Assembly (NCBI RefSeq): GCF_902829255.1 | Contig: NZ_CADEPK010000009.1 | Span: 1-64,000, forward strand | Origin: Metabacillus niabensis | GTDB taxonomy: Bacteria; Bacillota; Bacilli; Bacillales; Bacillaceae | Reading direction: 5' to 3' | Length of the DNA stretch: 64,000 nt | In this document: positions 1 through 64,000 of the stretch, piece by piece | Numbering within the stretch: position 1 is the stretch's first letter | How the letters are laid out: every line of letters begins with the position of its first letter | Program-made: the position numbers and the translations under genes | Notes under the pieces: model-generated | Database searches by the model: none | Seen by the model: only the letters and a program-made list of their open reading frames with translations | What the model was told of the DNA's origin: nothing

Positions 1-433
1 GGATATAATTATAATAATAAGCATTTTTCAAGCTATCCATTAAGTATTTTTGCAACATATAAGAAATCTTCACTTCAATAAAAAGAGATTTCATATAGAA
101 TACGCTTTCAAACCATCACACCTAATAGCATATATATAAAGTATTCAGTTACAATTTTTTGTAAAATGGATGCTTATTACAATCCTAGAATAAGTCCATT
201 TGCAAAAGGATATGCTTTAGAAGTTTTTGTTAGGATCCTGTAATAATATGCAGTTTCCCACATGGTTTTATGCTATAAGGGTTGATGAAAATTAGATAAT
301 AAAAAGAAAATACCTTCTTAACAAAAAGTGGAATCCCTTTTTCTTAAAAAGGATGAAACACTGTAACAAGCTACTCCTTTATTTTTGTTTCGTAAGGTTT
401 ATTGTGGATTGGCAACTTATAGGAGGTGGTAAA
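1..433. other. Gene-free left edge upstream of yqhP
   Basis: This AT-rich stretch has no open frame with a ribosome-binding site. In B. subtilis the neighbour here is yqhQ, transcribed away from yqhP, so this would be the divergent intergenic region. That is inference, because yqhQ is outside the window. I see no clear promoter motif or repeat beyond runs of A and T. Confidence 0.5.
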
Positions 434-802
434 ATGAATCAAAATATCATGAAAGGTATCATTGTAGCAATTCTTATTTTAGGAGTCATTGGAATCATTT
501 CCAACCCTTTTTGGTTATTTAGACAAATCGCATTTATGGCAATCCTTGCGATAATCATTTATCTCGTTTACCGTCTTTTTATGAGGAAAAGAATGAGTAA
601 GGAATATGCTTCATATCTGAAAGCTGCAAAACAATCTAAAAAACGATTCAATGACAAGGGAAATCGCCAATCAAATATTCGTAGTTTTTCTCAGGCAAAA
701 AAACAGACAAAAGCCTCTGCAATAAAAAAGAAAAAACAGTCAACACACCTAACTGTTATCGAAGGAAAAAAGGGTAAAAAGAAAAATAGAGCACATCTTT
801 AA
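434..802 (+). CDS. yqhP: YqhP / SA1362-family small membrane protein
   Basis: The 122-residue protein has two hydrophobic segments near the N-terminus (about residues 8-27 and 30-50), followed by a strongly basic, Lys-rich tail. This fits a small membrane protein with a cytoplasmic basic C-terminus. The ATG at 434 is chosen because AGGAGGTGG lies at 421-429 with good spacing; the frame extends upstream to 353 but has no Shine-Dalgarno there. Its position next to the patatin gene matches yqhP of B. subtilis. The stop overlaps the end of the convergent patatin gene by 4 bp. The function of the family is not known to me. Confidence 0.75.
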   Translation: MNQNIMKGIIVAILILGVIGIISNPFWLFRQIAFMAILAIIIYLVYRLFMRKRMSKEYASYLKAAKQSKKRFNDKGNRQSNIRSFSQAKKQTKASAIKKKKQSTHLTVIEGKKGKKKNRAHL

Positions 803-1692
803 TACGTCCATGTTTTTAAAAATTCGATTGTTCGTTTTTCACCTAGCTCAATTAGAGCTAGTTTTTTTTCTTCATCTAATGAAAATTCTGTCGTCACAAT
901 ATCATCCACCGGAATAAAGATAATATCTTTTTCATGCCTACTTGAAATATGACGACTATCATGAGCATCTTTCATTGTTTCAAAAAGTGCACTAAACAAT
1001 TCGATAGCATTATTTATTTTTCGTTTTGGGCGTTCAGTTTCTTTCATGCTTAATTTAATTCCAAGTACTGGCCTCGATTTCGTTTTATTTGTCTTTTTAT
1101 CATGTTGAAAAAGCCAAATCGGAAAATTACTTAATACTCCTCCATCGACTATAATATTTGTTCCTGTAGATGAAGCTAATCGAACTGGTTCAAAAAAATA
1201 AGGTAAGCTACAACTCATCCTTACTGCTCTTGCGACTGAAAATGATTCCGGGTGGATACCATATTTATGGAGGTCATCTGGGAGAACTATTAATCTACCG
1301 TTCGTTAAATCTGAGGCTATCACCCTAAATGAACCTTTTGGTATATCTGCAAATGTAACAATCCCTTTATCCTTTAATTTCATAACAAGCCATTCCTCAA
1401 GCTTATTCCCTTTATATAAGCCTAAATTCCAATATAATGAGAGCCATTTCGTAAGCGAAAAAGGAATTAACGATTTCCTTTCATCTAGAAACATTTTCAA
1501 ATCAATTTCTTCCATCATCTCTAATATTTCATCAGCAGTATATCCAGCTATTACAAATGCAGAAATAATTGACCCTGCACTAGTTCCAGCCAATCGTTTG
1601 AATTTAAATCCTTTCATTTCAATTGCTTTGAATGCTCCAATAAGAGCAAAACCTTTAATTCCTCCTCCAGAAAACACACCGTCTATGTACAT
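799..1692 (-). CDS. yqhO: Patatin-like phospholipase family protein YqhO
   Basis: The 297-residue protein has a patatin fold. An oxyanion motif SGGGIKG lies close to the start, the nucleophile elbow GTSAGS (Ser) near residue 37, and the Asp of the catalytic dyad in VDGG near residue 183. Family members hydrolyse acyl esters of lipids; the substrate of YqhO is not established. The ATG at 1692 directly follows GGAGGGGAGAAA. An upstream in-frame start at 1746 lacks such a signal. It sits between yqhP and mntR as in B. subtilis and is probably monocistronic. Confidence 0.85.
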   Translation of the reverse strand: MYIDGVFSGGGIKGFALIGAFKAIEMKGFKFKRLAGTSAGSIISAFVIAGYTADEILEMMEEIDLKMFLDERKSLIPFSLTKWLSLYWNLGLYKGNKLEEWLVMKLKDKGIVTFADIPKGSFRVIASDLTNGRLIVLPDDLHKYGIHPESFSVARAVRMSCSLPYFFEPVRLASSTGTNIIVDGGVLSNFPIWLFQHDKKTNKTKSRPVLGIKLSMKETERPKRKINNAIELFSALFETMKDAHDSRHISSRHEKDIIFIPVDDIVTTEFSLDEEKKLALIELGEKRTIEFLKTWTY

Positions 1693-1746
1693 TTTCTCTC
1701 CCCTCCCACACATCTTCCTATAATAGTGTAAGAACAGAGAAAGCAA

Positions 1747-2010
1747 TTTAGACCTGTTGAAAATAAGAAAACCTTAAACTATTTAAACTACTGTCTTTGT
1801 ATAAACCTACCTATTCCTACTTCAAGTATTACTTTCAACTTGTGGCTTAGAAGTAGTCGTTTTGGTTGCTTTCCTCGTGCAGCGATTGCTTTCCGCGGGA
1901 TGGATATTTAGCTCAACATGAACCTATCCATGCATTCTACAGGAGTCTTACACTTACGCTCAAATCAACCTTTACAACGTTTATTAAAACAACACTATTT
2001 TGGAAAGAGT
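1747..2010. repeat. Decayed intergenic repeat upstream of yqhO
   Basis: At about 1860-1960 lies a segment richer in GC than its surroundings. It contains GCTTTCCGCGGGATGG and, about 50 bp on, CAGGAGTCTTACACTTACGC. Both resemble the ends of a repeat that I know to be scattered between genes in many Bacillus genomes. The copy is degenerate and has no open frame. Other weaker relatives in the window lie near 38,460-38,590, 55,310-55,420 and 56,500-56,610. Confidence 0.4.
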
Positions 2011-2050
2011 AAAATAAAAAGAGAGGATAAGTTCATTAACATATCCTCTC
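2011..2050 (-). terminator. Rho-independent terminator after mntR
   Basis: An inverted repeat GAGAGGATA / TATCCTCTC (2021-2029 and 2042-2050) is followed on the minus strand by a T-rich run. It lies directly downstream of the mntR stop. Confidence 0.8.
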
Positions 2051-2060
2051 TTCCCATATC

Positions 2061-2477
2061 CTAATCATCACTTTTTTGTATATTCCTCAATGTCGCAACT
2101 CTTTGCTCATCTTCTTCGAAAAATTGGACTAGATCTCCAATACGATCAATTGCATTCCAGCTTAAGTGATGCTCTATTCCCTCTACATCATTATATATTT
2201 TATCCTCATCTACCCCTATGATTCTTAAAAATTGTTCGAGAAGGTCATGACGATAAACGAGTCTTTTTCCTGTCTTTTTACCTTTGTTTGTTAATACAAG
2301 TCCACGGTATTTTTCATAAATTAAATAATCATCTTTATCTAATTTTTGAACCATTTTTGTAACAGAGGAGGGGTGAACTGCCAAAGCCTCAGCAATATCT
2401 GAAACACGTGCATATCCTTTATCTTCTATTAATAAATAAATTTGTTCTATATAATCTTCCATACTTGGTGTTGGCAT
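2061..2477 (-). CDS. mntR: Manganese-responsive transcriptional regulator MntR
   Basis: This DtxR-family regulator of 138 residues (B. subtilis MntR has 142) represses Mn2+ uptake genes when Mn2+ is bound. The N-terminal winged helix-turn-helix contains the recognition region [12 protein letters not shown]. The metal ligands Asp8 and Glu11 near the N-terminus, the later His in the YRHDLLEQF stretch, and the Glu/His set in [10 protein letters not shown] are present. The dimerisation domain follows, and the usual C-terminal tail is slightly shorter. The neighbourhood yqhO-mntR-lipM matches B. subtilis except that nrdJ is inserted. I see no transporter gene under its control in the window. Confidence 0.95.
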
Positions 2478-2595
2478 AAAGTTCCCTCCAAATTGCGCCG
2501 TCTTTAAACGAAATCAAATTAATTTTACATGAGAAATGAGTGCATGACAAGGAAGAAAAGCTTAATAGCCTTTAGTTAATTAGGAGGCACAAAAA

Positions 2596-2649
2596 TTGCA
2601 GCCGCCCTTGTCATTTAATCTTTTTAAAAGCCGCTTACACGATCTCTAA
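2596..2649 (+). CDS. Possible 17-residue small ORF with strong ribosome-binding site
   Basis: AGGAGG at 2582-2587 precedes a TTG at 2596, which opens a 17-codon frame ending in TAA at 2647-2649. The predicted peptide begins MQPPLSFNLFKS. It lies in the gap between the two minus-strand genes mntR and nrdJ, on the opposite strand. I do not recognise a family. The perfect Shine-Dalgarno is the only support, so this could be chance. Confidence 0.2.
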   Translation: MQPPLSFNLFKSRLHDL

Positions 2650-2687
2650 ATGTGAACACAAAGAATTTGATATTTCTTTTCATTCTG

Positions 2688-2716
2688 AAAAAAGAGTCTG
2701 ACGATATGTCAGACTC
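2688..2716 (-). terminator. Terminator after nrdJ
   Basis: Inverted repeat GAGTCTGAC / GTCAGACTC (2694-2702 and 2708-2716) with a T run on the minus strand, just past the nrdJ stop at 2731. Confidence 0.85.
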
Positions 2717-2730
2717 CCTAAAATCAAGAT

Positions 2731-5642
2731 TTATAAGCCACACTTTAATTGGGCACCACAACTAGTACAAGTATTACATCCGCCTAAATCCTCGACTGTA
2801 CCTTCTCGACAAACCGGACATGTATTCCCAACCTCATTACCAATAGTAACATCAGTGGAACGCAGGTCATTGATTGTATCTACTAATACAACCTTCCCTT
2901 TTTCCTTATTGTCAACATCTTCGACATCGTCAAATGTATTTTCTTCTGCCTTTAATGTTAATACTTGTGTATCTCGGCTACCGTCAACATAAACGGTACC
3001 ACCTTTAGCTCCACCTTTGTATAATCTCTCATATACTTTTTCAACTTGGTCAACAGTATATCCTTTAGGAGCATTTACTGTCTTGCTAATCGAGCTATCA
3101 ATCCAACGCTGAATTACACATTGTACATCGGCATGCGCTTCAGGAGCTAATTCCATCGCAGATACGAAAAATGATGGTAAGTTATTTGGATCCGCTTCTG
3201 GATGGCGATCTAAATATTCTTGTACGATATCTGCTTTTACTTCAATAAATTTCCCTAATCTACCGCTTCTGAAATATGAGAATGAAAAATATGGCTCTAA
3301 TCCTGTTGACACGCCAACCATAGTTCCTGTAGAACCTGTTGGAGCAACTGTTAACAAATGAGAGTTACGAATACCATATTGTTTAACACCTTCACGAATA
3401 TCTTCAGGCATTTTACTCATAAATCCAGTTTGTGTAAATGCTTCACGAAGACGTGTTGTCTCCCCTTCTTCTTCACCGACTAAGAAAGGAAAACTACCTT
3501 TTTCTTTCGCTAATTCTATAGAAGCACGATAAGCAGTTGTCGCGATTGTTTCAAACACTTTATCAACTAACTCATTACCTTTTTCAGAACCATATTCTGT
3601 TTCACAGTAAATAAGTAGGTCATGTAACCCCATTACACCTAAACCTACACGACGTTCACCAAGGGCTTGGTGTTTGTTTTCAGGCAGAAAATAAGGTGTT
3701 GCATCAATGACGTTATCTTGCATGCGAACTCCGATTTCAACTGTTTTTCTTAATTTTTCAAAATCAACAGTCTTTGTTTCCTTATTCGCCATTTCAGCTA
3801 AATTTACCGCCGCTAAATTACAAACAGAGTATGGAGCAAGTGGTTGTTCACCACATGGATTCGTTGCTACAACCTGTTGACCATATGCTTTTGCATTTGT
3901 CATATCATTCGCATTATCAATAAAGAAAATTCCTGGCTCAGCAGAATACGTTGCACATATGTTGATTAGATTCCACAAGTCTCTTGCTCTAATTTTACGA
4001 TACGTACGAACTTTATATCCTTGCTTTTCCCATTCACGAACATCTCCGACTTTATGCCAATTTTCATTGTAGGCTTTCATATTCTCTTCATCGTAGCTTT
4101 CTACGTCTGGGAAACGTAGTTCATACTCAGCATCCTTTTCAACAGCATCCATAAAATCTTTTGTTAAAGTAACTGAAATATTAGCACCCGTTAAAAACTC
4201 TGGATTATGAACACTATATGTTCCACCCGTACGAAGCTTTAATTCCGCTTCTTTAATGATTTTTTCACTGAATCCACCAGTTCCAGGTATTTGTTTGTAA
4301 TTAACAATCCCCTGATACATATCGATTTCTTGTTGAGTTAACGGTGTGAATTTTAGTTTATCTTGTGCATATTTCTTAATTGCTTCATCTTTTGTATTTT
4401 CAATTAAATAGCGCAAAATTCTAGGGTTTTGCATTTTAGATATTATAAATTCGATGATATCAGGATGCCAATCTGCAAGCATAATCATCTGTGCACCACG
4501 CAATTTGTTACTCCTCATTTGTTAGAGGGGCTAGGTCATTTCTGCCTAACTCTCATGCTTTCACATGAGTTCGGACTATATCATCAAGGAATATTCATTC
4601 CCTGTCTCGTACCTCAAAAGAAGTTCTTCTTTTGATCTACTTATACCTTATTGTAAAAACGTAGGTACTTTCGATAGTCTCTGAACGTTCATCTTAGTTT
4701 CCTAAGATGCTTCGCTGCTGATTGCCCATTATTTATATTCATCATTTTCAAACCTTCACGGTCACTGTTGCCAGTCACGTTGTGGTTGATGAATCTTTAG
4801 GGTGTTCCAGCAATTCACGAGATTTTATTCCCGCCGTGTGGATTTAAGATTTAACGGGAACCACCTTGCTCAACAAGATGTGTTAATTTAGCGATATCAT
4901 CTAACCAAGATACCGAACCAGATGATTTACCATTTACACCACGTGCAAGTGTATTTCGAGGACGCAATGTTGAACCATTTGTTCCAACTCCACCACCACG
5001 ACTCATAATCTCCATTACTTGTTTCCGATGCTCAGAAATTCCTTCACGGGAGTCTTTTACAAATGGCATAACATAACAGTTAAAATACGTTACATCAGTG
5101 CCTGCCCCAGCTCCATATAAGACACGTCCTGCTGGGATAAAATTCAAATTCACTAGCTCTTGATAAAACTTTTCAAACCATTCTTTACGCTTTGCTTCCG
5201 TTTTTTCTACCGATGCCAATCCTGTCGCGTTACGTTTTGCAATTTGTTCGTAATAGATTTCAAGTGGTTTTTCAATGACGTCTAAAGAGCGTTTCACAAT
5301 TCCTGTTTCAACTTCCTCAGGATTATCTAGTGAGTGGCGATACTCTTCTTCAACTAGCACACTTGCCGTTTTCGTTTGCCAATCAATTTCTCTAACATAT
5401 CCAAGTCCACGTGCAGGAAACTTAGGATCCTCTTTTATTGTTAAAACAACAAAATCCCCTTCTGATAATGTAATCTTCTCTGTATCCTTAAACGTATAAC
5501 GATCAAGCATAACCAGCCTTGATACACCTTTATGGGTCAACTTCATATCATCTGTTATAGGATGGACTTGTGGAAATGCAGAAATATCTTTATTTAACTT
5601 TTCTACATTTAGTTCCATCTTTTGCTCTGTAACAACAGTCAT
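2731..5642 (-). CDS. nrdJ: Adenosylcobalamin-dependent (class II) ribonucleotide reductase, split by a group I intron
   Basis: The enzyme reduces ribonucleotides to deoxyribonucleotides using coenzyme B12. The gene is in two exons, 5642-4854 and 4500-2731. Joining them restores the frame across GGSR|RGAQM and gives about 852 residues. Visible motifs are FNCYVMPF in exon 1, NPCGEQPL followed by SVCNLAAVNL in exon 2 (catalytic and redox cysteines), and a Cys-rich redox tail (CPVC, CNTC, SCG). The start at 5642 is chosen for AAGGAG 8 bases upstream; an in-frame Met at 5696 has no such signal. Without splicing, exon 1 meets a TAA immediately after the splice site, so an active enzyme depends on splicing. 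The gene is absent from this position in B. subtilis. Confidence 0.92.
4501..4853 (-). ncRNA. ORF-less group I self-splicing intron in nrdJ
   Basis: The 353-nt insertion reads on the minus strand. The 5' exon ends in U (…TTCCCGT) and the intron ends in G directly before CGTGGTGCACAG, the group I signature. An internal guide GCGGGAA about 15 nt into the intron pairs perfectly with exon TTCCCGT, including the U-G wobble at the splice site (P1). Core elements include GGGCAATCAGCAGCGAAGC, a P7-type pair TTCAGAGACTA / ATAGTCCGA, and a P9 hairpin CTCATG-TGAAAG-CATGAG near the 3' end. No homing-endonuclease frame fits inside, so it is immobile on its own or depends on a nuclease elsewhere. Splice sites are inferred from reading-frame restoration and P1. 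Confidence 0.92.
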
Positions 5643-5709
5643 TGTAACAACTCCTTGTTCTATCTCTCTATTAAATCTTCTGATTAAATTTATCACATCG
5701 CACCAAACA

Positions 5710-5758
5710 ATTCAATATATAGTATCTGTTTTTTTAAACATAATACTATATGTAGTTT
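5710..5758 (-). promoter_or_regulatory. Pair of NrdR-like boxes upstream of nrdJ
   Basis: Two 16-bp AT-rich near-palindromes occur: ATACTATATATTGAAT (minus strand, 5725-5710) and ATACTATATGTAGTTT (plus strand, 5743-5758). Their centres are 33 bp apart, about three helical turns. This matches the paired box arrangement bound by NrdR, the repressor of ribonucleotide reductase genes. They lie 70-115 bp upstream of the nrdJ start, overlapping the expected promoter. NrdR itself is not in the window. Confidence 0.65.
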
Positions 5759-6100
5759 TCAGTTCAACAAACTAGTAATTTGTCAAATTACTAACTCATT
5801 AAAAACATAAGAAATAATGAGTTATTATTAGATTACATGTCGAAAAATGCATTTTTTGAAGGATTTTGTCTCTTGCACAAACTAAAATATCTAAAACACT
5901 ACTCCTTTATAGGTTTTCTTTCGTGTTTGTCGAATAATTTTTATCTGATTTAGTATGCTGTTGGACTATATCCTTTAAATATGGATGGTTGTATTTCCTT
6001 GTTTATATTGTTTGCAATCGATTCTAGATTTGATAAATTTTTAGTTTCAACTAAACATTTGCTAATAGTATAACAAACGGAACAAATGTTCGCAAGAGAA
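5759..6100. other. Gene-free gap between nrdJ and lipM
   Basis: About 340 bp of AT-rich sequence without a plausible gene. I looked for a cobalamin riboswitch, which would suit a B12-dependent enzyme, and could not recognise its conserved B12-box on either strand. Confidence 0.4.
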
Positions 6101-6126
6101 ATGCGCAACCATTCGGATTGCGCATT
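6101..6126 (-). terminator. Hairpin after lipM
   Basis: Inverted repeat ATGCGCAA / TTGCGCAT just downstream of the lipM stop. The T run following it on the minus strand is weak, so termination is probable rather than certain. Confidence 0.55.
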
Positions 6127-6131
6127 ATTGC

Positions 6132-6968
6132 TTATCTTTTATAATTCCATTCATCCGTCTCATATTTTTCTTTAGCAATTTTCTCTACTACTATAATTTC
6201 TTCCTTTGTAAGCTCATAAGGTTCTAACTCAATATTTAAACCTTCTTCAAAACCTTTTTTAAACGCTTCTTTTGCTTCTGTAATGGTTACCGGCTTTTCT
6301 CGTAAGGAATTTGCCGCAACCGCCTTATCTTTAAAAGCACGCTGCATTCTTTCTCTTACACGATCATTTGGATATTTAAATAAATCGAAAAGCATATCTT
6401 CATCTAAATCAAGGAGAATTGAGCCGTGTTGTAAGATAACACCTTTTTGTCGCGTTTGCGCACTCCCAGCTACCTTTCTTCCCTCAACAACAAGCTCATA
6501 CCATGAAGGTGCATCAAAACATACTGCTGAACGAGGTGATTTCAACCCTTGTTTTTCCTCATCTGTCCGAGGAATAGAAAAATATGCATCTAATCCGAGA
6601 TTTTTAAACCCTTCTAATATACCTTCTGAGATAACTCGATATGCCTCAGTAACTGTTTTTGGCATATCTGGATGTTCCTCAGATACGATGACACTATATG
6701 TAAGCTCTTTATCGTGGAGAACCCCTCTTCCACCTGTTGGGCGTCTTACAAAGCCTAATCCATATTTTTTAACTGCTTCTAAATTAATTTCCTTCTCAAC
6801 TTTTTGAAAATAACCAATAGATAATGTTGCAGGATCCCATCCATAAAACCGGATTGTTGGAGGAATTTTCCCTTCACTATGCCAATCAAGCAACGCTTCG
6901 TCTAATGCCATATTAAAGGTTGGAGAGCAGTTACCCGAATCAATAAATCGCCATACTTCTTTTGCCAT
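6132..6968 (-). CDS. lipM: Octanoyl-[GcvH]:protein N-octanoyltransferase LipM
   Basis: LipM moves octanoate from acyl carrier protein to GcvH, the first step of lipoate assembly in Bacillus. The protein is 278 residues, the same length as in B. subtilis, when started at the ATG at 6968, which follows AAGGG. The upstream GTG at 6986 has no Shine-Dalgarno. Family motifs include [12 protein letters not shown] in the N-terminal half and the catalytic cysteine in [10 protein letters not shown] near residue 150. [10 protein letters not shown] and the terminal DEWNYKR are also typical. It is flanked by nrdJ and yqhL. The glycine-cleavage genes usually found near yqhL are not in this window. Confidence 0.95.
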
Positions 6969-7160
6969 ATTGTAACCCTTCTTCACAAAAAATTTTCTAT
7001 TTTAGTCTAGCAGAACTTCAATAAGAAGAAAATAATATTGCATGATTAGCTAATGACATTTTAGTGAAGCTCTTATATAATAATAAAAGTCTATAAAAGT
7101 TCCTAAGAACTTATTTTTTAATATTGAAAATGAGATTACAACATAAAGGGAGCGAAAAAA

Positions 7161-7547
7161 TTGTCAATTTCAACTTGGATTCTTATCATTTTAGCAGTAG
7201 CGCTAATTGGTTATGCTGTGTTTACCTTTTTCTATCAAAGAAAAATAATGAAACAGTTAACAGAAGAGGAATTTCGTGCTGGATATCGTAAAGCACAATT
7301 AATTGATGTTCGGGAACCTAATGAATTTGAAGCTGGCCATATTTTAGGAGCAAGAAACATCCCTCTTTCCCAGCTTCGTCAGCGTTACAAAGAAATAAGA
7401 CAAGACCAGCCTGTATACTTATATTGTCAAAATACAGTACGTAGTGGTCGAGCAGCTCAAATGCTGAGAAAAAAGGGCTATACTGATCTTAACTGTCTGA
7501 AAAGCGGCTTTAAAGGTTGGACAGGCAAGATTAAAAAGAAAAACTAA
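7161..7547 (+). CDS. yqhL: Membrane-anchored rhodanese-like protein YqhL
   Basis: The 128-residue protein has one N-terminal transmembrane segment (about residues 5-25) and a single rhodanese domain. It carries DVREPNEFEAGHI and the active-site loop YCQNTVRSGRA with its cysteine. Rhodaneses transfer sulfane sulfur; the physiological acceptor of YqhL is unknown. The start is TTG, preceded by AAAGGGAG. It is divergent from lipM, as in B. subtilis. Confidence 0.9.
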   Translation: MSISTWILIILAVALIGYAVFTFFYQRKIMKQLTEEEFRAGYRKAQLIDVREPNEFEAGHILGARNIPLSQLRQRYKEIRQDQPVYLYCQNTVRSGRAAQMLRKKGYTDLNCLKSGFKGWTGKIKKKN

Positions 7548-7550
7548 TGA

Positions 7551-7599
7551 AAAAAGCAAACTTATTCATCATTTGATGATATAGAGTTTGCTTTTTTTT
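7551..7599. terminator. Bidirectional terminator between yqhL and the MerR-like gene
   Basis: Inverted repeat AAAAAGCAAACT / AGTTTGCTTTTT with T runs on both strands, between convergent genes. Confidence 0.8.
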
Positions 7600-7626
7600 G
7601 CTTAATTCAAGGATAGTTAAACCGAA

Positions 7627-8304
7627 TTATTTAGCAAAGCCAATAAGCTGCTTTAACATAGCTATACCTGATTTCTGCTCTTGCTTATTGCGAACTTGTC
7701 TATCTTGATATTGTTTTAAAAACGCTAAAAATCTTTCCTCACGTTCATCTGTTTTCTTCAAAATAATTTCCCGTTCTTGGCGAATTGCCTCTTTATATAG
7801 TTCACGTTCTTCCTTTGAAGTAATAGATAAACTCGTAATCATTTCCTGTACATCTGAAAACTCAATTCTAGCAACTTCTGTTTGTAATTTCGCCGTGTCG
7901 ACAATCTTCTGTTGAACAGCCTCAATGATAGTTGCTTCTAGTTTAGATAGTCGATCATTTATATTGAGTAACTCCTTGACTTCTGCTGATTCTATAAAGT
8001 CAGAAATCCTATTAAGAGAATTTTTTAATTCATCGTTATCTTCGGTAGATTGACTTTCGACATGATGCATAGCCGTTTGCTTCTTCAGTAATTGCTTGAT
8101 TGTCATCGTATCAAGATGGTTATCTTTAAATGATTTTATCTTCCTAAACATTTCAATGTTTTCTGCAGACACTAATCTTGAATTGTTACTATCCCTTTCT
8201 ATTGTTAAAAACTCTGAAAATTCATTCTCCCAGCTTTTTAAGATAAATACTTTTTCCCCTATCAATGAAGCAGCTTTAGAAATTGTTACATACTTTGTTG
8301 TCAT
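7627..8304 (-). CDS. MerR-like DNA-binding protein with coiled-coil, plasmid-type
   Basis: The 225-residue protein has an N-terminal MerR-type helix-turn-helix (KYVTISKAASLIGEKVFILKSW) and MFRKIKSFKDNHLDTMTIKQLL before a long, charged helical middle with coiled-coil character. The tail contains ILKKTDEREERFLAFLKQYQ. This layout resembles MerR/DUF3967 proteins of large Bacillus plasmids and, more remotely, RacA. No function is assigned. The start at 8304 follows GGTGGAG. It sits exactly where B. subtilis synteny breaks between yqhL and glyS, so horizontal acquisition is plausible. Confidence 0.6.
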   Translation of the reverse strand: MTTKYVTISKAASLIGEKVFILKSWENEFSEFLTIERDSNNSRLVSAENIEMFRKIKSFKDNHLDTMTIKQLLKKQTAMHHVESQSTEDNDELKNSLNRISDFIESAEVKELLNINDRLSKLEATIIEAVQQKIVDTAKLQTEVARIEFSDVQEMITSLSITSKEERELYKEAIRQEREIILKKTDEREERFLAFLKQYQDRQVRNKQEQKSGIAMLKQLIGFAK

Positions 8305-8574
8305 TCTCTCCACCAACCCTTTATCTATTTACTTTATTTACTTAATTCTTCGTAGTAACTAGCAAATTCCTTCAAGACGACAAAGCTTCTAAAAACTAGT
8401 CATATTCTTTAAAGAAATTGGGGAATTCGGCAAGAATAGCTAAATATTCTTTTTTATTTGAAATGGTATTTCAGCAATACATGATTTCTTAGATATTCGG
8501 AAAGTCTAAACTACACATAATACATTCCTTCATTTTTGAAAAGAAATATGTTCTAAACATTTACTCTTTAGAAA
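8305..8574. other. Gap between the MerR-like gene and the glyS terminator
   Basis: AT-rich, with no supported gene. It presumably holds the promoter of the MerR-like gene, but I see no clear -35/-10 pair. Confidence 0.35.
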
Positions 8575-8598
8575 AAGAGCTGACAATTGGTCAGCTCT
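8575..8598 (-). terminator. Terminator after glyS
   Basis: Inverted repeat AGAGCTGAC / GTCAGCTCT followed by TTTTTC on the minus strand, about 40 bp past the glyS stop. Confidence 0.85.
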
Positions 8599-8639
8599 CA
8601 GGTTAAATTAAAATCCTCATCCGTACTGCTAATTACCTG

Positions 8640-10703
8640 TTACTTAACTATAATATTATTCATTTGCGCAAAAGATTGAATTAATTTTGATAATTTAACC
8701 ATTTGTGCTAAACGATTTTCTTTTACAATTTCGTTTTCAGCCATGACCATCGTATGGTCAAAGTAAGCATTAATTACCTCTTTAAGACTAGCTAATAGCT
8801 GATAACCTTCCTTCTCTTGACCATTTGTCAAAAGAGTAGATACATCTGTCGATATACGTAAATATTCTTTATATAATGTTTCTTCGTATTCATTTTCAAA
8901 TAATTGTGGGTTAATTTCCTTTTCAATACCTTTTTTAGCAATATTCATTACACGAGACAACGATTCTACTTCCTCTTTAAATCGCTCAGTCTTAGAGATT
9001 TCGTTAAGAACTTTTGCGCGATTCACTAATGAGGTTACTTCAATATTTGTCGATTCTAATACTGCATCAACGATATCATGTCTAATTTTCTCTTCTGCAA
9101 ATACGTGTTTTAGACGTAATTTAAAGAAAGATAAAAGCTCTTGCTTCGTATCAGACTTTGCTTTTTCCTTATAGAAGTCCAATGTCAAATCGAATAATTC
9201 AGGCAATGCAAGTTTCCAGTTTTTAGCTAGCAATATTTGGACAATTCCACTAGCCTGCCTTCTTAATGCATAAGGATCCTGTGAACCAGAAGGAATTTTA
9301 TTAATTGCGAAAAAACCAACAATTGTATCAAGTTTGTCTGCAAGGGCAACTATTCCACCGACATTTGAATTCGGGATCTCATCATCAGCATGTCTTGGCA
9401 TATAATGTTCGTTTACAGCTAATGCAACTGCCTCTTTTTCCCCACTAATTCTTGCGTATTTTTCACCTATTTTTCCTTGTAATTCAGGGAATTCATAAAC
9501 CATATGTGTAACGAGGTCAAATTTACAAATTGATGCAGCACGGGCAACATCTTTCTTTTCTTCTTCAGATACCTTTAATTTATCTGATAATATTTCTGCA
9601 ATTTTAACAATTCGTTTTACCTTTTCTCCAAGTGTTCCTAATTCCTCATGGAAGACAATTTTATCTAATTTCAAAACAGCATCTTCAATTTTTAGCTTTT
9701 GGTCTTCTTTATAAAAGAAATTTGCATCTGATAATCTTGCACGTAAAACTTTTTCATTTCCTCTTGCTACATTTTCAAGATGATTGTGGTCACCATTTCG
9801 AACTGTGACAAAAAATGGTTGTAATTCTCCGCTCTGATTTCTTACAGGAAAATATCGTTGGTGCTCTTTCATAGTCGTAACTAATACTTCATCAGGTAAA
9901 GATAAATAATCCGCTTCGAATTTTCCAAACAACGCAGTTGGATACTCAACTAGATTATTTACTTCTTCCAATAATTCAGCATCAATTGGAATAACCCAAT
10001 TTTGCTCTGCTTCCATCTCAGAAAGCTGATTAACAATTGCTTCTTTTCTTTTGATAGGATCTGCTAATACAAATTGCTCTAACAATAGCGCTTCATATAA
10101 AGAAGGTGCAGCTATTTCAACCTGACTTCCTAAAAAGCGATGGCCAAAAGTATATGAATTAGTTGTTACTCCAGCTATTTCAAATGGGATGATTTCTTTG
10201 CCAAACAAGGCAACAATCCACTTAATTGGACGAATGTAACGCATGTCTTGGTTACCCCAACGCATATTTTTAGGAAATGTTAGTCCTATGATAATTTGAC
10301 GTAATTCTGTTAATAATGTTTTTGTTTCCTGTCCTTTAATCGATTTTTGCACATGGACATATTCGACACCATTTATTTCTTTAAAATAAATATCTTCTAC
10401 ATTTGCACCTTGACCCTTTGAAAAACCAATTGCAGCCTTTGTCCAATTCCCATTCTCATCAACAGCAATTTTCCTTGCAGGGCCTTTTGCTTCCTCTTCA
10501 ATATCAGGTTGTTTTTCATCAACCTCTTTTACTAAGACAGCTAATCTACGAGGAGTAGAATAAGATTTGACCTCTCCATAAGAAAGCTTTTTATCATTTA
10601 GCCACTCAGAAACTTTAGTAGTAAATTGATTAGACGCATCTGTCACATAATGTGCAGGTACTTCCTCTAACCCGATCTCAATAAGTAAATCCTGTTTACT
10701 CAT
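8640..10703 (-). CDS. glyS: Glycine--tRNA ligase beta subunit
   Basis: The 687-residue beta subunit belongs to the bacterial alpha2-beta2 glycyl-tRNA synthetase. It binds and recognises tRNA-Gly, while the alpha subunit carries the aminoacylation core. Typical stretches are [18 protein letters not shown] at the N-terminus, KNMRWG and GHRFLG in the first third, [13 protein letters not shown], and the C-terminal anticodon-binding-like region. Length is normal. Its start overlaps the end of glyQ by 8 bp, so the two are translated together under the T-box leader. Confidence 0.97.
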
Positions 10704-11586
10704 TTGCTTCTCCTCCTTCCTTCACTAACATTGGAAAACCTAGTTTTTCTCGTTCCTCATAAAATGTTTTTGCAACTTTACGAGCTAAGTTCCGCACTCT
10801 AGCAATATAGCCTGTGCGTTCAGTGACGGAAATGGCTCCTTTAGCATCTAATAAATTAAATGTATGGGAGCATTTTAAAACATAATCATAAGCTGGATGG
10901 ACTAAGCCTTCATCCATTTGACGAATTGCTTCCTTTTCATAAGTTGAAAACAATTGGAACAACATCTCTGTATCCGATGTTTCAAACGTATATTTAGAAT
11001 GTTCATATTCCGGCATCAAAAAGATGTCGCGAACAGTAAATCCTTCAGTCCATTCAAGATCAAATACATTTTCTTTATCCTGTATATATGAAGCTAATCT
11101 CTCAATCCCATAGGTAATTTCGGCAGAAACGGGTTTACATTCTATTCCACCTACTTGTTGGAAATATGTAAACTGAGTAATTTCCATTCCATCCAACCAT
11201 ACTTCCCATCCCAATCCAGCACAGCCTAAAGAAGGGTTTTCCCAGTTGTCCTCTACAAAACGAATATCATGCTCTAATGGGTCTATTCCTAAAGCACGTA
11301 AGGAATCTAAATAAAGCTCTTGAATGTTGTCTGGTGATGGTTTCATAATAACTTGAAATTGGTGATGCTGATAGAGACGGTTTGGATTTTCGCCATAACG
11401 ACCATCTGCAGGTCGTCTTGACGGTTCCACATATGCAACATTCCATGGTTCTGGCCCGATACTTCGTAAAAATGTATATGGACTCATTGTTCCAGCACCT
11501 TTTTCAGTATCATATGCCTGCATTAAAATACACCCTTGATCAGACCAATGCTTTTGTAGTGTAAGAATCATTTCTTGTATATTCAT
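10696..11586 (-). CDS. glyQ: Glycine--tRNA ligase alpha subunit
   Basis: The 296-residue catalytic subunit is a class II synthetase of the glyQ family. It begins with [14 protein letters not shown] and contains [14 protein letters not shown], the [16 protein letters not shown] block and [12 protein letters not shown]. It catalyses ATP-dependent glycine activation together with GlyS. The gene follows the T-box leader and overlaps glyS by 8 bp. Nothing is unusual. Confidence 0.97.
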
Positions 11587-11639
11587 TATTGATACACCTC
11601 CATAAAGTTTTCCATATTATAAATAATTAGTGAAGAAAA

Positions 11640-11870
11640 CAAAAAGCTCCCATCCTTATGCCAAAAATCGACATAGGGACGAGAGCTTACCCGCGGTTCC
11701 ACCCTATTTGCTCACCTAATTATAAAGGCAAGCCACTTTCAATTGCTGCTCCAGAACGCCTTTCATTACGAGCCAATCCTTAGCTTTCACCGTCCTAAGG
11801 TCGCTATTAATGGTTATTCGTAACTACTTCTTTCCTTCAACGCAAACTGTTAAATTCTAATTGCATATTA
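11640..11870 (-). promoter_or_regulatory. T-box riboswitch leader of glyQS
   Basis: On the minus strand upstream of glyQ lies the T-box signature AGGGTGGAACCGCGG (11706-11692). It is followed by a terminator whose stem pairs GCTC(T)CGTCC with GGATGGGAGC and ends in TTTTTG. A long structured 5' part, including a CTAAGG/CCTTAG helix, corresponds to stem I. Uncharged tRNA-Gly should stabilise the antiterminator and allow glyQS transcription. I could not assign the glycine specifier triplet with confidence. Confidence 0.92.
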
Positions 11871-11920
11871 ATCTAAAAATTCTCCGATGTCAATATACTG
11901 TATATTTTTGTACATAGGTA

Positions 11921-12673
11921 TCATAGCTTCCCCTTTAAGGAATCTAATTGGTTTAAGAAACGCTTTGATTTAAGAGTCAGACCAGAATACTCTTGATAAT
12001 ACGCTTCTATGACATGTTTGATCTCTTTTTTTGTCTCTGGTTTCAAGGAAATCTTCCCTAATCGATTTAAGTCAAAATAATAAAATAATCTAAGTAATTT
12101 AGCGGTTGTTTGGGAAATAGGGATTCTATACGGATCAATTTCAAAGCAACGATGACAAATGAATCCTGCTTCTCTAATTGAAAAGTGAAATGTTCCTTCT
12201 TTATTTCCACAATTAGTGCAGCAATCTAATTGTGGCTTCAATCCTAGCAAAGGTAATATTTTTATTTCAAATATGCTCATTAAAATATCCGGGTCAACTT
12301 CTTCATTCAAATAATCAAGGGTCAGCTTATATAATTCAAATAAAAAAGGATTGCTTTCAAAGTTCTCAGTACTTTTATCAAGTAATTCTGATATGTAAGA
12401 GGCATAAGCTGTTAAAAAAATATCCTCACGTATAAACCGATGCGAAAAAATTGTTTCACCTTGCTGCAAACTTCCTAAACCAGTTGATTTTTGAAACAAA
12501 AACGTTCCATAAGTAAAAAGTTGGGTAATAGACGTAAGGCGACTATTTGGTTTTTTAGCGCCTCTCGCCATAACCCCAACTTTTCCAAGTTCTCTCGTAT
12601 ATATTGTTACAATTTTATTTGTTTCACCATAGTCCGTCGATCGAATGACGATACCTTCACATTTTTGAAGCAA
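11921..12673 (-). CDS. recO: DNA repair protein RecO
   Basis: The 250-residue RecO has an N-terminal OB fold ([20 protein letters not shown]) and a C-terminal helical domain with a zinc site (CCTNCG and CHRC). It loads RecA on SSB-coated single-stranded DNA with RecR in recombinational repair. The start is TTG after AAGGTGAGGGAAT. It lies between glyQS and era, with yqzL just upstream, as in B. subtilis. Confidence 0.95.
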
Positions 12674-12704
12674 ATTCCCTCACCTTCCAAAGGTTTAGGC
12701 AAGA

Positions 12705-12848
12705 TCAGGAAATTGGAAAATCCATTTCAGCTAGTTCATCCTCTTGAGAATCGGGTCCTTCTTCATTCTCCTTTTCTAATTCTTTAAAAAGAAGATACGT
12801 ATCAATGCTACCTGTCTGAGAAAAAACTTTCCAGGTAAAATCCAACAT
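12705..12848 (-). CDS. yqzL: YqzL family small protein
   Basis: This 47-codon frame begins MLDFTWKVFSQTGSIDTYLL and ends EMDFPIS, with an acidic middle. It matches the length, start and order of B. subtilis YqzL, which lies between era and recO. It has GGTGGGG upstream of the ATG at 12848 and ends 31 bp before recO. The function is unknown. Confidence 0.85.
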   Translation of the reverse strand: MLDFTWKVFSQTGSIDTYLLFKELEKENEEGPDSQEDELAEMDFPIS

Positions 12849-12981
12849 AAAAACCCCACCTTTCAGTTGTTAAGACTAGCAAACAATAAATCCAATTTCA
12901 TTACCATTATCTTGACCTGCATTTCATCATTTCATGTCAAACATTTTTTGCTAACAACATTTATGAATAATTTTTTTATCC

Positions 12982-14299
<1,318 letters not shown>

Positions 14300-14424
14300 C
14301 TAAATTAACTATCCATTTCTTACTATTATTTTACCTAAACCAATCAGTAATTTCACGTTTTCTTCTAATTTGTTATTTAATTGTAAGAATTTTCGAAATC
14401 CACCACAATAAAACTGGATTTCAT

Positions 14425-14805
14425 TCAAATAGGTAAATGTCCATAAACAATAATTAATCCTATTATAACCGAAAGTATTGCATACACCAAAACCGCACCA
14501 GCTGCTGCATCCTTTGCAGCCTTTGCAAGGGGTCTTTTTTCTTTTGTAACCAAATCCACGACATGCTCTAAAGCTGTATTGATTAACTCAAGTGAGAGCA
14601 TCCCACCGATTAAAAATAGTAAAATAACCCACTCAAGTTTTGTAAATGACAGCAGTAAACCGATAATAAGCATCAAAATTGATACAACAACATGTATTTG
14701 AAAATTGCGCTCTGTTTTAAATGTCTGCACGATACCGGTCGAAGCAAACCAAAAGCTTTTGTAAAAACGCTTCCATTCAGAGTTCCGAGGTTCTTTTAAG
14801 TCCAT
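14425..14805 (-). CDS. dgkA: Undecaprenol/diacylglycerol kinase DgkA
   Basis: The 126-residue integral membrane kinase has three hydrophobic helices after an amphipathic N-terminus, with the family signature [14 protein letters not shown]. In Gram-positive bacteria this enzyme phosphorylates undecaprenol to feed the carrier-lipid cycle. It overlaps the 3' end of ybeY by 29 bp in another frame and follows the normal order ybeY-dgkA-cdd-era. Confidence 0.93.
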
Positions 14806-15259
14806 AACTATTTAAAATTTCCTTTTGTTTAGTAAACATTACTTTCTCGTCTTCCTCTGTCATATGATCATAACCTAATAAATGTAAAAATCCATGAACT
14901 GCTAGGAAGCCAAGTTCTCTTAAAAAGGTATGTCCATATTCTTCAGCCTGTTCTTTTGCTCGTTGGATAGAAATAATAATATCCCCCAATACTGGTGGTT
15001 GCTCTATACCAATGATTTCAATTTCTCCCTCTCCCATTTCTTCAAGAGCAAATGAAATAACATCGGTAGGCTGATCCTTATCTCGATATTCACGGTTTAC
15101 TTCTTGTATACGCTCATTCGTTACAAACGTGACTGAAATTTCAGCATCTTGGGCAACCTCTTCCATGTCAGCAGCATATTGTAATAAATCCTCTATTGTT
15201 TTAAGTTGTTCTTCGACTAATTCGTTTGTTTCATCAATTAAATCGATGATTAATCTCAT
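14777..15259 (-). CDS. ybeY: Endoribonuclease YbeY (YqfG)
   Basis: The 160-residue protein has the zinc-binding signature [16 protein letters not shown] near the C-terminus, the hallmark of YbeY. It acts in 16S rRNA 3'-end maturation and ribosome quality control. It overlaps pgpH by 4 bp and dgkA by 29 bp, so it is part of a tightly packed operon. Confidence 0.95.
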
Positions 15260-17421
15260 GATTGTTTCACCTTCTGCTTTTTCGTTAATTCGGGGTATTC
15301 AATTCTTGAATGAAATATCCCTTTAAGTGATTCACAAAATGACTTCGCAATAATATCTAATTCTTTTAACGTTAAATCACATTCATCCAGCTGATGATCC
15401 TGTAGTCGATCGGCAATAATCGAACGGACTAATTTTTCAATTTTATCCGGAGTTGGATTTGACATTGATCGAACAGCTGCTTCAACACTATCAGCAATTG
15501 AGATGATGGCGATTTCCTTCGTTTGTGGTTTTGGACCTGGATATCGAAATTCTTCCTCATAGATTGAATCATTTGTTTGTTTTGCCTGATGATAAAAATA
15601 TTTTAACAGGGAAGTACCGTGATGCTGTTCTGCAATATCAATAAATTCCTTAGGCATTTTATGTTTTTTTAGCATGTCCACACCATCTGTTACATGTGCA
15701 ATAATAATATTTTTACTTAACTGTGGTGACAGCTTATTATGTGGATTTTCAATATTCATTTGGTTTTCAATAAAATACTGTGGCCGCTTTGTCTTACCGA
15801 TATCGTGATAATAAGCACCAACTCTCGCTAATAACCCATCTGCCCCTATTGCTTCACAAGCAGATTCACTTAAATTTGCAACCATTACACTATGGTGATA
15901 CGTTCCAGGTGTTTCCGTTAAAATCTTCCTTAATAATGGATGATTCGGATTCGACAGCTCAATTAATTTCATTGTTGATAATATACCAAATCCGGTTTCG
16001 AAAAATGGCATAAAGCCTATTGTTAACACAGATGCCACTAACCCAGAAACACATGCCATAATAAAGTAAGTTCCAATTTCAACATTTGTATAGCTTCCAT
16101 TACGGATTAGCAATATCGCAAGAAGAACTAAACAATTCATAATTGAAACAAATAAACCAGCTTGTAAGATTTTTGAACGGAGATTGTGGTCACCTAAAAA
16201 TAATATACCTACTAGGCAAGCAAATAAGTAATAAACACCTACTGAAAAATTAAAGCTCCCTGTAACTCCTTCATTAAAAATGATACTGCCACAAATTGCA
16301 AAAATCATTGAGGTTAAAAAGGCTATTCTCTCATTAAGCAGTAGCTTTACAAGCATAGCGCCCATTGCAACAGGTACTATATAACCGATATGGTTATAAT
16401 CGATTTTCTGAAATAAGCTTAAAATTTTCATTAATAAAAGGGTAATTGTAAAAATAAAACAATATAGAAGTAAGGAATTATTTTTAATTTTATTATCCTT
16501 TTTTTCAAAAAAGTAAATGATACCCGTTATTATTAGTAAAACGAGAATACCTAATCCTATGAAAGGTTTGTAAGATATCTGGTCATCTAGTAAGCCAACC
16601 AAGCCTAATTTACGGTATACTTCCCGACTAATAAGTTCACCCTCATCTACAATGATTTGACCTTGTTTAATTTGTACTTCCTTAACTTCTTCTGATGCCT
16701 GTTGCCTTTTCTGATTAGTAGCATCCAAATCTAGGAAGTAATTCTGGGCTATAGCAAATCTTGCAAGGGTTATTGAAGATTGGAGGACATCCTTTTTTAA
16801 AGAGTAGGACTTTAATTCCTCCTCCACCTGATTCTTTGCTTCAGTTAACTGGACGATAGGTATTTCCTTGCTCATAGCATTATTTACTGCAGTAACAACA
16901 GCATTCTTAGCTAGTGTTACATCCTCATCTGACGCACTCATCAATGGCAAGAACGTTTCTTTAGGAATTTTTTCATTTATGGTATCCGTTAATTTTTCGT
17001 TTACTAGGCGGTTAACTTTTTCTTCTGGAGTAAGAATGGTTTCCTCTTTATCAGAGGTTTCAGTGTTGGCGCCTTCTTTTCTTACCTCGATTATTGCATC
17101 AAAAATCGATGAGATAAGATTTACTTGATCTTCAGAAATATTCTTATCTAGAACATATTGATCCTCAACAGAGTCATATGCCTCCTTCTTTTTCCTTTCT
17201 GTTTCTTCTTTATCAACAACAGTCGTTGGTGCATAAATTGTTTCTTTTGAAGGTGTAAAAGGTTCAATATCAAGAGTTTCAGGTTTTACATTGCTAAACA
17301 ATGCAGCATAAATGATAATTGCAAGTACGACATATATCATAGCATGTAAAAATTTATGATTTTTAAACTTCTCTAATACATTTGGTTTTTTATTATTTTT
17401 CTTTTTCTTCTCTTTTTTCAA
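15256..17421 (-). CDS. pgpH: Cyclic-di-AMP phosphodiesterase PgpH (7TM-HD)
   Basis: The 721-residue membrane protein has a basic N-terminus, one early membrane segment and a long extracytoplasmic helical region. About seven transmembrane segments follow (roughly residues 290-480), then a cytoplasmic HD domain with [12 protein letters not shown] and YYHDIGK. The family hydrolyses c-di-AMP. The TTG start at 17421 follows AAGGTGG. It lies in the order phoH-pgpH-ybeY typical of Bacillus. Confidence 0.95.
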
Positions 17422-17608
17422 GGAAAGACACCACCTTATCTACAAATAAAGCTCCATATTATCATCATTCAATAGTCGTTTCTTGTCCATTATTTTCTTT
17501 TATCAGTCATTGTTCAACTCTTAAAATCATTTTACAATTAAAATCATGACTTTTTAACCCCTTTTTTATGGGTGACATTATCTCGTGTTTTAAAAGAATA
17601 ACAGAAAA

Positions 17609-17637
17609 GTGACCCGAATTATCGGTTCGGGTCACTT
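17609..17637 (-). terminator. Terminator at the end of phoH
   Basis: Perfect stem AAGTGACCCGAA / TTCGGGTCACTT, overlapping the last codons of phoH and followed by T-rich sequence. It separates phoH from the pgpH operon. Confidence 0.85.
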
Positions 17638-18600
17638 GCTTTCATTTGAATTTTCATATGCAGCAATTATTTTTGCAACGAGTGGGTGTCGAACTACATC
17701 TGATTGCTCTAAAGTTATAAACGATATTCCTTGAACATTTGAAAGGGTATTTTCTGCTACTGCTAAGCCAGAATTTACTCCCTTTGGTAAATCTACTTGA
17801 GTAATATCGCCTGTTATCACCATTTTAGATCCAAATCCTAATCTTGTTAAAAACATTTTCATTTGAGCTGGTGTTGTATTTTGCGCTTCATCTAGAATGA
17901 CAAATGCATCGTCCAATGTTCTCCCACGCATATAAGCTAAGGGGGCAATTTCAATTGTTCCCCGCTCGATTAACCTTTGAGTATGTTCCATACCTAAAAC
18001 ATCATGCAAGGCGTCATAGAGGGGTCTTAAATAAGGATCTACCTTTTCCTTTAAATCCCCTGGTAAGAAACCAAGACTCTCCCCTGCTTCTACAGCAGGA
18101 CGAGTTAAAATAATTCTTTTAATACTCCCATTTTTTAATGCATTAACAGCCATTACAACTGCTAAATAAGTCTTACCAGTTCCAGCTGGACCAATTCCAA
18201 AAACTAAATCGTTTTTCTGAATTGCAGCAATATAATGGCGCTGTCCTAGAGTTTTAACTCTTATTGATTTCCCTTTAGCAGTTTTTGAAATTTCCTGTAC
18301 ATATAATTGTTCAAACTGTTCTAACTGCTGTTCTTTCGCCATAGTGATTGCGTAAAGAACATCTCTCTCACTAATATTTATTCCTCTACGAATAATAAGC
18401 AGTAGCGATTTTAGTAATTCATCGACCAAATTAACATTTTCCGACTCTCCGGAAACAAATACTGCTTCACCACGCGTAACGATGGAGACATTTAGTTCAT
18501 TTTCAATTCGTTTAAGATGAACATCATGATTACCAAATAGAGCAACTGCTTCATTTGGATTTTCTAACTGCTGGTTTAATGTCACTAATTCTTCTGGCAT
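17632..18600 (-). CDS. phoH: PhoH-family ATPase
   Basis: The 322-residue protein has an N-terminal domain and a P-loop ATPase domain with GPAGTGKTYLAV (Walker A) and FVILDEAQNTT (Walker B). These proteins are predicted ATP-dependent RNA helicases or ribosome-associated factors, and the exact role in Bacillus is unclear. It starts 3 bp after yqfD, so the two are probably co-transcribed. Confidence 0.95.
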   Translation of the reverse strand: MPEELVTLNQQLENPNEAVALFGNHDVHLKRIENELNVSIVTRGEAVFVSGESENVNLVDELLKSLLLIIRRGINISERDVLYAITMAKEQQLEQFEQLYVQEISKTAKGKSIRVKTLGQRHYIAAIQKNDLVFGIGPAGTGKTYLAVVMAVNALKNGSIKRIILTRPAVEAGESLGFLPGDLKEKVDPYLRPLYDALHDVLGMEHTQRLIERGTIEIAPLAYMRGRTLDDAFVILDEAQNTTPAQMKMFLTRLGFGSKMVITGDITQVDLPKGVNSGLAVAENTLSNVQGISFITLEQSDVVRHPLVAKIIAAYENSNESK

Positions 18601-18603
18601 TCT

Positions 18604-19791
18604 TTAATCTCCCTGAACAATTGGTGTAGTTTTTACGATATTTTCTAACACTTGGTAAAGAACGGTTAATTTAACTTTACCATTCTCTGTAGTCTCGTGC
18701 AAAATTTTTTCTCCAATTACTTGTTCTTTTTCATCTAAATTTTTTTCAATATCCTTTTTGCCGCGATCTAATGCAGCCTCTTTAGCTTGTTCTACAGAAT
18801 AATCTCTAGATACTTCTTCCTTTTCGCGATAAATATCTTTTGAATAAGCTATTGGCAAAGTAAAATTTAAAAACTTTAAATATCTAACATCATCTTCAAC
18901 TTCATACTCTCCATATTCCGGTTTACCAAAACCCCAAACAGGGATGTTGAGTGACCCCACCTTAATACGATGTTTAACTTTATTTTCACCAGTAAAAACT
19001 TGAAACGATGTCTTTAATGGAATTGTAATTGTTGATTTGTACCAGGTTTCCCCGAAAATTTCTGCTTTAGCAGCAACTTGCTGCTGTTCATCCTCTTTCC
19101 CTATCAATCCAGATACTAATATTTGCCCTTTTTTCACATGCTCATGTAAAGTTGTCATTGGCTGTCCTTGTTCAACAAACATTTTAGCAATAGTTGCTTC
19201 CTTTTCAGCAATTATATGTCTCGGACTTACCTTTTCTGTTTCTTCTGGTTGATTCTTTTCTACAACCTTTAAATGGTATGTGGTTCCAGTAAGTTCTACC
19301 CCAACCCATGTAATTTGATTAATATTATCTGTTAAGGATTTTTGAATTTCATCTGGATTATCAACGAAAAATTGAAATTTACCAGTTTTTACTCCAATTC
19401 GAGAAAGTTCTTTTTTGATTAAATGTTCCGTCTCAGGAGTTGCGCCTTCAATTTTTATCCCCCAAATCATATTTGATAAAGCGAAAATAACAAGTAAAAA
19501 AGCAAGTAATCCTATTACAAAGCCACTATTACGATATGTCCTTTTTACAAAAAATGGCATTCCGATTCGCCGCTCAAATTTACATGAACAGTCATGATTT
19601 CTTACAACCTTTCTTAAGGCATGTACATCTTTAAGGCTAACAAAAAAGCTCATTGTTTCCTTGCTCGTTCTTTTCACTTTCCAAACAACAATTTTTTCCC
19701 GTACACATTCATTTAAGAACCGCTCTGTTCCCCTCCCACTAATACTAACTTTAATTATACCGTATAAATAACTCGTCCATTGATTTCTCAT
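18604..19791 (-). CDS. yqfD: Sporulation protein YqfD
   Basis: The 395-residue protein has one membrane helix near residues 90-110 and a large following domain. It starts MRNQWTSYLYGII after AGGGGGAGAAGG. YqfD is a conserved sporulation protein, in the sigma-E regulon of B. subtilis, with mostly unknown biochemistry. It follows yqfC after a 106-bp gap containing a hairpin. Confidence 0.92.
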   Translation of the reverse strand: MRNQWTSYLYGIIKVSISGRGTERFLNECVREKIVVWKVKRTSKETMSFFVSLKDVHALRKVVRNHDCSCKFERRIGMPFFVKRTYRNSGFVIGLLAFLLVIFALSNMIWGIKIEGATPETEHLIKKELSRIGVKTGKFQFFVDNPDEIQKSLTDNINQITWVGVELTGTTYHLKVVEKNQPEETEKVSPRHIIAEKEATIAKMFVEQGQPMTTLHEHVKKGQILVSGLIGKEDEQQQVAAKAEIFGETWYKSTITIPLKTSFQVFTGENKVKHRIKVGSLNIPVWGFGKPEYGEYEVEDDVRYLKFLNFTLPIAYSKDIYREKEEVSRDYSVEQAKEAALDRGKKDIEKNLDEKEQVIGEKILHETTENGKVKLTVLYQVLENIVKTTPIVQGD

Positions 19792-19829
19792 CCTTCTCCC
19801 CCTATCTTAACTGTTTTATATGTAAATAG

Positions 19830-19872
19830 ATCTGCTGTGCATTTTTTGGGAAACACAGCAGACGAATCTGTG
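19830..19872 (-). other. Hairpin between yqfC and yqfD
   Basis: Inverted repeat TCTGCTGTG / CACAGCAGA in the gap. There is no strong T run, so it may be an mRNA processing or stability element rather than a terminator. Confidence 0.45.
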
Positions 19873-19897
19873 CATTTTTATTTCTGACGATATATCT

Positions 19898-20182
19898 TTA
19901 TTCATTTAAAAATTGCACTTGACTTATTTTTCCTTCTAGAAGAATTTCTTCCGGTAAAATTGTTTTTATGACAAAAGCCTCACCTTTAATTAATAATTGT
20001 CCTTGTTTTAATAAAAGTCGAAGCTCTGTATCGGTAAAAGCAAGGAGTCCGCGATGATTTTCTATGTATATATGAAGCTGTCCTACCATCGTAATTCTAG
20101 GAAGATCCATCATGACGTCGGGAGGAAGGTCAATTGTATTTGTTATCCATTTTGTTAGCTGTTGTCGCCATTTTTTCGCCAA
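19898..20182 (-). CDS. yqfC: Sporulation protein YqfC
   Basis: The 94-residue protein of the YabP/YqfC family contains DLPPDVMMDLPRITMVG, the family core. In B. subtilis yqfC-yqfD are sigma-E dependent. A CATACATA element at 20206-20213 (minus strand) could be a sigma-E -10 box. The matching -35 is poor, so I do not list it separately. The gene follows a hairpin that terminates the preceding transcript. Confidence 0.85.
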   Translation of the reverse strand: MAKKWRQQLTKWITNTIDLPPDVMMDLPRITMVGQLHIYIENHRGLLAFTDTELRLLLKQGQLLIKGEAFVIKTILPEEILLEGKISQVQFLNE

Positions 20183-20189
20183 AAAAAAG

Positions 20190-20232
20190 ACCCCCTTTCA
20201 TCTCATATGTATGAGAGAAAGTAGAGTCTTAT
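20190..20232 (-). terminator. Terminator between the small membrane protein gene and yqfC
   Basis: An imperfect stem (AGAC…CTTTC-CTCAT / ATGAG-GAAAG…GTCT) is followed by eight T residues on the minus strand, just upstream of yqfC. Confidence 0.7.
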
Positions 20233-20253
20233 AACATGATTTATGATGAGAAG

Positions 20254-20703
20254 TTAAGAATGTCGTTTATTTCTTGTATAATGTGGGTTTTTTGACCTTG
20301 GTGGCCCTAATATTTCACTCCAGATTACACCTTGTATTGCATTCCTGCGGTCTACTATTAATCGATTATCTCTAACTGGGGAGGGATTTTGCTTCACTTG
20401 CTTATATGATTTTCCCCGAATTTTTTGCTTAGCATCTATGTTTTTTTGATAGTTCCCAACTTCTGCTTTTTGCATTTTCTCATATGCCTGCTGTACAGTT
20501 TGTCTCGTTTTGTGTTTTTCTCTTTTTTCTTTATGGCGTTCAACGGTTGTCATAACTGGCTTTGGTAGTTTTTGCTTCGGTTTATTGTTCGTCTGTTCCT
20601 TTTTCTTGTTAGAATCTTCATCTTTTGAAAAAAATAGCTTCGTAATCAAACCTACTATTATTGCCCAAACTAAAGGATTTGTAAAAATCTCAAACAAATC
20701 CAT
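20254..20703 (-). CDS. Basic protein with one N-terminal membrane segment (YqfB position)
   Basis: The 149-residue protein has one hydrophobic segment (TNPLVWAIIVGLITKLFF) near the N-terminus and then a highly basic, low-complexity tail rich in Lys and Gln. The ATG at 20703 follows AAAGGAGGG; an in-frame Met at 20760 has no Shine-Dalgarno. It occupies the place of yqfB between floA and yqfC, but I cannot confirm homology from sequence alone. The topology resembles YqhP in this window. Function unknown. Confidence 0.65.
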   Translation of the reverse strand: MDLFEIFTNPLVWAIIVGLITKLFFSKDEDSNKKKEQTNNKPKQKLPKPVMTTVERHKEKREKHKTRQTVQQAYEKMQKAEVGNYQKNIDAKQKIRGKSYKQVKQNPSPVRDNRLIVDRRNAIQGVIWSEILGPPRSKNPHYTRNKRHS

Positions 20704-20885
20704 ACGAGATCCCTCCTTTTTATGAAGGATTTTGAGCCGAAAATACATTGTCCATGTCATTCGGTACTTCCATCATCATTTAACACGTTTTTTTCGGTCT
20801 ATAAGTGTTTACTAGCAATTAACAGCCAGTTTTTCTTTACCTGTAAACAACCTTAAGATTTAGTTACATTACTAAGCTTTACTTT

Positions 20886-21878
20886 TTAATACTCATTATT
20901 ATCATTATGGTCTTGATTAGTTTTTCCGATAGAATCTCTCATATCAGTGTCAGCAGATATATTTTTAAAATTCATATAATCCATAACACCTATATTTCCT
21001 GAACGTAACGCCTCAGCCATTGCTAAAGGTACTTTCGCTTCTGCTTCAACTACCTTTGCTTTCATTTCCTGTACTCGCGCTAACATTTCTTGCTCTTGTG
21101 CAACAGCCATTGCTCTTCGTTCTTCCGCTTTAGCTTGAGCAATCTTTTTATCCGCTTCAGCTTGCTCAGTTTGAAGCTCAGCCCCAATGTTTTTACCGAT
21201 GTCTACATCAGCAATATCAATGGACAGAATTTCGAAGGCTGTTCCTGAATCTAACCCTTTACCTAAAACAGTTTGCGAAATCATATCTGGATTTTCCAGA
21301 ACTTTTTTATGATCCGTTTGCGAACCTATCGTTGAAACAATCCCTTCACCGACACGAGCAATAATTGTTTCTTCTCCGGCTCCCCCGACTAAGCGTTCAA
21401 TATTTGCTCTTACAGTAATTCTAGCTTTCGCCTTCACTTCAATACCATCCATTGCAACACCAGCGATAAAAGGTGTTTCAATTACTTTTGGATTTACACT
21501 CATTTGTACAGCCTCTAATACATCACGTCCAGCAAGATCGATTGCAGCACAACGTTCAAAGGTTAACTCAATATTCGCACGTTCTGCAGCAATAAGCGCA
21601 TTTACGACGCGATCAACGTTCCCCCCTGCTAAGTAATGACTCTCTAATTGATTTGTCGTTACATTTAAGCCAGCTTTATGTGCTTTGATAAGGGGATTTA
21701 CAACCCTACTTGGAATAACTCTTCGAAGCCTCATTCCAATTAATGTGAAAATACTAATTTTCACACCAGCTGCTAATGCAGAAATCCAAAGTGCAATTGG
21801 TACAAATGTAAAAAATACACTTAATACAATAATTCCGAGGATAATTAATCCTATTGGTAAAATTAACGATGCTTCCAT
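20886..21878 (-). CDS. floA: Flotillin-like protein FloA
   Basis: The 330-residue protein has an N-terminal membrane hairpin, an SPFH domain and a coiled region rich in Ala/Glu (about residues 230-290) with repeats such as [15 protein letters not shown]. FloA organises membrane microdomains with NfeD-type partners. It lies 37 bp after yqeZ, as in B. subtilis. Confidence 0.95.
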
Positions 21879-21915
21879 TTTGAACCTCCAACTTGTTTTT
21901 CGTTTTCATCCATTG

Positions 21916-23232
21916 TTAAATTTCTCTTACAACGATACGTGAGCCTTCAACTTTCACTACCTTGATCTTTTGCCCTTTTTCAATATATGTCCCTTCTGAT
22001 ACAACATCTACTCGTTCATCTATAATGAGAGCTGTACCAGACGGTCTTAATATCGTCAATGCAGTACCTTCTTTACCAATTAAATCATTTCTTGACTTAT
22101 TTGAGACATAGCCACTTTTAGTATTTGTAGAGTCACGCAAGATAAATTTATTAAACAGTTTCATACGCTTTCCAAACACCTTTACTAATAAAATAGATGC
22201 TACGATTGCAATTACAAATGCAATCAATAATGAGATAGTCATATTCATAACATTTCCAGAAGCAATATAAAGGCTTGCAACAATACTTGCAAATCCTAAT
22301 ACACCTAGTATACCACCAGGAACAAATAATTCTGCAACGATAAAAGCAATCCCTAATACAAAAAAGACAATTGCCTCCATCCCAGCTAATCCTGCTACAT
22401 AATGACCATAAAAAAATAACAGCAAAGAAGTTAAACCTGTGAGCCCTGGTAATCCAAACCCTGGAGAATATAGTTCTGCAACTAACCCTAAGCTTCCGAT
22501 CGATAATAATATCGGTACAACTACAGGGTTAGTTAAAAATCGAGCGATCTTAACAGCTAAACCCTCATCTGCATAAGTAATTGCATCAGTTAATAATTTT
22601 TTTTGCTCCAAAAGTTCATGGATATTTTCGACCGTTCCTTCAGAATAACCAACATCTTTAGCTTGTTTAGTTTCTAGTGTAAGCAAATCCCCTTTTGCTG
22701 CACCATATTCAGGTAGATCAATTTCCTTATCTACCATTGCTAATGCAAACTTAGGGTCTCTCCCATTATGTTCCGCAGCTTCCTTCATCTCGGCTAACCA
22801 TAATGATTGTGATTTATCATCTGCAGCATTTCCATCGCCAGTAATAATCGCAGCAGAACCGATCTTACTTCCAGGAGCCATATAAATGTCATCTGCATTT
22901 AAGGCAATATATGCCCCCGCTGAGATAGCCCTTTTATTAATAAATGCAGTTATTGGTATATCACTAGCGCGGAGTGAATCTGCTATTTCTAATGCTGCTT
23001 CAACCTCTCCGCCTAATGTATCTATTTCTAATACAATCTGGCTTACATTATTTGATTTTGCTTCAGAAATTGCTTTTTTAATATACTGTGACAATCCTTT
23101 TTCTACAGTACCCTCTAATTTAATGACAAATACTTCATTTTCAGTATCAGCCTTTATGATAGATTGTGAACTATTGAAAAGAGCAAGAATAATTGCAAAA
23201 GTAAATAAAAATTGATAAAAGGGTTTTCTCAA
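21916..23232 (-). CDS. yqeZ: NfeD-family membrane serine protease YqeZ
   Basis: The 438-residue protein has a signal-like N-terminus. A ClpP-type serine protease domain follows, with IDTLGGEVEAALEIAD and the nucleophile region AISAGAYIAL. After several transmembrane helices comes a C-terminal NfeD OB domain (GKEGTALTILRPSGTALI). The family functions with flotillins; here floA follows directly, which supports a joint role. Confidence 0.93.
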   Translation of the reverse strand: MRKPFYQFLFTFAIILALFNSSQSIIKADTENEVFVIKLEGTVEKGLSQYIKKAISEAKSNNVSQIVLEIDTLGGEVEAALEIADSLRASDIPITAFINKRAISAGAYIALNADDIYMAPGSKIGSAAIITGDGNAADDKSQSLWLAEMKEAAEHNGRDPKFALAMVDKEIDLPEYGAAKGDLLTLETKQAKDVGYSEGTVENIHELLEQKKLLTDAITYADEGLAVKIARFLTNPVVVPILLSIGSLGLVAELYSPGFGLPGLTGLTSLLLFFYGHYVAGLAGMEAIVFFVLGIAFIVAELFVPGGILGVLGFASIVASLYIASGNVMNMTISLLIAFVIAIVASILLVKVFGKRMKLFNKFILRDSTNTKSGYVSNKSRNDLIGKEGTALTILRPSGTALIIDERVDVVSEGTYIEKGQKIKVVKVEGSRIVVREI

Positions 23233-23351
23233 GTAGTTTCTCCCTCCTTTCTCCTTTGACTTATGTAATATGTAATACGTTTATAAATAAGGATAGTTTC
23301 ATGTTTTTTTTTAAAAGAATACTTTGTGAAGTTTCGTTGAATTACAAAATA

Positions 23352-23379
23352 AAAAACACCTTGCATAGCAAGGTGTTTT
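23352..23379 (-). terminator. Terminator after yqeY
   Basis: Strong stem AAACACCTTGC / GCAAGGTGTTT with flanking T run, just past the yqeY stop. Confidence 0.85.
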
Positions 23380-23385
23380 ATTATT

Positions 23386-23832
23386 TTATGATAGCTGTTT
23401 TAACACAAGTTTATTAACAAGACTTCCGTCTGCTTTTCCCTTCACCTTGGGCATAAGTGCTCCCATAACTTTCCCCATATCTGCTTTAGAAGTAGCATTT
23501 ACTTCTACAATTGTTTGTTTAACAATTTCCGATACTTCTTCTTCAGAAAGCTGTTCAGGCATATAATCGACTAAAATATCGATTTCCGCTTGTGTTTTTT
23601 CAACCAAGTCCAAACGATCAGCATTTTTAAATTCCTGGAGGGAGTCTTTACGTTGTTTTAATTCGCGAGAAAGAACTGTCAATTCATCTTCTTCCGACAA
23701 TTCATTTTTGCCAAGTTTTATTGCTTCATTTTGCAACGCAGCCTTGACCATTCGAATGACAATTAATTTGTCTTTTTCTTTATTTTTCATCGCTTGTTTC
23801 ATATCTTGATTCAATTGCTCAAGAAGACTCAT
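23386..23832 (-). CDS. yqeY: GatB/YqeY domain-containing protein
   Basis: The 148-residue protein corresponds to the C-terminal tRNA-binding tail of GatB as a stand-alone protein. It begins [15 protein letters not shown] and contains [12 protein letters not shown] and the terminal [12 protein letters not shown]. It is downstream of rpsU with a 14-bp gap, forming the conserved rpsU-yqeY pair. Confidence 0.94.
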
Positions 23833-23846
23833 AAGTACACCCTCTT

Positions 23847-24020
23847 TTAGAATTTGCGCTTTCTAGCTGCTTCAGACTTTTTCTTACGCTTTACGCTAGG
23901 CTTTTCATAGAATTCGCGCTTTCTTGCTTCTTGTATTGTACCACTTTTAGATACAGTACGTTTGAAACGACGAAGAGCATCTTCAAGCGACTCGTTTTTA
24001 CGAACGACCGTTTTTGACAT
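23847..24020 (-). CDS. rpsU: 30S ribosomal protein bS21
   Basis: The 57-residue protein [19 protein letters not shown]… with a basic C-terminus is a typical bS21 of the small subunit. The start at 24020 follows GGAGGGAGGG; an upstream in-frame start at 24071 has no support. It is paired with yqeY. Confidence 0.96.
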
Positions 24021-24234
24021 TCTCTTTCCCTCCCTCCGAATACAACCAATCGACATCTTTAAATAAAACATGTCTTAAAAGATAACATGTACTTTGCAAT
24101 TATAATATAACGAATTATTAAGGTCAACTCATATAGTAAAAAGATCCGTGTTAAATGTTGTTTATTTTATATAATTTATTCTTTTGCCCGTATTCAACTG
24201 TTTGTATCGATATTTTTTTGCTTTATTTACCTTA

Positions 24235-24903
24235 TTAATAATCTGAATTTGATGTTTCACCTTTTACAATCGATACCCCTGAACTAGCACCAATTCTAGT
24301 AGCCCCTGCTTTAATCATTGCTTCGGCACCAGCCGTATCTCTAACTCCTCCAGAAGCTTTTACACCAATTCCTTCTCCGACGGTTTTGCGCATAAGACTA
24401 ATATCTTCTGTTGTCGCACCACCGGTAGAAAATCCTGTAGATGTTTTTACAAAATCTGCGCCTGCCTTTACTGCAAGTTGACAAGCACGTATTTTTTCTT
24501 CCTCTGATAACAAGCTTGTTTCGATAATTACCTTTGTTAATGCTTTTCCTCTTGCTGCATCAACAACAGCTTTAATATCACGTTCCACTAAGTCATCATT
24601 TTTATCCTTTAGAGCGCCGATATTAATAACCATATCAACTTCTGTTGCACCCTTTTCAATCGCATCCTTTGTTTCAAAAGCCTTTGTTTCAGTAGTAGAT
24701 GCTCCTAATGGGAAACCAATTACCGTACAAACCTTTACGTCACTCCCTTGAAGTAATTCAGCAGCTTTCTTTACCCAAGTTGGGTTAACACAGACAGATG
24801 CAAATTGATATTCTTTTGCTTCCTCACAAAGTTGCTTAATTGTAGCGGCAGTTGTATCAGCTTTTAGTGCAGTGTGATCAATCATATTTGCTATATTTAC
24901 CAT
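24235..24903 (-). CDS. deoC: Deoxyribose-phosphate aldolase
   Basis: The 222-residue class I aldolase cleaves 2-deoxyribose 5-phosphate to acetaldehyde and glyceraldehyde 3-phosphate. Motifs are [11 protein letters not shown], the catalytic Schiff-base lysine in [15 protein letters not shown], and [10 protein letters not shown]. The ATG at 24903 follows AAGGAGA. It lies between rpsU and mtaB, not in a nucleoside catabolism operon as in B. subtilis. The C-terminal end KGETSNSDY shows nothing unexpected apart from this location. Confidence 0.95.
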
Positions 24904-24985
24904 ATGTATATCTCCTTTCATTAAATAAGATGTCTGACTTCTAACATCTTATCATTAATGGATTCGAAATCCAAGATACTCCACA

Positions 24986-25027
24986 TAAATAAAGGATTGA
25001 TGATTAATATCACCAATCCTTTATTTA
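24986..25027 (-). terminator. Terminator after mtaB, end of the heat-shock operon
   Basis: A 14-bp perfect stem TAAATAAAGGATTG / CAATCCTTTATTTA starts right after the mtaB stop. Confidence 0.85.
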
Positions 25028-25030
25028 CAC

Positions 25031-26392
25031 TTATGAAGATAAACGAACTTGAGATAATGTATCAAATGAATCTTCTACAACTCTAACAAATTGTCCTTCA
25101 TTATATGGATATCCAGCTTTTGAAATTTTCACTTTCACAATTTTCCCAATCATTTCCTCAGTCGCTTGGAAAACAACTTTTAAATAATTATCTGTATACC
25201 CTACAAATAAATCATCATTTTCTTCCTCTTTAAAACGTTCCTCTGGAATAACTTCCAACACTTCATCTTCAAATTTTGAAGCATATTCTTTAGCTAGCTG
25301 GTCTGATAATTGAATGAGTCGATGTACACGATCATTTTTTATTTCTTCGTCGACCTGATCATCCATTCTTGCTGCAGGAGTACCCGTACGTTTTGAATAT
25401 GGGAAAACGTGTAGCTCAGAAAATTTATGTTTTTGAATAAAATTGTACGTTTCCATAAATTCCTCTTCAGTCTCACCAGGAAAGCCTACAATAACATCAG
25501 AAGTAATTGCTAATCCAGGCAATGCCTCTTTTAGGCGTTCAATTCTTTCTGCAAAAAATTCCATTGTATATTTTCTGCGCATACGTTTTAATACCGTATC
25601 AGATCCTGATTGAATTGGAATATGAAGGTGTCTAACTACTTTTTTAGAATTCTTTAATACTTCAATGACCTCATCAGAAATTTGGCTAGCTTCAATTGAA
25701 GAAATACGTATCCGTTTTAAGCCATCCACTTGCTCCTCTAAGTCACGTAAAAGCATTGCCAAGTTATAATCCTTTAAATCCTCACCATATCCACCAGTAT
25801 GGATTCCTGTCAATACAATTTCTTTATAACCGGCTTGTACTAATTGTTTTGCTTGTGATACAACTTCCTTCGGATCTCTTGAACGCATTAAACCACGAGC
25901 CCAAGGGATTATGCAAAACGTACAGAAATTGTTACAACCCTCTTGGATTTTTAACGAAGCTCTTGTACGGTCTGTGAAAGCCGGAACATCAAGCTCTTCG
26001 TATACTCTTGTTTTCATAATATTTCGCACACCATTAATTGGTTGGCGTTCCTGTTTATATTGCTCAATATATTCCAACATTTTCACACGGTCTTGAGTAC
26101 CAACAACTATGTCAACTCCTGGAATTGCCATAATTTCTGCAGGAGATGTTTGAGCATAACAACCCGTTACACAAATAACACCATCTGGGTTTTTCCGGAT
26201 CGCTCTACGGATAACTTGACGACTTTTCTTATCGCCTGTATTCGTAACAGTACAAGTATTAATTACATATACATCAGCAATTCGTTCAAAATCAGTTCTT
26301 TCATAGCCTGCTTCTTTAAACAATTGCCATATAGCTTCTGTTTCATAATGATTTACTTTACAACCTAAAGTATGAAATGCAACAGTAGGCAT
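25031..26392 (-). CDS. mtaB: tRNA t6A37 methylthiotransferase MtaB
   Basis: The 453-residue radical-SAM enzyme converts t6A37 to ms2t6A37 in tRNA. The N-terminal domain has the first cluster's cysteines (TLGCKVNHYE, NTCTVTN, VTGCYAQ). The radical-SAM motif is CNNFCTFCIIPWARG, and a C-terminal TRAM domain follows. It is the last gene of the hrcA operon, 4 bp after rsmE. Confidence 0.96.
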   Translation of the reverse strand: MPTVAFHTLGCKVNHYETEAIWQLFKEAGYERTDFERIADVYVINTCTVTNTGDKKSRQVIRRAIRKNPDGVICVTGCYAQTSPAEIMAIPGVDIVVGTQDRVKMLEYIEQYKQERQPINGVRNIMKTRVYEELDVPAFTDRTRASLKIQEGCNNFCTFCIIPWARGLMRSRDPKEVVSQAKQLVQAGYKEIVLTGIHTGGYGEDLKDYNLAMLLRDLEEQVDGLKRIRISSIEASQISDEVIEVLKNSKKVVRHLHIPIQSGSDTVLKRMRRKYTMEFFAERIERLKEALPGLAITSDVIVGFPGETEEEFMETYNFIQKHKFSELHVFPYSKRTGTPAARMDDQVDEEIKNDRVHRLIQLSDQLAKEYASKFEDEVLEVIPEERFKEEENDDLFVGYTDNYLKVVFQATEEMIGKIVKVKISKAGYPYNEGQFVRVVEDSFDTLSQVRLSS

Positions 26393-26396
26393 GTTC

Positions 26397-27152
26397 TCAC
26401 CTCGATAGTTCGAAATAATAAGAAACAGCTGATAATAAATATAAAGGGGCTGTTTCAGTTCTTAAAATTCTAGGTCCAAAGCTACAGGTTACAAAACCTA
26501 TCTCTTCAAGACTTGCTACTTCCTTTTCCGTTAATCCACCTTCAGGACCAAATACAGCGATTAATGATCCACCTTCTTCTAAAGCAGAAAGTGATTTAGC
26601 AAGATTTTTACTTTCACCTTGTTTAGCTGTTTCTTCGTATGCAACGATTTTTACATCGTAGTTGTTAGAAATCTCTAATAAACGATTAAATTGCAAAGGT
26701 TCAGAAACATCTGGCACCTTATTGCGATATGATTGTTCTGACGCTTCCTTCGCTATCTTTTGCCAACGTTCAAGCTTTTTTTGAACCTTTTTATCTTCAA
26801 TTTTCACAATAGAACGGGCAGCATTAAAAGGGATAAAGGAAGAAGCACCTAATTCGGTACCCTTTTGTATAATCCATTCAAGCTTATCCCCTTTAGGCAA
26901 CCCGCTCGCAATGGAAATAGAAACAGGTAATTCACGATTAACTGTCATCCATTCTAATATAAAACAGTTCACTTGATCACTGGTAATTTCAGCAATTTCA
27001 CATAGAGCTTCATATCCATCTTTTGTACAACATACAATTTTATTCCCCTGTGTCATGCGAAGGACACGTGAAATATGATGTACGTCATCACCAGTTATTT
27101 GAATATTAGAGGTTAATTCTGATTTATTATTATTTATAAAATATCTTTGCAT
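26397..27152 (-). CDS. rsmE: 16S rRNA m3U1498 methyltransferase RsmE
   Basis: The 251-residue SPOUT methyltransferase has an N-terminal PUA-like region and the C-terminal knot motifs FGPEGGLTEKEV and GPRILRTETAPL. The start at 27152 is preferred over 27161 because AAGGTG has proper spacing. It is co-transcribed with prmA and mtaB. Confidence 0.95.
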   Translation of the reverse strand: MQRYFINNNKSELTSNIQITGDDVHHISRVLRMTQGNKIVCCTKDGYEALCEIAEITSDQVNCFILEWMTVNRELPVSISIASGLPKGDKLEWIIQKGTELGASSFIPFNAARSIVKIEDKKVQKKLERWQKIAKEASEQSYRNKVPDVSEPLQFNRLLEISNNYDVKIVAYEETAKQGESKNLAKSLSALEEGGSLIAVFGPEGGLTEKEVASLEEIGFVTCSFGPRILRTETAPLYLLSAVSYYFELSR

Positions 27153-27176
27153 GACATTCACCTTAAATAGAAAAAT

Positions 27177-28115
27177 CTATTTTTTCTTTGCAATAAACGC
27201 TACCCAATCTTCCATGACCATTGTTTCCTCGATAATAAAACCAGCTTTAAGCAACGCATCTTTTACTTCTTGCTTTTTATTTTGAATAATACCAGAAGTG
27301 ATAAATGTTCCGTTTACTTTTAGTGTTTCATAGGCTTTATCAATAAACCTAACAATAATTTCGGCAAGAATATTAGAAACGATTAAATCAACAGGTCCCT
27401 CGATACCATCTAACAAATTATTTTGTGAAACAGTTACTACATTTTGTACTTTGTTTAACTTACAATTTAAACGTGCACTTTCAACAGCAACCTGGTCTAA
27501 ATCAAGTGCTACTACCTGTTTAGCACCAAGTAATCCAGCTGCAATACTTAGTACACCAGAACCTGTTCCAACATCAATGACTTTATCACCTTTTTTAACT
27601 GTATCCTCTAATGCTTGAATACATAGTACTGTTGTCGGATGTGTCCCCGTGCCAAATGCCATTCCTGGATCAAGCTCGATAATAAGTTCGTCTGAACTAA
27701 CCGGTTCATAGATCTCCCACGTCGGAACGATTGTGAATTTTTCTGATATCTTCACTGGGTGGTAATATTTTTTCCAAGCAGTTGCCCATTCCTCTTCATT
27801 TACCTCGCTAATGGTTACATGATTTCGACCTAAATCAATATCATATATTAACAAGTTATTGATGGAATCTTTAATCGCTTCAACCGTCTCTCCTAAGAAG
27901 CTGTTTACAGGTAAGTAAGCTTTGATAATTACCCCTTCTTCTGGGTAATCAGTTGGATTTAGTTGGTAGATTTCACCGAGTTCTGTACTTCGCTCTTTGA
28001 ATAAATCAGCAATATCCTCTATTACGACACCACTAGCTCCTGCCTCATGTAAAATATTTGAAATGGGTTCAACCGCTTCTTGTGTTGTATGGATACTAAA
28101 TTCTGACCACTTCAT
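27177..28115 (-). CDS. prmA: Ribosomal protein L11 methyltransferase PrmA
   Basis: The 312-residue class I SAM methyltransferase has [12 protein letters not shown] and [15 protein letters not shown] for cofactor binding and NILAEIIV as the PrmA signature. It methylates ribosomal protein uL11. The ATG at 28115 follows GGAGAG. It lies directly after dnaJ, as in B. subtilis. Confidence 0.96.
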
Positions 28116-28151
28116 ATCTACCAACTCTCCAATCTTTATCTAATAATATTC

Positions 28152-29273
28152 TTATTCACCTTTAAAAGCTCGCTTTACTTTATCGAAAAAGCTTTCTTCA
28201 TGTTCATCAGGCTTTGATCCGCTTATTTCAGCAAATTCACGCAATAAATCCTTTTGTTTCTCAGTTAGGTTTGTAGGTGTTAATACTCGTAAAATGACGT
28301 ATTGATCACCCTGTCCATATCCCCGAACATTCGGAACACCTTTCCCTGATAAGCGGAATTTCTTTCCAGTTTGTGTTCCAGCAGGCACTTTTAATTTAAC
28401 TTTCCCATGTAATGTTGGAACTTCAATTTCATCACCTAATGCGGCCTGTGCAAACGTTAATGGCATTTCACAGTAAATATCGTCACCATCTCTTTCAAAG
28501 AACTCATGCTCTTTTACATGGAAGACGACATATAAATCACCTGGAGGTCCACCATTTACACCTGGTTCACCTTGTCCAGATACACGCAATTGTTGTCCAT
28601 CGTCAACACCAGCAGGTATTTTCACTTGGATTTTTTTGCGTTTTTTCACTTTACCGGTTCCACGACATGTTCCACATTTATGCTTAATGATTTTGCCTGT
28701 ACCTTCACAGTGATGACAAACTCGTCGATTTACGATTCGTCCAAAAGGAGTATTTTGTTCAACATTTAATTGACCACTTCCGCCACAATGTGAACAGGTT
28801 TCAGGTTTTGTGCCTTTTTGAGCACCTGATCCATGACATGTCTCACATGTTTCTTCCTTTGGTATTTCAATAGTCGTTTCTTTACCAAATACAGCCTCTT
28901 CAAAATTGAGAGTCATCGTATATTGTAAATCTGCACCTTGTCGTGGTGCATTTGGGTCACGTCGTCTTGTTCCACCGCCAAAGATTGAGCTGAATATATC
29001 TTCAAAGCCAAAACCATCTCCACCAAAGCCAGCACCGCCACCAAAGCCTTGATTTGGATCTGTATGACCAAATTGATCATAGTGGGCTTTCTTTTGGTCA
29101 TCACTTAATGTTTCATAAGCTTCTTTAATTTCCTTAAATTTATCAGCAGCATCTGCTTCTTTATTTATATCAGGATGGTATTGTTTTGATAATTTACGAT
29201 AAGCTTTTTTAATCTCATCTTTTGACGCGTTCTTACTTAACCCAAGTACCTCATAGTAATCACGCTTGCTCAT
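28152..29273 (-). CDS. dnaJ: Chaperone DnaJ
   Basis: The 373-residue type I J-protein has a J domain with HPD, a Gly/Phe-rich linker, four CxxCxGxG zinc repeats ([32 protein letters not shown]) and C-terminal substrate domains. It stimulates DnaK ATPase and delivers clients. It follows dnaK after a gap containing a hairpin. Confidence 0.98.
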
Positions 29274-29394
29274 AATTTCTCACTCCCGATTTTCTCACAT
29301 AAGGTAAATTGTATCACTCTCATTAGTCTATTAGCAACTAATTGTTGTTAGAGACCTCTATTTCTTCATCATTCCCTTGAAAAAATCACACCAA

Positions 29395-29431
29395 AAAAGT
29401 CAAAGCCAAGACAAGCCTGACTTTGACTTCT
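29395..29431 (-). terminator. Hairpin between dnaK and dnaJ
   Basis: Stem AAGTCAAAG / CTTTGACTT followed by TTTTTT on the minus strand. It is probably a partial terminator that lowers dnaJ expression relative to dnaK. Confidence 0.75.
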
Positions 29432-29443
29432 TAACAAGAACAA

Positions 29444-31910
<2,467 letters not shown>

Positions 31911-32066
31911 AATTGTTCACCTCCTTAAAGGATTTGTTATATTTGGTGTTGCTTGCTAAAAACTGCAACGTTCTACGAAAAAGAGTCTTTATTCTCATTA
32001 AACAAAGATATCGTTTGTTTGGGATAGAATTTATCTATCCCATCTTTCCCATAATAACCAACGTTA

Positions 32067-33095
32067 TCAGCCATGATACAAATCAGTTAATGTTTTCGAC
32101 AAATCATGTGCCATGTGATTTAACAAGCTTATAACTCGTGAATATTCCATCCTTGTTGGTCCTAATACAGCTATCGTCCCTAATTGATTATCACCAAGCG
32201 AATAAGTTGCAGTAATTAAACTACAATTTTCCATTGCTATATTTTCATTTTCCTTGCCAATTTTAATCGATATTCCTGCTTTATTCGATTGTAAAAGGCC
32301 ATATAGTTCTTTCTCTTGCTCAATCATTGTAAGCAAAGAACGAATTCTATTGATATCTGAAAATTCTGGCTGGCTTAACATATTCGTTTTACCGCCAAAG
32401 TAAATTTTTTCACTTGGATTGACCTTTAGAGTACCAGCCATTATTTTTAGCATCATATCATAATTTTTAATGTGATCCTTTAATACAGAGACAACTTCTT
32501 TATAAATCTTGTCTTGTAGTTCAACTAACGGTACCCCAGTTAGCCGTTCATTAAGAATATTGACCATTTTTTCGATATCTGAAGGATCAAGCGTTCCAGG
32601 AAAGCTAATAGTCCGATTTTCTACATGCCCTGTATTTGTTACAATAATCGCTACTGCTGTGTCGTTATTAATTGGCACAATTTGAATTCTCTTCAAACGA
32701 TTTTCTTTCACTTTTGGTCCAAGAACGATCGAAGTATAATTCGTTAATTCCGATAGGATTTGAGCGGATTTCTGAACAACTTTTTCAAGTTCAAATATTT
32801 TTTCGGCATAAATTGATTTTATTTGGTTTACTTCTGTTTTTGTCAGCCGTTGCGGTGACAACAGATGATCAACATAATAACGATAGCCCTTTTCCGAAGG
32901 GACACGCCCTGAAGAACTATGTGTTTTCTCTATAAATCCCAAATCTTCTAAATCAGCCATATCGTTTCTAATTGTAGCCGAACTAAAAGTAATTTCATTT
33001 TTTTTCGCTAATGTTCTCGAACCAACAGGCTGAGCTGAGTGAATAAAATCATCAATAATTACTTGTAGAATCAACAATTGGCGATCTGTAAGCAA
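32067..33095 (-). CDS. hrcA: Heat-inducible transcription repressor HrcA
   Basis: The 342-residue repressor binds CIRCE with GroEL assistance. The N-terminal winged helix contains QPVGSRTLA and [18 protein letters not shown]. The GAF-like domain follows. The TTG start at 33095 follows AGAGGTGATGATAG. It is the first gene of the operon and represses its own promoter. Confidence 0.97.
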
Positions 33096-33110
33096 CTATC
33101 ATCACCTCTG

Positions 33111-33137
33111 TTAGCACTCTATGTGTGCGAGTGCTAA
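33111..33137 (-). promoter_or_regulatory. CIRCE operator of the hrcA-dnaK operon
   Basis: A perfect 9-9-9 inverted repeat TTAGCACTC-N9-GAGTGCTAA, the HrcA operator, lies 15 bp before hrcA. A vegetative -35 TTGACA sits at 33177-33172 on the minus strand, upstream of it. Confidence 0.97.
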
Positions 33138-33304
33138 ATATATATAAAAAGTTATCAAAACCTAAATAAATTGTCAATTATTAAATCGTTTCATCCTTAA
33201 GAAAGGTTATTTGGAATATTTTTCGAGAATTTTTAGCATAAATACCACATCAACATCGTAACAAGATTATTTCACTATGTCTAACAAGCTTATAAAAAAC
33301 GCCA

Positions 33305-34444
33305 TTAAGATAGTGACAAAAATTCTTGAAAAACCTCATTCCCTAAAAGCTTTCCATTATGTGTAAGCTTAACTGCATTTTCGCTGTTTGAGATTAACCC
33401 TTGTTTCTCCAACTTCATCATTTGTTCACCAAAAATGTCTTCTATTTTAGTGCCATACTTTTTATAAAAAATCGCTTTATCGACACCTGCAATTTTTCTT
33501 AGACCAAGAAACATTTCTTCTTCTATTTTTTCCTCTAAAGTTACCTTATGCATACTTTGATAAGCTTGGCCGCTTTGCTTTATTTGTTCAATATATTTTT
33601 TTATTGGACCAATATTTGATGTGCGATTTCCATCAATATATCCATGAGCTCCTGCACCAAAGCCATAATAATGCTCATTATTCCAATAGGTAAGATTATG
33701 ATGGCTTTCAAAGCCTGGTTTTGCGTAATTGCTTATTTCATATTGCTTGTACCCGTGCTTATCCATTTCTTCCATTGAAATTTCATACATTTGCGCTTCT
33801 TGCTCTTGTGGTGGTAATGATAATTTTCCCTTTTGCATTAAATTATAAAACACCGTTTTTGGTTCTACTATTAATGAATAAGCCGAGAAATGCTTCATAT
33901 TTAATGTGAAGGCTGTTTCTAGTGAAGACTTAAAGTCAGCTATTGATTGTCCTGGCAAGCCATACATTAAGTCAATACTCATATTATCAAAGCCAATTTT
34001 TTCTGCAGCATCTATCGTTCGAAAAACATCTTCTTTACGATGAACCCGACCAATTCGCTGTAATAACTCATCATTAAAGCTTTGAACCCCGATACTCAAC
34101 CGATTAACTCCAGCATTTTTTAGAACCTTTAGTTTATCAAAGGTCAATTCACCTGGATTAGCTTCAACCGCAAATTCAATCAGTTGATTTGACATAATTA
34201 ATTCTTGATGAATCCCTTCTAATAAGCGATCCAATTGCTTTGTTGTTAACGCAGTAGGAGTTCCACCACCGATAAAAATTGTTTTTAAAGGTTCTCTCGA
34301 ATGATGCTTTGCAGCATGCATTTCTTTTATAACCATTTCAATATATTCATCTACTGGTTGTTGTTTAAAAAACACTTTATTAAAGTCACAATAGTGACAT
34401 ATATGATGACAAAACGGGATATGGATGTATGCTGATTCTATCAT
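33305..34444 (-). CDS. hemW: Heme chaperone HemW (HemN-like radical SAM)
   Basis: The 379-residue radical-SAM protein has CHHICHYCDF as the iron-sulfur motif, GGGTPT, and GLPGQS. It has a single HemN-like domain and lacks the longer HemN N-terminus, so it is better called HemW, a heme-binding chaperone, than coproporphyrinogen dehydrogenase. It lies between lepA and hrcA, as in B. subtilis. Confidence 0.93.
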   Translation of the reverse strand: MIESAYIHIPFCHHICHYCDFNKVFFKQQPVDEYIEMVIKEMHAAKHHSREPLKTIFIGGGTPTALTTKQLDRLLEGIHQELIMSNQLIEFAVEANPGELTFDKLKVLKNAGVNRLSIGVQSFNDELLQRIGRVHRKEDVFRTIDAAEKIGFDNMSIDLMYGLPGQSIADFKSSLETAFTLNMKHFSAYSLIVEPKTVFYNLMQKGKLSLPPQEQEAQMYEISMEEMDKHGYKQYEISNYAKPGFESHHNLTYWNNEHYYGFGAGAHGYIDGNRTSNIGPIKKYIEQIKQSGQAYQSMHKVTLEEKIEEEMFLGLRKIAGVDKAIFYKKYGTKIEDIFGEQMMKLEKQGLISNSENAVKLTHNGKLLGNEVFQEFLSLS

Positions 34445-34539
34445 TTATTTTCACCCTCTAATTAAGATGCCGCAGTTATCAGCTGCGGCATTGGTTCCAT
34501 TCTATTAATAATTAGGACAAGCCTAACTTTCAAGCTTTT

Positions 34540-36363
34540 TTAGCTTTCGTCCATTCGAAGTACGGCCATAAACGCCTCTTGAGGTACTTCAACCGAACCA
34601 ACTTGCTTCATCCGTTTTTTCCCTTCTTTTTGTTTTTCTAACAATTTACGTTTACGAGATATATCTCCACCATAACATTTCGCAAGGACGTTTTTACGCA
34701 TTGCTTTTATTGTCGATCTCGCAACAATTTTTTGACCGATTGCTGCTTGAATAGGGACTTCGAATTGTTGACGCGGAATTAATTCCTTTAATTTCTCAAC
34801 GATATTCTTCCCTCGGTCATAAGCAGAATCACGGTGAACGATAAACGATAGTGCGTCAATTTTTTCACCATTTAATAATATATCCATTTTCACTAATGAA
34901 GAAGCTTTGTATCCAATAAGTTCATAATCAAATGATGCATAGCCTTTTGTATTTGACTTTAATTGATCAAAGAAGTCATAAACAATTTCAGAAAGCGGGA
35001 TTTCATAATTAATGCTTACCCGTGTTTCATCTAAATATTGCATATCAATAAAAATACCACGTTTTTTCTGACAAAGCTCCATTACTGCTCCAACATAATC
35101 GTTTGGTACCATAATTGAGGCCTTTACGTAAGGTTCTTCAATATGGTCTATCTTTTGTGGATCAGGCATATTAGAAGGATTATCAACCTTTAATGTTTCC
35201 CCATCTGTTAAGTGAACGTCATAAATAACACTCGGAGCAGTTGTAATTAGGTCAATTTTAAATTCACGCTCAATTCGCTCTTGTATTATTTCCATGTGAA
35301 GTAAACCTAAAAAGCCACATCTGAAACCAAAGCCAAGCGCCTGCGATGTTTCTGGTTCAAATTGAAGTGATGAATCATTTAATTCAAGCTTCTCTAATGC
35401 TTCTCGTAAATCATTGTATTTTGCTGTATCGATTGGGTATAATCCACAGAAAACCATTGGATTTAGCTTTCTGTAGCCTGGAAGTGGTTCTGTCGCGCCA
35501 TTTTTTGCGTCTGTAATCGTATCACCGACTCGAGTATCACCGACATTTTTAATAGCCGCTGTTAAAAATCCAACATCTCCAACATTAAGTTCCTTTAATT
35601 GAACCGGTTTTGGATTAAATACACCTACTTCAGTTACCTCAAACTCTTTCCCAGTGGCCATCATTTTTATTTTCTGACCAACTTTAACAGAACCTTCCAT
35701 AACTCGAATATATGCAACGACTCCTCGATAAGCATCATATAATGAGTCAAAAATAAGCGCTTTTAAAGGCCCTTCTGGATCTCCTTCAGGTGCTGGTACT
35801 TTTTCAACTATTTGCTCTAGTATTTCTTCAATACCAATCCCTGCTTTCGCTGACGCCAACACAGCTTCTGAAGCATCTAATCCAATTACTTCTTCCACTT
35901 CATTACGAACACGTTCCGGATCAGCACTAGGCAAATCGATTTTGTTAATGACAGGTAGAATTTCTAAATCGTTATCAAGAGCTAAATACACGTTTGCTAA
36001 CGTTTGTGCTTCAATCCCTTGTGCAGCATCAACAACTAAGACAGCCCCCTCACATGCAGCAAGACTTCGTGAAACTTCATAAGTGAAATCGACGTGTCCT
36101 GGTGTATCGATTAAGTGAAACGTATAGTCCTCGCCATCTTTTGCTCTATATTTTAATTGAACTGCATTTAGCTTTATTGTAATTCCTCGTTCTCTCTCTA
36201 AATCCATTGAATCTAGTAATTGATTTTTCATTTCTCGTTGTGTTAAAGCTGATGTCTTTTCTAAAATACGATCAGCTAATGTTGATTTACCGTGATCAAT
36301 ATGAGCAATAATCGAGAAATTTCGGATTTTCGATTGCCTTTTTAGTTTTTCTTCTCTATTCAT
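34540..36363 (-). CDS. lepA: Elongation factor 4 (LepA)
   Basis: The 607-residue translational GTPase has AHIDHGKST (G1), DTPGHVDF (G3) and NKIDLPSA (G4), and the LepA C-terminal domain ([17 protein letters not shown]). It acts on ribosomes, with a role in initiation or back-translocation. The start at 36363 follows TAGGAGTG; an in-frame Met 34 codons upstream has no such signal. Confidence 0.97.
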
Positions 36364-36750
36364 ATCTATTTTCACTCCTACATAGCTTACAAGTACACTA
36401 TTCTTCATTATATCAATTGCCTTTTCAACATTCAATGAATAAAGTAAGTGTTCAACTCTAGCCATTTAGTTTATTTAGGCTGTTCTTGTAAAATTTGTTG
36501 CTTTTAATTGTAGTCGCTATAGTTGAAACTAATTGTGTACTCCCACTTCCGAGGAGCGTAGGAGGGTTACCGAGAATTATGCAGCGTGTATACGCGAATG
36601 TAGTCTCAGCTCGTACTTAAAAAGTGTGTATCTGAAGGAGGAGATAAATCTTCCAGTACAGCCTACTGTTTACAAAAGCTGCCAAAATAAAAAACAGAAA
36701 GAAATAAGATACTCTTTTTTAAAAAGAAGAACCTTACCCTTCTGCTATTG
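36364..36750. other. Gene-free gap between yqxA and lepA
   Basis: The 387-bp gap contains a locally GC-richer stretch (about 36,535-36,660) with ACTTCCGAGGAGCGTAGGAGG. It looks like another decayed intergenic repeat. No supported gene; a 73-codon plus-strand frame here has no ribosome-binding site. Confidence 0.35.
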
Positions 36751-37092
36751 TTAATTTCGATTAAGTAAAGTTGCTATTGATTCAAGAAGTGATGATACAC
36801 CATTGCTTACAAGTGTTGCGAATTGTTTTCCGATTTGAGAGAAGAAATTAAATGCCTCTATTTGTTCTAATTGCTCTTGTTTCTCCTGAAGATCTTGGCT
36901 AGTAACGTTATTTCCAAGAATTGATGCTTGAACATCTCCTGTTTCATTTTCAACTTGGAAAGCACTTTGAAGGTCAGGATCTTGGTAACCCTTCATTTTA
37001 ATTATCCCTTGATTAGCTTGTTGCATCCCTATTAATACACCAAAAAGGAGGATTGTGCATAGAACAAAGCATTTCAACATAAATTTCATCAT
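36751..37092 (-). CDS. yqxA: YqxA family protein
   Basis: The 113-residue protein has an N-terminal signal or membrane segment (LKCFVLCTILLFGVLIGMQQ) followed by a small domain containing GYQDPDLQSAFQVE. Position between lepA and spoIIP matches B. subtilis YqxA. In B. subtilis the gene is downstream of spoIIP in the gpr-spoIIP region; the function is unknown. Confidence 0.85.
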   Translation of the reverse strand: MMKFMLKCFVLCTILLFGVLIGMQQANQGIIKMKGYQDPDLQSAFQVENETGDVQASILGNNVTSQDLQEKQEQLEQIEAFNFFSQIGKQFATLVSNGVSSLLESIATLLNRN

Positions 37093-37118
37093 CTTTCTTC
37101 CCTCACATTGTTTTGCAA

Positions 37119-38315
37119 TTATTCTGCAGTTCCAGTCCCATTTACTTTTTCAGCCTGCCAATAGTATTCACTGAAAACATCTGCCACCGCAGCTACTGTA
37201 TTTTTTAATTCTTCCAAATTATTATCTACTCCACCAAATTCAATAAGCATAGCATTCCCAGAAAGGTCTTGGTTATATACTCCGTTATTTCCTTTTCCAC
37301 CTTGCTTAAATATCCCTCGGCTTAGTCCTGGATATTTTTTTTGTAATAATTCATGTAGTTCATTTGCAACCTTTTCATTTTTTTCCGCTGATGGATTATC
37401 CCTTCCAACGACAAATGCTAATTTTGCGTAAGATTTATTATTTATTGAAATCGTTGTAACGCCTTTTCTTTGAGCGTCACGATGAATATCAATTAAATAA
37501 TTCAATTCACGATTATTAGCCATTGCACTTTCAACAATTGGTCGTGATGCTGCATACGATTTTGCATAATTCCAGCCTTTTTGCTTTAAATTCGCTTGAA
37601 TATCCGTCGAATCCACTTGCGCTCCAATTCCTTTCTCTTCAAGCGCTTTACCAAGTAACTCACTTACGATAGTAACATTCGCTTTCGAATGAATTGCCCG
37701 ATCCGGATCTGTTTCCCCCTCAAGTAAAGGTAAATATGATTCTGTATTATGCGTATTATATATATAGACAACTTTTTTATCTCCAGTTGTAAGACTTGGA
37801 GGTGTTTTCGGCTCATCATCTTCTGCATTAACTACTTCATTTTTATCAATCGACGCCTCTCTTTCTTGCTCTAATACCTCAGTTGGTGGCGGTGATTCAT
37901 ATGGCATATTCGTATAGTTTGTCCCATCACCAGCAACAACAATTTCACTATCATATAAAGAAAATCCTGGTAATTCCCTACCTAATAGACTGCGCGGATC
38001 GTCAGGATTAATGCTAGTGGCTACTTTAAACATGATTGTAGACAACTTTATTGGCTCCGTCTTTTCCGGTGGTAATGCAGATACAAAATATCGGTTCTCA
38101 GCTCCTAATAGTTGTAAAAATGCTTCACTATCAATAGTCTTTGTTAAATCATTGATCGAAGAAGAGGTCAAACGATATTCAGGTTTAAGGGATGTTAAAA
38201 AGCCCGAAAGTAAAAAGATCACTAACAGGGTGATGAAGCTTAATACAATTCCTTTTTTAATACTTGTCCCATCCACTGCAACAATCATATTCCGTCTAGT
38301 TCGCGAACGCTTCAT
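37119..38315 (-). CDS. spoIIP: Stage II sporulation protein P, peptidoglycan amidase/endopeptidase
   Basis: The 398-residue protein has an N-terminal membrane anchor (about residues 20-43). The C-terminal amidase domain contains YIYNTHNTESYLP, LNYLIDIHRDA and GNAMLIEFGGVDNN, which carry likely zinc ligands and catalytic Glu. With SpoIID and SpoIIM it degrades septal peptidoglycan for engulfment. It lies downstream of gpr, as in B. subtilis. Confidence 0.96.
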   Translation of the reverse strand: MKRSRTRRNMIVAVDGTSIKKGIVLSFITLLVIFLLSGFLTSLKPEYRLTSSSINDLTKTIDSEAFLQLLGAENRYFVSALPPEKTEPIKLSTIMFKVATSINPDDPRSLLGRELPGFSLYDSEIVVAGDGTNYTNMPYESPPPTEVLEQEREASIDKNEVVNAEDDEPKTPPSLTTGDKKVVYIYNTHNTESYLPLLEGETDPDRAIHSKANVTIVSELLGKALEEKGIGAQVDSTDIQANLKQKGWNYAKSYAASRPIVESAMANNRELNYLIDIHRDAQRKGVTTISINNKSYAKLAFVVGRDNPSAEKNEKVANELHELLQKKYPGLSRGIFKQGGKGNNGVYNQDLSGNAMLIEFGGVDNNLEELKNTVAAVADVFSEYYWQAEKVNGTGTAE

Positions 38316-38339
38316 TCACTGTTAACCTCCTTATGCTTG

Positions 38340-38651
38340 TCTATTAATTTCTATGAACAAACATAAGGAGATAGAACTCTATCACTATTTTTTCTCTGTA
38401 ATTTCTCTATCATTTTAAATTTGATAGACTTTCTACTTTTAACATTTTTGACTCTGTTTTGTTGTTTCTTTCAAACATTTTAACCATTCGCTTTCGAGCG
38501 TCGGTCCGAGAACCTTCTTGTTTTTACCCACTTGTGGGGACACCCTTTGACACGCTACTCTAAGCAGGATTCTCATGTATCGGTTCAACAACAAAGTGTT
38601 TATAAATCAACCAAATTCTTTAATATAGCCAACATGTAGAAGCTTTAAAAT
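38340..38651. repeat. Gap between spoIIP and gpr with a decayed repeat
   Basis: Around 38,460-38,590 lies a GC-richer block with CTCTAAGCAGGATTCTCATG. The upstream region of ahpC has a close match, CTCTAAGCAGAAGTCTCATG (near 56,573). They look like two relics of one repeat family. No gene is supported here. Confidence 0.4.
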
Positions 38652-39773
38652 TTAATGAGTATATGAACCTGCATTTCCTTGATCAACTTGTTGATGAAGT
38701 GCAGTATTCAGCCCACTTGCAATTACATTTGCCATGTCATCAATAAAGATATCTACTTCCTTAGGTGTCACCATTAAATTATGTCCTAATGGTGCTAAAA
38801 CTTCGTGAATAAGTTTTCGCTTTTCATCTTCCTCAAGACCTCCAACAATTCCTAAAAATTGTTTTCGATGTTCATCACTAGGTATATCTTCGTCTGTTAG
38901 CACTCTTTTTTCTCCAAACGTCATCCCTGCTGGTGTTAGCGAGCGGGAAGGCTTATCCCCTTCTCTTAGTTCTCTGCCAAAATGCTTTAAAATGAAATCA
39001 ATCGTATCACTTGTTATCGAAACAGCATCAACAACAGTTGGAATACCAATTGCTATTACAGGAATACCAAAAGTTTCTTTACTTAATGCCTTTCTTTTGT
39101 TTCCAACCCCCGAACCAGGGTGAATGCCAGTATCAGAAATTTGAATTGTCGTATTTACACGTTCAATTGATCGTGACGCTAGAGCATCAATTGCAATAAC
39201 AAAATCCGGTTTTGATTGCTCGATTACACCTGAGATAATATCACTTGTTTCAATACCTGTTAGCCCCATAACTCCTGGAGCAATTGCACTAACAGGACGA
39301 AATCCTTCTTGAACATTTTCAGGTTGAAGTTTAAATAAATGTCTCGTTATTAATAAATTTTCAACTGCAAGAGGTCCTAGTGCATCCGGAGTCACATTCC
39401 AGTTTCCTAAGCCTACAACTAAACAGCTCGCATCTTTTTTTATATTTAGCTCATCTAAAAATTTACTAAATTGCTTCGCAAAAATTTCTATTACTTTTTC
39501 TTGAAGCTCACTATCCTTTTGACGAATCCCCTGAACTTCAAGGGTTAAGTATTTTCCTGGTTTTTTTCCAATAATCTTTGCACCTTCATCTTCAATCTCC
39601 ATTGATGAAAGCTTAACTCCTTCTTCTTCCCATTCCTTCATTATGACTCCCGCTATATTACTAGTGTCATCAGGAGTAACTGTTGGTGTCGTATTTTCCA
39701 AAGCCATCGCCCTAGCTTCTACTGCTAAATCTGTACGAACCGAATAATTGCTTAAGTCTAAAGATTTTCCCAT
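38652..39773 (-). CDS. gpr: Germination protease GPR (spore protease)
   Basis: The 373-residue protease degrades small acid-soluble spore proteins during germination. It is made as a zymogen: the N-terminus [20 protein letters not shown] carries the propeptide that is removed near residue 15. The start at 39773 is chosen because GGAGGG is 6 bases upstream; the Met at 39779 abuts it and one at 39815 has no signal. It is followed by spoIIP. Confidence 0.95.
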
Positions 39774-39800
39774 TTTCATCCCTCCGATGTTATTCCTGTT

Positions 39801-39830
39801 AAGTATGGTTACCATTTCTAGAAGGAATCA
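39801..39830 (-). promoter_or_regulatory. Candidate sigma-G promoter of gpr
   Basis: On the minus strand TGATTC (39830-39825) and CATACTT (39807-39801) are separated by 17 bp, close to the sigma-G pattern TGAATA / CATACTA. gpr is forespore-expressed in Bacillus, which supports the call. The -35 has two mismatches. Confidence 0.5.
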
Positions 39831-39968
39831 TGCTTAGAAGGGGCAGATGAATTGATTTTCTTCATTTTTTTTCAAAATTAATCAAATAAAAAAGGTTTCA
39901 ATGGATTTTCCTTTACATTAGTATTGCAATATCAGTGGTCGTTTGATAGAATATCTTTTGTTCATGTA

Positions 39969-40006
39969 AAGAAATGTCGAGGATAAATAGTCTCGATTTA
40001 TTTCTT
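39969..40006 (+). promoter_or_regulatory. Hairpin in the rpsT leader next to the ribosome-binding site
   Basis: AAGAAAT and TCGAG pair with CTCGA and ATTTCTT, forming a stem that ends directly before AGGAGG of rpsT. The position suggests translational control or mRNA stabilisation of S20. This is inference from structure. Confidence 0.5.
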
Positions 40007-40019
40007 AGGAGGTGAAAGT

Positions 40020-40277
40020 ATGCCAAATATTAAATCTGCAATTAAACGCGTAAAAACTAGCAATGATCGTAATGCTCATAACTCTGCAATCAAATCTGCT
40101 ATGCGTTCTGCTATTAAAAAAGTAGATGCTTTAGCTGTATCTAACGATGTTGAGAATGCGAAAGCGGCACTTGTTGAGGCGAATAAACGAATTGATAAAG
40201 CTGCACAAAGTGGTTTAGTTCATAAAAACACTGCTGCTCGTTACAAATCTCGTTTAGCTAAAAAAGTTAACGGATAA
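40020..40277 (+). CDS. rpsT: 30S ribosomal protein bS20
   Basis: The 85-residue basic protein begins [17 protein letters not shown] and ends [11 protein letters not shown], typical of bS20. A perfect AGGAGG is at 40007-40012. It is the only plus-strand gene in this neighbourhood, convergent with holA and divergent from gpr, as in B. subtilis. Confidence 0.97.
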
Positions 40278-40362
40278 TCTGCATATAATGAAGGAAGCTT
40301 GATTTCTTTTGCTTATCAAAGGATAGCAATACTAGAATGAAACTTTTCTTATCATTAAAAAG

Positions 40363-40390
40363 AAACGATCCCATATTAGGATCGTTTTTT
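40363..40390. terminator. Bidirectional terminator between rpsT and holA
   Basis: Stem AAACGATCC / GGATCGTTT with T runs on either side, between convergent genes. Confidence 0.85.
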
Positions 40391-41409
40391 TATTGTTCAA
40401 AAAGTTTTAACAAGAATAGTTCCAAAACTAATTGCTTGTCCTTTTTCCCTGTCTTCATTTGATAATCTGCCTCTGCTAATTCCAACAGTATATTAGCTAA
40501 CTCATCAGAAGTAAATAACTTTGCTTGCTGCAAGGCTAATTTCACTCGAAACGGATGTACCTTGACTGTATTGGCTATTTGCTGTTGCCCATAACCAGTA
40601 CCTGACAGTTCCTTTACTTGTAAAATCAGTCTAAATTGATTTACAAGCAATGATAAAATTTTAATTGGTTCTTCATTATTTTTTAGTAAATCATAAAAGA
40701 TTCTCAATGCTTCACCACTTCTCCGATGAATAACATTGTCAATTAACTCAAATATATTTTGCTCTAACGTTCTGGGAACAAGAAGCCTTATAATATCTGG
40801 GGATACTTGTCCTCCTTCACCAACATACGTACTAATCTTTTTTAGCTCCTGATTCAAAATCATTAAATCACCAGCTGTTAATACCATTAGTTCATCTATC
40901 GCTTCTTTTGAGAAATAAACTACCTCTTGTTCCGCCATTTCGGTAATCCATTCAATTGTGTCTTTTTCAGATATAGAAGTCATTTCGAGCACAATTGATT
41001 GTTTTTTCAATAGCTTTGTTATTTTTTTCCGCTCATCAAGCTTTTCATATGGAGCCACGAATAGAAGAATCGTATATGGCGCTGGAGAATTTAAATATTG
41101 TTCTAATTTATCAAGCTTATGTTCAACCTTTTCTTTTTTCTTTTCACTTGTTAAGAAGAAGGGATTTTTTATAATTACAACCCTTTTTTCGCCCATAAAT
41201 GGAAGTGTTTCTGCATCTTCTATTGCAGTATCAATACTCGTCTCTTCCATATCATAAATTGACAAATTGAAGTCTTTTTCTTCATCATTAAGCGCTGCAT
41301 TTATAATTAATTGCACTGTTTCTTGCATTAAGAATGCTTCTTTTCCAAGTAGCAGGTAAATTGATTGTAATTTCTTTTGTTTAATCTCTTTCCAAACATT
41401 AAAAATCAT
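40390..41409 (-). CDS. holA: DNA polymerase III subunit delta
   Basis: The 339-residue delta subunit opens the sliding clamp in the clamp-loader complex. It begins MIFNVWKEIKQKKLQSIYLLLGKEAF and contains LPFMGEKRVVIIKNPFF and PYTILLFVAPYEKLDERKK. The start at 41409 follows GGAGAG; an in-frame Met at 41511 is not supported. It is formerly yqeN. Confidence 0.93.
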   Translation of the reverse strand: MIFNVWKEIKQKKLQSIYLLLGKEAFLMQETVQLIINAALNDEEKDFNLSIYDMEETSIDTAIEDAETLPFMGEKRVVIIKNPFFLTSEKKKEKVEHKLDKLEQYLNSPAPYTILLFVAPYEKLDERKKITKLLKKQSIVLEMTSISEKDTIEWITEMAEQEVVYFSKEAIDELMVLTAGDLMILNQELKKISTYVGEGGQVSPDIIRLLVPRTLEQNIFELIDNVIHRRSGEALRIFYDLLKNNEEPIKILSLLVNQFRLILQVKELSGTGYGQQQIANTVKVHPFRVKLALQQAKLFTSDELANILLELAEADYQMKTGKKDKQLVLELFLLKLFEQ

Positions 41410-41480
41410 GTAAGTTGCTCTCCAATCGTTCTTTTCACTCCTTAATCGTAAAATGAAAATGATGGTTTGGCAAGCTAAAA

Positions 41481-41513
41481 AGGGAATTGATAGTGAAAGT
41501 ACGACTATCAATC
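41481..41513 (-). terminator. Terminator upstream of holA
   Basis: Stem GGGA(A)TTGATAGT / ACTATCAATCCC with CCCTTTTTAGC after it on the minus strand. It would stop transcripts coming from the comE operon through the yqzM region before holA. Confidence 0.6.
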
Positions 41514-41752
41514 CCCTCTGATCTATGTTAACGCTTCGTTTCAGACCCTAGGTTATCTAATTCGAAGCGATACCACGAATTGAAAGCAAGTAGTTTACTT
41601 AAAATAATGAATAAAGCTTTTCTATCAGTATTTTTTACATTATAAATGTTAGGTATCATGTAAGGGTTTTTAAAATTCATTAAGAACATAGTGAAGTTGT
41701 AGATTTTTTTATTTGAATCACTTATACTAAAACTGATATAGGAGGGGTAACT

Positions 41753-41887
41753 GTGAACGAATTTGAGAAAAGTGTCCAAAGCAAGCGTAATGACGCGGTA
41801 GATTCTGGAGTTGGTTTTATTGTATCCTTTGGTTTTTTTGCGATAATCTTCATTATTGCTACTGCAATTAAATTAATTGGAGCATAA
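41753..41887 (+). CDS. yqzM: YqzM family small membrane protein
   Basis: This 44-codon frame starts with GTG after AGGAGGGG. It encodes MNEFEKSVQSKRNDAVDSG followed by one hydrophobic helix (about residues 20-40). Sequence, length and position between comEC and holA match B. subtilis YqzM. It is on the plus strand against the comE operon. Function unknown. Confidence 0.88.
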   Translation: MNEFEKSVQSKRNDAVDSGVGFIVSFGFFAIIFIIATAIKLIGA

Positions 41888-41913
41888 TGTCATATTGCAG
41901 TCCTACATAGAGG

Positions 41914-44253
41914 CTACGATTTAGTGGTCTCTTTTTCCTTTTCGACTTTTACTTTATCGTATGGTGGATGTGTAGAAAAGGTTCCTCGATTCCCTTTAAA
42001 TTGATATAAAATAGAACCTTGTAAATCTGTTCGTAATAGAGGGATATTTCTTTCCTTTAACTTGTCCAACACCTCGGTATGCGGATGCTGATATCGATTA
42101 TTTAAGCCTACAGATACGAGAGCTAATGCTGGTTCTAATTTATCTAAAAATAGCTCTGATGAAGAACCTTTACTCCCATGATGGCCCAACTTAAGAATAT
42201 CTACTTTTAAAGATGGAAATCGTTTAATCATCCTCTTCTCCGCTTCTAATTCAGCATCTCCTGTAAATAACCAGCTAAGCCCCCCAATGTCCATCAATAA
42301 AACTAACGAATCATCATTTTTACTATCCGATAGCGTAATTGGCGATAAAACGTGAATAAAAAATTGATTTAAGCTGATTTTATCTCCAGCTTTCGCTATT
42401 AAAATGTTCATTTGCTTCTCTTGTGCTTTTCGTATAACCGCTTCCTCTAATTCGCCTCTAATAAAGCCCTCTGGAATTATCAGTTGATTAACCGCCATTC
42501 CTTCCATTAATGGAACTGCTTCACCGATATGATCCATATCTCCATGAGTTAAAAACAGTGCATCTAGCTTTGTAACACCTAATGACTTCATATATGGAAT
42601 AATTACTTTATTTGCTATTGAATATTGATTGTTCGTTTTTTGCCATTCCTCTTCCTGAAACGTTACCTTTCCTCCAGTATCAATTAAATAATTCCCTTTG
42701 TTAAATGGTCTTTGAATAAAAATCGCATCCCCTTGTCCAACATCAAGGACAACGACCTTCCCATTAGGATTGATATAAGGAGTTGCTAGTTGTATTGCTA
42801 TAACTAAAAATAATATGGTAACAGATTTGTAAACTTGTTTTTTTGTACACTCAAGCTGATAAAAAAAATATATCGTGGACAGAGTAAGTGCAATAATAAA
42901 CAGGATTGGCGGTTTACCAGTTGTTACAGTTGTATAAGGGATTTTCTTACTAAAGAGTACAATGTGATGAGTAAATTGTAGGAATTGATTAAATAAGTGT
43001 ATGATTGATTCTCCAACAGTAGTTGAAAAAACGGTAATTACAGTAGAGAAAATAGCAAAAGGCAAAATTACATATGAATATAGAGGAACAAAAAGCATAT
43101 TCATTGGTAAGCTTAGTAACGAAATTTCATAAAAGTTATAAAGGATTATGGGCATTGAACATAACTGAGCAACAAGTGAGATTAATCCGAGCTTTACAAT
43201 TGAATGAGTAAACTGTTCGACCATTTTAAATGAAAGCAATAAACCATAGCTTACTACATAAGATAATTGAAACCCAACTTGGAATAAGTAGTATGGATTT
43301 ATTAAAAGAAGAACTAAGCATGTAAAACTAATAACATCAACCGAAGAAAATTTCATCTTAAAATGCTTAATAAGTAAATATACAATGACCATAAAGGAAG
43401 CTCTAATAACAGATGGTGTGGCACCAGTCAAAATTGTATATACCGGTAAAATAATTAGCATGATCAACCTTGCCTTTTCATGGGTAACACCACAAATAAC
43501 GAGCATATAATAAAAGGCACTAACAAGAAGTGCTACGTGGAGGCCAGAGATCGCGAGTAAATGAACTATCCCAAGCTCCTGGTATGCTATTTCTATCTCT
43601 TGCTGTAACAAGCTTCTTTCCCCAAATAATAATGCTTGAACGATACCAGCAGACTCTTTAGGAAAATGCTCTTCAATAAACTCTAAGCTTTTTTTTCGAA
43701 TGATTAGTAATTTTTCATACCAGTTGTTTTCTTCGCTTTTACACTGACTAATTTCATCAACCCAATATTGCCAATGAATTTTATGCTCATAAAGATATTG
43801 CTTATAGTTAAAAGCATTTGGCACAGTAGGTAATTTCGGCATTTCTAGCTCCCCTGAAAATCGACAGCTCATTCCTGGATTGATTTTTTCGAGAGAGATT
43901 TTTTCTTCAGGAGATTTAATCCTATAGTAGAAAGTCAACTTTTCATTGAAAGAATTAACAATTTCTCCTTTAAACTGATCTCCATTTATGACAGGGATCG
44001 ATGAAAATACAACTTCCCCATTGTATTCTCCTTCTTTTAACGATGTTTGATTATAATAATCAACAATTAAATAAGTGCTCATAAAGATTAATTTAGTAAG
44101 TAAACAAAACAAAAAAAGTGAAGCTTTCTTTTTAAAGAATAAAAATATATGAAGGCATGTTATTAAGAAGAAAAGTAGTGGATGAAACTGAAATCGAGGC
44201 AAAAGTATACCTAGACTTGCGGAAATTACTAAAAAAATTAGCTTATCTTTCAA
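41914..44253 (-). CDS. comEC: Competence DNA-translocation channel ComEC
   Basis: The 779-residue membrane protein has two N-terminal membrane helices and an OB-like extracytoplasmic region. The competence transmembrane domain follows (HLLAISGLHVALL motif), then a C-terminal metallo-beta-lactamase domain with LTHGDMDHIGE and LGHHGSKGSSSE. It forms the channel for single-stranded DNA uptake. The TTG start follows GGGGTG. The gene appears intact. Confidence 0.95.
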   Translation of the reverse strand: MKDKLIFLVISASLGILLPRFQFHPLLFFLITCLHIFLFFKKKASLFLFCLLTKLIFMSTYLIVDYYNQTSLKEGEYNGEVVFSSIPVINGDQFKGEIVNSFNEKLTFYYRIKSPEEKISLEKINPGMSCRFSGELEMPKLPTVPNAFNYKQYLYEHKIHWQYWVDEISQCKSEENNWYEKLLIIRKKSLEFIEEHFPKESAGIVQALLFGERSLLQQEIEIAYQELGIVHLLAISGLHVALLVSAFYYMLVICGVTHEKARLIMLIILPVYTILTGATPSVIRASFMVIVYLLIKHFKMKFSSVDVISFTCLVLLLINPYYLFQVGFQLSYVVSYGLLLSFKMVEQFTHSIVKLGLISLVAQLCSMPIILYNFYEISLLSLPMNMLFVPLYSYVILPFAIFSTVITVFSTTVGESIIHLFNQFLQFTHHIVLFSKKIPYTTVTTGKPPILFIIALTLSTIYFFYQLECTKKQVYKSVTILFLVIAIQLATPYINPNGKVVVLDVGQGDAIFIQRPFNKGNYLIDTGGKVTFQEEEWQKTNNQYSIANKVIIPYMKSLGVTKLDALFLTHGDMDHIGEAVPLMEGMAVNQLIIPEGFIRGELEEAVIRKAQEKQMNILIAKAGDKISLNQFFIHVLSPITLSDSKNDDSLVLLMDIGGLSWLFTGDAELEAEKRMIKRFPSLKVDILKLGHHGSKGSSSELFLDKLEPALALVSVGLNNRYQHPHTEVLDKLKERNIPLLRTDLQGSILYQFKGNRGTFSTHPPYDKVKVEKEKETTKS

Positions 44254-44321
44254 ACAACGTTCACCCCTAATCTCCCGAGAGCAAACTTAAATAGCAGTTC
44301 ACCCTCAGGATTTTTAGACGG

Positions 44322-44879
44322 TTATGAAAATAATTTATCTGATTCGTTATATAGCCTTTTTATCTCTGATTCATTCATCGTATCAGCTAGTTTCTCAATT
44401 AAATCTGTTACAAATGCTCGTTTTTCCTGTTCTTTCGCTTCGTTTGGCATATTGTCGAATTCCACATGCTCTACTTTAACATTTGCTTGTTCAAAAAGCT
44501 CAATTGCATATGGGTGGTTTTTATAATCAACAGCATAATAAACTGTTTTTATTCCACTTTGAATTATTGCTTTACAGCATTGTAGACATGGAAAATGTGT
44601 AACATATATTTCTGCACCTTCCGTCGGAACACCGAATTTAGCACATTGTAGCAATGCATTCATTTCTGCATGGATTGTTCTTACACAGTGATTATCAATC
44701 ACATAACACCCTTCATCAGAGCAGTGAACTCCACCAGCAATCGATCCATTGTAGCCCCCAGCAATAATTCGCTTATCTCTTACAATTGTTGCACCTACAG
44801 CTAACCTTGTACATGTACTACGTAATGCAAGTAAATGACTTTGAGACATAAAGTATTGATCCCAAGAAATTCTATTCAT
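44322..44879 (-). CDS. comEB: ComE operon protein 2, dCMP deaminase family
   Basis: The 185-residue zinc-dependent deaminase shows TIHAEMNALLQCA and PCLQCCKAI, the metal and catalytic motifs of the dCMP deaminase family. In B. subtilis it lies between comEA and comEC and is not needed for transformation. The start at 44879 follows GGGGG; an upstream in-frame start at 44942 is not supported. Confidence 0.94.
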   Translation of the reverse strand: MNRISWDQYFMSQSHLLALRSTCTRLAVGATIVRDKRIIAGGYNGSIAGGVHCSDEGCYVIDNHCVRTIHAEMNALLQCAKFGVPTEGAEIYVTHFPCLQCCKAIIQSGIKTVYYAVDYKNHPYAIELFEQANVKVEHVEFDNMPNEAKEQEKRAFVTDLIEKLADTMNESEIKRLYNESDKLFS

Positions 44880-45014
44880 TTCGCTACCCCCAACTATGAC
44901 ATGTTTCTCTCTAGTTAGTAGTGTATCGAGAAAATAGAACAATCGTCAATTTATTATTTTTTCTTTTTAGACAATAAATTTAAAATTCCAACTATAATAG
45001 TCGAATTTCCTTTA

Positions 45015-45659
45015 CTACTTCACTACAATCTCCTCCTTGATCTTATCAAGAGATTTTTCTCCGATGCCGGAAACCTCTAATAAATCTTCAATTTTTGAAA
45101 AAGGTCCATTTTCTTCACGATAGGCAATGATCGAACTTGCTTTACTCGGCCCAATTCCAGGTAAAGTTTGCAATTCTTCTAGAGTTGCTAGATTAATATT
45201 AATTTTTTCATTCGTTCCTTCTTGGGTAGTTTTCTGCTCAGTTGGAAGAACATATGGATTTTCCTTAATTTCTCCTTTCCTTGGAATATAAATCACCATT
45301 CCATCCTCAAGTGGTGCAGCTAAATTCACCGCAAGTTCATCAGCCTCCTTAACAAGTCCACCCGCTTCATCAATCACATCATGAACTCTCGAGCCACTCT
45401 CCATCTCATATACACCTGGTGTTTGAACTGCTCCTTTTACATCAATAACTAAGGTCGTAGTCCTTTCACCGCTCACTTCTTCCTCGTCTTCTAATGTCTG
45501 TTCCATTTCCTCTAAAACAAACGAATCTTCCTCACCTTCTCTATTTAGCTCTTGATTTAACATTAAATTTTTTGCAAATAAATATATCAGTAAGGCTCCT
45601 AAAGGAATAAAAATTAGTACTTTTTTATTTGTTAATAAGTTTCCCACTTTTTTACACAT
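45015..45659 (-). CDS. comEA: Competence DNA receptor ComEA
   Basis: The 214-residue membrane-anchored protein has one N-terminal helix (about residues 13-29), an acidic linker and an SLBB domain (VIDVKGAVQTPGVYEM). Two C-terminal helix-hairpin-helix motifs (NLATLEELQTLPGIGPSKA, LLEVSGIGEKSLDKI) bind DNA. It delivers captured DNA to ComEC. A GTG at residue 5 is an alternative start with better spacing from AAGGATG. Confidence 0.93.
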   Translation of the reverse strand: MCKKVGNLLTNKKVLIFIPLGALLIYLFAKNLMLNQELNREGEEDSFVLEEMEQTLEDEEEVSGERTTTLVIDVKGAVQTPGVYEMESGSRVHDVIDEAGGLVKEADELAVNLAAPLEDGMVIYIPRKGEIKENPYVLPTEQKTTQEGTNEKININLATLEELQTLPGIGPSKASSIIAYREENGPFSKIEDLLEVSGIGEKSLDKIKEEIVVK

Positions 45660-45738
45660 CCTTATTATTTAATTCATAAAAATAAGTGAATGTTCATATT
45701 GTTTATGAGAGATATGCATTCTAAGGAGGGGATATACT

Positions 45739-46572
45739 TTGAATGTAGGTTTTATTGGAACAGGAAATATGGGAAGAATACTTATTGAGTCGTTTATTGA
45801 GTCGGGAGCAATTAGACCCTCATTCATTTATATGACGAATCGAACGATTGAAAAAGCACTTTTAATTAAAGAGATATATCAAGATGTGCATGTTTGTGAA
45901 ACTGCTGAGGAAGTAGTAAAGCAATCTGACTTAGTTTTTATCTGTGTAAAACCATTAGAGATTCACCCCCTTATAAAAGAACTTGATTATCTTTTATTAC
46001 CGAATAAATGCTTAATTTCAATTACAAGTCCTATACAAGTTGAGCAGCTAGAATCAGTAGTCAAATGCCAAGTCGCCCGTGTCATTCCAAGCATTACCAA
46101 CCGTGCATTTTCTGGTGTTTCATTAGTTTCTTATGGTAAATCATGTTATGAGGAAACCAAAAATAAAATTGATGAGCTTTTAAAAAAGATTTCAAAGCCT
46201 GTTCAAATTCGGAATGATGTAACAAGGGTATCATCGGATATTGTTAGCTGTGGGCCAGCCTTTTTTAGTTATTTGCTGCAAAGATTTGTTGATGGAGCTG
46301 TGGAAGAAACAGCGATTACTAAGGAGCAAGCAGTATTACTAGCTAGTGAAATGATTATTGGAATGGGAAAATTATTGGAATCAGATATGTACACACTTCC
46401 AACTCTTCAAAATAAAGTATGCGTAAAGGGTGGAGTTACCGGAAAAGGTATAGAGGTATTAGAAGAAGAGGTTGGAGATATGTTTAAAAGGATTTTCCAA
46501 GTAACACATGAAAAATACAACGAAGATATCGAAGAGGTCAACCTTCAATTCGAAAGTATCCCAAACAAATAA
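45739..46572 (+). CDS. comER: Late competence protein ComER (pyrroline-5-carboxylate reductase-like)
   Basis: The 277-residue protein resembles ProC, with the Rossmann start VGFIGTGNMGRIL and the conserved C-terminal region (GPAFFSYLL, GVTGKGIEVLEEE). It is divergent from comEA, exactly as comER in B. subtilis, and starts with TTG after AAGGAGGGG. Reductase activity in vivo is not established; in Bacillus cereus group strains a role in sporulation has been reported. Confidence 0.9.
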   Translation: MNVGFIGTGNMGRILIESFIESGAIRPSFIYMTNRTIEKALLIKEIYQDVHVCETAEEVVKQSDLVFICVKPLEIHPLIKELDYLLLPNKCLISITSPIQVEQLESVVKCQVARVIPSITNRAFSGVSLVSYGKSCYEETKNKIDELLKKISKPVQIRNDVTRVSSDIVSCGPAFFSYLLQRFVDGAVEETAITKEQAVLLASEMIIGMGKLLESDMYTLPTLQNKVCVKGGVTGKGIEVLEEEVGDMFKRIFQVTHEKYNEDIEEVNLQFESIPNK

Positions 46573-46668
46573 TTCAATGTTAATGTCTTTATTCCTGCAA
46601 TTAAATTGAAATTTTTTTAAAAATAATTGATGCGAAAAATTAGCTCTTGTTACCTTTGAAACAAATAG

Positions 46669-46785
46669 AGGGTGACTCAAAAGGTTCAGACCCCTCCAAC
46701 AAACACAGGTATATAGCAAACTAACCTGATCATTAGTCTATATATTGTGCTTGAGGGGTCTGAACCTTTGGTTTTGAGTCACCCT
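46669..46785. repeat. 117-bp imperfect palindrome between convergent comER and yqeM
   Basis: The left arm AGGGTGACTCAAAAGGTTC (from 46,669) pairs with the right arm GAACCTTTGGTTTTGAGTC plus ACCCT (to 46,785). GACCCCTC pairs with GAGGGGTC, and inner TATATAG pairs with CTATATA. The whole folds into one long hairpin with a small loop. The terminal inverted repeats and size resemble a miniature non-autonomous element, while the position suits a bidirectional terminator. I see no obvious target-site duplication. Confidence 0.7.
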
Positions 46786-46799
46786 TTTACTTAATAAAT

Positions 46800-47546
46800 T
46801 CACTTTTTTCGCGCAACAAAAAAGATTCGTTCAGATGTTTCAGATGGAGTATTATCTATATTAAAATCCGCACAAATAGTCAAAATATCAAAAGAGGCTT
46901 CTTTAAGCCAGTTAGAATAATCTGTTATGGAAAAGGTACGTTGTCTATGAAGTTCATCGTAGCGTTCATAATACCCATTTTGTAAAACAAAAAATGTTAA
47001 ATCATGTTCAACAGTATTTGGTTTATCACCATTATATGACTTCCAAATATAACTGATATCTTCATCCTGCTCAGCAAATGTCGCACCAGCAAAAATTTCA
47101 TTTATTTTAAAAATTGAATGAACATCAAATATAAAGAGACCACCAGGTTTTAATTGTTGATTCACCGCATGGAATGTTGATTTAACATCCTTTTCATTCT
47201 CCAAATAATTTAATGAGTCACAACATATTGTCACAACATCGAATGGTTGTGTAAAGCCTGCAAGCTCTCTCATGTCCTGCTGCAATAAACGCACCTGTAC
47301 ATTCGCTTCATTACATTTTGCCTGTGCGACAGTCAGCATATCCTCACTTAAATCGACACCTGTTACATCAAATTGTTTTGCTGCTAAACGAATAGTCACC
47401 GCACCAGTCCCACAACCAACATCTAAAATTTCCTTTGCATGAGGGAGATAGTTACTGATTGATGCACTAATAAGATCAACCCATTCATCATAAGGAGCAT
47501 CACTCATGAGCTGATCATAAAGATAAGCAAATCCTTGATAAATCAT
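46800..47546 (-). CDS. yqeM: Class I SAM-dependent methyltransferase YqeM
   Basis: The 248-residue methyltransferase has ILDVGCGTGAVTIRLA (SAM binding), GVDLSEDML and FDVVTICCDSLNYL. It is the conserved YqeM of the nadD-yqeK-rsfS-yqeM operon, overlapping rsfS by 4 bp. The substrate is unknown. Confidence 0.92.
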   Translation of the reverse strand: MIYQGFAYLYDQLMSDAPYDEWVDLISASISNYLPHAKEILDVGCGTGAVTIRLAAKQFDVTGVDLSEDMLTVAQAKCNEANVQVRLLQQDMRELAGFTQPFDVVTICCDSLNYLENEKDVKSTFHAVNQQLKPGGLFIFDVHSIFKINEIFAGATFAEQDEDISYIWKSYNGDKPNTVEHDLTFFVLQNGYYERYDELHRQRTFSITDYSNWLKEASFDILTICADFNIDNTPSETSERIFFVARKK

Positions 47547-47899
47547 TGATTTAGCTCACTTGTTAAATCTTCAGTTGGAGCATCTCCCCATAAACGTTCA
47601 AGGTTATAGTAACTTCTCTCATCCTTATGAAAAATATGAGCTACAACATCACCAAGGTCAATTAATACCCATCTAGCTTCATCAAAACCTTCTAGTCGAT
47701 TTACATGTATATTTCTTTCAGCTGCTTGTTCCTTCACTTCTCTTGCTATCGCTTGCACTTGTTTATCAGAATTCCCATGACAAATGAGAAAATAATCGGC
47801 GATTAGTGATATTCCTTTCATATTTAGTGCGATTAAGTCTTCAGCTCGCTTACTATCTGCTGCTTTAGCTACGATTGTTAATATTTCTCTTCCATTCAT
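47543..47899 (-). CDS. rsfS: Ribosome silencing factor RsfS
   Basis: The 118-residue RsfS (YqeL) binds uL14 on the 50S subunit and blocks subunit joining in nutrient limitation. Motifs are ADYFLICHGNSDKQVQAIA and WVLIDLGDVVAHIFHKDERSYYNLERLWGDA (first 20 residues of which are diagnostic). It overlaps yqeK by one base and yqeM by 4. Confidence 0.95.
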   Translation of the reverse strand: MNGREILTIVAKAADSKRAEDLIALNMKGISLIADYFLICHGNSDKQVQAIAREVKEQAAERNIHVNRLEGFDEARWVLIDLGDVVAHIFHKDERSYYNLERLWGDAPTEDLTSELNQ

Positions 47900-48471
47900 T
47901 AACTTGCACTTCCTCCTTTTAATACTAAGAAATTATATGTTTCAATTGTATCTGGATAAATGGTTTGATTCTTTTTCAATAAAAAAACAATTGTATTTTG
48001 AATAGCTTTAACTAATGCCTGATCCAAATTATGTTTTGCGATATCACGTACTTCTTCAACTCCAGGAAATTGTCTACCTGGTTCTATATAGTCTGCCACA
48101 TAAATTATTTTTTCTAACAACGCCATATTTGGTCGCCCAGATGTATGATATTTAATTGCCGAAAGTATGTCTTCATCATGAATTCCAACTTCTTTTTCCA
48201 CTAAATAGGCTCCAACTGGTGCATGCCAAAGTTCACTGTTATGCTCAAGAAGGATATTCGGCATTTTTTGTTCTTTGATTATATTCTTCATTTCATCCTT
48301 TGGACGAAATTTAGCATAATCATGAAAGATTGCAGCTATTTCTGCCTTCTTAACATCTTCTCCATATAAATCAGCTAGTTCTATAGCTGTTTCCATTACA
48401 CCTAATGTGTGAATGTATCTACGCTCTGTCAGTTGTTCAGATACAATTTTTAGCGCCACTTCACGTTCCAT
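47899..48471 (-). CDS. yqeK: HD-domain diadenosine tetraphosphate hydrolase YqeK
   Basis: The 190-residue HD-superfamily protein has [19 protein letters not shown] and [11 protein letters not shown], which supply the metal ligands. The family includes symmetric Ap4A hydrolases of Gram-positive bacteria. It overlaps nadD by 11 bp, an arrangement conserved in Firmicutes. Confidence 0.94.
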
Positions 48472-49033
48472 ATAAATGATTCTCCTCTATATATCTTTTT
48501 ACTTCTTCTGGTAGAAGATAAGCTGTATTTTTATTTAATCTCAGCTTTTCCCTTAATAAAGAAGATGAAATATCAAACTGTGGAACTTCCACTTCTATGA
48601 TCGGGTATTTCGTTTCCATAAGATAGCCAGGACGTTTTACTCCTACAAATGTTACAAGCTTAACAACCTCTTCGACTCGATACCATTTAGGTAAATATTC
48701 AATCATATCCGCTCCAATGATAAAATAAAAAGAATACGTTGGAAATTTTTCACACAAAATTTTTAATGTTTCATATGTATAGGATGGTCCCTCGCGTAGT
48801 AATTCAATTGTTTCAATATGAAATTGCTCATGCGAATTTACTGCTAGCTTAAGCATATTAAAACGATGTTCACTTGTCGTAAATTTTTTATCTTGTTTAT
48901 GAGGGGGGATTTGATTTGGCATGAACCAAATTTCATCTAATTGAAGCTCAGTTAATACTTCACTTGCAATTAGCAGATGACCAAAATGTGGCGGATCAAA
49001 TGTACCGCCAAGTATCCCTATTTTCTTTGTCAT
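48461..49033 (-). CDS. nadD: Nicotinate-nucleotide adenylyltransferase NadD
   Basis: The 190-residue enzyme makes deamido-NAD. It begins [20 protein letters not shown], with the nucleotidyltransferase HxGH-type motif (HFGH), and has [10 protein letters not shown] near the end. The start at 49033 follows GGGAGGG; an in-frame Met 27 codons upstream has no support. Confidence 0.95.
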
Positions 49034-49052
49034 ATTGCCCTCCCATATATCA

Positions 49053-49343
49053 TTATGGTAGTTGAATTTGCTTATTTTCTTTTGATTCTTTATATAACAC
49101 AATCGTATTTCCAATTATTTGAACAACTTCAGCACCTGTTCCCTTTACTAGTTGCTCAGCTACAGTATCCTTATCTTCCTCACAATTTTGGAGTATAGAT
49201 ATTTTAAATAACTCACGAGCTTCTAATGCATCAGAAATTTGCTTAATCATATTTTCATTTACTCCACCCTTTCCAACTTGAAAGATTGGGTTTAAATGAT
49301 GAGCCTCTGCTCGTAAAAATCGTTTTTGCTTGCCAGTTAACAT
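49053..49343 (-). CDS. yhbY: CRS1-YhbY domain RNA-binding protein (YqeI)
   Basis: The 96-residue protein has [20 protein letters not shown] and [11 protein letters not shown], the conserved YhbY RNA-binding fold, linked to large-subunit assembly. It overlaps aroE by 7 bp. Confidence 0.93.
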
Positions 49344-50179
49344 GATTTCCCTCCTAATTTTTTGTACACGATATCAGTCATTTCATTTATTGGTGGAGTT
49401 TGCCCTGTCCATAAGGAAAAAGCAATTGCAGCTTGATGAACAAACATGCCGACACCATTATGTATTGTTAATTGAGATTGTTCTGCTTCCTTTAATAAAG
49501 CCGTTTTAATTGGGTTATAAACAATATCACTTACGATTGCAGATTTCTTTGCATTTTTCAAAGAAAGTGGTTTTTCATCAATATTCGGATGAAGTCCGAC
49601 TGCGGTTGTCTGAATGATAATATCATACTTTTCTAGCTTAAGCTCTGCTTCTTCTAAAGTAATTGCCATGCTGTTGTTATCGAAAGGACAGTTGTTAATT
49701 AAATCTTCTGCTTTCGTTATCGTCCGATTTGCTATATCTAAATTGATACACCCATTATATGCAAGCGTATAATATATGCCCTTCGCCGCTCCACCTGCAC
49801 CGATAATTAACATGTTATATTCATTAATTGGCCTTTCTAATAGCCCTAATAACGATTGCATATAGCCATTTCCATCTGTATTATATCCAATTAATTTACC
49901 ATCATCATTTACAACTGTATTAACTGCACCGGCAATTCTCGCTGTTTCATCCAACTCGTCTAAGTAAGGAATAATTGCTACTTTATGAGGAATTGTAACA
50001 TTATAGCCCTTAACCCCTAACAATTTCAATGAATTAACAGCATCACTAAGTTGCTCTTTTTCTATATGAAAAGCATGATAATGGCTATCTATTTTCAAAA
50101 CATGAAAAGCATGATTATGGATATCTGGTGACATAGAATGACTAATTGGACATCCAATTACACCATATAAATTCCCCAT
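49337..50179 (-). CDS. aroE: Shikimate dehydrogenase
   Basis: The 280-residue enzyme reduces 3-dehydroshikimate to shikimate with NADPH. It has the shikimate site GCPISHSMSPDIHN and NVTIPHK (catalytic Lys), NTDGNG, and the nucleotide-binding IIGAGGAAKGIYY. Position between yqeH and yhbY is as in B. subtilis. Confidence 0.95.
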   Translation of the reverse strand: MGNLYGVIGCPISHSMSPDIHNHAFHVLKIDSHYHAFHIEKEQLSDAVNSLKLLGVKGYNVTIPHKVAIIPYLDELDETARIAGAVNTVVNDDGKLIGYNTDGNGYMQSLLGLLERPINEYNMLIIGAGGAAKGIYYTLAYNGCINLDIANRTITKAEDLINNCPFDNNSMAITLEEAELKLEKYDIIIQTTAVGLHPNIDEKPLSLKNAKKSAIVSDIVYNPIKTALLKEAEQSQLTIHNGVGMFVHQAAIAFSLWTGQTPPINEMTDIVYKKLGGKSC

Positions 50180-50193
50180 TCTGTTCCCCCCAC

Positions 50194-51300
50194 TTAAATT
50201 AACGATTTTCTCAACGTAACATTTACACCTTGGGGTGCATAGGCAATAATCGTTTTCCCCGGATTATTGACCGTTACCCATCCTAACCCTGAAAAGACAA
50301 TATCTGTTTTCCCCTCACTAATTGTAAATTCGTGTGGGATTAATTTTGGAAATGTATCAACATTCTCTTTCCTAGGTGGTGTTAATAATTCTCCAATATG
50401 TTTTTCATATAGAGCTTGGGCATTTTCCATTTTTGTTCGGTGGATCGTAATCTCATTTGGAATGTAGCACACAAAAGATTCTCTCCCACCCTTTACATAA
50501 TCAAATCTTGCCAACCCACCTAAATAGAGCGTTTGTTTTTCATTTAATTGAAATACTTTCGGCTTCAGCTCTTTTTTTGGACTTAGGAGCTTTAAATCAC
50601 GCTTATCAACAAAATGAGCCATCTGATGATGGTTAATGATTCCTGGTGTATCATAAAGCGATGCACCATTATCAAGAGGAATCTCAATCAGATCTAAAGT
50701 AGTTCCAGGATAATATGATGTTGTAATCACGTCCTGAACATCTGCAACTTCTTTTATCATCCGATTAATAAAGGTTGATTTACCAACATTTGTGCAGCCT
50801 ACTACATAAACATCTTGTCCATTTCTATATTTTTCAATTAGTTCAGCAGCCTCTCTAATCCCATGGCCTCTTGCTGAACTAACTAAACAGACATCAATAG
50901 GCATTAAACCTAATTCCTTAGCCTCTCGTTTCATCCAATTTATTAGCTTTTGATGCTTAACTGATTTAGGTAGTATATCACTTTTATTGCCGACTAAAAG
51001 AATTGGATTTCCTCCGACAAATCGTTGAATTCCTTGTAACCAGCTACCGCTAAAGTCGAAAATATCAACAATCTTAACAATTAGACCCTTAGATTCACCA
51101 ATTCCATGTAATATTTTAAGAAAATCATCATCTGTAAGTGATACATCTTGAATTTCGTTATAATTTTTCAAACGAAAACATCTTTGACAAATTATATCTT
51201 CTTTTTCTATAGCACTTTCAGGAGCATATCCTAACTTTTCCGGATCCTCGGTTTGGATCGTTACTCCACATCCAATGCATGAAATTTTTTCTTCTGACAC
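50194..51300 (-). CDS. yqeH: Ribosome biogenesis GTPase YqeH
   Basis: The 368-residue circularly permuted GTPase begins with a zinc finger (CIGCGVTIQ and CQRCF). The G motifs follow in permuted order: NKSD (G4), then GCTNVGKST (G1), then DTPGI (G3). It is needed for 30S assembly in B. subtilis. The GTG start follows GGAGGAATAAAATC, and the gene is 4 bp after yqeG. Confidence 0.95.
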   Translation of the reverse strand: MSEEKISCIGCGVTIQTEDPEKLGYAPESAIEKEDIICQRCFRLKNYNEIQDVSLTDDDFLKILHGIGESKGLIVKIVDIFDFSGSWLQGIQRFVGGNPILLVGNKSDILPKSVKHQKLINWMKREAKELGLMPIDVCLVSSARGHGIREAAELIEKYRNGQDVYVVGCTNVGKSTFINRMIKEVADVQDVITTSYYPGTTLDLIEIPLDNGASLYDTPGIINHHQMAHFVDKRDLKLLSPKKELKPKVFQLNEKQTLYLGGLARFDYVKGGRESFVCYIPNEITIHRTKMENAQALYEKHIGELLTPPRKENVDTFPKLIPHEFTISEGKTDIVFSGLGWVTVNNPGKTIIAYAPQGVNVTLRKSLI

Positions 51301-51304
51301 GATT

Positions 51305-51820
51305 TTATTCCTCCCACTGAATCATTCCTTTTCGTTTTAGACTTTGCATGATTCTACGTTCAATTTTTCGGTTTATTCTCGTGAAAAATCCATCGGTTGA
51401 TGCTACTGGGACAACTAAGATTGTTTGAAAGCCGTTACGATTCCCACCTAGTACATCAGTTAAAAGTTGATCACCAATGACGACAACCTCTTCCTTTTTT
51501 AAGTTCATCCCTTTAATTGCTTTTAAAAAGGCCTTTCCCATAGGTTTTCTCGCCTTGTATATAAACTTAATATCTAACGGATCAGAGAAATCTTTTACTC
51601 GTTTTTCGTTATTATTAGATACGATCGTTATATCCATCCCGTTTTCTTTTACTTCTTTGAACCACTCAATTAATTGTGGCGTTGCATTCGGTCGGTCCCA
51701 CTCAACTAAAGTGTTGTCTAAATCTGTAATAATTCCTTTAATTCCTTGTTCTTTTAATTTCTTAGGTGATATATGAAAAATACTTTTAACATACTCACCT
51801 GGTAAAAATAAACGTAGCAT
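51305..51820 (-). CDS. yqeG: HAD-superfamily phosphatase YqeG
   Basis: The 171-residue HAD phosphatase (subfamily IIIA) has TDLDNTLVEWD (nucleophile Asp), IVSNNN, and VVIGDQLLTDVLGGN. It begins MLRLFLPGEYVKSIF. The ATG at 51820 follows GAGGTG; the in-frame GTG at 51832 is part of that signal. It heads the yqeGH-aroE-yhbY-nadD-yqeK-rsfS-yqeM operon. Confidence 0.93.
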   Translation of the reverse strand: MLRLFLPGEYVKSIFHISPKKLKEQGIKGIITDLDNTLVEWDRPNATPQLIEWFKEVKENGMDITIVSNNNEKRVKDFSDPLDIKFIYKARKPMGKAFLKAIKGMNLKKEEVVVIGDQLLTDVLGGNRNGFQTILVVPVASTDGFFTRINRKIERRIMQSLKRKGMIQWEE

Positions 51821-51966
51821 GAGTTTTAACACCTCAACATTCTTATTTTGCCAACTTACATCATAACTAAATTATCGCATACTTTCAAAAGAAACTTATA
51901 TAGTATGCAAACTGTCTACGAATAATTAAAAAAACTTTTCGACAAATTCTGATCCTCTTCAACAGT

Positions 51967-52065
51967 TGTGGATAATATTATACACATTATTCCCCTTGTC
52001 ACAACTGTTTTTTTTGACTTTACAAACAACCTACCCACAACTTATCCACTATTCACTGTGGATAA
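51967..52065 (+). promoter_or_regulatory. DnaA-box cluster upstream of sda
   Basis: Three perfect DnaA boxes occur: TGTGGATAA at 51967-51975, TTATACACA at 51978-51986 and TGTGGATAA at 52057-52065. A near match TTATCCACT is at 52042-52050. DnaA activates sda directly in B. subtilis, linking replication initiation to the sporulation block, and the same layout is present here. Confidence 0.9.
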
Positions 52066-52067
52066 GA

Positions 52068-52102
52068 GAACGGTTGTTCTGTATGGTTATTCATGTTAGA
52101 TT
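52068..52102 (+). promoter_or_regulatory. Candidate sda promoter with overlapping SOS-like palindrome
   Basis: TTGTTC (52074-52079) and TAGATT (52097-52102) are separated by 17 bp and form a plausible vegetative promoter. The -35 overlaps GAACGGTTGTTC (52068-52079), which has the GAAC-N4-GTTC form of a Bacillus LexA operator with one central mismatch to the consensus. LexA binding is inference. Confidence 0.5.
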
Positions 52103-52185
52103 AATAGCAACAAGAGAAAAACAGATGAATTATTTAACCGGAAAAAAGTTAGGAGGTGGAGAGCCAAAATAGTTGGCCAACAACC

Positions 52186-52326
52186 ATGCGTAAACTTTCT
52201 GACGAATTATTAATCGAGTCTTATTATAAAGCAACGGAAATGAAGCTTAATGATGATTTTATAGAACTAATTAAGAATGAGATTAAACGCCGTTCACTAG
52301 GGCATCTTTTAAAAGCTTCATCATAA
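52186..52326 (+). CDS. sda: Sporulation checkpoint inhibitor Sda
   Basis: The 46-residue helical-hairpin protein [19 protein letters not shown]… ends HLLKASS and is nearly identical to B. subtilis Sda. It inhibits the sporulation kinase KinA when replication is perturbed. A strong AGGAGGTGG lies 27 bases before the ATG. Spacing to this ATG is long, but no other in-frame start exists between them. It is preceded by DnaA boxes. Confidence 0.95.
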
Positions 52327-52369
52327 CATGTAAGGAGCTTCTGTACAACAGAATTTGTTTTCAAAGCAG

Positions 52370-52780
52370 CTATTTACTAATGACAATTGACAGTTTATAG
52401 TTTACATATTTATTTAGCCCTTTTAAAAATTCATCCAATTGTTCATTTGAAGGAAATTTACATTCGAGAAGGTAACAGCTATCTCCGCCAATTTTATAAT
52501 TATTAATTACATACTTCTCATGTTCTTTTAAATATGTATGATATGGATCATGGACTGCACTTTTTGTATAAATATGAATAAATGCATGAATAATCAGTCC
52601 AAGTTTTATGTGATTGACCTTAATTGTATACCCCTCAATGATTCCGTTATCCTCTAATTTTGCTACTCGAGCTGAAGTCGCTTGTCCTGTTAAATGGACT
52701 TTTTCACCCAATTCTTTCATTTTAATACGACTGTTCTTTGATAGTTCTTCGATAATTCGTAAATCAGTGTGATCTAACAT
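52370..52780 (-). CDS. Lrp/AsnC-family transcriptional regulator
   Basis: The 136-residue protein begins LDHTDLRIIEELSKNSRIKM with a helix-turn-helix (MKELGEKVHLTGQATSARVAKLEDNGII), whose key part is GQATSARVAKLE, followed by a RAM-like ligand domain. It is divergent from a metallo-hydrolase gene with about 115 bp between. Lrp-type regulators often control the adjacent divergent gene, so a regulator-target relation is plausible. The ligand is unknown. Confidence 0.85.
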   Translation of the reverse strand: MLDHTDLRIIEELSKNSRIKMKELGEKVHLTGQATSARVAKLEDNGIIEGYTIKVNHIKLGLIIHAFIHIYTKSAVHDPYHTYLKEHEKYVINNYKIGGDSCYLLECKFPSNEQLDEFLKGLNKYVNYKLSIVISK

Positions 52781-52896
52781 GATAAACTCCTTTCATTAAT
52801 CAAGTTAAATGCAAAAAAGACTTGATTTGATCTATGTATCTCGTAATTGGTCCTAGTATAAACTATACGTAGTTCAAAGAAAAGGAGTACATGAAA

Positions 52897-53661
52897 ATGA
52901 AAATACAACTCATTCGAAATGCAACACTTGTTGTCCAATATGCAAATAAAAAATTTTTAATTGATCCATTTTTAGCTGAGAAGGGAGCCTATCCAGCGTT
53001 TCCTAATTCTTTAAGACAGGATCAGAGAAATCCTTTAGTACAGTTACCAATGCCCACTAACAAAATTATTGATCAGGTAGATGCTGTCATTGTTACTCAT
53101 TTGCATTTAGATCACTGGGATGAAGTTGCCAAAGAGGTGCTGCCAAAGGAAATCAAAATGTTCGTCCAAAATGATGATGATGCTAAAGAAATACAAAATG
53201 CTGGTTTTCACAATGTAGAGGTTCTAGAAGAAAATACTGTTTTCGAAGGAATTCATTTAACGAAAACAAAGGGTGAGCATGGTAGAGGAGATATCTTAAA
53301 ATTAGCTGGTCTTGTGTGTGGCATTGTCTTTCGTCATCAAAGCGAAAAAACGCTATACGTTGCTGGAGATACTGTTTGGTATGATGGTGTTCAAGATGTA
53401 ATCGAAACATATCATCCAGATATAATTGTTGTTAATGGTGGAGATAATCAATTCCTCGAAGGAGGTTCACTCGTAATGGGCAAAGATGATATTTATGAAG
53501 TGTGTAAAGCTGCACCTCATGCAAAAATCATTTCTGTTCATATGGAAGCTGTTAACCATTGGACATTATCAAGAAATGAATTAAAAGGCTTTATAATAGA
53601 AAAAGGAATCTCGTCAAATGTGTTAGTACCTGATGACGGAGACTCTTATCTTTTTGAATGA
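52897..53661 (+). CDS. Metallo-beta-lactamase-fold hydrolase (UlaG-like)
   Basis: The 254-residue protein has THLHLDHWD, the metal-binding HxHxDH motif, plus GEHGRGD, AGDTVWYD and a late VHMEAVNHW with further ligands. It lacks a signal peptide and is likely cytoplasmic. The family includes hydrolases of the UlaG type; the substrate is not deducible. The start at 52897 is preferred to 52891 because AAAGGAG is better spaced. It is divergent from the Lrp-type gene. Confidence 0.8.
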   Translation: MKIQLIRNATLVVQYANKKFLIDPFLAEKGAYPAFPNSLRQDQRNPLVQLPMPTNKIIDQVDAVIVTHLHLDHWDEVAKEVLPKEIKMFVQNDDDAKEIQNAGFHNVEVLEENTVFEGIHLTKTKGEHGRGDILKLAGLVCGIVFRHQSEKTLYVAGDTVWYDGVQDVIETYHPDIIVVNGGDNQFLEGGSLVMGKDDIYEVCKAAPHAKIISVHMEAVNHWTLSRNELKGFIIEKGISSNVLVPDDGDSYLFE

Positions 53662-53714
53662 AGAATTCGAGAGAAAGTTAGCTTCCTATCTTACCTAGCC
53701 TTCATATTTTATTG

Positions 53715-53758
53715 AATAGAAGCGCCTCACAAAATAAGTGTGGCACTTCTATTTTTTT
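53715..53758. terminator. Bidirectional terminator between the hydrolase and the GH1 gene
   Basis: Imperfect stem TAGAAG(C)GCC-CAC / GTG-GGC(A)CTTCTA followed by TTTTTTT, between convergent genes. Confidence 0.75.
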
Positions 53759-53769
53759 ACCCTTTTCAC

Positions 53770-55544
<1,775 letters not shown>

Positions 55545-55569
55545 AAACTGGTCTCTTTAAGACCAGTTT
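55545..55569 (-). terminator. Terminator after the RpiR-type regulator gene
   Basis: Perfect stem AAACTGGTCT / AGACCAGTTT followed by ATTTTG on the minus strand. Confidence 0.8.
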
Positions 55570-55574
55570 GAAGG

Positions 55575-56336
55575 CTAGTTAGGACTATGTACATGCTGAA
55601 AACGATATGTCAATACATCAAATATCCGTAAAAGCGTATAGCTACTAACACTGCTATTTTCAATTTTCCCACATTGTAATATTTCATCAAATATTCCCAA
55701 TTCTTGAGTTTTATGTGAAAAAGTAATTAGCAATTTATGTCCTTTAGCTTTTTTGATTTTTTCCACGATCGGGGAATTTTCCGAAACGAGGTTTCCTTGA
55801 ATCGAAATAGTAATAATCATATCTTCATCAGAAATACTATCTAATGTATCAATTTGTTTAAATAAATTTGTTCCACATTCACAAAGCTTTCCTAAAAGAA
55901 ATAACTTCTTTTGCAGCTCCACCGCCTGAACCTGATGTTTTTCAAAGCCTAATATAACGATTCTTCTCGATTGCTTTAGTTGATTGACAATCCGATCAAT
56001 TTGTTCCAAAGGTATTTTCTCAATTAGCTCAATATTCTCATTTAATTGTTTCAAAAAAGTATGTGTATGTAACTCTGAGTCGTGACTTTCTTGGTTGGCC
56101 ATTTCATTTGAGAAGGCAATGCTGTTTCGCAAGGAGGAGAAATTTTTAAACCCGATTCTCTTGCAAAAACGGTTAATCGTAGATGGAGATACATGACATG
56201 CCTCAGCAACGCTATCTAATGAAAAACTCTCTAACTTATCGATATGTTTTAAAAAGCTCTTAGCTAAATCATAATTAATATCCTTATTTAGGGAATTATT
56301 TAAATATGCTAAAAGTGTATATATCAGTTGATCCAA
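55575..56336 (-). CDS. MurR/RpiR-family transcriptional regulator
   Basis: The 253-residue regulator has an N-terminal RpiR helix-turn-helix (SVAEACHVSPSTINRFCKRIGF, with core SPSTINRFCKRIGF) and a C-terminal SIS-type domain (about residues 115-235) that would bind a phospho-sugar. It is upstream of and co-oriented with the GH1 gene, with a terminator between them, so it likely controls it. The TTG at 56336 follows AGGTGGGG; an ATG at 56366 gives ten extra residues but has no Shine-Dalgarno. Confidence 0.85.
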   Translation of the reverse strand: MDQLIYTLLAYLNNSLNKDINYDLAKSFLKHIDKLESFSLDSVAEACHVSPSTINRFCKRIGFKNFSSLRNSIAFSNEMANQESHDSELHTHTFLKQLNENIELIEKIPLEQIDRIVNQLKQSRRIVILGFEKHQVQAVELQKKLFLLGKLCECGTNLFKQIDTLDSISDEDMIITISIQGNLVSENSPIVEKIKKAKGHKLLITFSHKTQELGIFDEILQCGKIENSSVSSYTLLRIFDVLTYRFQHVHSPN

Positions 56337-56366
56337 TTTCCCCACCTCTAAAGAACAATTAATCAT

Positions 56367-56757
56367 TCACTTAAATAGCAAAATTTATACTATTATTTAC
56401 TACCATTACTGTATTAAATATATAAAATCTTATAAAAAATTGTAGAAAAAAACTTTTTTTAAAACCTGTTATACTTTGTTGTTGATTTCAGTACAAGGAA
56501 ATCGTCATCCACAGGTGATCCGAAAGACACTTGTAGCTGAATGCCTTTTAGGTACCCTTTCACAAGCTTCTCTAAGCAGAAGTCTCATGGTTCCCCCCAC
56601 ACTACTCTTTGAGATTGCCTTTATTAAAAGGTAATTCCTCTAAAAAAGATAATTCTAGATTACATTGACTATCTACCTATAAAAATTATCATAATTAGAA
56701 AGTGACTACTAGGTTTAATTTAAAGATAATAACTCATAATAAATATGAGCATTATCC
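56367..56757. repeat. Gap upstream of ahpC with a decayed repeat
   Basis: At about 56,500-56,610 a block contains CTCTAAGCAGAAGTCTCATG, closely similar to a block between spoIIP and gpr. The rest is AT-rich without a gene. Confidence 0.4.
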
Positions 56758-56812
56758 TTGACAAAATATTAATGTTCATATAATAATAAATATTGAATTA
56801 GAATTATTATTA
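56758..56812 (+). promoter_or_regulatory. ahpC promoter with PerR-like box
   Basis: TTGACA at 56758-56763 is followed by a TATAAT/TAATAA -10 region at 56779-56786. Just downstream, TTAGAATTATTATTA (56798-56812) matches the PerR box TTATAATNATTATAA at 13 of 15 positions. PerR repression of ahpCF is known in Bacillus, which supports peroxide-inducible control. Confidence 0.75.
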
Positions 56813-56850
56813 TCAAATACTAAAATTTATCATATTAGGAGGAAGATATT

Positions 56851-57414
56851 ATGTCTTTAATTGGAAAAGAAGTATTACCATTCACAGCACAAGCATTTCA
56901 CAACGGTGAGTTCATCGAGGTAACTGAGAAAAACTTCAAAGGTAAATGGAGCGTTGTTTGCTTCTACCCAGCTGACTTTACATTCGTTTGCCCTACTGAA
57001 CTTGAAGATTTACAAAACGAATATGCAACTTTGAAAGAACTTGGTGTTGAAGTATATTCAGTTTCAACTGATACACACTTTACGCATAAAGCATGGCATG
57101 ACCATTCAGAAGCAATTAGCAAAATCGAGTACATAATGATCGGTGACCCTTCTCAAAGAATTTCTCGTAACTTTGATGTTCTTAACGAAGAAGAAGGATT
57201 AGCAGACCGCGGTACTTTCATCATCGACCCAGATGGTATCATTCAAACTGTTGAAATTAATGCAGGTGGAATCGGCCGTGACGCAAGTACACTTGTAAAC
57301 AAAATTAAAGCAGCACAATATGTTCGTAACAACCCAGGTGAAGTTTGTCCAGCTAAATGGCAAGAAGGTTCTGAAACACTTAAGCCAAGCCTTGATTTAG
57401 TAGGTAAAATTTAA
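56851..57414 (+). CDS. ahpC: Alkyl hydroperoxide reductase subunit C (peroxiredoxin)
   Basis: The 187-residue typical 2-Cys peroxiredoxin has the peroxidatic cysteine in FTFVCPTE and the resolving cysteine in GEVCPAKW. It reduces hydrogen and organic peroxides with electrons from AhpF. AGGAGGAAG precedes the ATG. Twelve bases separate it from ahpF. Codon choice (frequent GTA, ACT, CCA) suggests high expression. Confidence 0.97.
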
Positions 57415-57426
57415 GGAGTGCAATCA

Positions 57427-58938
57427 ATGATTTTAGAAGCAGATATAAAAGCACAATTAGCCCAATATCTACAAATGATGGAAGGCGATGTGCTACTTAA
57501 AGTTAGCGCGGGAGACGATAATGTATCACGTGACATGCTTGCTTTAGTTGATGAATTAGCTACTATGTCACAAAGAATTAAAGTTGAACACGCACAATTA
57601 CAGAAAACACCTAGCTTTAGTGTAAACCGTATCGGAGAAGATACAGGTGTAACTTTTGCAGGTATTCCACTTGGCCATGAATTCACTTCATTAGTGCTTG
57701 CTTTACTGCAAGTAAGTGGAAGAGCGCCAAAGGTTGATCAAAAACTTATTGACCAAATTAAGAATATTAAGGGCGAATATCATTTTGAGACATATGTTAG
57801 CTTAACTTGTCATAACTGTCCTGATGTCGTTCAAGCTCTTAACGTTATGAGCGTTCTTAACCCAGGAATCACACATACAATGATTGATGGTGCAGCGTTT
57901 AAAGAAGAAGTAGAAAGCAAAAATATCATGGCTGTACCTACTGTATTTCTAAACGGCGAAACGTTCGGTAGTGGTCGTATGTCATTAGAGGAAATCCTTT
58001 CTAAGTTAGGAAGCACACCAGATGCATCCGAGTTTGCTAATAAGGATCCTTATGATGTACTTGTTGTTGGTGGCGGACCAGCTGGTGCTAGTGCAGCGAT
58101 TTATGCAGCACGTAAAGGTATTCGTACTGGTATCGTTGCTGAACGCTTCGGTGGTCAAGTTATGGATACGATGGGCATTGAGAACTTTATCGGTAACAAA
58201 TATACTGAAGGTCCTAAACTCGTAGCAAGTCTTGAAGAACATGTCAAAGACTATGATATCGATGTCATGAACTTACAACGTGCTAAGGGCTTAGAAAAGA
58301 AAGACCTCATTGAAGTAGAGCTTGAAAATGGTGCAGTTCTTAAGAGTAAAACTGTTATCATTTCAACTGGTGCACGCTGGCGTAATATCGGCGTTCCTGG
58401 TGAAGCAGAGTTCAAAAATAAAGGTGTGGCATACTGTCCTCACTGTGATGGTCCATTATTTGAAGGTAAGCATGTTGCTGTTATCGGCGGAGGTAATTCT
58501 GGTATTGAAGCAGCGATTGATCTAGCTGGAATAGTCAAGCATGTTACAGTACTAGAATTCATGCCAGAGTTGAAGGCTGACTCTGTATTACAAGATCGTC
58601 TAAATAGCTTACCAAATGTAACAGTCCTTAAAAATGTTCAAACGAAAGAAATTACAGGTACTGATAAAGTGAACGGTATTTCTTACATTGACCGCGAAAC
58701 AGGAGAAGAACATCATATTGAACTTCAAGGTGTATTTGTTCAAATCGGTCTTGTCCCTAATACTGATTGGTTAGGTGACACAGTTGAACGTACGCGCTTC
58801 GGTGAAATTATTGTTGATAAGCATGGTGCTACAAATATTCCTGGAGTATTTGCTGCAGGTGACTGTACAGATAGTGCTTATAAACAAATTATTATTTCGA
58901 TGGGATCAGGTGCTACAGCTTCCTTAGGAGCCATATAA
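57427..58938 (+). CDS. ahpF: Alkyl hydroperoxide reductase subunit F, last residues replaced at a breakpoint
   Basis: The flavoprotein passes electrons from NADH to AhpC. It has an N-terminal double thioredoxin-like domain with CHNCPD, an FAD domain ([19 protein letters not shown]), the redox pair CPHC, and NAD binding ([13 protein letters not shown]). The ATG at 57427 follows AAGGAG. The 503-residue product follows B. subtilis AhpF up to ATASLGA, but the expected end (about FDYLIRN) is replaced by one Ile and a stop. From about 58,932 the DNA is spoIIIAE. Activity may survive the loss of about seven residues. Confidence 0.93.
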
Positions 58939-59378
58939 ACAAGTGCATAAGCCACTTTACTAACCGTACTTTGATTAAATGCGTTTTGTAAAAGCTGTAA
59001 AAGCATGCTAAAAACTGTTAAAAGAATTAAAGTTCCTAATAGTTTTCCATTTGCTATGAGTTCATGAAATAAGTATTTTAAAAATGCTTTTAGCCATTCT
59101 TGGATACTTAATTCTTTTTCTCCACTTAAAAATTGAAGAAGGCTTCCCTTTTGACTCTCTGGCAAAAAACCTCCGTATTCTGTCATAACTCGATCCCAAT
59201 ACGTCTTAATATCACTGATTTCAAGTTTTTCAACTTGTTCCTCTACAATCACGCTAGGATCAACCGATGCTTCCTCTTCATTTTGTTGAGATTGAGGTTG
59301 GGGTGTTTCATTAGCTTGTACATTTATTGGGTTTACTAGAAATAGAACGAGTACAATTGAAAAGAGAGATAAACGCAT
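58878..59378 (-). pseudogene. spoIIIAE: Truncated spoIIIAE, fused to the end of ahpF
   Basis: The frame starts with an ATG after GGAGGTGTATAA and encodes a signal-like N-terminus, then YGGFLPESQKGSLLQF and LIANGKLLGTLILLTVF, as in SpoIIIAE. The match stops after KVAYALVYM (about residue 149). The remaining 17 residues are antisense ahpF. A full SpoIIIAE has about 400 residues and several more membrane helices. This copy cannot supply a working channel component. spoIIIAF, AG and AH, normally downstream, are not here. An intact copy may exist elsewhere. Confidence 0.92.
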
Positions 59379-59415
59379 TTATACACCTCCAACAGTATAC
59401 AAAACTGAAAATCAT

Positions 59416-59814
59416 TCAAGTACCGGGAATCATGCTAAGTATTGTTTCGATAATGACGGTTAAAATCGGAATTGCCATTGTCAAAATGAGGATTTTACCT
59501 CCTAATTCAATCTTTGATGCAATCGCACCTTGTCCAGCATCTTTCGTTATTTGTGCACCAAACTCTGCTATATAGGCAATTCCAATGATTTTTAAGATAG
59601 TTTCTACGTATATGAGGTTTACATTTGCATTTGCGGCGATTCTTTCCACCATCCGGATGATTTCATATACTTTATCAATTAAAAATAAAAATATGACACA
59701 GCCTACAAAAACGACAAGTAGATAGGCAAACGTTGGCTTTTGTTCTTTTATGATGAGAGCGAGAAAGGTGGCAATTAGTCCTAACCCAACAATTTGTATA
59801 ATTTCGATAAGAAG
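59416..59814 (-). CDS. spoIIIAD: Stage III sporulation protein AD, no standard start codon
   Basis: The conserved SpoIIIAD sequence runs from IEIIQIVGLGLIATFLALII through VERIAANANVNLIYVETILKI to TILSMIPGT, with 3-4 membrane helices. Aligning with B. subtilis SpoIIIAD (133 residues, M-x-IEI…) places the start at CTT, 59814-59812, eight bases after the spoIIIAC stop and preceded by AAGGGGGTGG. No ATG, GTG or TTG is in frame before residue 55. Either CTT/ATC is used or the base is a sequence error. It is part of the sigma-E-controlled feeding-tube complex. Confidence 0.85.
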   Translation of the reverse strand, partial: LLIEIIQIVGLGLIATFLALIIKEQKPTFAYLLVVFVGCVIFLFLIDKVYEIIRMVERIAANANVNLIYVETILKIIGIAYIAEFGAQITKDAGQGAIASKIELGGKILILTMAIPILTVIIETILSMIPGT

Positions 59815-59822
59815 CCACCCCC

Positions 59823-60029
59823 TTATCCTTGAAAAAGAAAGACTGATTTAATCTTTTGGAATAAATCATCAACAATGGATGCGACCATAAATAATATGTA
59901 AATAAAACCTATAAGGGTTACCCATTGCGCATATTCCTTTTTACCCATTTGATCTAAAATTGTGTGAAGGAATGCAACGACGATTCCTATCCCGGCAATT
60001 TGAAAGATCGTATTTATATCAACGCCCAT
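59823..60029 (-). CDS. spoIIIAC: Stage III sporulation protein AC
   Basis: The 68-residue protein with two membrane helices (IFQIAGIGIVVAFLHTILDQ and WVTLIGFIYILFMVASIV) is nearly identical to B. subtilis SpoIIIAC. The start at 60029 follows AAGGGAG; an in-frame Met at 60047 is less likely. It belongs to the SpoIIIA channel between mother cell and forespore. Confidence 0.95.
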   Translation of the reverse strand: MGVDINTIFQIAGIGIVVAFLHTILDQMGKKEYAQWVTLIGFIYILFMVASIVDDLFQKIKSVFLFQG

Positions 60030-60050
60030 TGCTATAACTCCCTTCAACTG

Positions 60051-60566
60051 CTACATCAATAAAATCACTAAGAGTAGACCAGATAGAACACCTAAACTTT
60101 TCACCATTTTTTCATACCTATTTTGCCGATCAACTGCATCCATTTCTTCACGTTCAAGATGTGTAAGTGCCAGCTTTATATGTTTTTGCTGAGATATGCG
60201 GTCATGCTTACCAAGTGTTTCACCAAATTGCTTAAGCACTTCATATTCGCCTTGCTTTAACGCTGTAGAACGCCATACATCTTTAAGAGATTCTTCCCAG
60301 GCATCCTTTACATTCGTACGCCCTTTAAGTAGCTTTTTAGAAAATTGTTCAAAAAACGTCGATAACGGCTTTGGCATTTGCTTTGAAATATTTTGTGAAG
60401 CAACAATTAACGATGTGTGACCATACATAATCTCAGCCTCAAGGGATTGAAACGCAACTTTTAACTGTCTTAGTTGTCTGGTTCGCTGACTTAAATGCTT
60501 AGCAGCTTCAAACCCAGCCCATGTCGTTGTTATAATGATGAGAAAAGCTCCAATTAATTTCATCAT
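60051..60566 (-). CDS. spoIIIAB: Stage III sporulation protein AB
   Basis: The 171-residue protein has hydrophobic ends (LIGAFLIIITTTWAGFEAAK and LGVLSGLLLVILLM) flanking a soluble helical domain, as in SpoIIIAB, which has a fold related to type II secretion GspF. It directly abuts the spoIIIAA stop codon, so the two are co-translated. Confidence 0.94.
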   Translation of the reverse strand: MMKLIGAFLIIITTTWAGFEAAKHLSQRTRQLRQLKVAFQSLEAEIMYGHTSLIVASQNISKQMPKPLSTFFEQFSKKLLKGRTNVKDAWEESLKDVWRSTALKQGEYEVLKQFGETLGKHDRISQQKHIKLALTHLEREEMDAVDRQNRYEKMVKSLGVLSGLLLVILLM

Positions 60567-61484
60567 TTAACGCACTCTTCTTTCCAACGTAAAATCTCCA
60601 CCATTTTGATCAAGAATTTGCTGAACCGTTCCAGGTCCATCTTTTCTTGATAACTCTAAAAATCTATCAAAAACCTTTGCTTCAAATAGCATTTTTAAAG
60701 AGGGACGATTTTTCAATTCACTTGCATGATGACCATGAACTGAGACCAACAATTGCACTCCTGCATGAACAGCTTCCATTACTGCGACAGCATCCTCCTT
60801 CGTTCCAATCTCATCGACTATTAACACATCAGGACTCATGGAGCGAATCATCATCATCATTCCTTCTGCCTTTGGACACGCATCAAGAACATCTACTCTT
60901 TCACCAAATTGATGTTGAGGAACACCTTGGACACATCCTGCAATTTCAGATCTCTCATCAACGATGCAAACTTTTTTTGCTTCAATCTGCTTATAACCGC
61001 TACTTATTACCCTTGCAAAATCTCTTAGGAGTGTAGTCTTACCAGTTTGTGGTGGTCCAATTATCAATGTATTTAACCAATTCCCATCATATAGATATGG
61101 AATATACCTTTCCGAAATACCGATTCTTTCTTTTGCTATTCGAATATTAAACGATGTTACATCACGAATCGCCTTAACTCGTCCATTTTCTGTTATGACT
61201 CTTCCAGAAAGACCAACTCGGTGCCCACCTTTAACGGTTATATATCCCTTCCTTAATTCCTCTTCCAACGTATAAATTGAATAGTTGCTTAATTCATTCA
61301 ACAAATTTATTGTGTCATCATGTGTGACTTCATACGAAAGGTATATGGGCTTTCCAGCAATTATTACCTCTACTCTTTTCCTAATTCGAATGCGAATTTC
61401 TTCAATACGGGACATACTTTTTGGATGGAGCAGTTTGATTTGATAACTTATAGATTCTGGAAGCATCTCGATAATTTCCTTCAT
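60567..61484 (-). CDS. spoIIIAA: Stage III sporulation protein AA (ATPase)
   Basis: The 305-residue AAA-type ATPase has IGPPQTGKTTLLRDFAR (Walker A) and VLIVDEIGTKED (Walker B). It is related to secretion ATPases and powers the SpoIIIA complex. The start at 61484 follows GGGGG; an upstream in-frame start at 61541 overlaps the predicted promoter. It is the first gene of the truncated spoIIIA operon. Confidence 0.95.
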   Translation of the reverse strand: MKEIIEMLPESISYQIKLLHPKSMSRIEEIRIRIRKRVEVIIAGKPIYLSYEVTHDDTINLLNELSNYSIYTLEEELRKGYITVKGGHRVGLSGRVITENGRVKAIRDVTSFNIRIAKERIGISERYIPYLYDGNWLNTLIIGPPQTGKTTLLRDFARVISSGYKQIEAKKVCIVDERSEIAGCVQGVPQHQFGERVDVLDACPKAEGMMMMIRSMSPDVLIVDEIGTKEDAVAVMEAVHAGVQLLVSVHGHHASELKNRPSLKMLFEAKVFDRFLELSRKDGPGTVQQILDQNGGDFTLERRVR

Positions 61485-61518
61485 TTCGCTTCCCCCTAAA
61501 TTCCGGTTCATTACTTTC

Positions 61519-61548
61519 AATGTATGCATGCTTGACCACATTCATGAC
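61519..61548 (-). promoter_or_regulatory. Sigma-E promoter of spoIIIAA
   Basis: On the minus strand GTCATGAAT (61548-61540) and CATACATT (61526-61519) are spaced by 13 bp. This fits the sigma-E consensus and the known control of spoIIIA in B. subtilis. The -10 lies about 35 bp before the spoIIIAA start. Confidence 0.75.
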
Positions 61549-61592
61549 TCATTTGTTCTATCCTTTTTATCGTTTCTATCTTCACTACTTCT

Positions 61593-61874
61593 TTATTTAT
61601 AAATACCAAAAAGGATGAAGAAGACGCCTAGACCGATAAAAAGTAGCTTTGCATATGATAACTGATCTGCAATTTGAAAGATTCCGATGGTCATTGTGAC
61701 AATAAAAATCACAGGACCAACGATAGCCAATAATGAATTTATTGTGACCGCCTTTTTTACATCATTAACTACTAACATTAGAATCGCTGCTGTTAATTCA
61801 ATTGATGCAGACAAAAAACGTAAGCCTGCCATAGTTAATACTGTCGAATCAATATGTGAAAACAAACGTCTCAT
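61593..61874 (-). CDS. yqhV: YqhV family membrane protein
   Basis: The 93-residue protein has three hydrophobic helices (about 14-34, 44-67 and 72-91). It lies between efp and spoIIIAA exactly as yqhV in B. subtilis, and the start RRLFSHIDSTVLTMAGLRFL is typical. Function unknown. Confidence 0.85.
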   Translation of the reverse strand: MRRLFSHIDSTVLTMAGLRFLSASIELTAAILMLVVNDVKKAVTINSLLAIVGPVIFIVTMTIGIFQIADQLSYAKLLFIGLGVFFILFGIYK

Positions 61875-61887
61875 AACTACCTCCTAA

Positions 61888-62400
61888 ATAACTGTTTGTA
61901 CAACATATGCGGTAGAAAAGTTTTTTAGACAATAAAGGTTATAGAAACATTTATTATTCGCTAAATTAAAAAAGAAAAAAGGAATGAATCTCCCTTTTTC
62001 TTATGCCATTTTTGCTTCTATTAAGTTTTCCTCTTTCAGATATAATTTTATCCAAAACTTATGATGGGATTATAAATTATATTTATAATGTAAGAAGCTT
62101 CTATACATATGAGTAATAACCGAGGAAAGAGTAAAATTGGATATGTTGGTGAAAAAGTAAGATCTGGAAAAAAGTAATATAAAAAAACATATGAGTAAAG
62201 AAAATCTTAAAAAGGATACCCTTTCCTCTCAATGCTACAGATCATTCCTTGTGAGTTCCATTTGATATTCCTGACAAACGTTTCTTATTAAGAACACGTC
62301 TGTACCATTCAACAATATTCAACATTTTATAGGTCTATAAACTAATATAACTTGATATTTTTGAACAACTATATGTTAAATAATTTTGCTTTTCCCTTAA
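61888..62400. other. Gene-free gap between yqhV and efp
   Basis: About 500 bp, AT-rich. A 22-codon frame at 62,109 (MSNNRGKSKIGYVGEKV…) has no ribosome-binding site and is not called. I see no repeat. Confidence 0.4.
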
Positions 62401-62413
62401 TACATCCACAAAA

Positions 62414-62458
62414 TTAAAAGCGGTTAATGAAAGTAAGATCTTCAATAACCGCTTTTAA
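62414..62458 (-). terminator. Terminator after efp
   Basis: Stem TTAAAAGCGGTTA / TAACCGCTTTTAA with a loop of about 18 bases and TTTTG on the minus strand. Confidence 0.8.
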
Positions 62459-62491
62459 ACTTATTTAATGAGACTATGATTGAATTTTATG

Positions 62492-63049
62492 TTATGCTCT
62501 TGAAACGTAAGATGCTTCACTTGTATTAATAATAAGGCGATCCCCTTGGTTTATAAAGAATGGCACTTGTACAGTTAATCCTGTTTCTAATGTTGCAGGT
62601 TTTGTTCCACCTGAAGCAGTATCACCTTTAATACCTGGTTCTGTGTCAACAACTTCTAATTCAACTGTATTTGGCAATTCAACCCCTAATGTTTCTGTAC
62701 CAAACATGATGATTTGCACTTCCATATTTTCCTTTAAAAACTTTAATTCATACTCAATTTGAGATGAAGAAAGTTCGATTTGGTCATATGTTTCAGTATC
62801 CATGAAAGCATGTTGATCACCATTTGCATATAAATACTGCATTCTACGTGTTTCAATTTGTGCTTTAGCTACTTTTTCACCTGCACGGAATGTTTTTTCT
62901 TGAACTGCTCCTGTGCGAAGGTTACGAAGTTTTGAGCGAACAAATGCAGCTCCTTTTCCAGGTTTAACGTGTTGGAAGTCCATTACACGCCAAATGCCAT
63001 TATCCACTTCAATTGTTAAACCTGTACGAAAATCATTTACTGAAATCAT
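62492..63049 (-). CDS. efp: Elongation factor P
   Basis: The 185-residue EF-P has the three-OB-fold layout and the loop [12 protein letters not shown] with the modifiable lysine near residue 32. It rescues ribosomes stalled at polyproline. It starts [20 protein letters not shown] and is 110 bp after papA. Confidence 0.97.
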
Positions 63050-63159
63050 GAAAAAAGTCCTCCTAATAGCTTAAATAAGGGATTTGAAATGAAAACAAAT
63101 ATCTTGTCTACACTTCATTAAATAAAATTTATATGTAAAGAACAAGTCTTCCCTACCGA

Positions 63160-64000
63160 TTATAAAATAATTAATTCTTTTGAAGAATGTGTTAATGATT
63201 CATTTCCATTTTCCGTAATAACTGTATCATCCTCTATTCTTACCCCACCAAGATCTGGTATATAGATACCTGGTTCAACTGTTACAACCATACCTGGTTG
63301 AAGAATAGTGTCTGAGCGATAAGACAATGCTGGCCCTTCATGAACTTCCATACCAAGCCCATGTCCTGTTGAATGACCAAAATATTCTCCATAACCATGT
63401 TCAGAAATATAATCGCGAGTTAAAGCATCCGCCTCTTTTCCTGTCATACCTGGTTTTATACCCTTCATCCCACGGAGTTGTGCCTCAAGAACGATTGAAT
63501 AAATCTTTTTCAATTCATCACTTGGCTGCCCAACAGCAAATGTTCTCGTAATATCTGAGCAATACCCTTTGTAGTATGCACCAAAATCTAACGTAACAAA
63601 ATCGCCTTTTTCGATTTCTTTTTCACTCGCGACACCGTGCGGTAATGCGGAACGATAACCAGACGCAACGATGATATCAAAGGACGAAGACACAGCACCA
63701 TTTTTTCTCATAAAAAATTCAAGTTCATTTGATACGTCAATTTCCCTTACTCCAGGTTTTACGAAAGTTAAAATATGTTTATATGCTGCATCTGCAATCT
63801 CTGCTGCTTCCTTTAATATCTTAATCTCTGCTGGAGACTTAATCAAGCGTAACTTTTCTACAGCTCCTGATACAGGAATAAATTCAACTGAATTTAACAC
63901 CTTTTTATAGTTTGAATACTCCTGATATGTAAGATGATCCTGCTCAAAGCCAAGCTTTTTTATCCCTAACTTACTTACAAGCTGAGCAACCTCTTCACTT
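63160..64000 (-). CDS. papA: Xaa-Pro aminopeptidase PapA (YqhT), 5' end outside the window
   Basis: The frame stays open to the right edge, giving at least 280 residues of an M24 metallopeptidase. The pita-bread domain has LDFGAYYKGYCSDITRT (two Asp ligands), GHGLGMEVHE (His), VEPGIYI and VRIEDD (Glu ligands). It removes N-terminal residues preceding proline. In B. subtilis papA is followed upstream by aroQ and yqhQRS, which would lie right of this window. The true start is not visible. Confidence 0.94.
   Translation of the reverse strand, partial: SEEVAQLVSKLGIKKLGFEQDHLTYQEYSNYKKVLNSVEFIPVSGAVEKLRLIKSPAEIKILKEAAEIADAAYKHILTFVKPGVREIDVSNELEFFMRKNGAVSSSFDIIVASGYRSALPHGVASEKEIEKGDFVTLDFGAYYKGYCSDITRTFAVGQPSDELKKIYSIVLEAQLRGMKGIKPGMTGKEADALTRDYISEHGYGEYFGHSTGHGLGMEVHEGPALSYRSDTILQPGMVVTVEPGIYIPDLGGVRIEDDTVITENGNESLTHSSKELIIL

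Follow-up and report, generated by a model that had tools for sequence, protein, structure and literature searches.

A compact group I intron in nrdJ of Metabacillus niabensis belongs to a lineage that probably occupies neighbouring codon boundaries of the gene in Bacillus relatives

The class II ribonucleotide reductase (RNR) gene nrdJ of Metabacillus niabensis is interrupted by 353 nucleotides within a stretch of 64,000 nucleotides (contig NZ_CADEPK010000009.1, positions 1 to 64,000; hereafter the window), and the locus raises the question of what this insert is, where it came from and whether the cell depends on its removal. Group I introns have been described in other RNR genes, including nrdB and nrdD of T4-like phages, nrdE of Twort, and nrdE and nrdF of SPbeta and the Bacillus cereus group (PMC3984707, PMC3653736). 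The database RNRdb holds more than 100 curated group I introns in RNR genes, with no share for nrdJ stated in the part of its description that deals with them (PMC2795772), and a phage survey reports two split nrdJ genes, given as consecutive or overlapping frames (PMC3653736). In the literature searched, group I introns in bacterial nrdJ were not described, a result that applies to those sources and not to all literature.

Removal of positions 4853 to 4501, with 4854 joined to 4500, yielded a single open NrdJ frame of 852 amino acids with the junction GGSR/RGAQM, the codon run that the original prediction had described as interrupted; its coordinates for the insert were exact. The spliced protein was a class II (B12-dependent) NrdJ, with a score of 1715.7 bits for NCBIfam NF005991 (cut-off of 854), and it also passed TIGR02504 (602.5 versus a cut-off of 399.95). 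A cmscan search of the window gave a single match to the Rfam group I model RF00028, at 4887..4552 (70.2 bits versus a gathering score of 50, E = 8.8e-16), and the insert was likewise the sole match in the genome-wide scan (E = 1.6e-17). This was the Infernal check that the original prediction had proposed, and together with the restored NrdJ frame it supports the view of the insert as a compact, ORF-less group I intron in a class II nrdJ. A U.G pair at the 5' splice site (U4854.G4834) and a terminal G (G4501) also accord with group I membership, the U and G having served as tie-breakers in site mapping as well. The folding energy of the single sequence (368 nt including 15 exon bases) had a z score of -5.3 versus 100 shuffles. 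The first intron codon, UAA (4853..4851), is in frame with exon 1; stops are present in all three intron frames, and 353 is not divisible by three.

Several other explanations of the insert were rejected. An assembly error is contradicted by inserts at the same site in other records, namely L042/L051 (a MAG), whose core is 98% identical to that of the window intron, and L036/L052 (Metabacillus malikii DSM 29005, an isolate), whose intron measures 373 nt. A pseudogene does not fit with the open exons, the Rfam score and the presence of the same insert elsewhere, and an IStron does not fit with 353 nt lacking an ORF of transposase size.

The original prediction had described an ORF-less intron in a bacterial class II nrdJ as less familiar; a survey of relatives did not sustain the view that such an intron is unusual in this gene. 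A NrdJ match was present in 36 of the 80 family genomes searched, and nrdJ was in more than one piece in 18 of these 36; exclusion of G054, with its small change, left 17 of 36 with one or more introns. Among the matches listed, the 80 loci of named genomes with the closest exon 1 included 34 with inserts, and the nearest named organisms were Metabacillus and unclassified Bacillus. Three close relatives (L048-L050, 94-95% identical) carry nrdJ without an insert. Six intron sites were mapped, after residues 263, 264, 265, 273, 480 and 652, corresponding to nucleotides 789, 792, 795, 819, 1440 and 1956, and all six follow a complete codon. The choice among splits that restore the frame equally well was made by the known group I rule of T before the intron and G at its end; given that this tie-break leans on a known rule, no probability is attached to the whole-codon placement. 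The 26 loci that were added were sorted by the residues after GGSR, and the acceptor side, read separately, agreed. These comparisons mark nrdJ as a hotspot for introns among Bacillus relatives, and the window intron is itself an ordinary representative of a known kind. In L032 (G054), nrdJ is disrupted by the small change near residue 110 and the intron is absent.

Nine loci (L086, L116, L139, L141, L146, L147, L148, L158 and L161) have introns after both residue 263 and residue 273, with a 30-nt exon (RGAQMIMLAD) between them, and Rfam detected both introns in L116 and L139, the two twin-intron loci checked. When ten relatives were checked with Rfam, RF00028 did not reach the gathering score in L041 or L165, and in L063 it did so for the 1956-site intron but not for the 792 intron; the long endonuclease insert presumably accounts for these missing matches.

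Support for the P1 helix came from 27 distinct introns of site 789 (exact copies removed, near copies such as L042 retained), in which 185 of 189 exon/guide pairs form, a number reached by 0 of 2000 shuffles (mean of 169.9). The guide of each intron was taken as the segment pairing best with its own exon, a choice that favours pairing; in the sequences inspected by eye it lay just before the P3 strand. At the seventh pair, which contains the third base of a glycine codon, we observed A-U in 14 introns, G.U in 5, U-A in 2 and C-G in 2, with 4 misses (n = 27). In L147 and L151 the serine codon is AGT rather than TCC, and their guides are altered at the three matching places (exon AGTCGT with guide GCGACT, versus the usual TCCCGT with GCGGGA). 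This compensation between exon and guide across introns supports P1. The Rfam alignment starts in exon 1 (4887) and puts P1 elsewhere; on the pairing just described, we consider that the Rfam P1 is misplaced and that the real P1 is UUCCCGU (4860..4854) with GCGGGAA (4834..4828). This helix, with its U-G pair at the splice site, was part of the original prediction, and it is present at the sequence level, as are the terminal G, P7 and P9 also named there. The P10 assignment is tentative.

For the remainder of the fold we aligned 13 introns of site 789 no longer than 390 nt (the window intron and 12 others), each with 15 exon bases; one row, L151, is misaligned in P1. P1 and P3-P9.2 were written by hand from the window sequence, an origin that alone favours this structure over slid versions. 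Standard pairs occupied 95.0% of 1060 cells, versus 81.1% with shuffled 3' letters and 38-44% with partners slid by 1-3 columns, and both-sided changes were seen in 44 of 82 pairs versus 24.6 in shuffles, mostly in P5a, P6a, P7.2, P8, P9, P9.1 and P9.2. A P3-P9 core of the group I type was found, with P4, P5 and P7 conserved and covariation there almost absent; given that these helices hardly vary, the catalytic core is backed by conservation, not covariation. P7 (4679..4675/4578..4574) is the element that we take to be the guanosine site. Subgroup IA is defined by the presence of P7.1 and P7.2 between P7 and P3', and two stems with covariation lie in this interval of the window intron, as seen in the alignment; the intron is a candidate for this subgroup. 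In three aligned relatives (L086, L041 and L063), the P8 loop is filled by an endonuclease gene, with an open frame that spans P7.2 to P7', P3' included, and has its stop in P7'.

Table 1 Features of the nrdJ locus and elements of the predicted intron fold (window positions)
Feature	Position	Strand	Remarks
nrdJ exon 1	4854..5642	minus	263 aa; ATG at 5642 after AAGGAG
nrdJ exon 2	2731..4500	minus	589 aa plus stop
Group I intron	4501..4853	minus	353 nt, ORF-less; RF00028 70.2 bits; boundaries from NrdJ continuity, the group I rule of U before the intron and G at its end, and P1
Internal guide GCGGGAA, P1 3' side	4828..4834	minus	pairs with exon UUCCCGU 4860..4854; exon/guide compensation over 27 introns
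CACG, possible P10 partner of exon 2 CGUG (4500..4497)	4835..4838	minus	paired by eye; stretch varies in relatives
P3	5' strand 4817..4822, 3' strand 4610..4605	minus	100% of cells paired; both-sided changes in 2/6 pairs
P4	5' strand 4808..4813, 3' strand 4720..4715	minus	5/6 pairs invariant, no covariation evidence
P5	5' strand 4800..4802, 3' strand 4727..4725	minus	invariant
P5a	4794..4787/4744..4737	minus	both-sided changes in 8/8 pairs
P6a hairpin	4690..4709	minus	both-sided changes in 4/8 pairs
P7, expected guanosine site	5' strand 4675..4679, 3' strand 4578..4574	minus	4/5 pairs invariant
P7.1	4667..4663/4648..4644	minus	within 4614..4667
P7.2	4635..4627/4622..4614	minus	outer part 94.7% paired, inner three pairs 48.6%
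P8 stem-loop	4586..4603	minus	first six pairs 96.2% paired, inner one 30.8%
P9	4569..4564/4557..4552	minus	100% paired; both-sided changes in 4/6 pairs
P9.1	4549..4545/4535..4531	minus	100% paired
P9.2	4528..4525/4516..4513	minus	88.5% paired

With this structure, the intron would fold within the nrdJ pre-mRNA and guanosine would attack after U4854, at the U.G pair of P1; exon 1 would next attack after G4501, joining the exons into an mRNA for the 852-residue NrdJ. The 353-nt element very probably self-excises in this way, and ribosomes would be halted before the intron by its first codon, UAA.

At five of the six nrdJ sites, introns generally have such an early in-frame stop. They were counted, like the endonucleases below, in 84 distinct introns, of which related ones are not independent; a search that started from the window intron added to the 789 and 792 samples, so that the per-site counts should not be read as frequencies. 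A stop occupies the very first in-frame codon in 27 of 27 introns at site 789, 5 of 5 at 792 and 10 of 10 at 819, with 0 in the two other frames. A stop falls within four in-frame codons in 15 of 16 introns at 795 and in 17 of 20 at 1440 (5 and 0 in the other frames at each site). At site 1956 this holds for 1 of 6, and all 6 have a stop within 13 codons, with the other frames alike over that length (6 and 5).

Six of the endonuclease proteins were compared with Pfam, and matches above cut-off were obtained for LAGLIDADG_3 in L086 (789) and L041 (792), DUF559 in L031 (795) and HNH in L076 (819); the protein of L069 (1440) had no match and that of L100 (1956) matched no endonuclease family, the two appearing by eye PD-(D/E)XK-like and HNH-like, respectively. 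We then sorted the 84 introns by search with five endonuclease proteins into those with more than 150 aligned amino acids, a shorter match or none, with counts of 8/6/13 at site 789, 2/3/0 at 792, 6/1/9 at 795 (the long ones being five DUF559 and one LAGLIDADG), 3/0/7 at 819, 8/1/11 at 1440 and 3/1/2 at 1956. More than 150 aligned residues does not equal an intact gene, frames being broken in, for example, L145, L040 (795), L043 and L124 (1440), and the shortest matches (26-41 amino acids, as in L152, L166 and L167) may reflect ribozyme sequence that overlaps the gene start rather than decay. Shortened endonuclease sequences, between the long and the ORF-less forms, were seen in L043 (795, 1440), L087 and L124 (1440), and L146, L149 and L153 (789). 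The window intron matches none of the five endonuclease types and has no ORF, and is thus not a mobile intron in the sense of one bearing an endonuclease. It belongs to a lineage resident in nrdJ, in which relatives carry a homing endonuclease of the LAGLIDADG type; past homing is probable, and the gene is missing in this copy. A search for a LAGLIDADG source outside nrdJ gave only remote matches in viral contigs (four loci, at most 38% identity) and eight plasmid records, all below 60%; intron DNA matched two plasmid records. The known phage and bacterial RNR introns are likewise group I ribozymes, some with endonuclease genes (PMC3984707, PMC3653736), but here the host is a chromosomal class II nrdJ with six mapped sites and with endonucleases of the LAGLIDADG, DUF559 and HNH types and one type without a Pfam match.

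The part of the case of most interest to us is the relocation of introns by a single codon. Five distinct 792 introns share the LAGLIDADG type and the core with 789 introns (approximately 82% between the window and L041) and fall among them in the core tree; their guide is GCGACG for exon CGTCGT, and the preceding codon is free to vary. The 792 introns as a single clade were rejected (44.6 log-likelihood units worse, p-AU of 0.007, 0 of 200 trees of a bootstrap that had not settled): L063/L143 group with L147/L151 and L148/L161 (92/88), and L041 and L166/L167 fall elsewhere. A single origin of 792 introns from 789 introns with AGT serine exons, via a GTCGTCGT repeat, was at best partly supported. 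In the endonuclease protein tree, built from 11 rows, a single branch is starred, and a split with the 789 rows on one side was not rejected (p-AU of 0.323). L146 and L163 were left out of the first core tree, their motif not being found, and are present in the tree used for p-AU; L165 is in neither core tree and was placed by identity only. Two introns at site 795 have cores nearer to the 789 lineage. For L154 this is seen in tree and identity, and for L165 in identity and in a LAGLIDADG gene (303 amino acids, 67%); by eye, the first 35 nt of both look like those of the other 795 lineage. Both look chimeric, with the guide segment of one lineage and the core (in L165 also the endonuclease) of the other.

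A simple reading is that one lineage occupies the three successive boundaries through mutation of the guide, perhaps with exchange of guide segments, the endonuclease tree being too weak to confirm it. More broadly, one LAGLIDADG-associated lineage may have relocated repeatedly within nrdJ by one or two codons (after residues 263, 264 and 265), its guide fitting each new exon, while a second lineage with another endonuclease also occupies the third site; by moving in whole codons, introns would retain the early in-frame stop and with it the protection of the ribozyme from ribosomes. We consider the chances of this scenario to be evenly balanced. Fungal rDNA group I introns spread between sites by homing or reverse splicing, and there too introns or endonuclease genes move to other or neighbouring sites with the guide as key (PMC1299323), whereas the present case concerns a protein gene, successive codon boundaries and a shared endonuclease. 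The setting is a useful one, with a single housekeeping gene, introns at six mapped codon boundaries, long, shortened and missing endonucleases, and intron-free sister species as controls. As a natural series it could show how group I introns change target, and it bears on whether selection favours whole-codon insertion with an immediate stop and whether splicing limits B12-dependent dNTP synthesis.

Movement between hosts was examined with the same cores. The window core groups with L042, L036 and L139 (100/97; 98/96 in a second tree), and the nearest relatives of the window intron include one in a host of another family. In a quick tree, the nrdJ of the L139 host was placed with Litchfieldia salsa (SH-aLRT of 98) and away from the Metabacillus group; between L139 and the window, exon 1 is 76.8% identical and the core 91.6%. 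The exon tree used to trace the 789 label was likewise a quick one; it comprised 27 loci with the intron, 46 without and 5 more at 792, and loci whose inserts lie exclusively at other sites were left out. On this tree the label must change 13 times, and starred branches force at least 8 of these changes. Passage of the intron between genera at site 789 is the best explanation. Co-conversion of flanking exons is not claimed; the window and L139 are 88% and 83% identical beside the site and 65-78% further off, yet many pairs show a similar gradient.

The statement in the original prediction that dNTP synthesis depends on splicing was not supported as it stood. The genome contains a second RNR large-subunit match (C366:8275-9819) side by side with a class I small-subunit match (C366:7206-8042), on a separate contig of a 462-contig assembly with an estimated contamination of 1.06%; the pair may be of the nrdA/nrdB or the nrdE/nrdF type. 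A small-subunit match (PF00268) is present in 80 of 80 family genomes, in G020 as fragments only. A cobalamin riboswitch (117.2 bits; L131 3872-4050, minus strand, G000 contig C366) lies upstream of the large-subunit gene. Under the control of such riboswitches, B12 shuts the downstream gene down. B12 would then turn class I off and leave NrdJ in charge, and only in that state would DNA precursors depend on splicing.

The same class I genes lend some plausibility to the idea that splicing has been lost, that nrdJ is broken and that the cell lives on class I RNR. Both exons are open, however, and exon 1 is 84.7% identical in DNA and 94% in protein to the intron-bearing gene of M. malikii, as expected under selection on the protein; moreover, guide and exon match at the synonymous position in 23 of 27 introns and at the other six positions in 27 of 27. 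We regard loss of splicing as very unlikely. An intein or other protein insert deserves mention given that inteins are known in RNR genes including nrdJ (PMC3653736), but a length not divisible by three, stops in every frame, with an immediate one in frame, and the Rfam score refute this idea from the sequence itself, and its probability is negligible.

If the intron were retained as a regulatory switch, coupling NrdJ production to translation, GTP or growth state, this would resemble the regulation proposed for phage T4 RNR introns (PMC11878797), and the prevalence of early in-frame stops is in keeping with it. Two observations speak against such a role, which we judge improbable: the patchy presence of the intron, with the label changes on the exon tree given above, and the coexistence of introns with a long, a short or no endonuclease sequence, a pattern resembling the cycle of a parasite. 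Taking sequence, comparative fold, lineage and frame together, we are highly confident that the insert is a functional group I intron of an nrdJ-resident lineage, which would splice to give the mRNA for the 852-residue NrdJ.

Related cores also occur outside nrdJ. Of the best 30 order-wide matches to the window core, 27 are in nrdJ and 3 outside, two of these beside flagellin frames as judged by eye. Flagellin group I introns of thermophilic Bacillus have been published (PMC3984707), and those of Bacillus relatives have related cores, of the same family and order, in another gene. Among 20 non-nrdJ loci inspected, group I matches lay beside flagellin frames (by eye) in 16 (L002, L004, L010, L012, L015, L017-L020, L022, L023, L025, L027, L028, L160 and L164), with two close matches in several genomes; L003 has an RNR large-subunit-like frame beside its intron match, and L006 a phage-tail-like frame. 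In the best 20 of 319 phage records, introns in Staphylococcus phage MSA6 rec, Listeria phage LPJP1 and crAss-like phage cr118_1 share a similar core stretch (74-77% identity over 43-46% of the intron), and no phage record covers 80% of the window intron; unlike the window intron in nrdJ, the MSA6, LPJP1 and cr118_1 regions have no RNR gene annotated at the match. Elsewhere in the window, a T-box leader (11672-11849, minus strand, 94.4 bits) lies upstream of two frames that by eye resemble a glycyl-tRNA synthetase pair.
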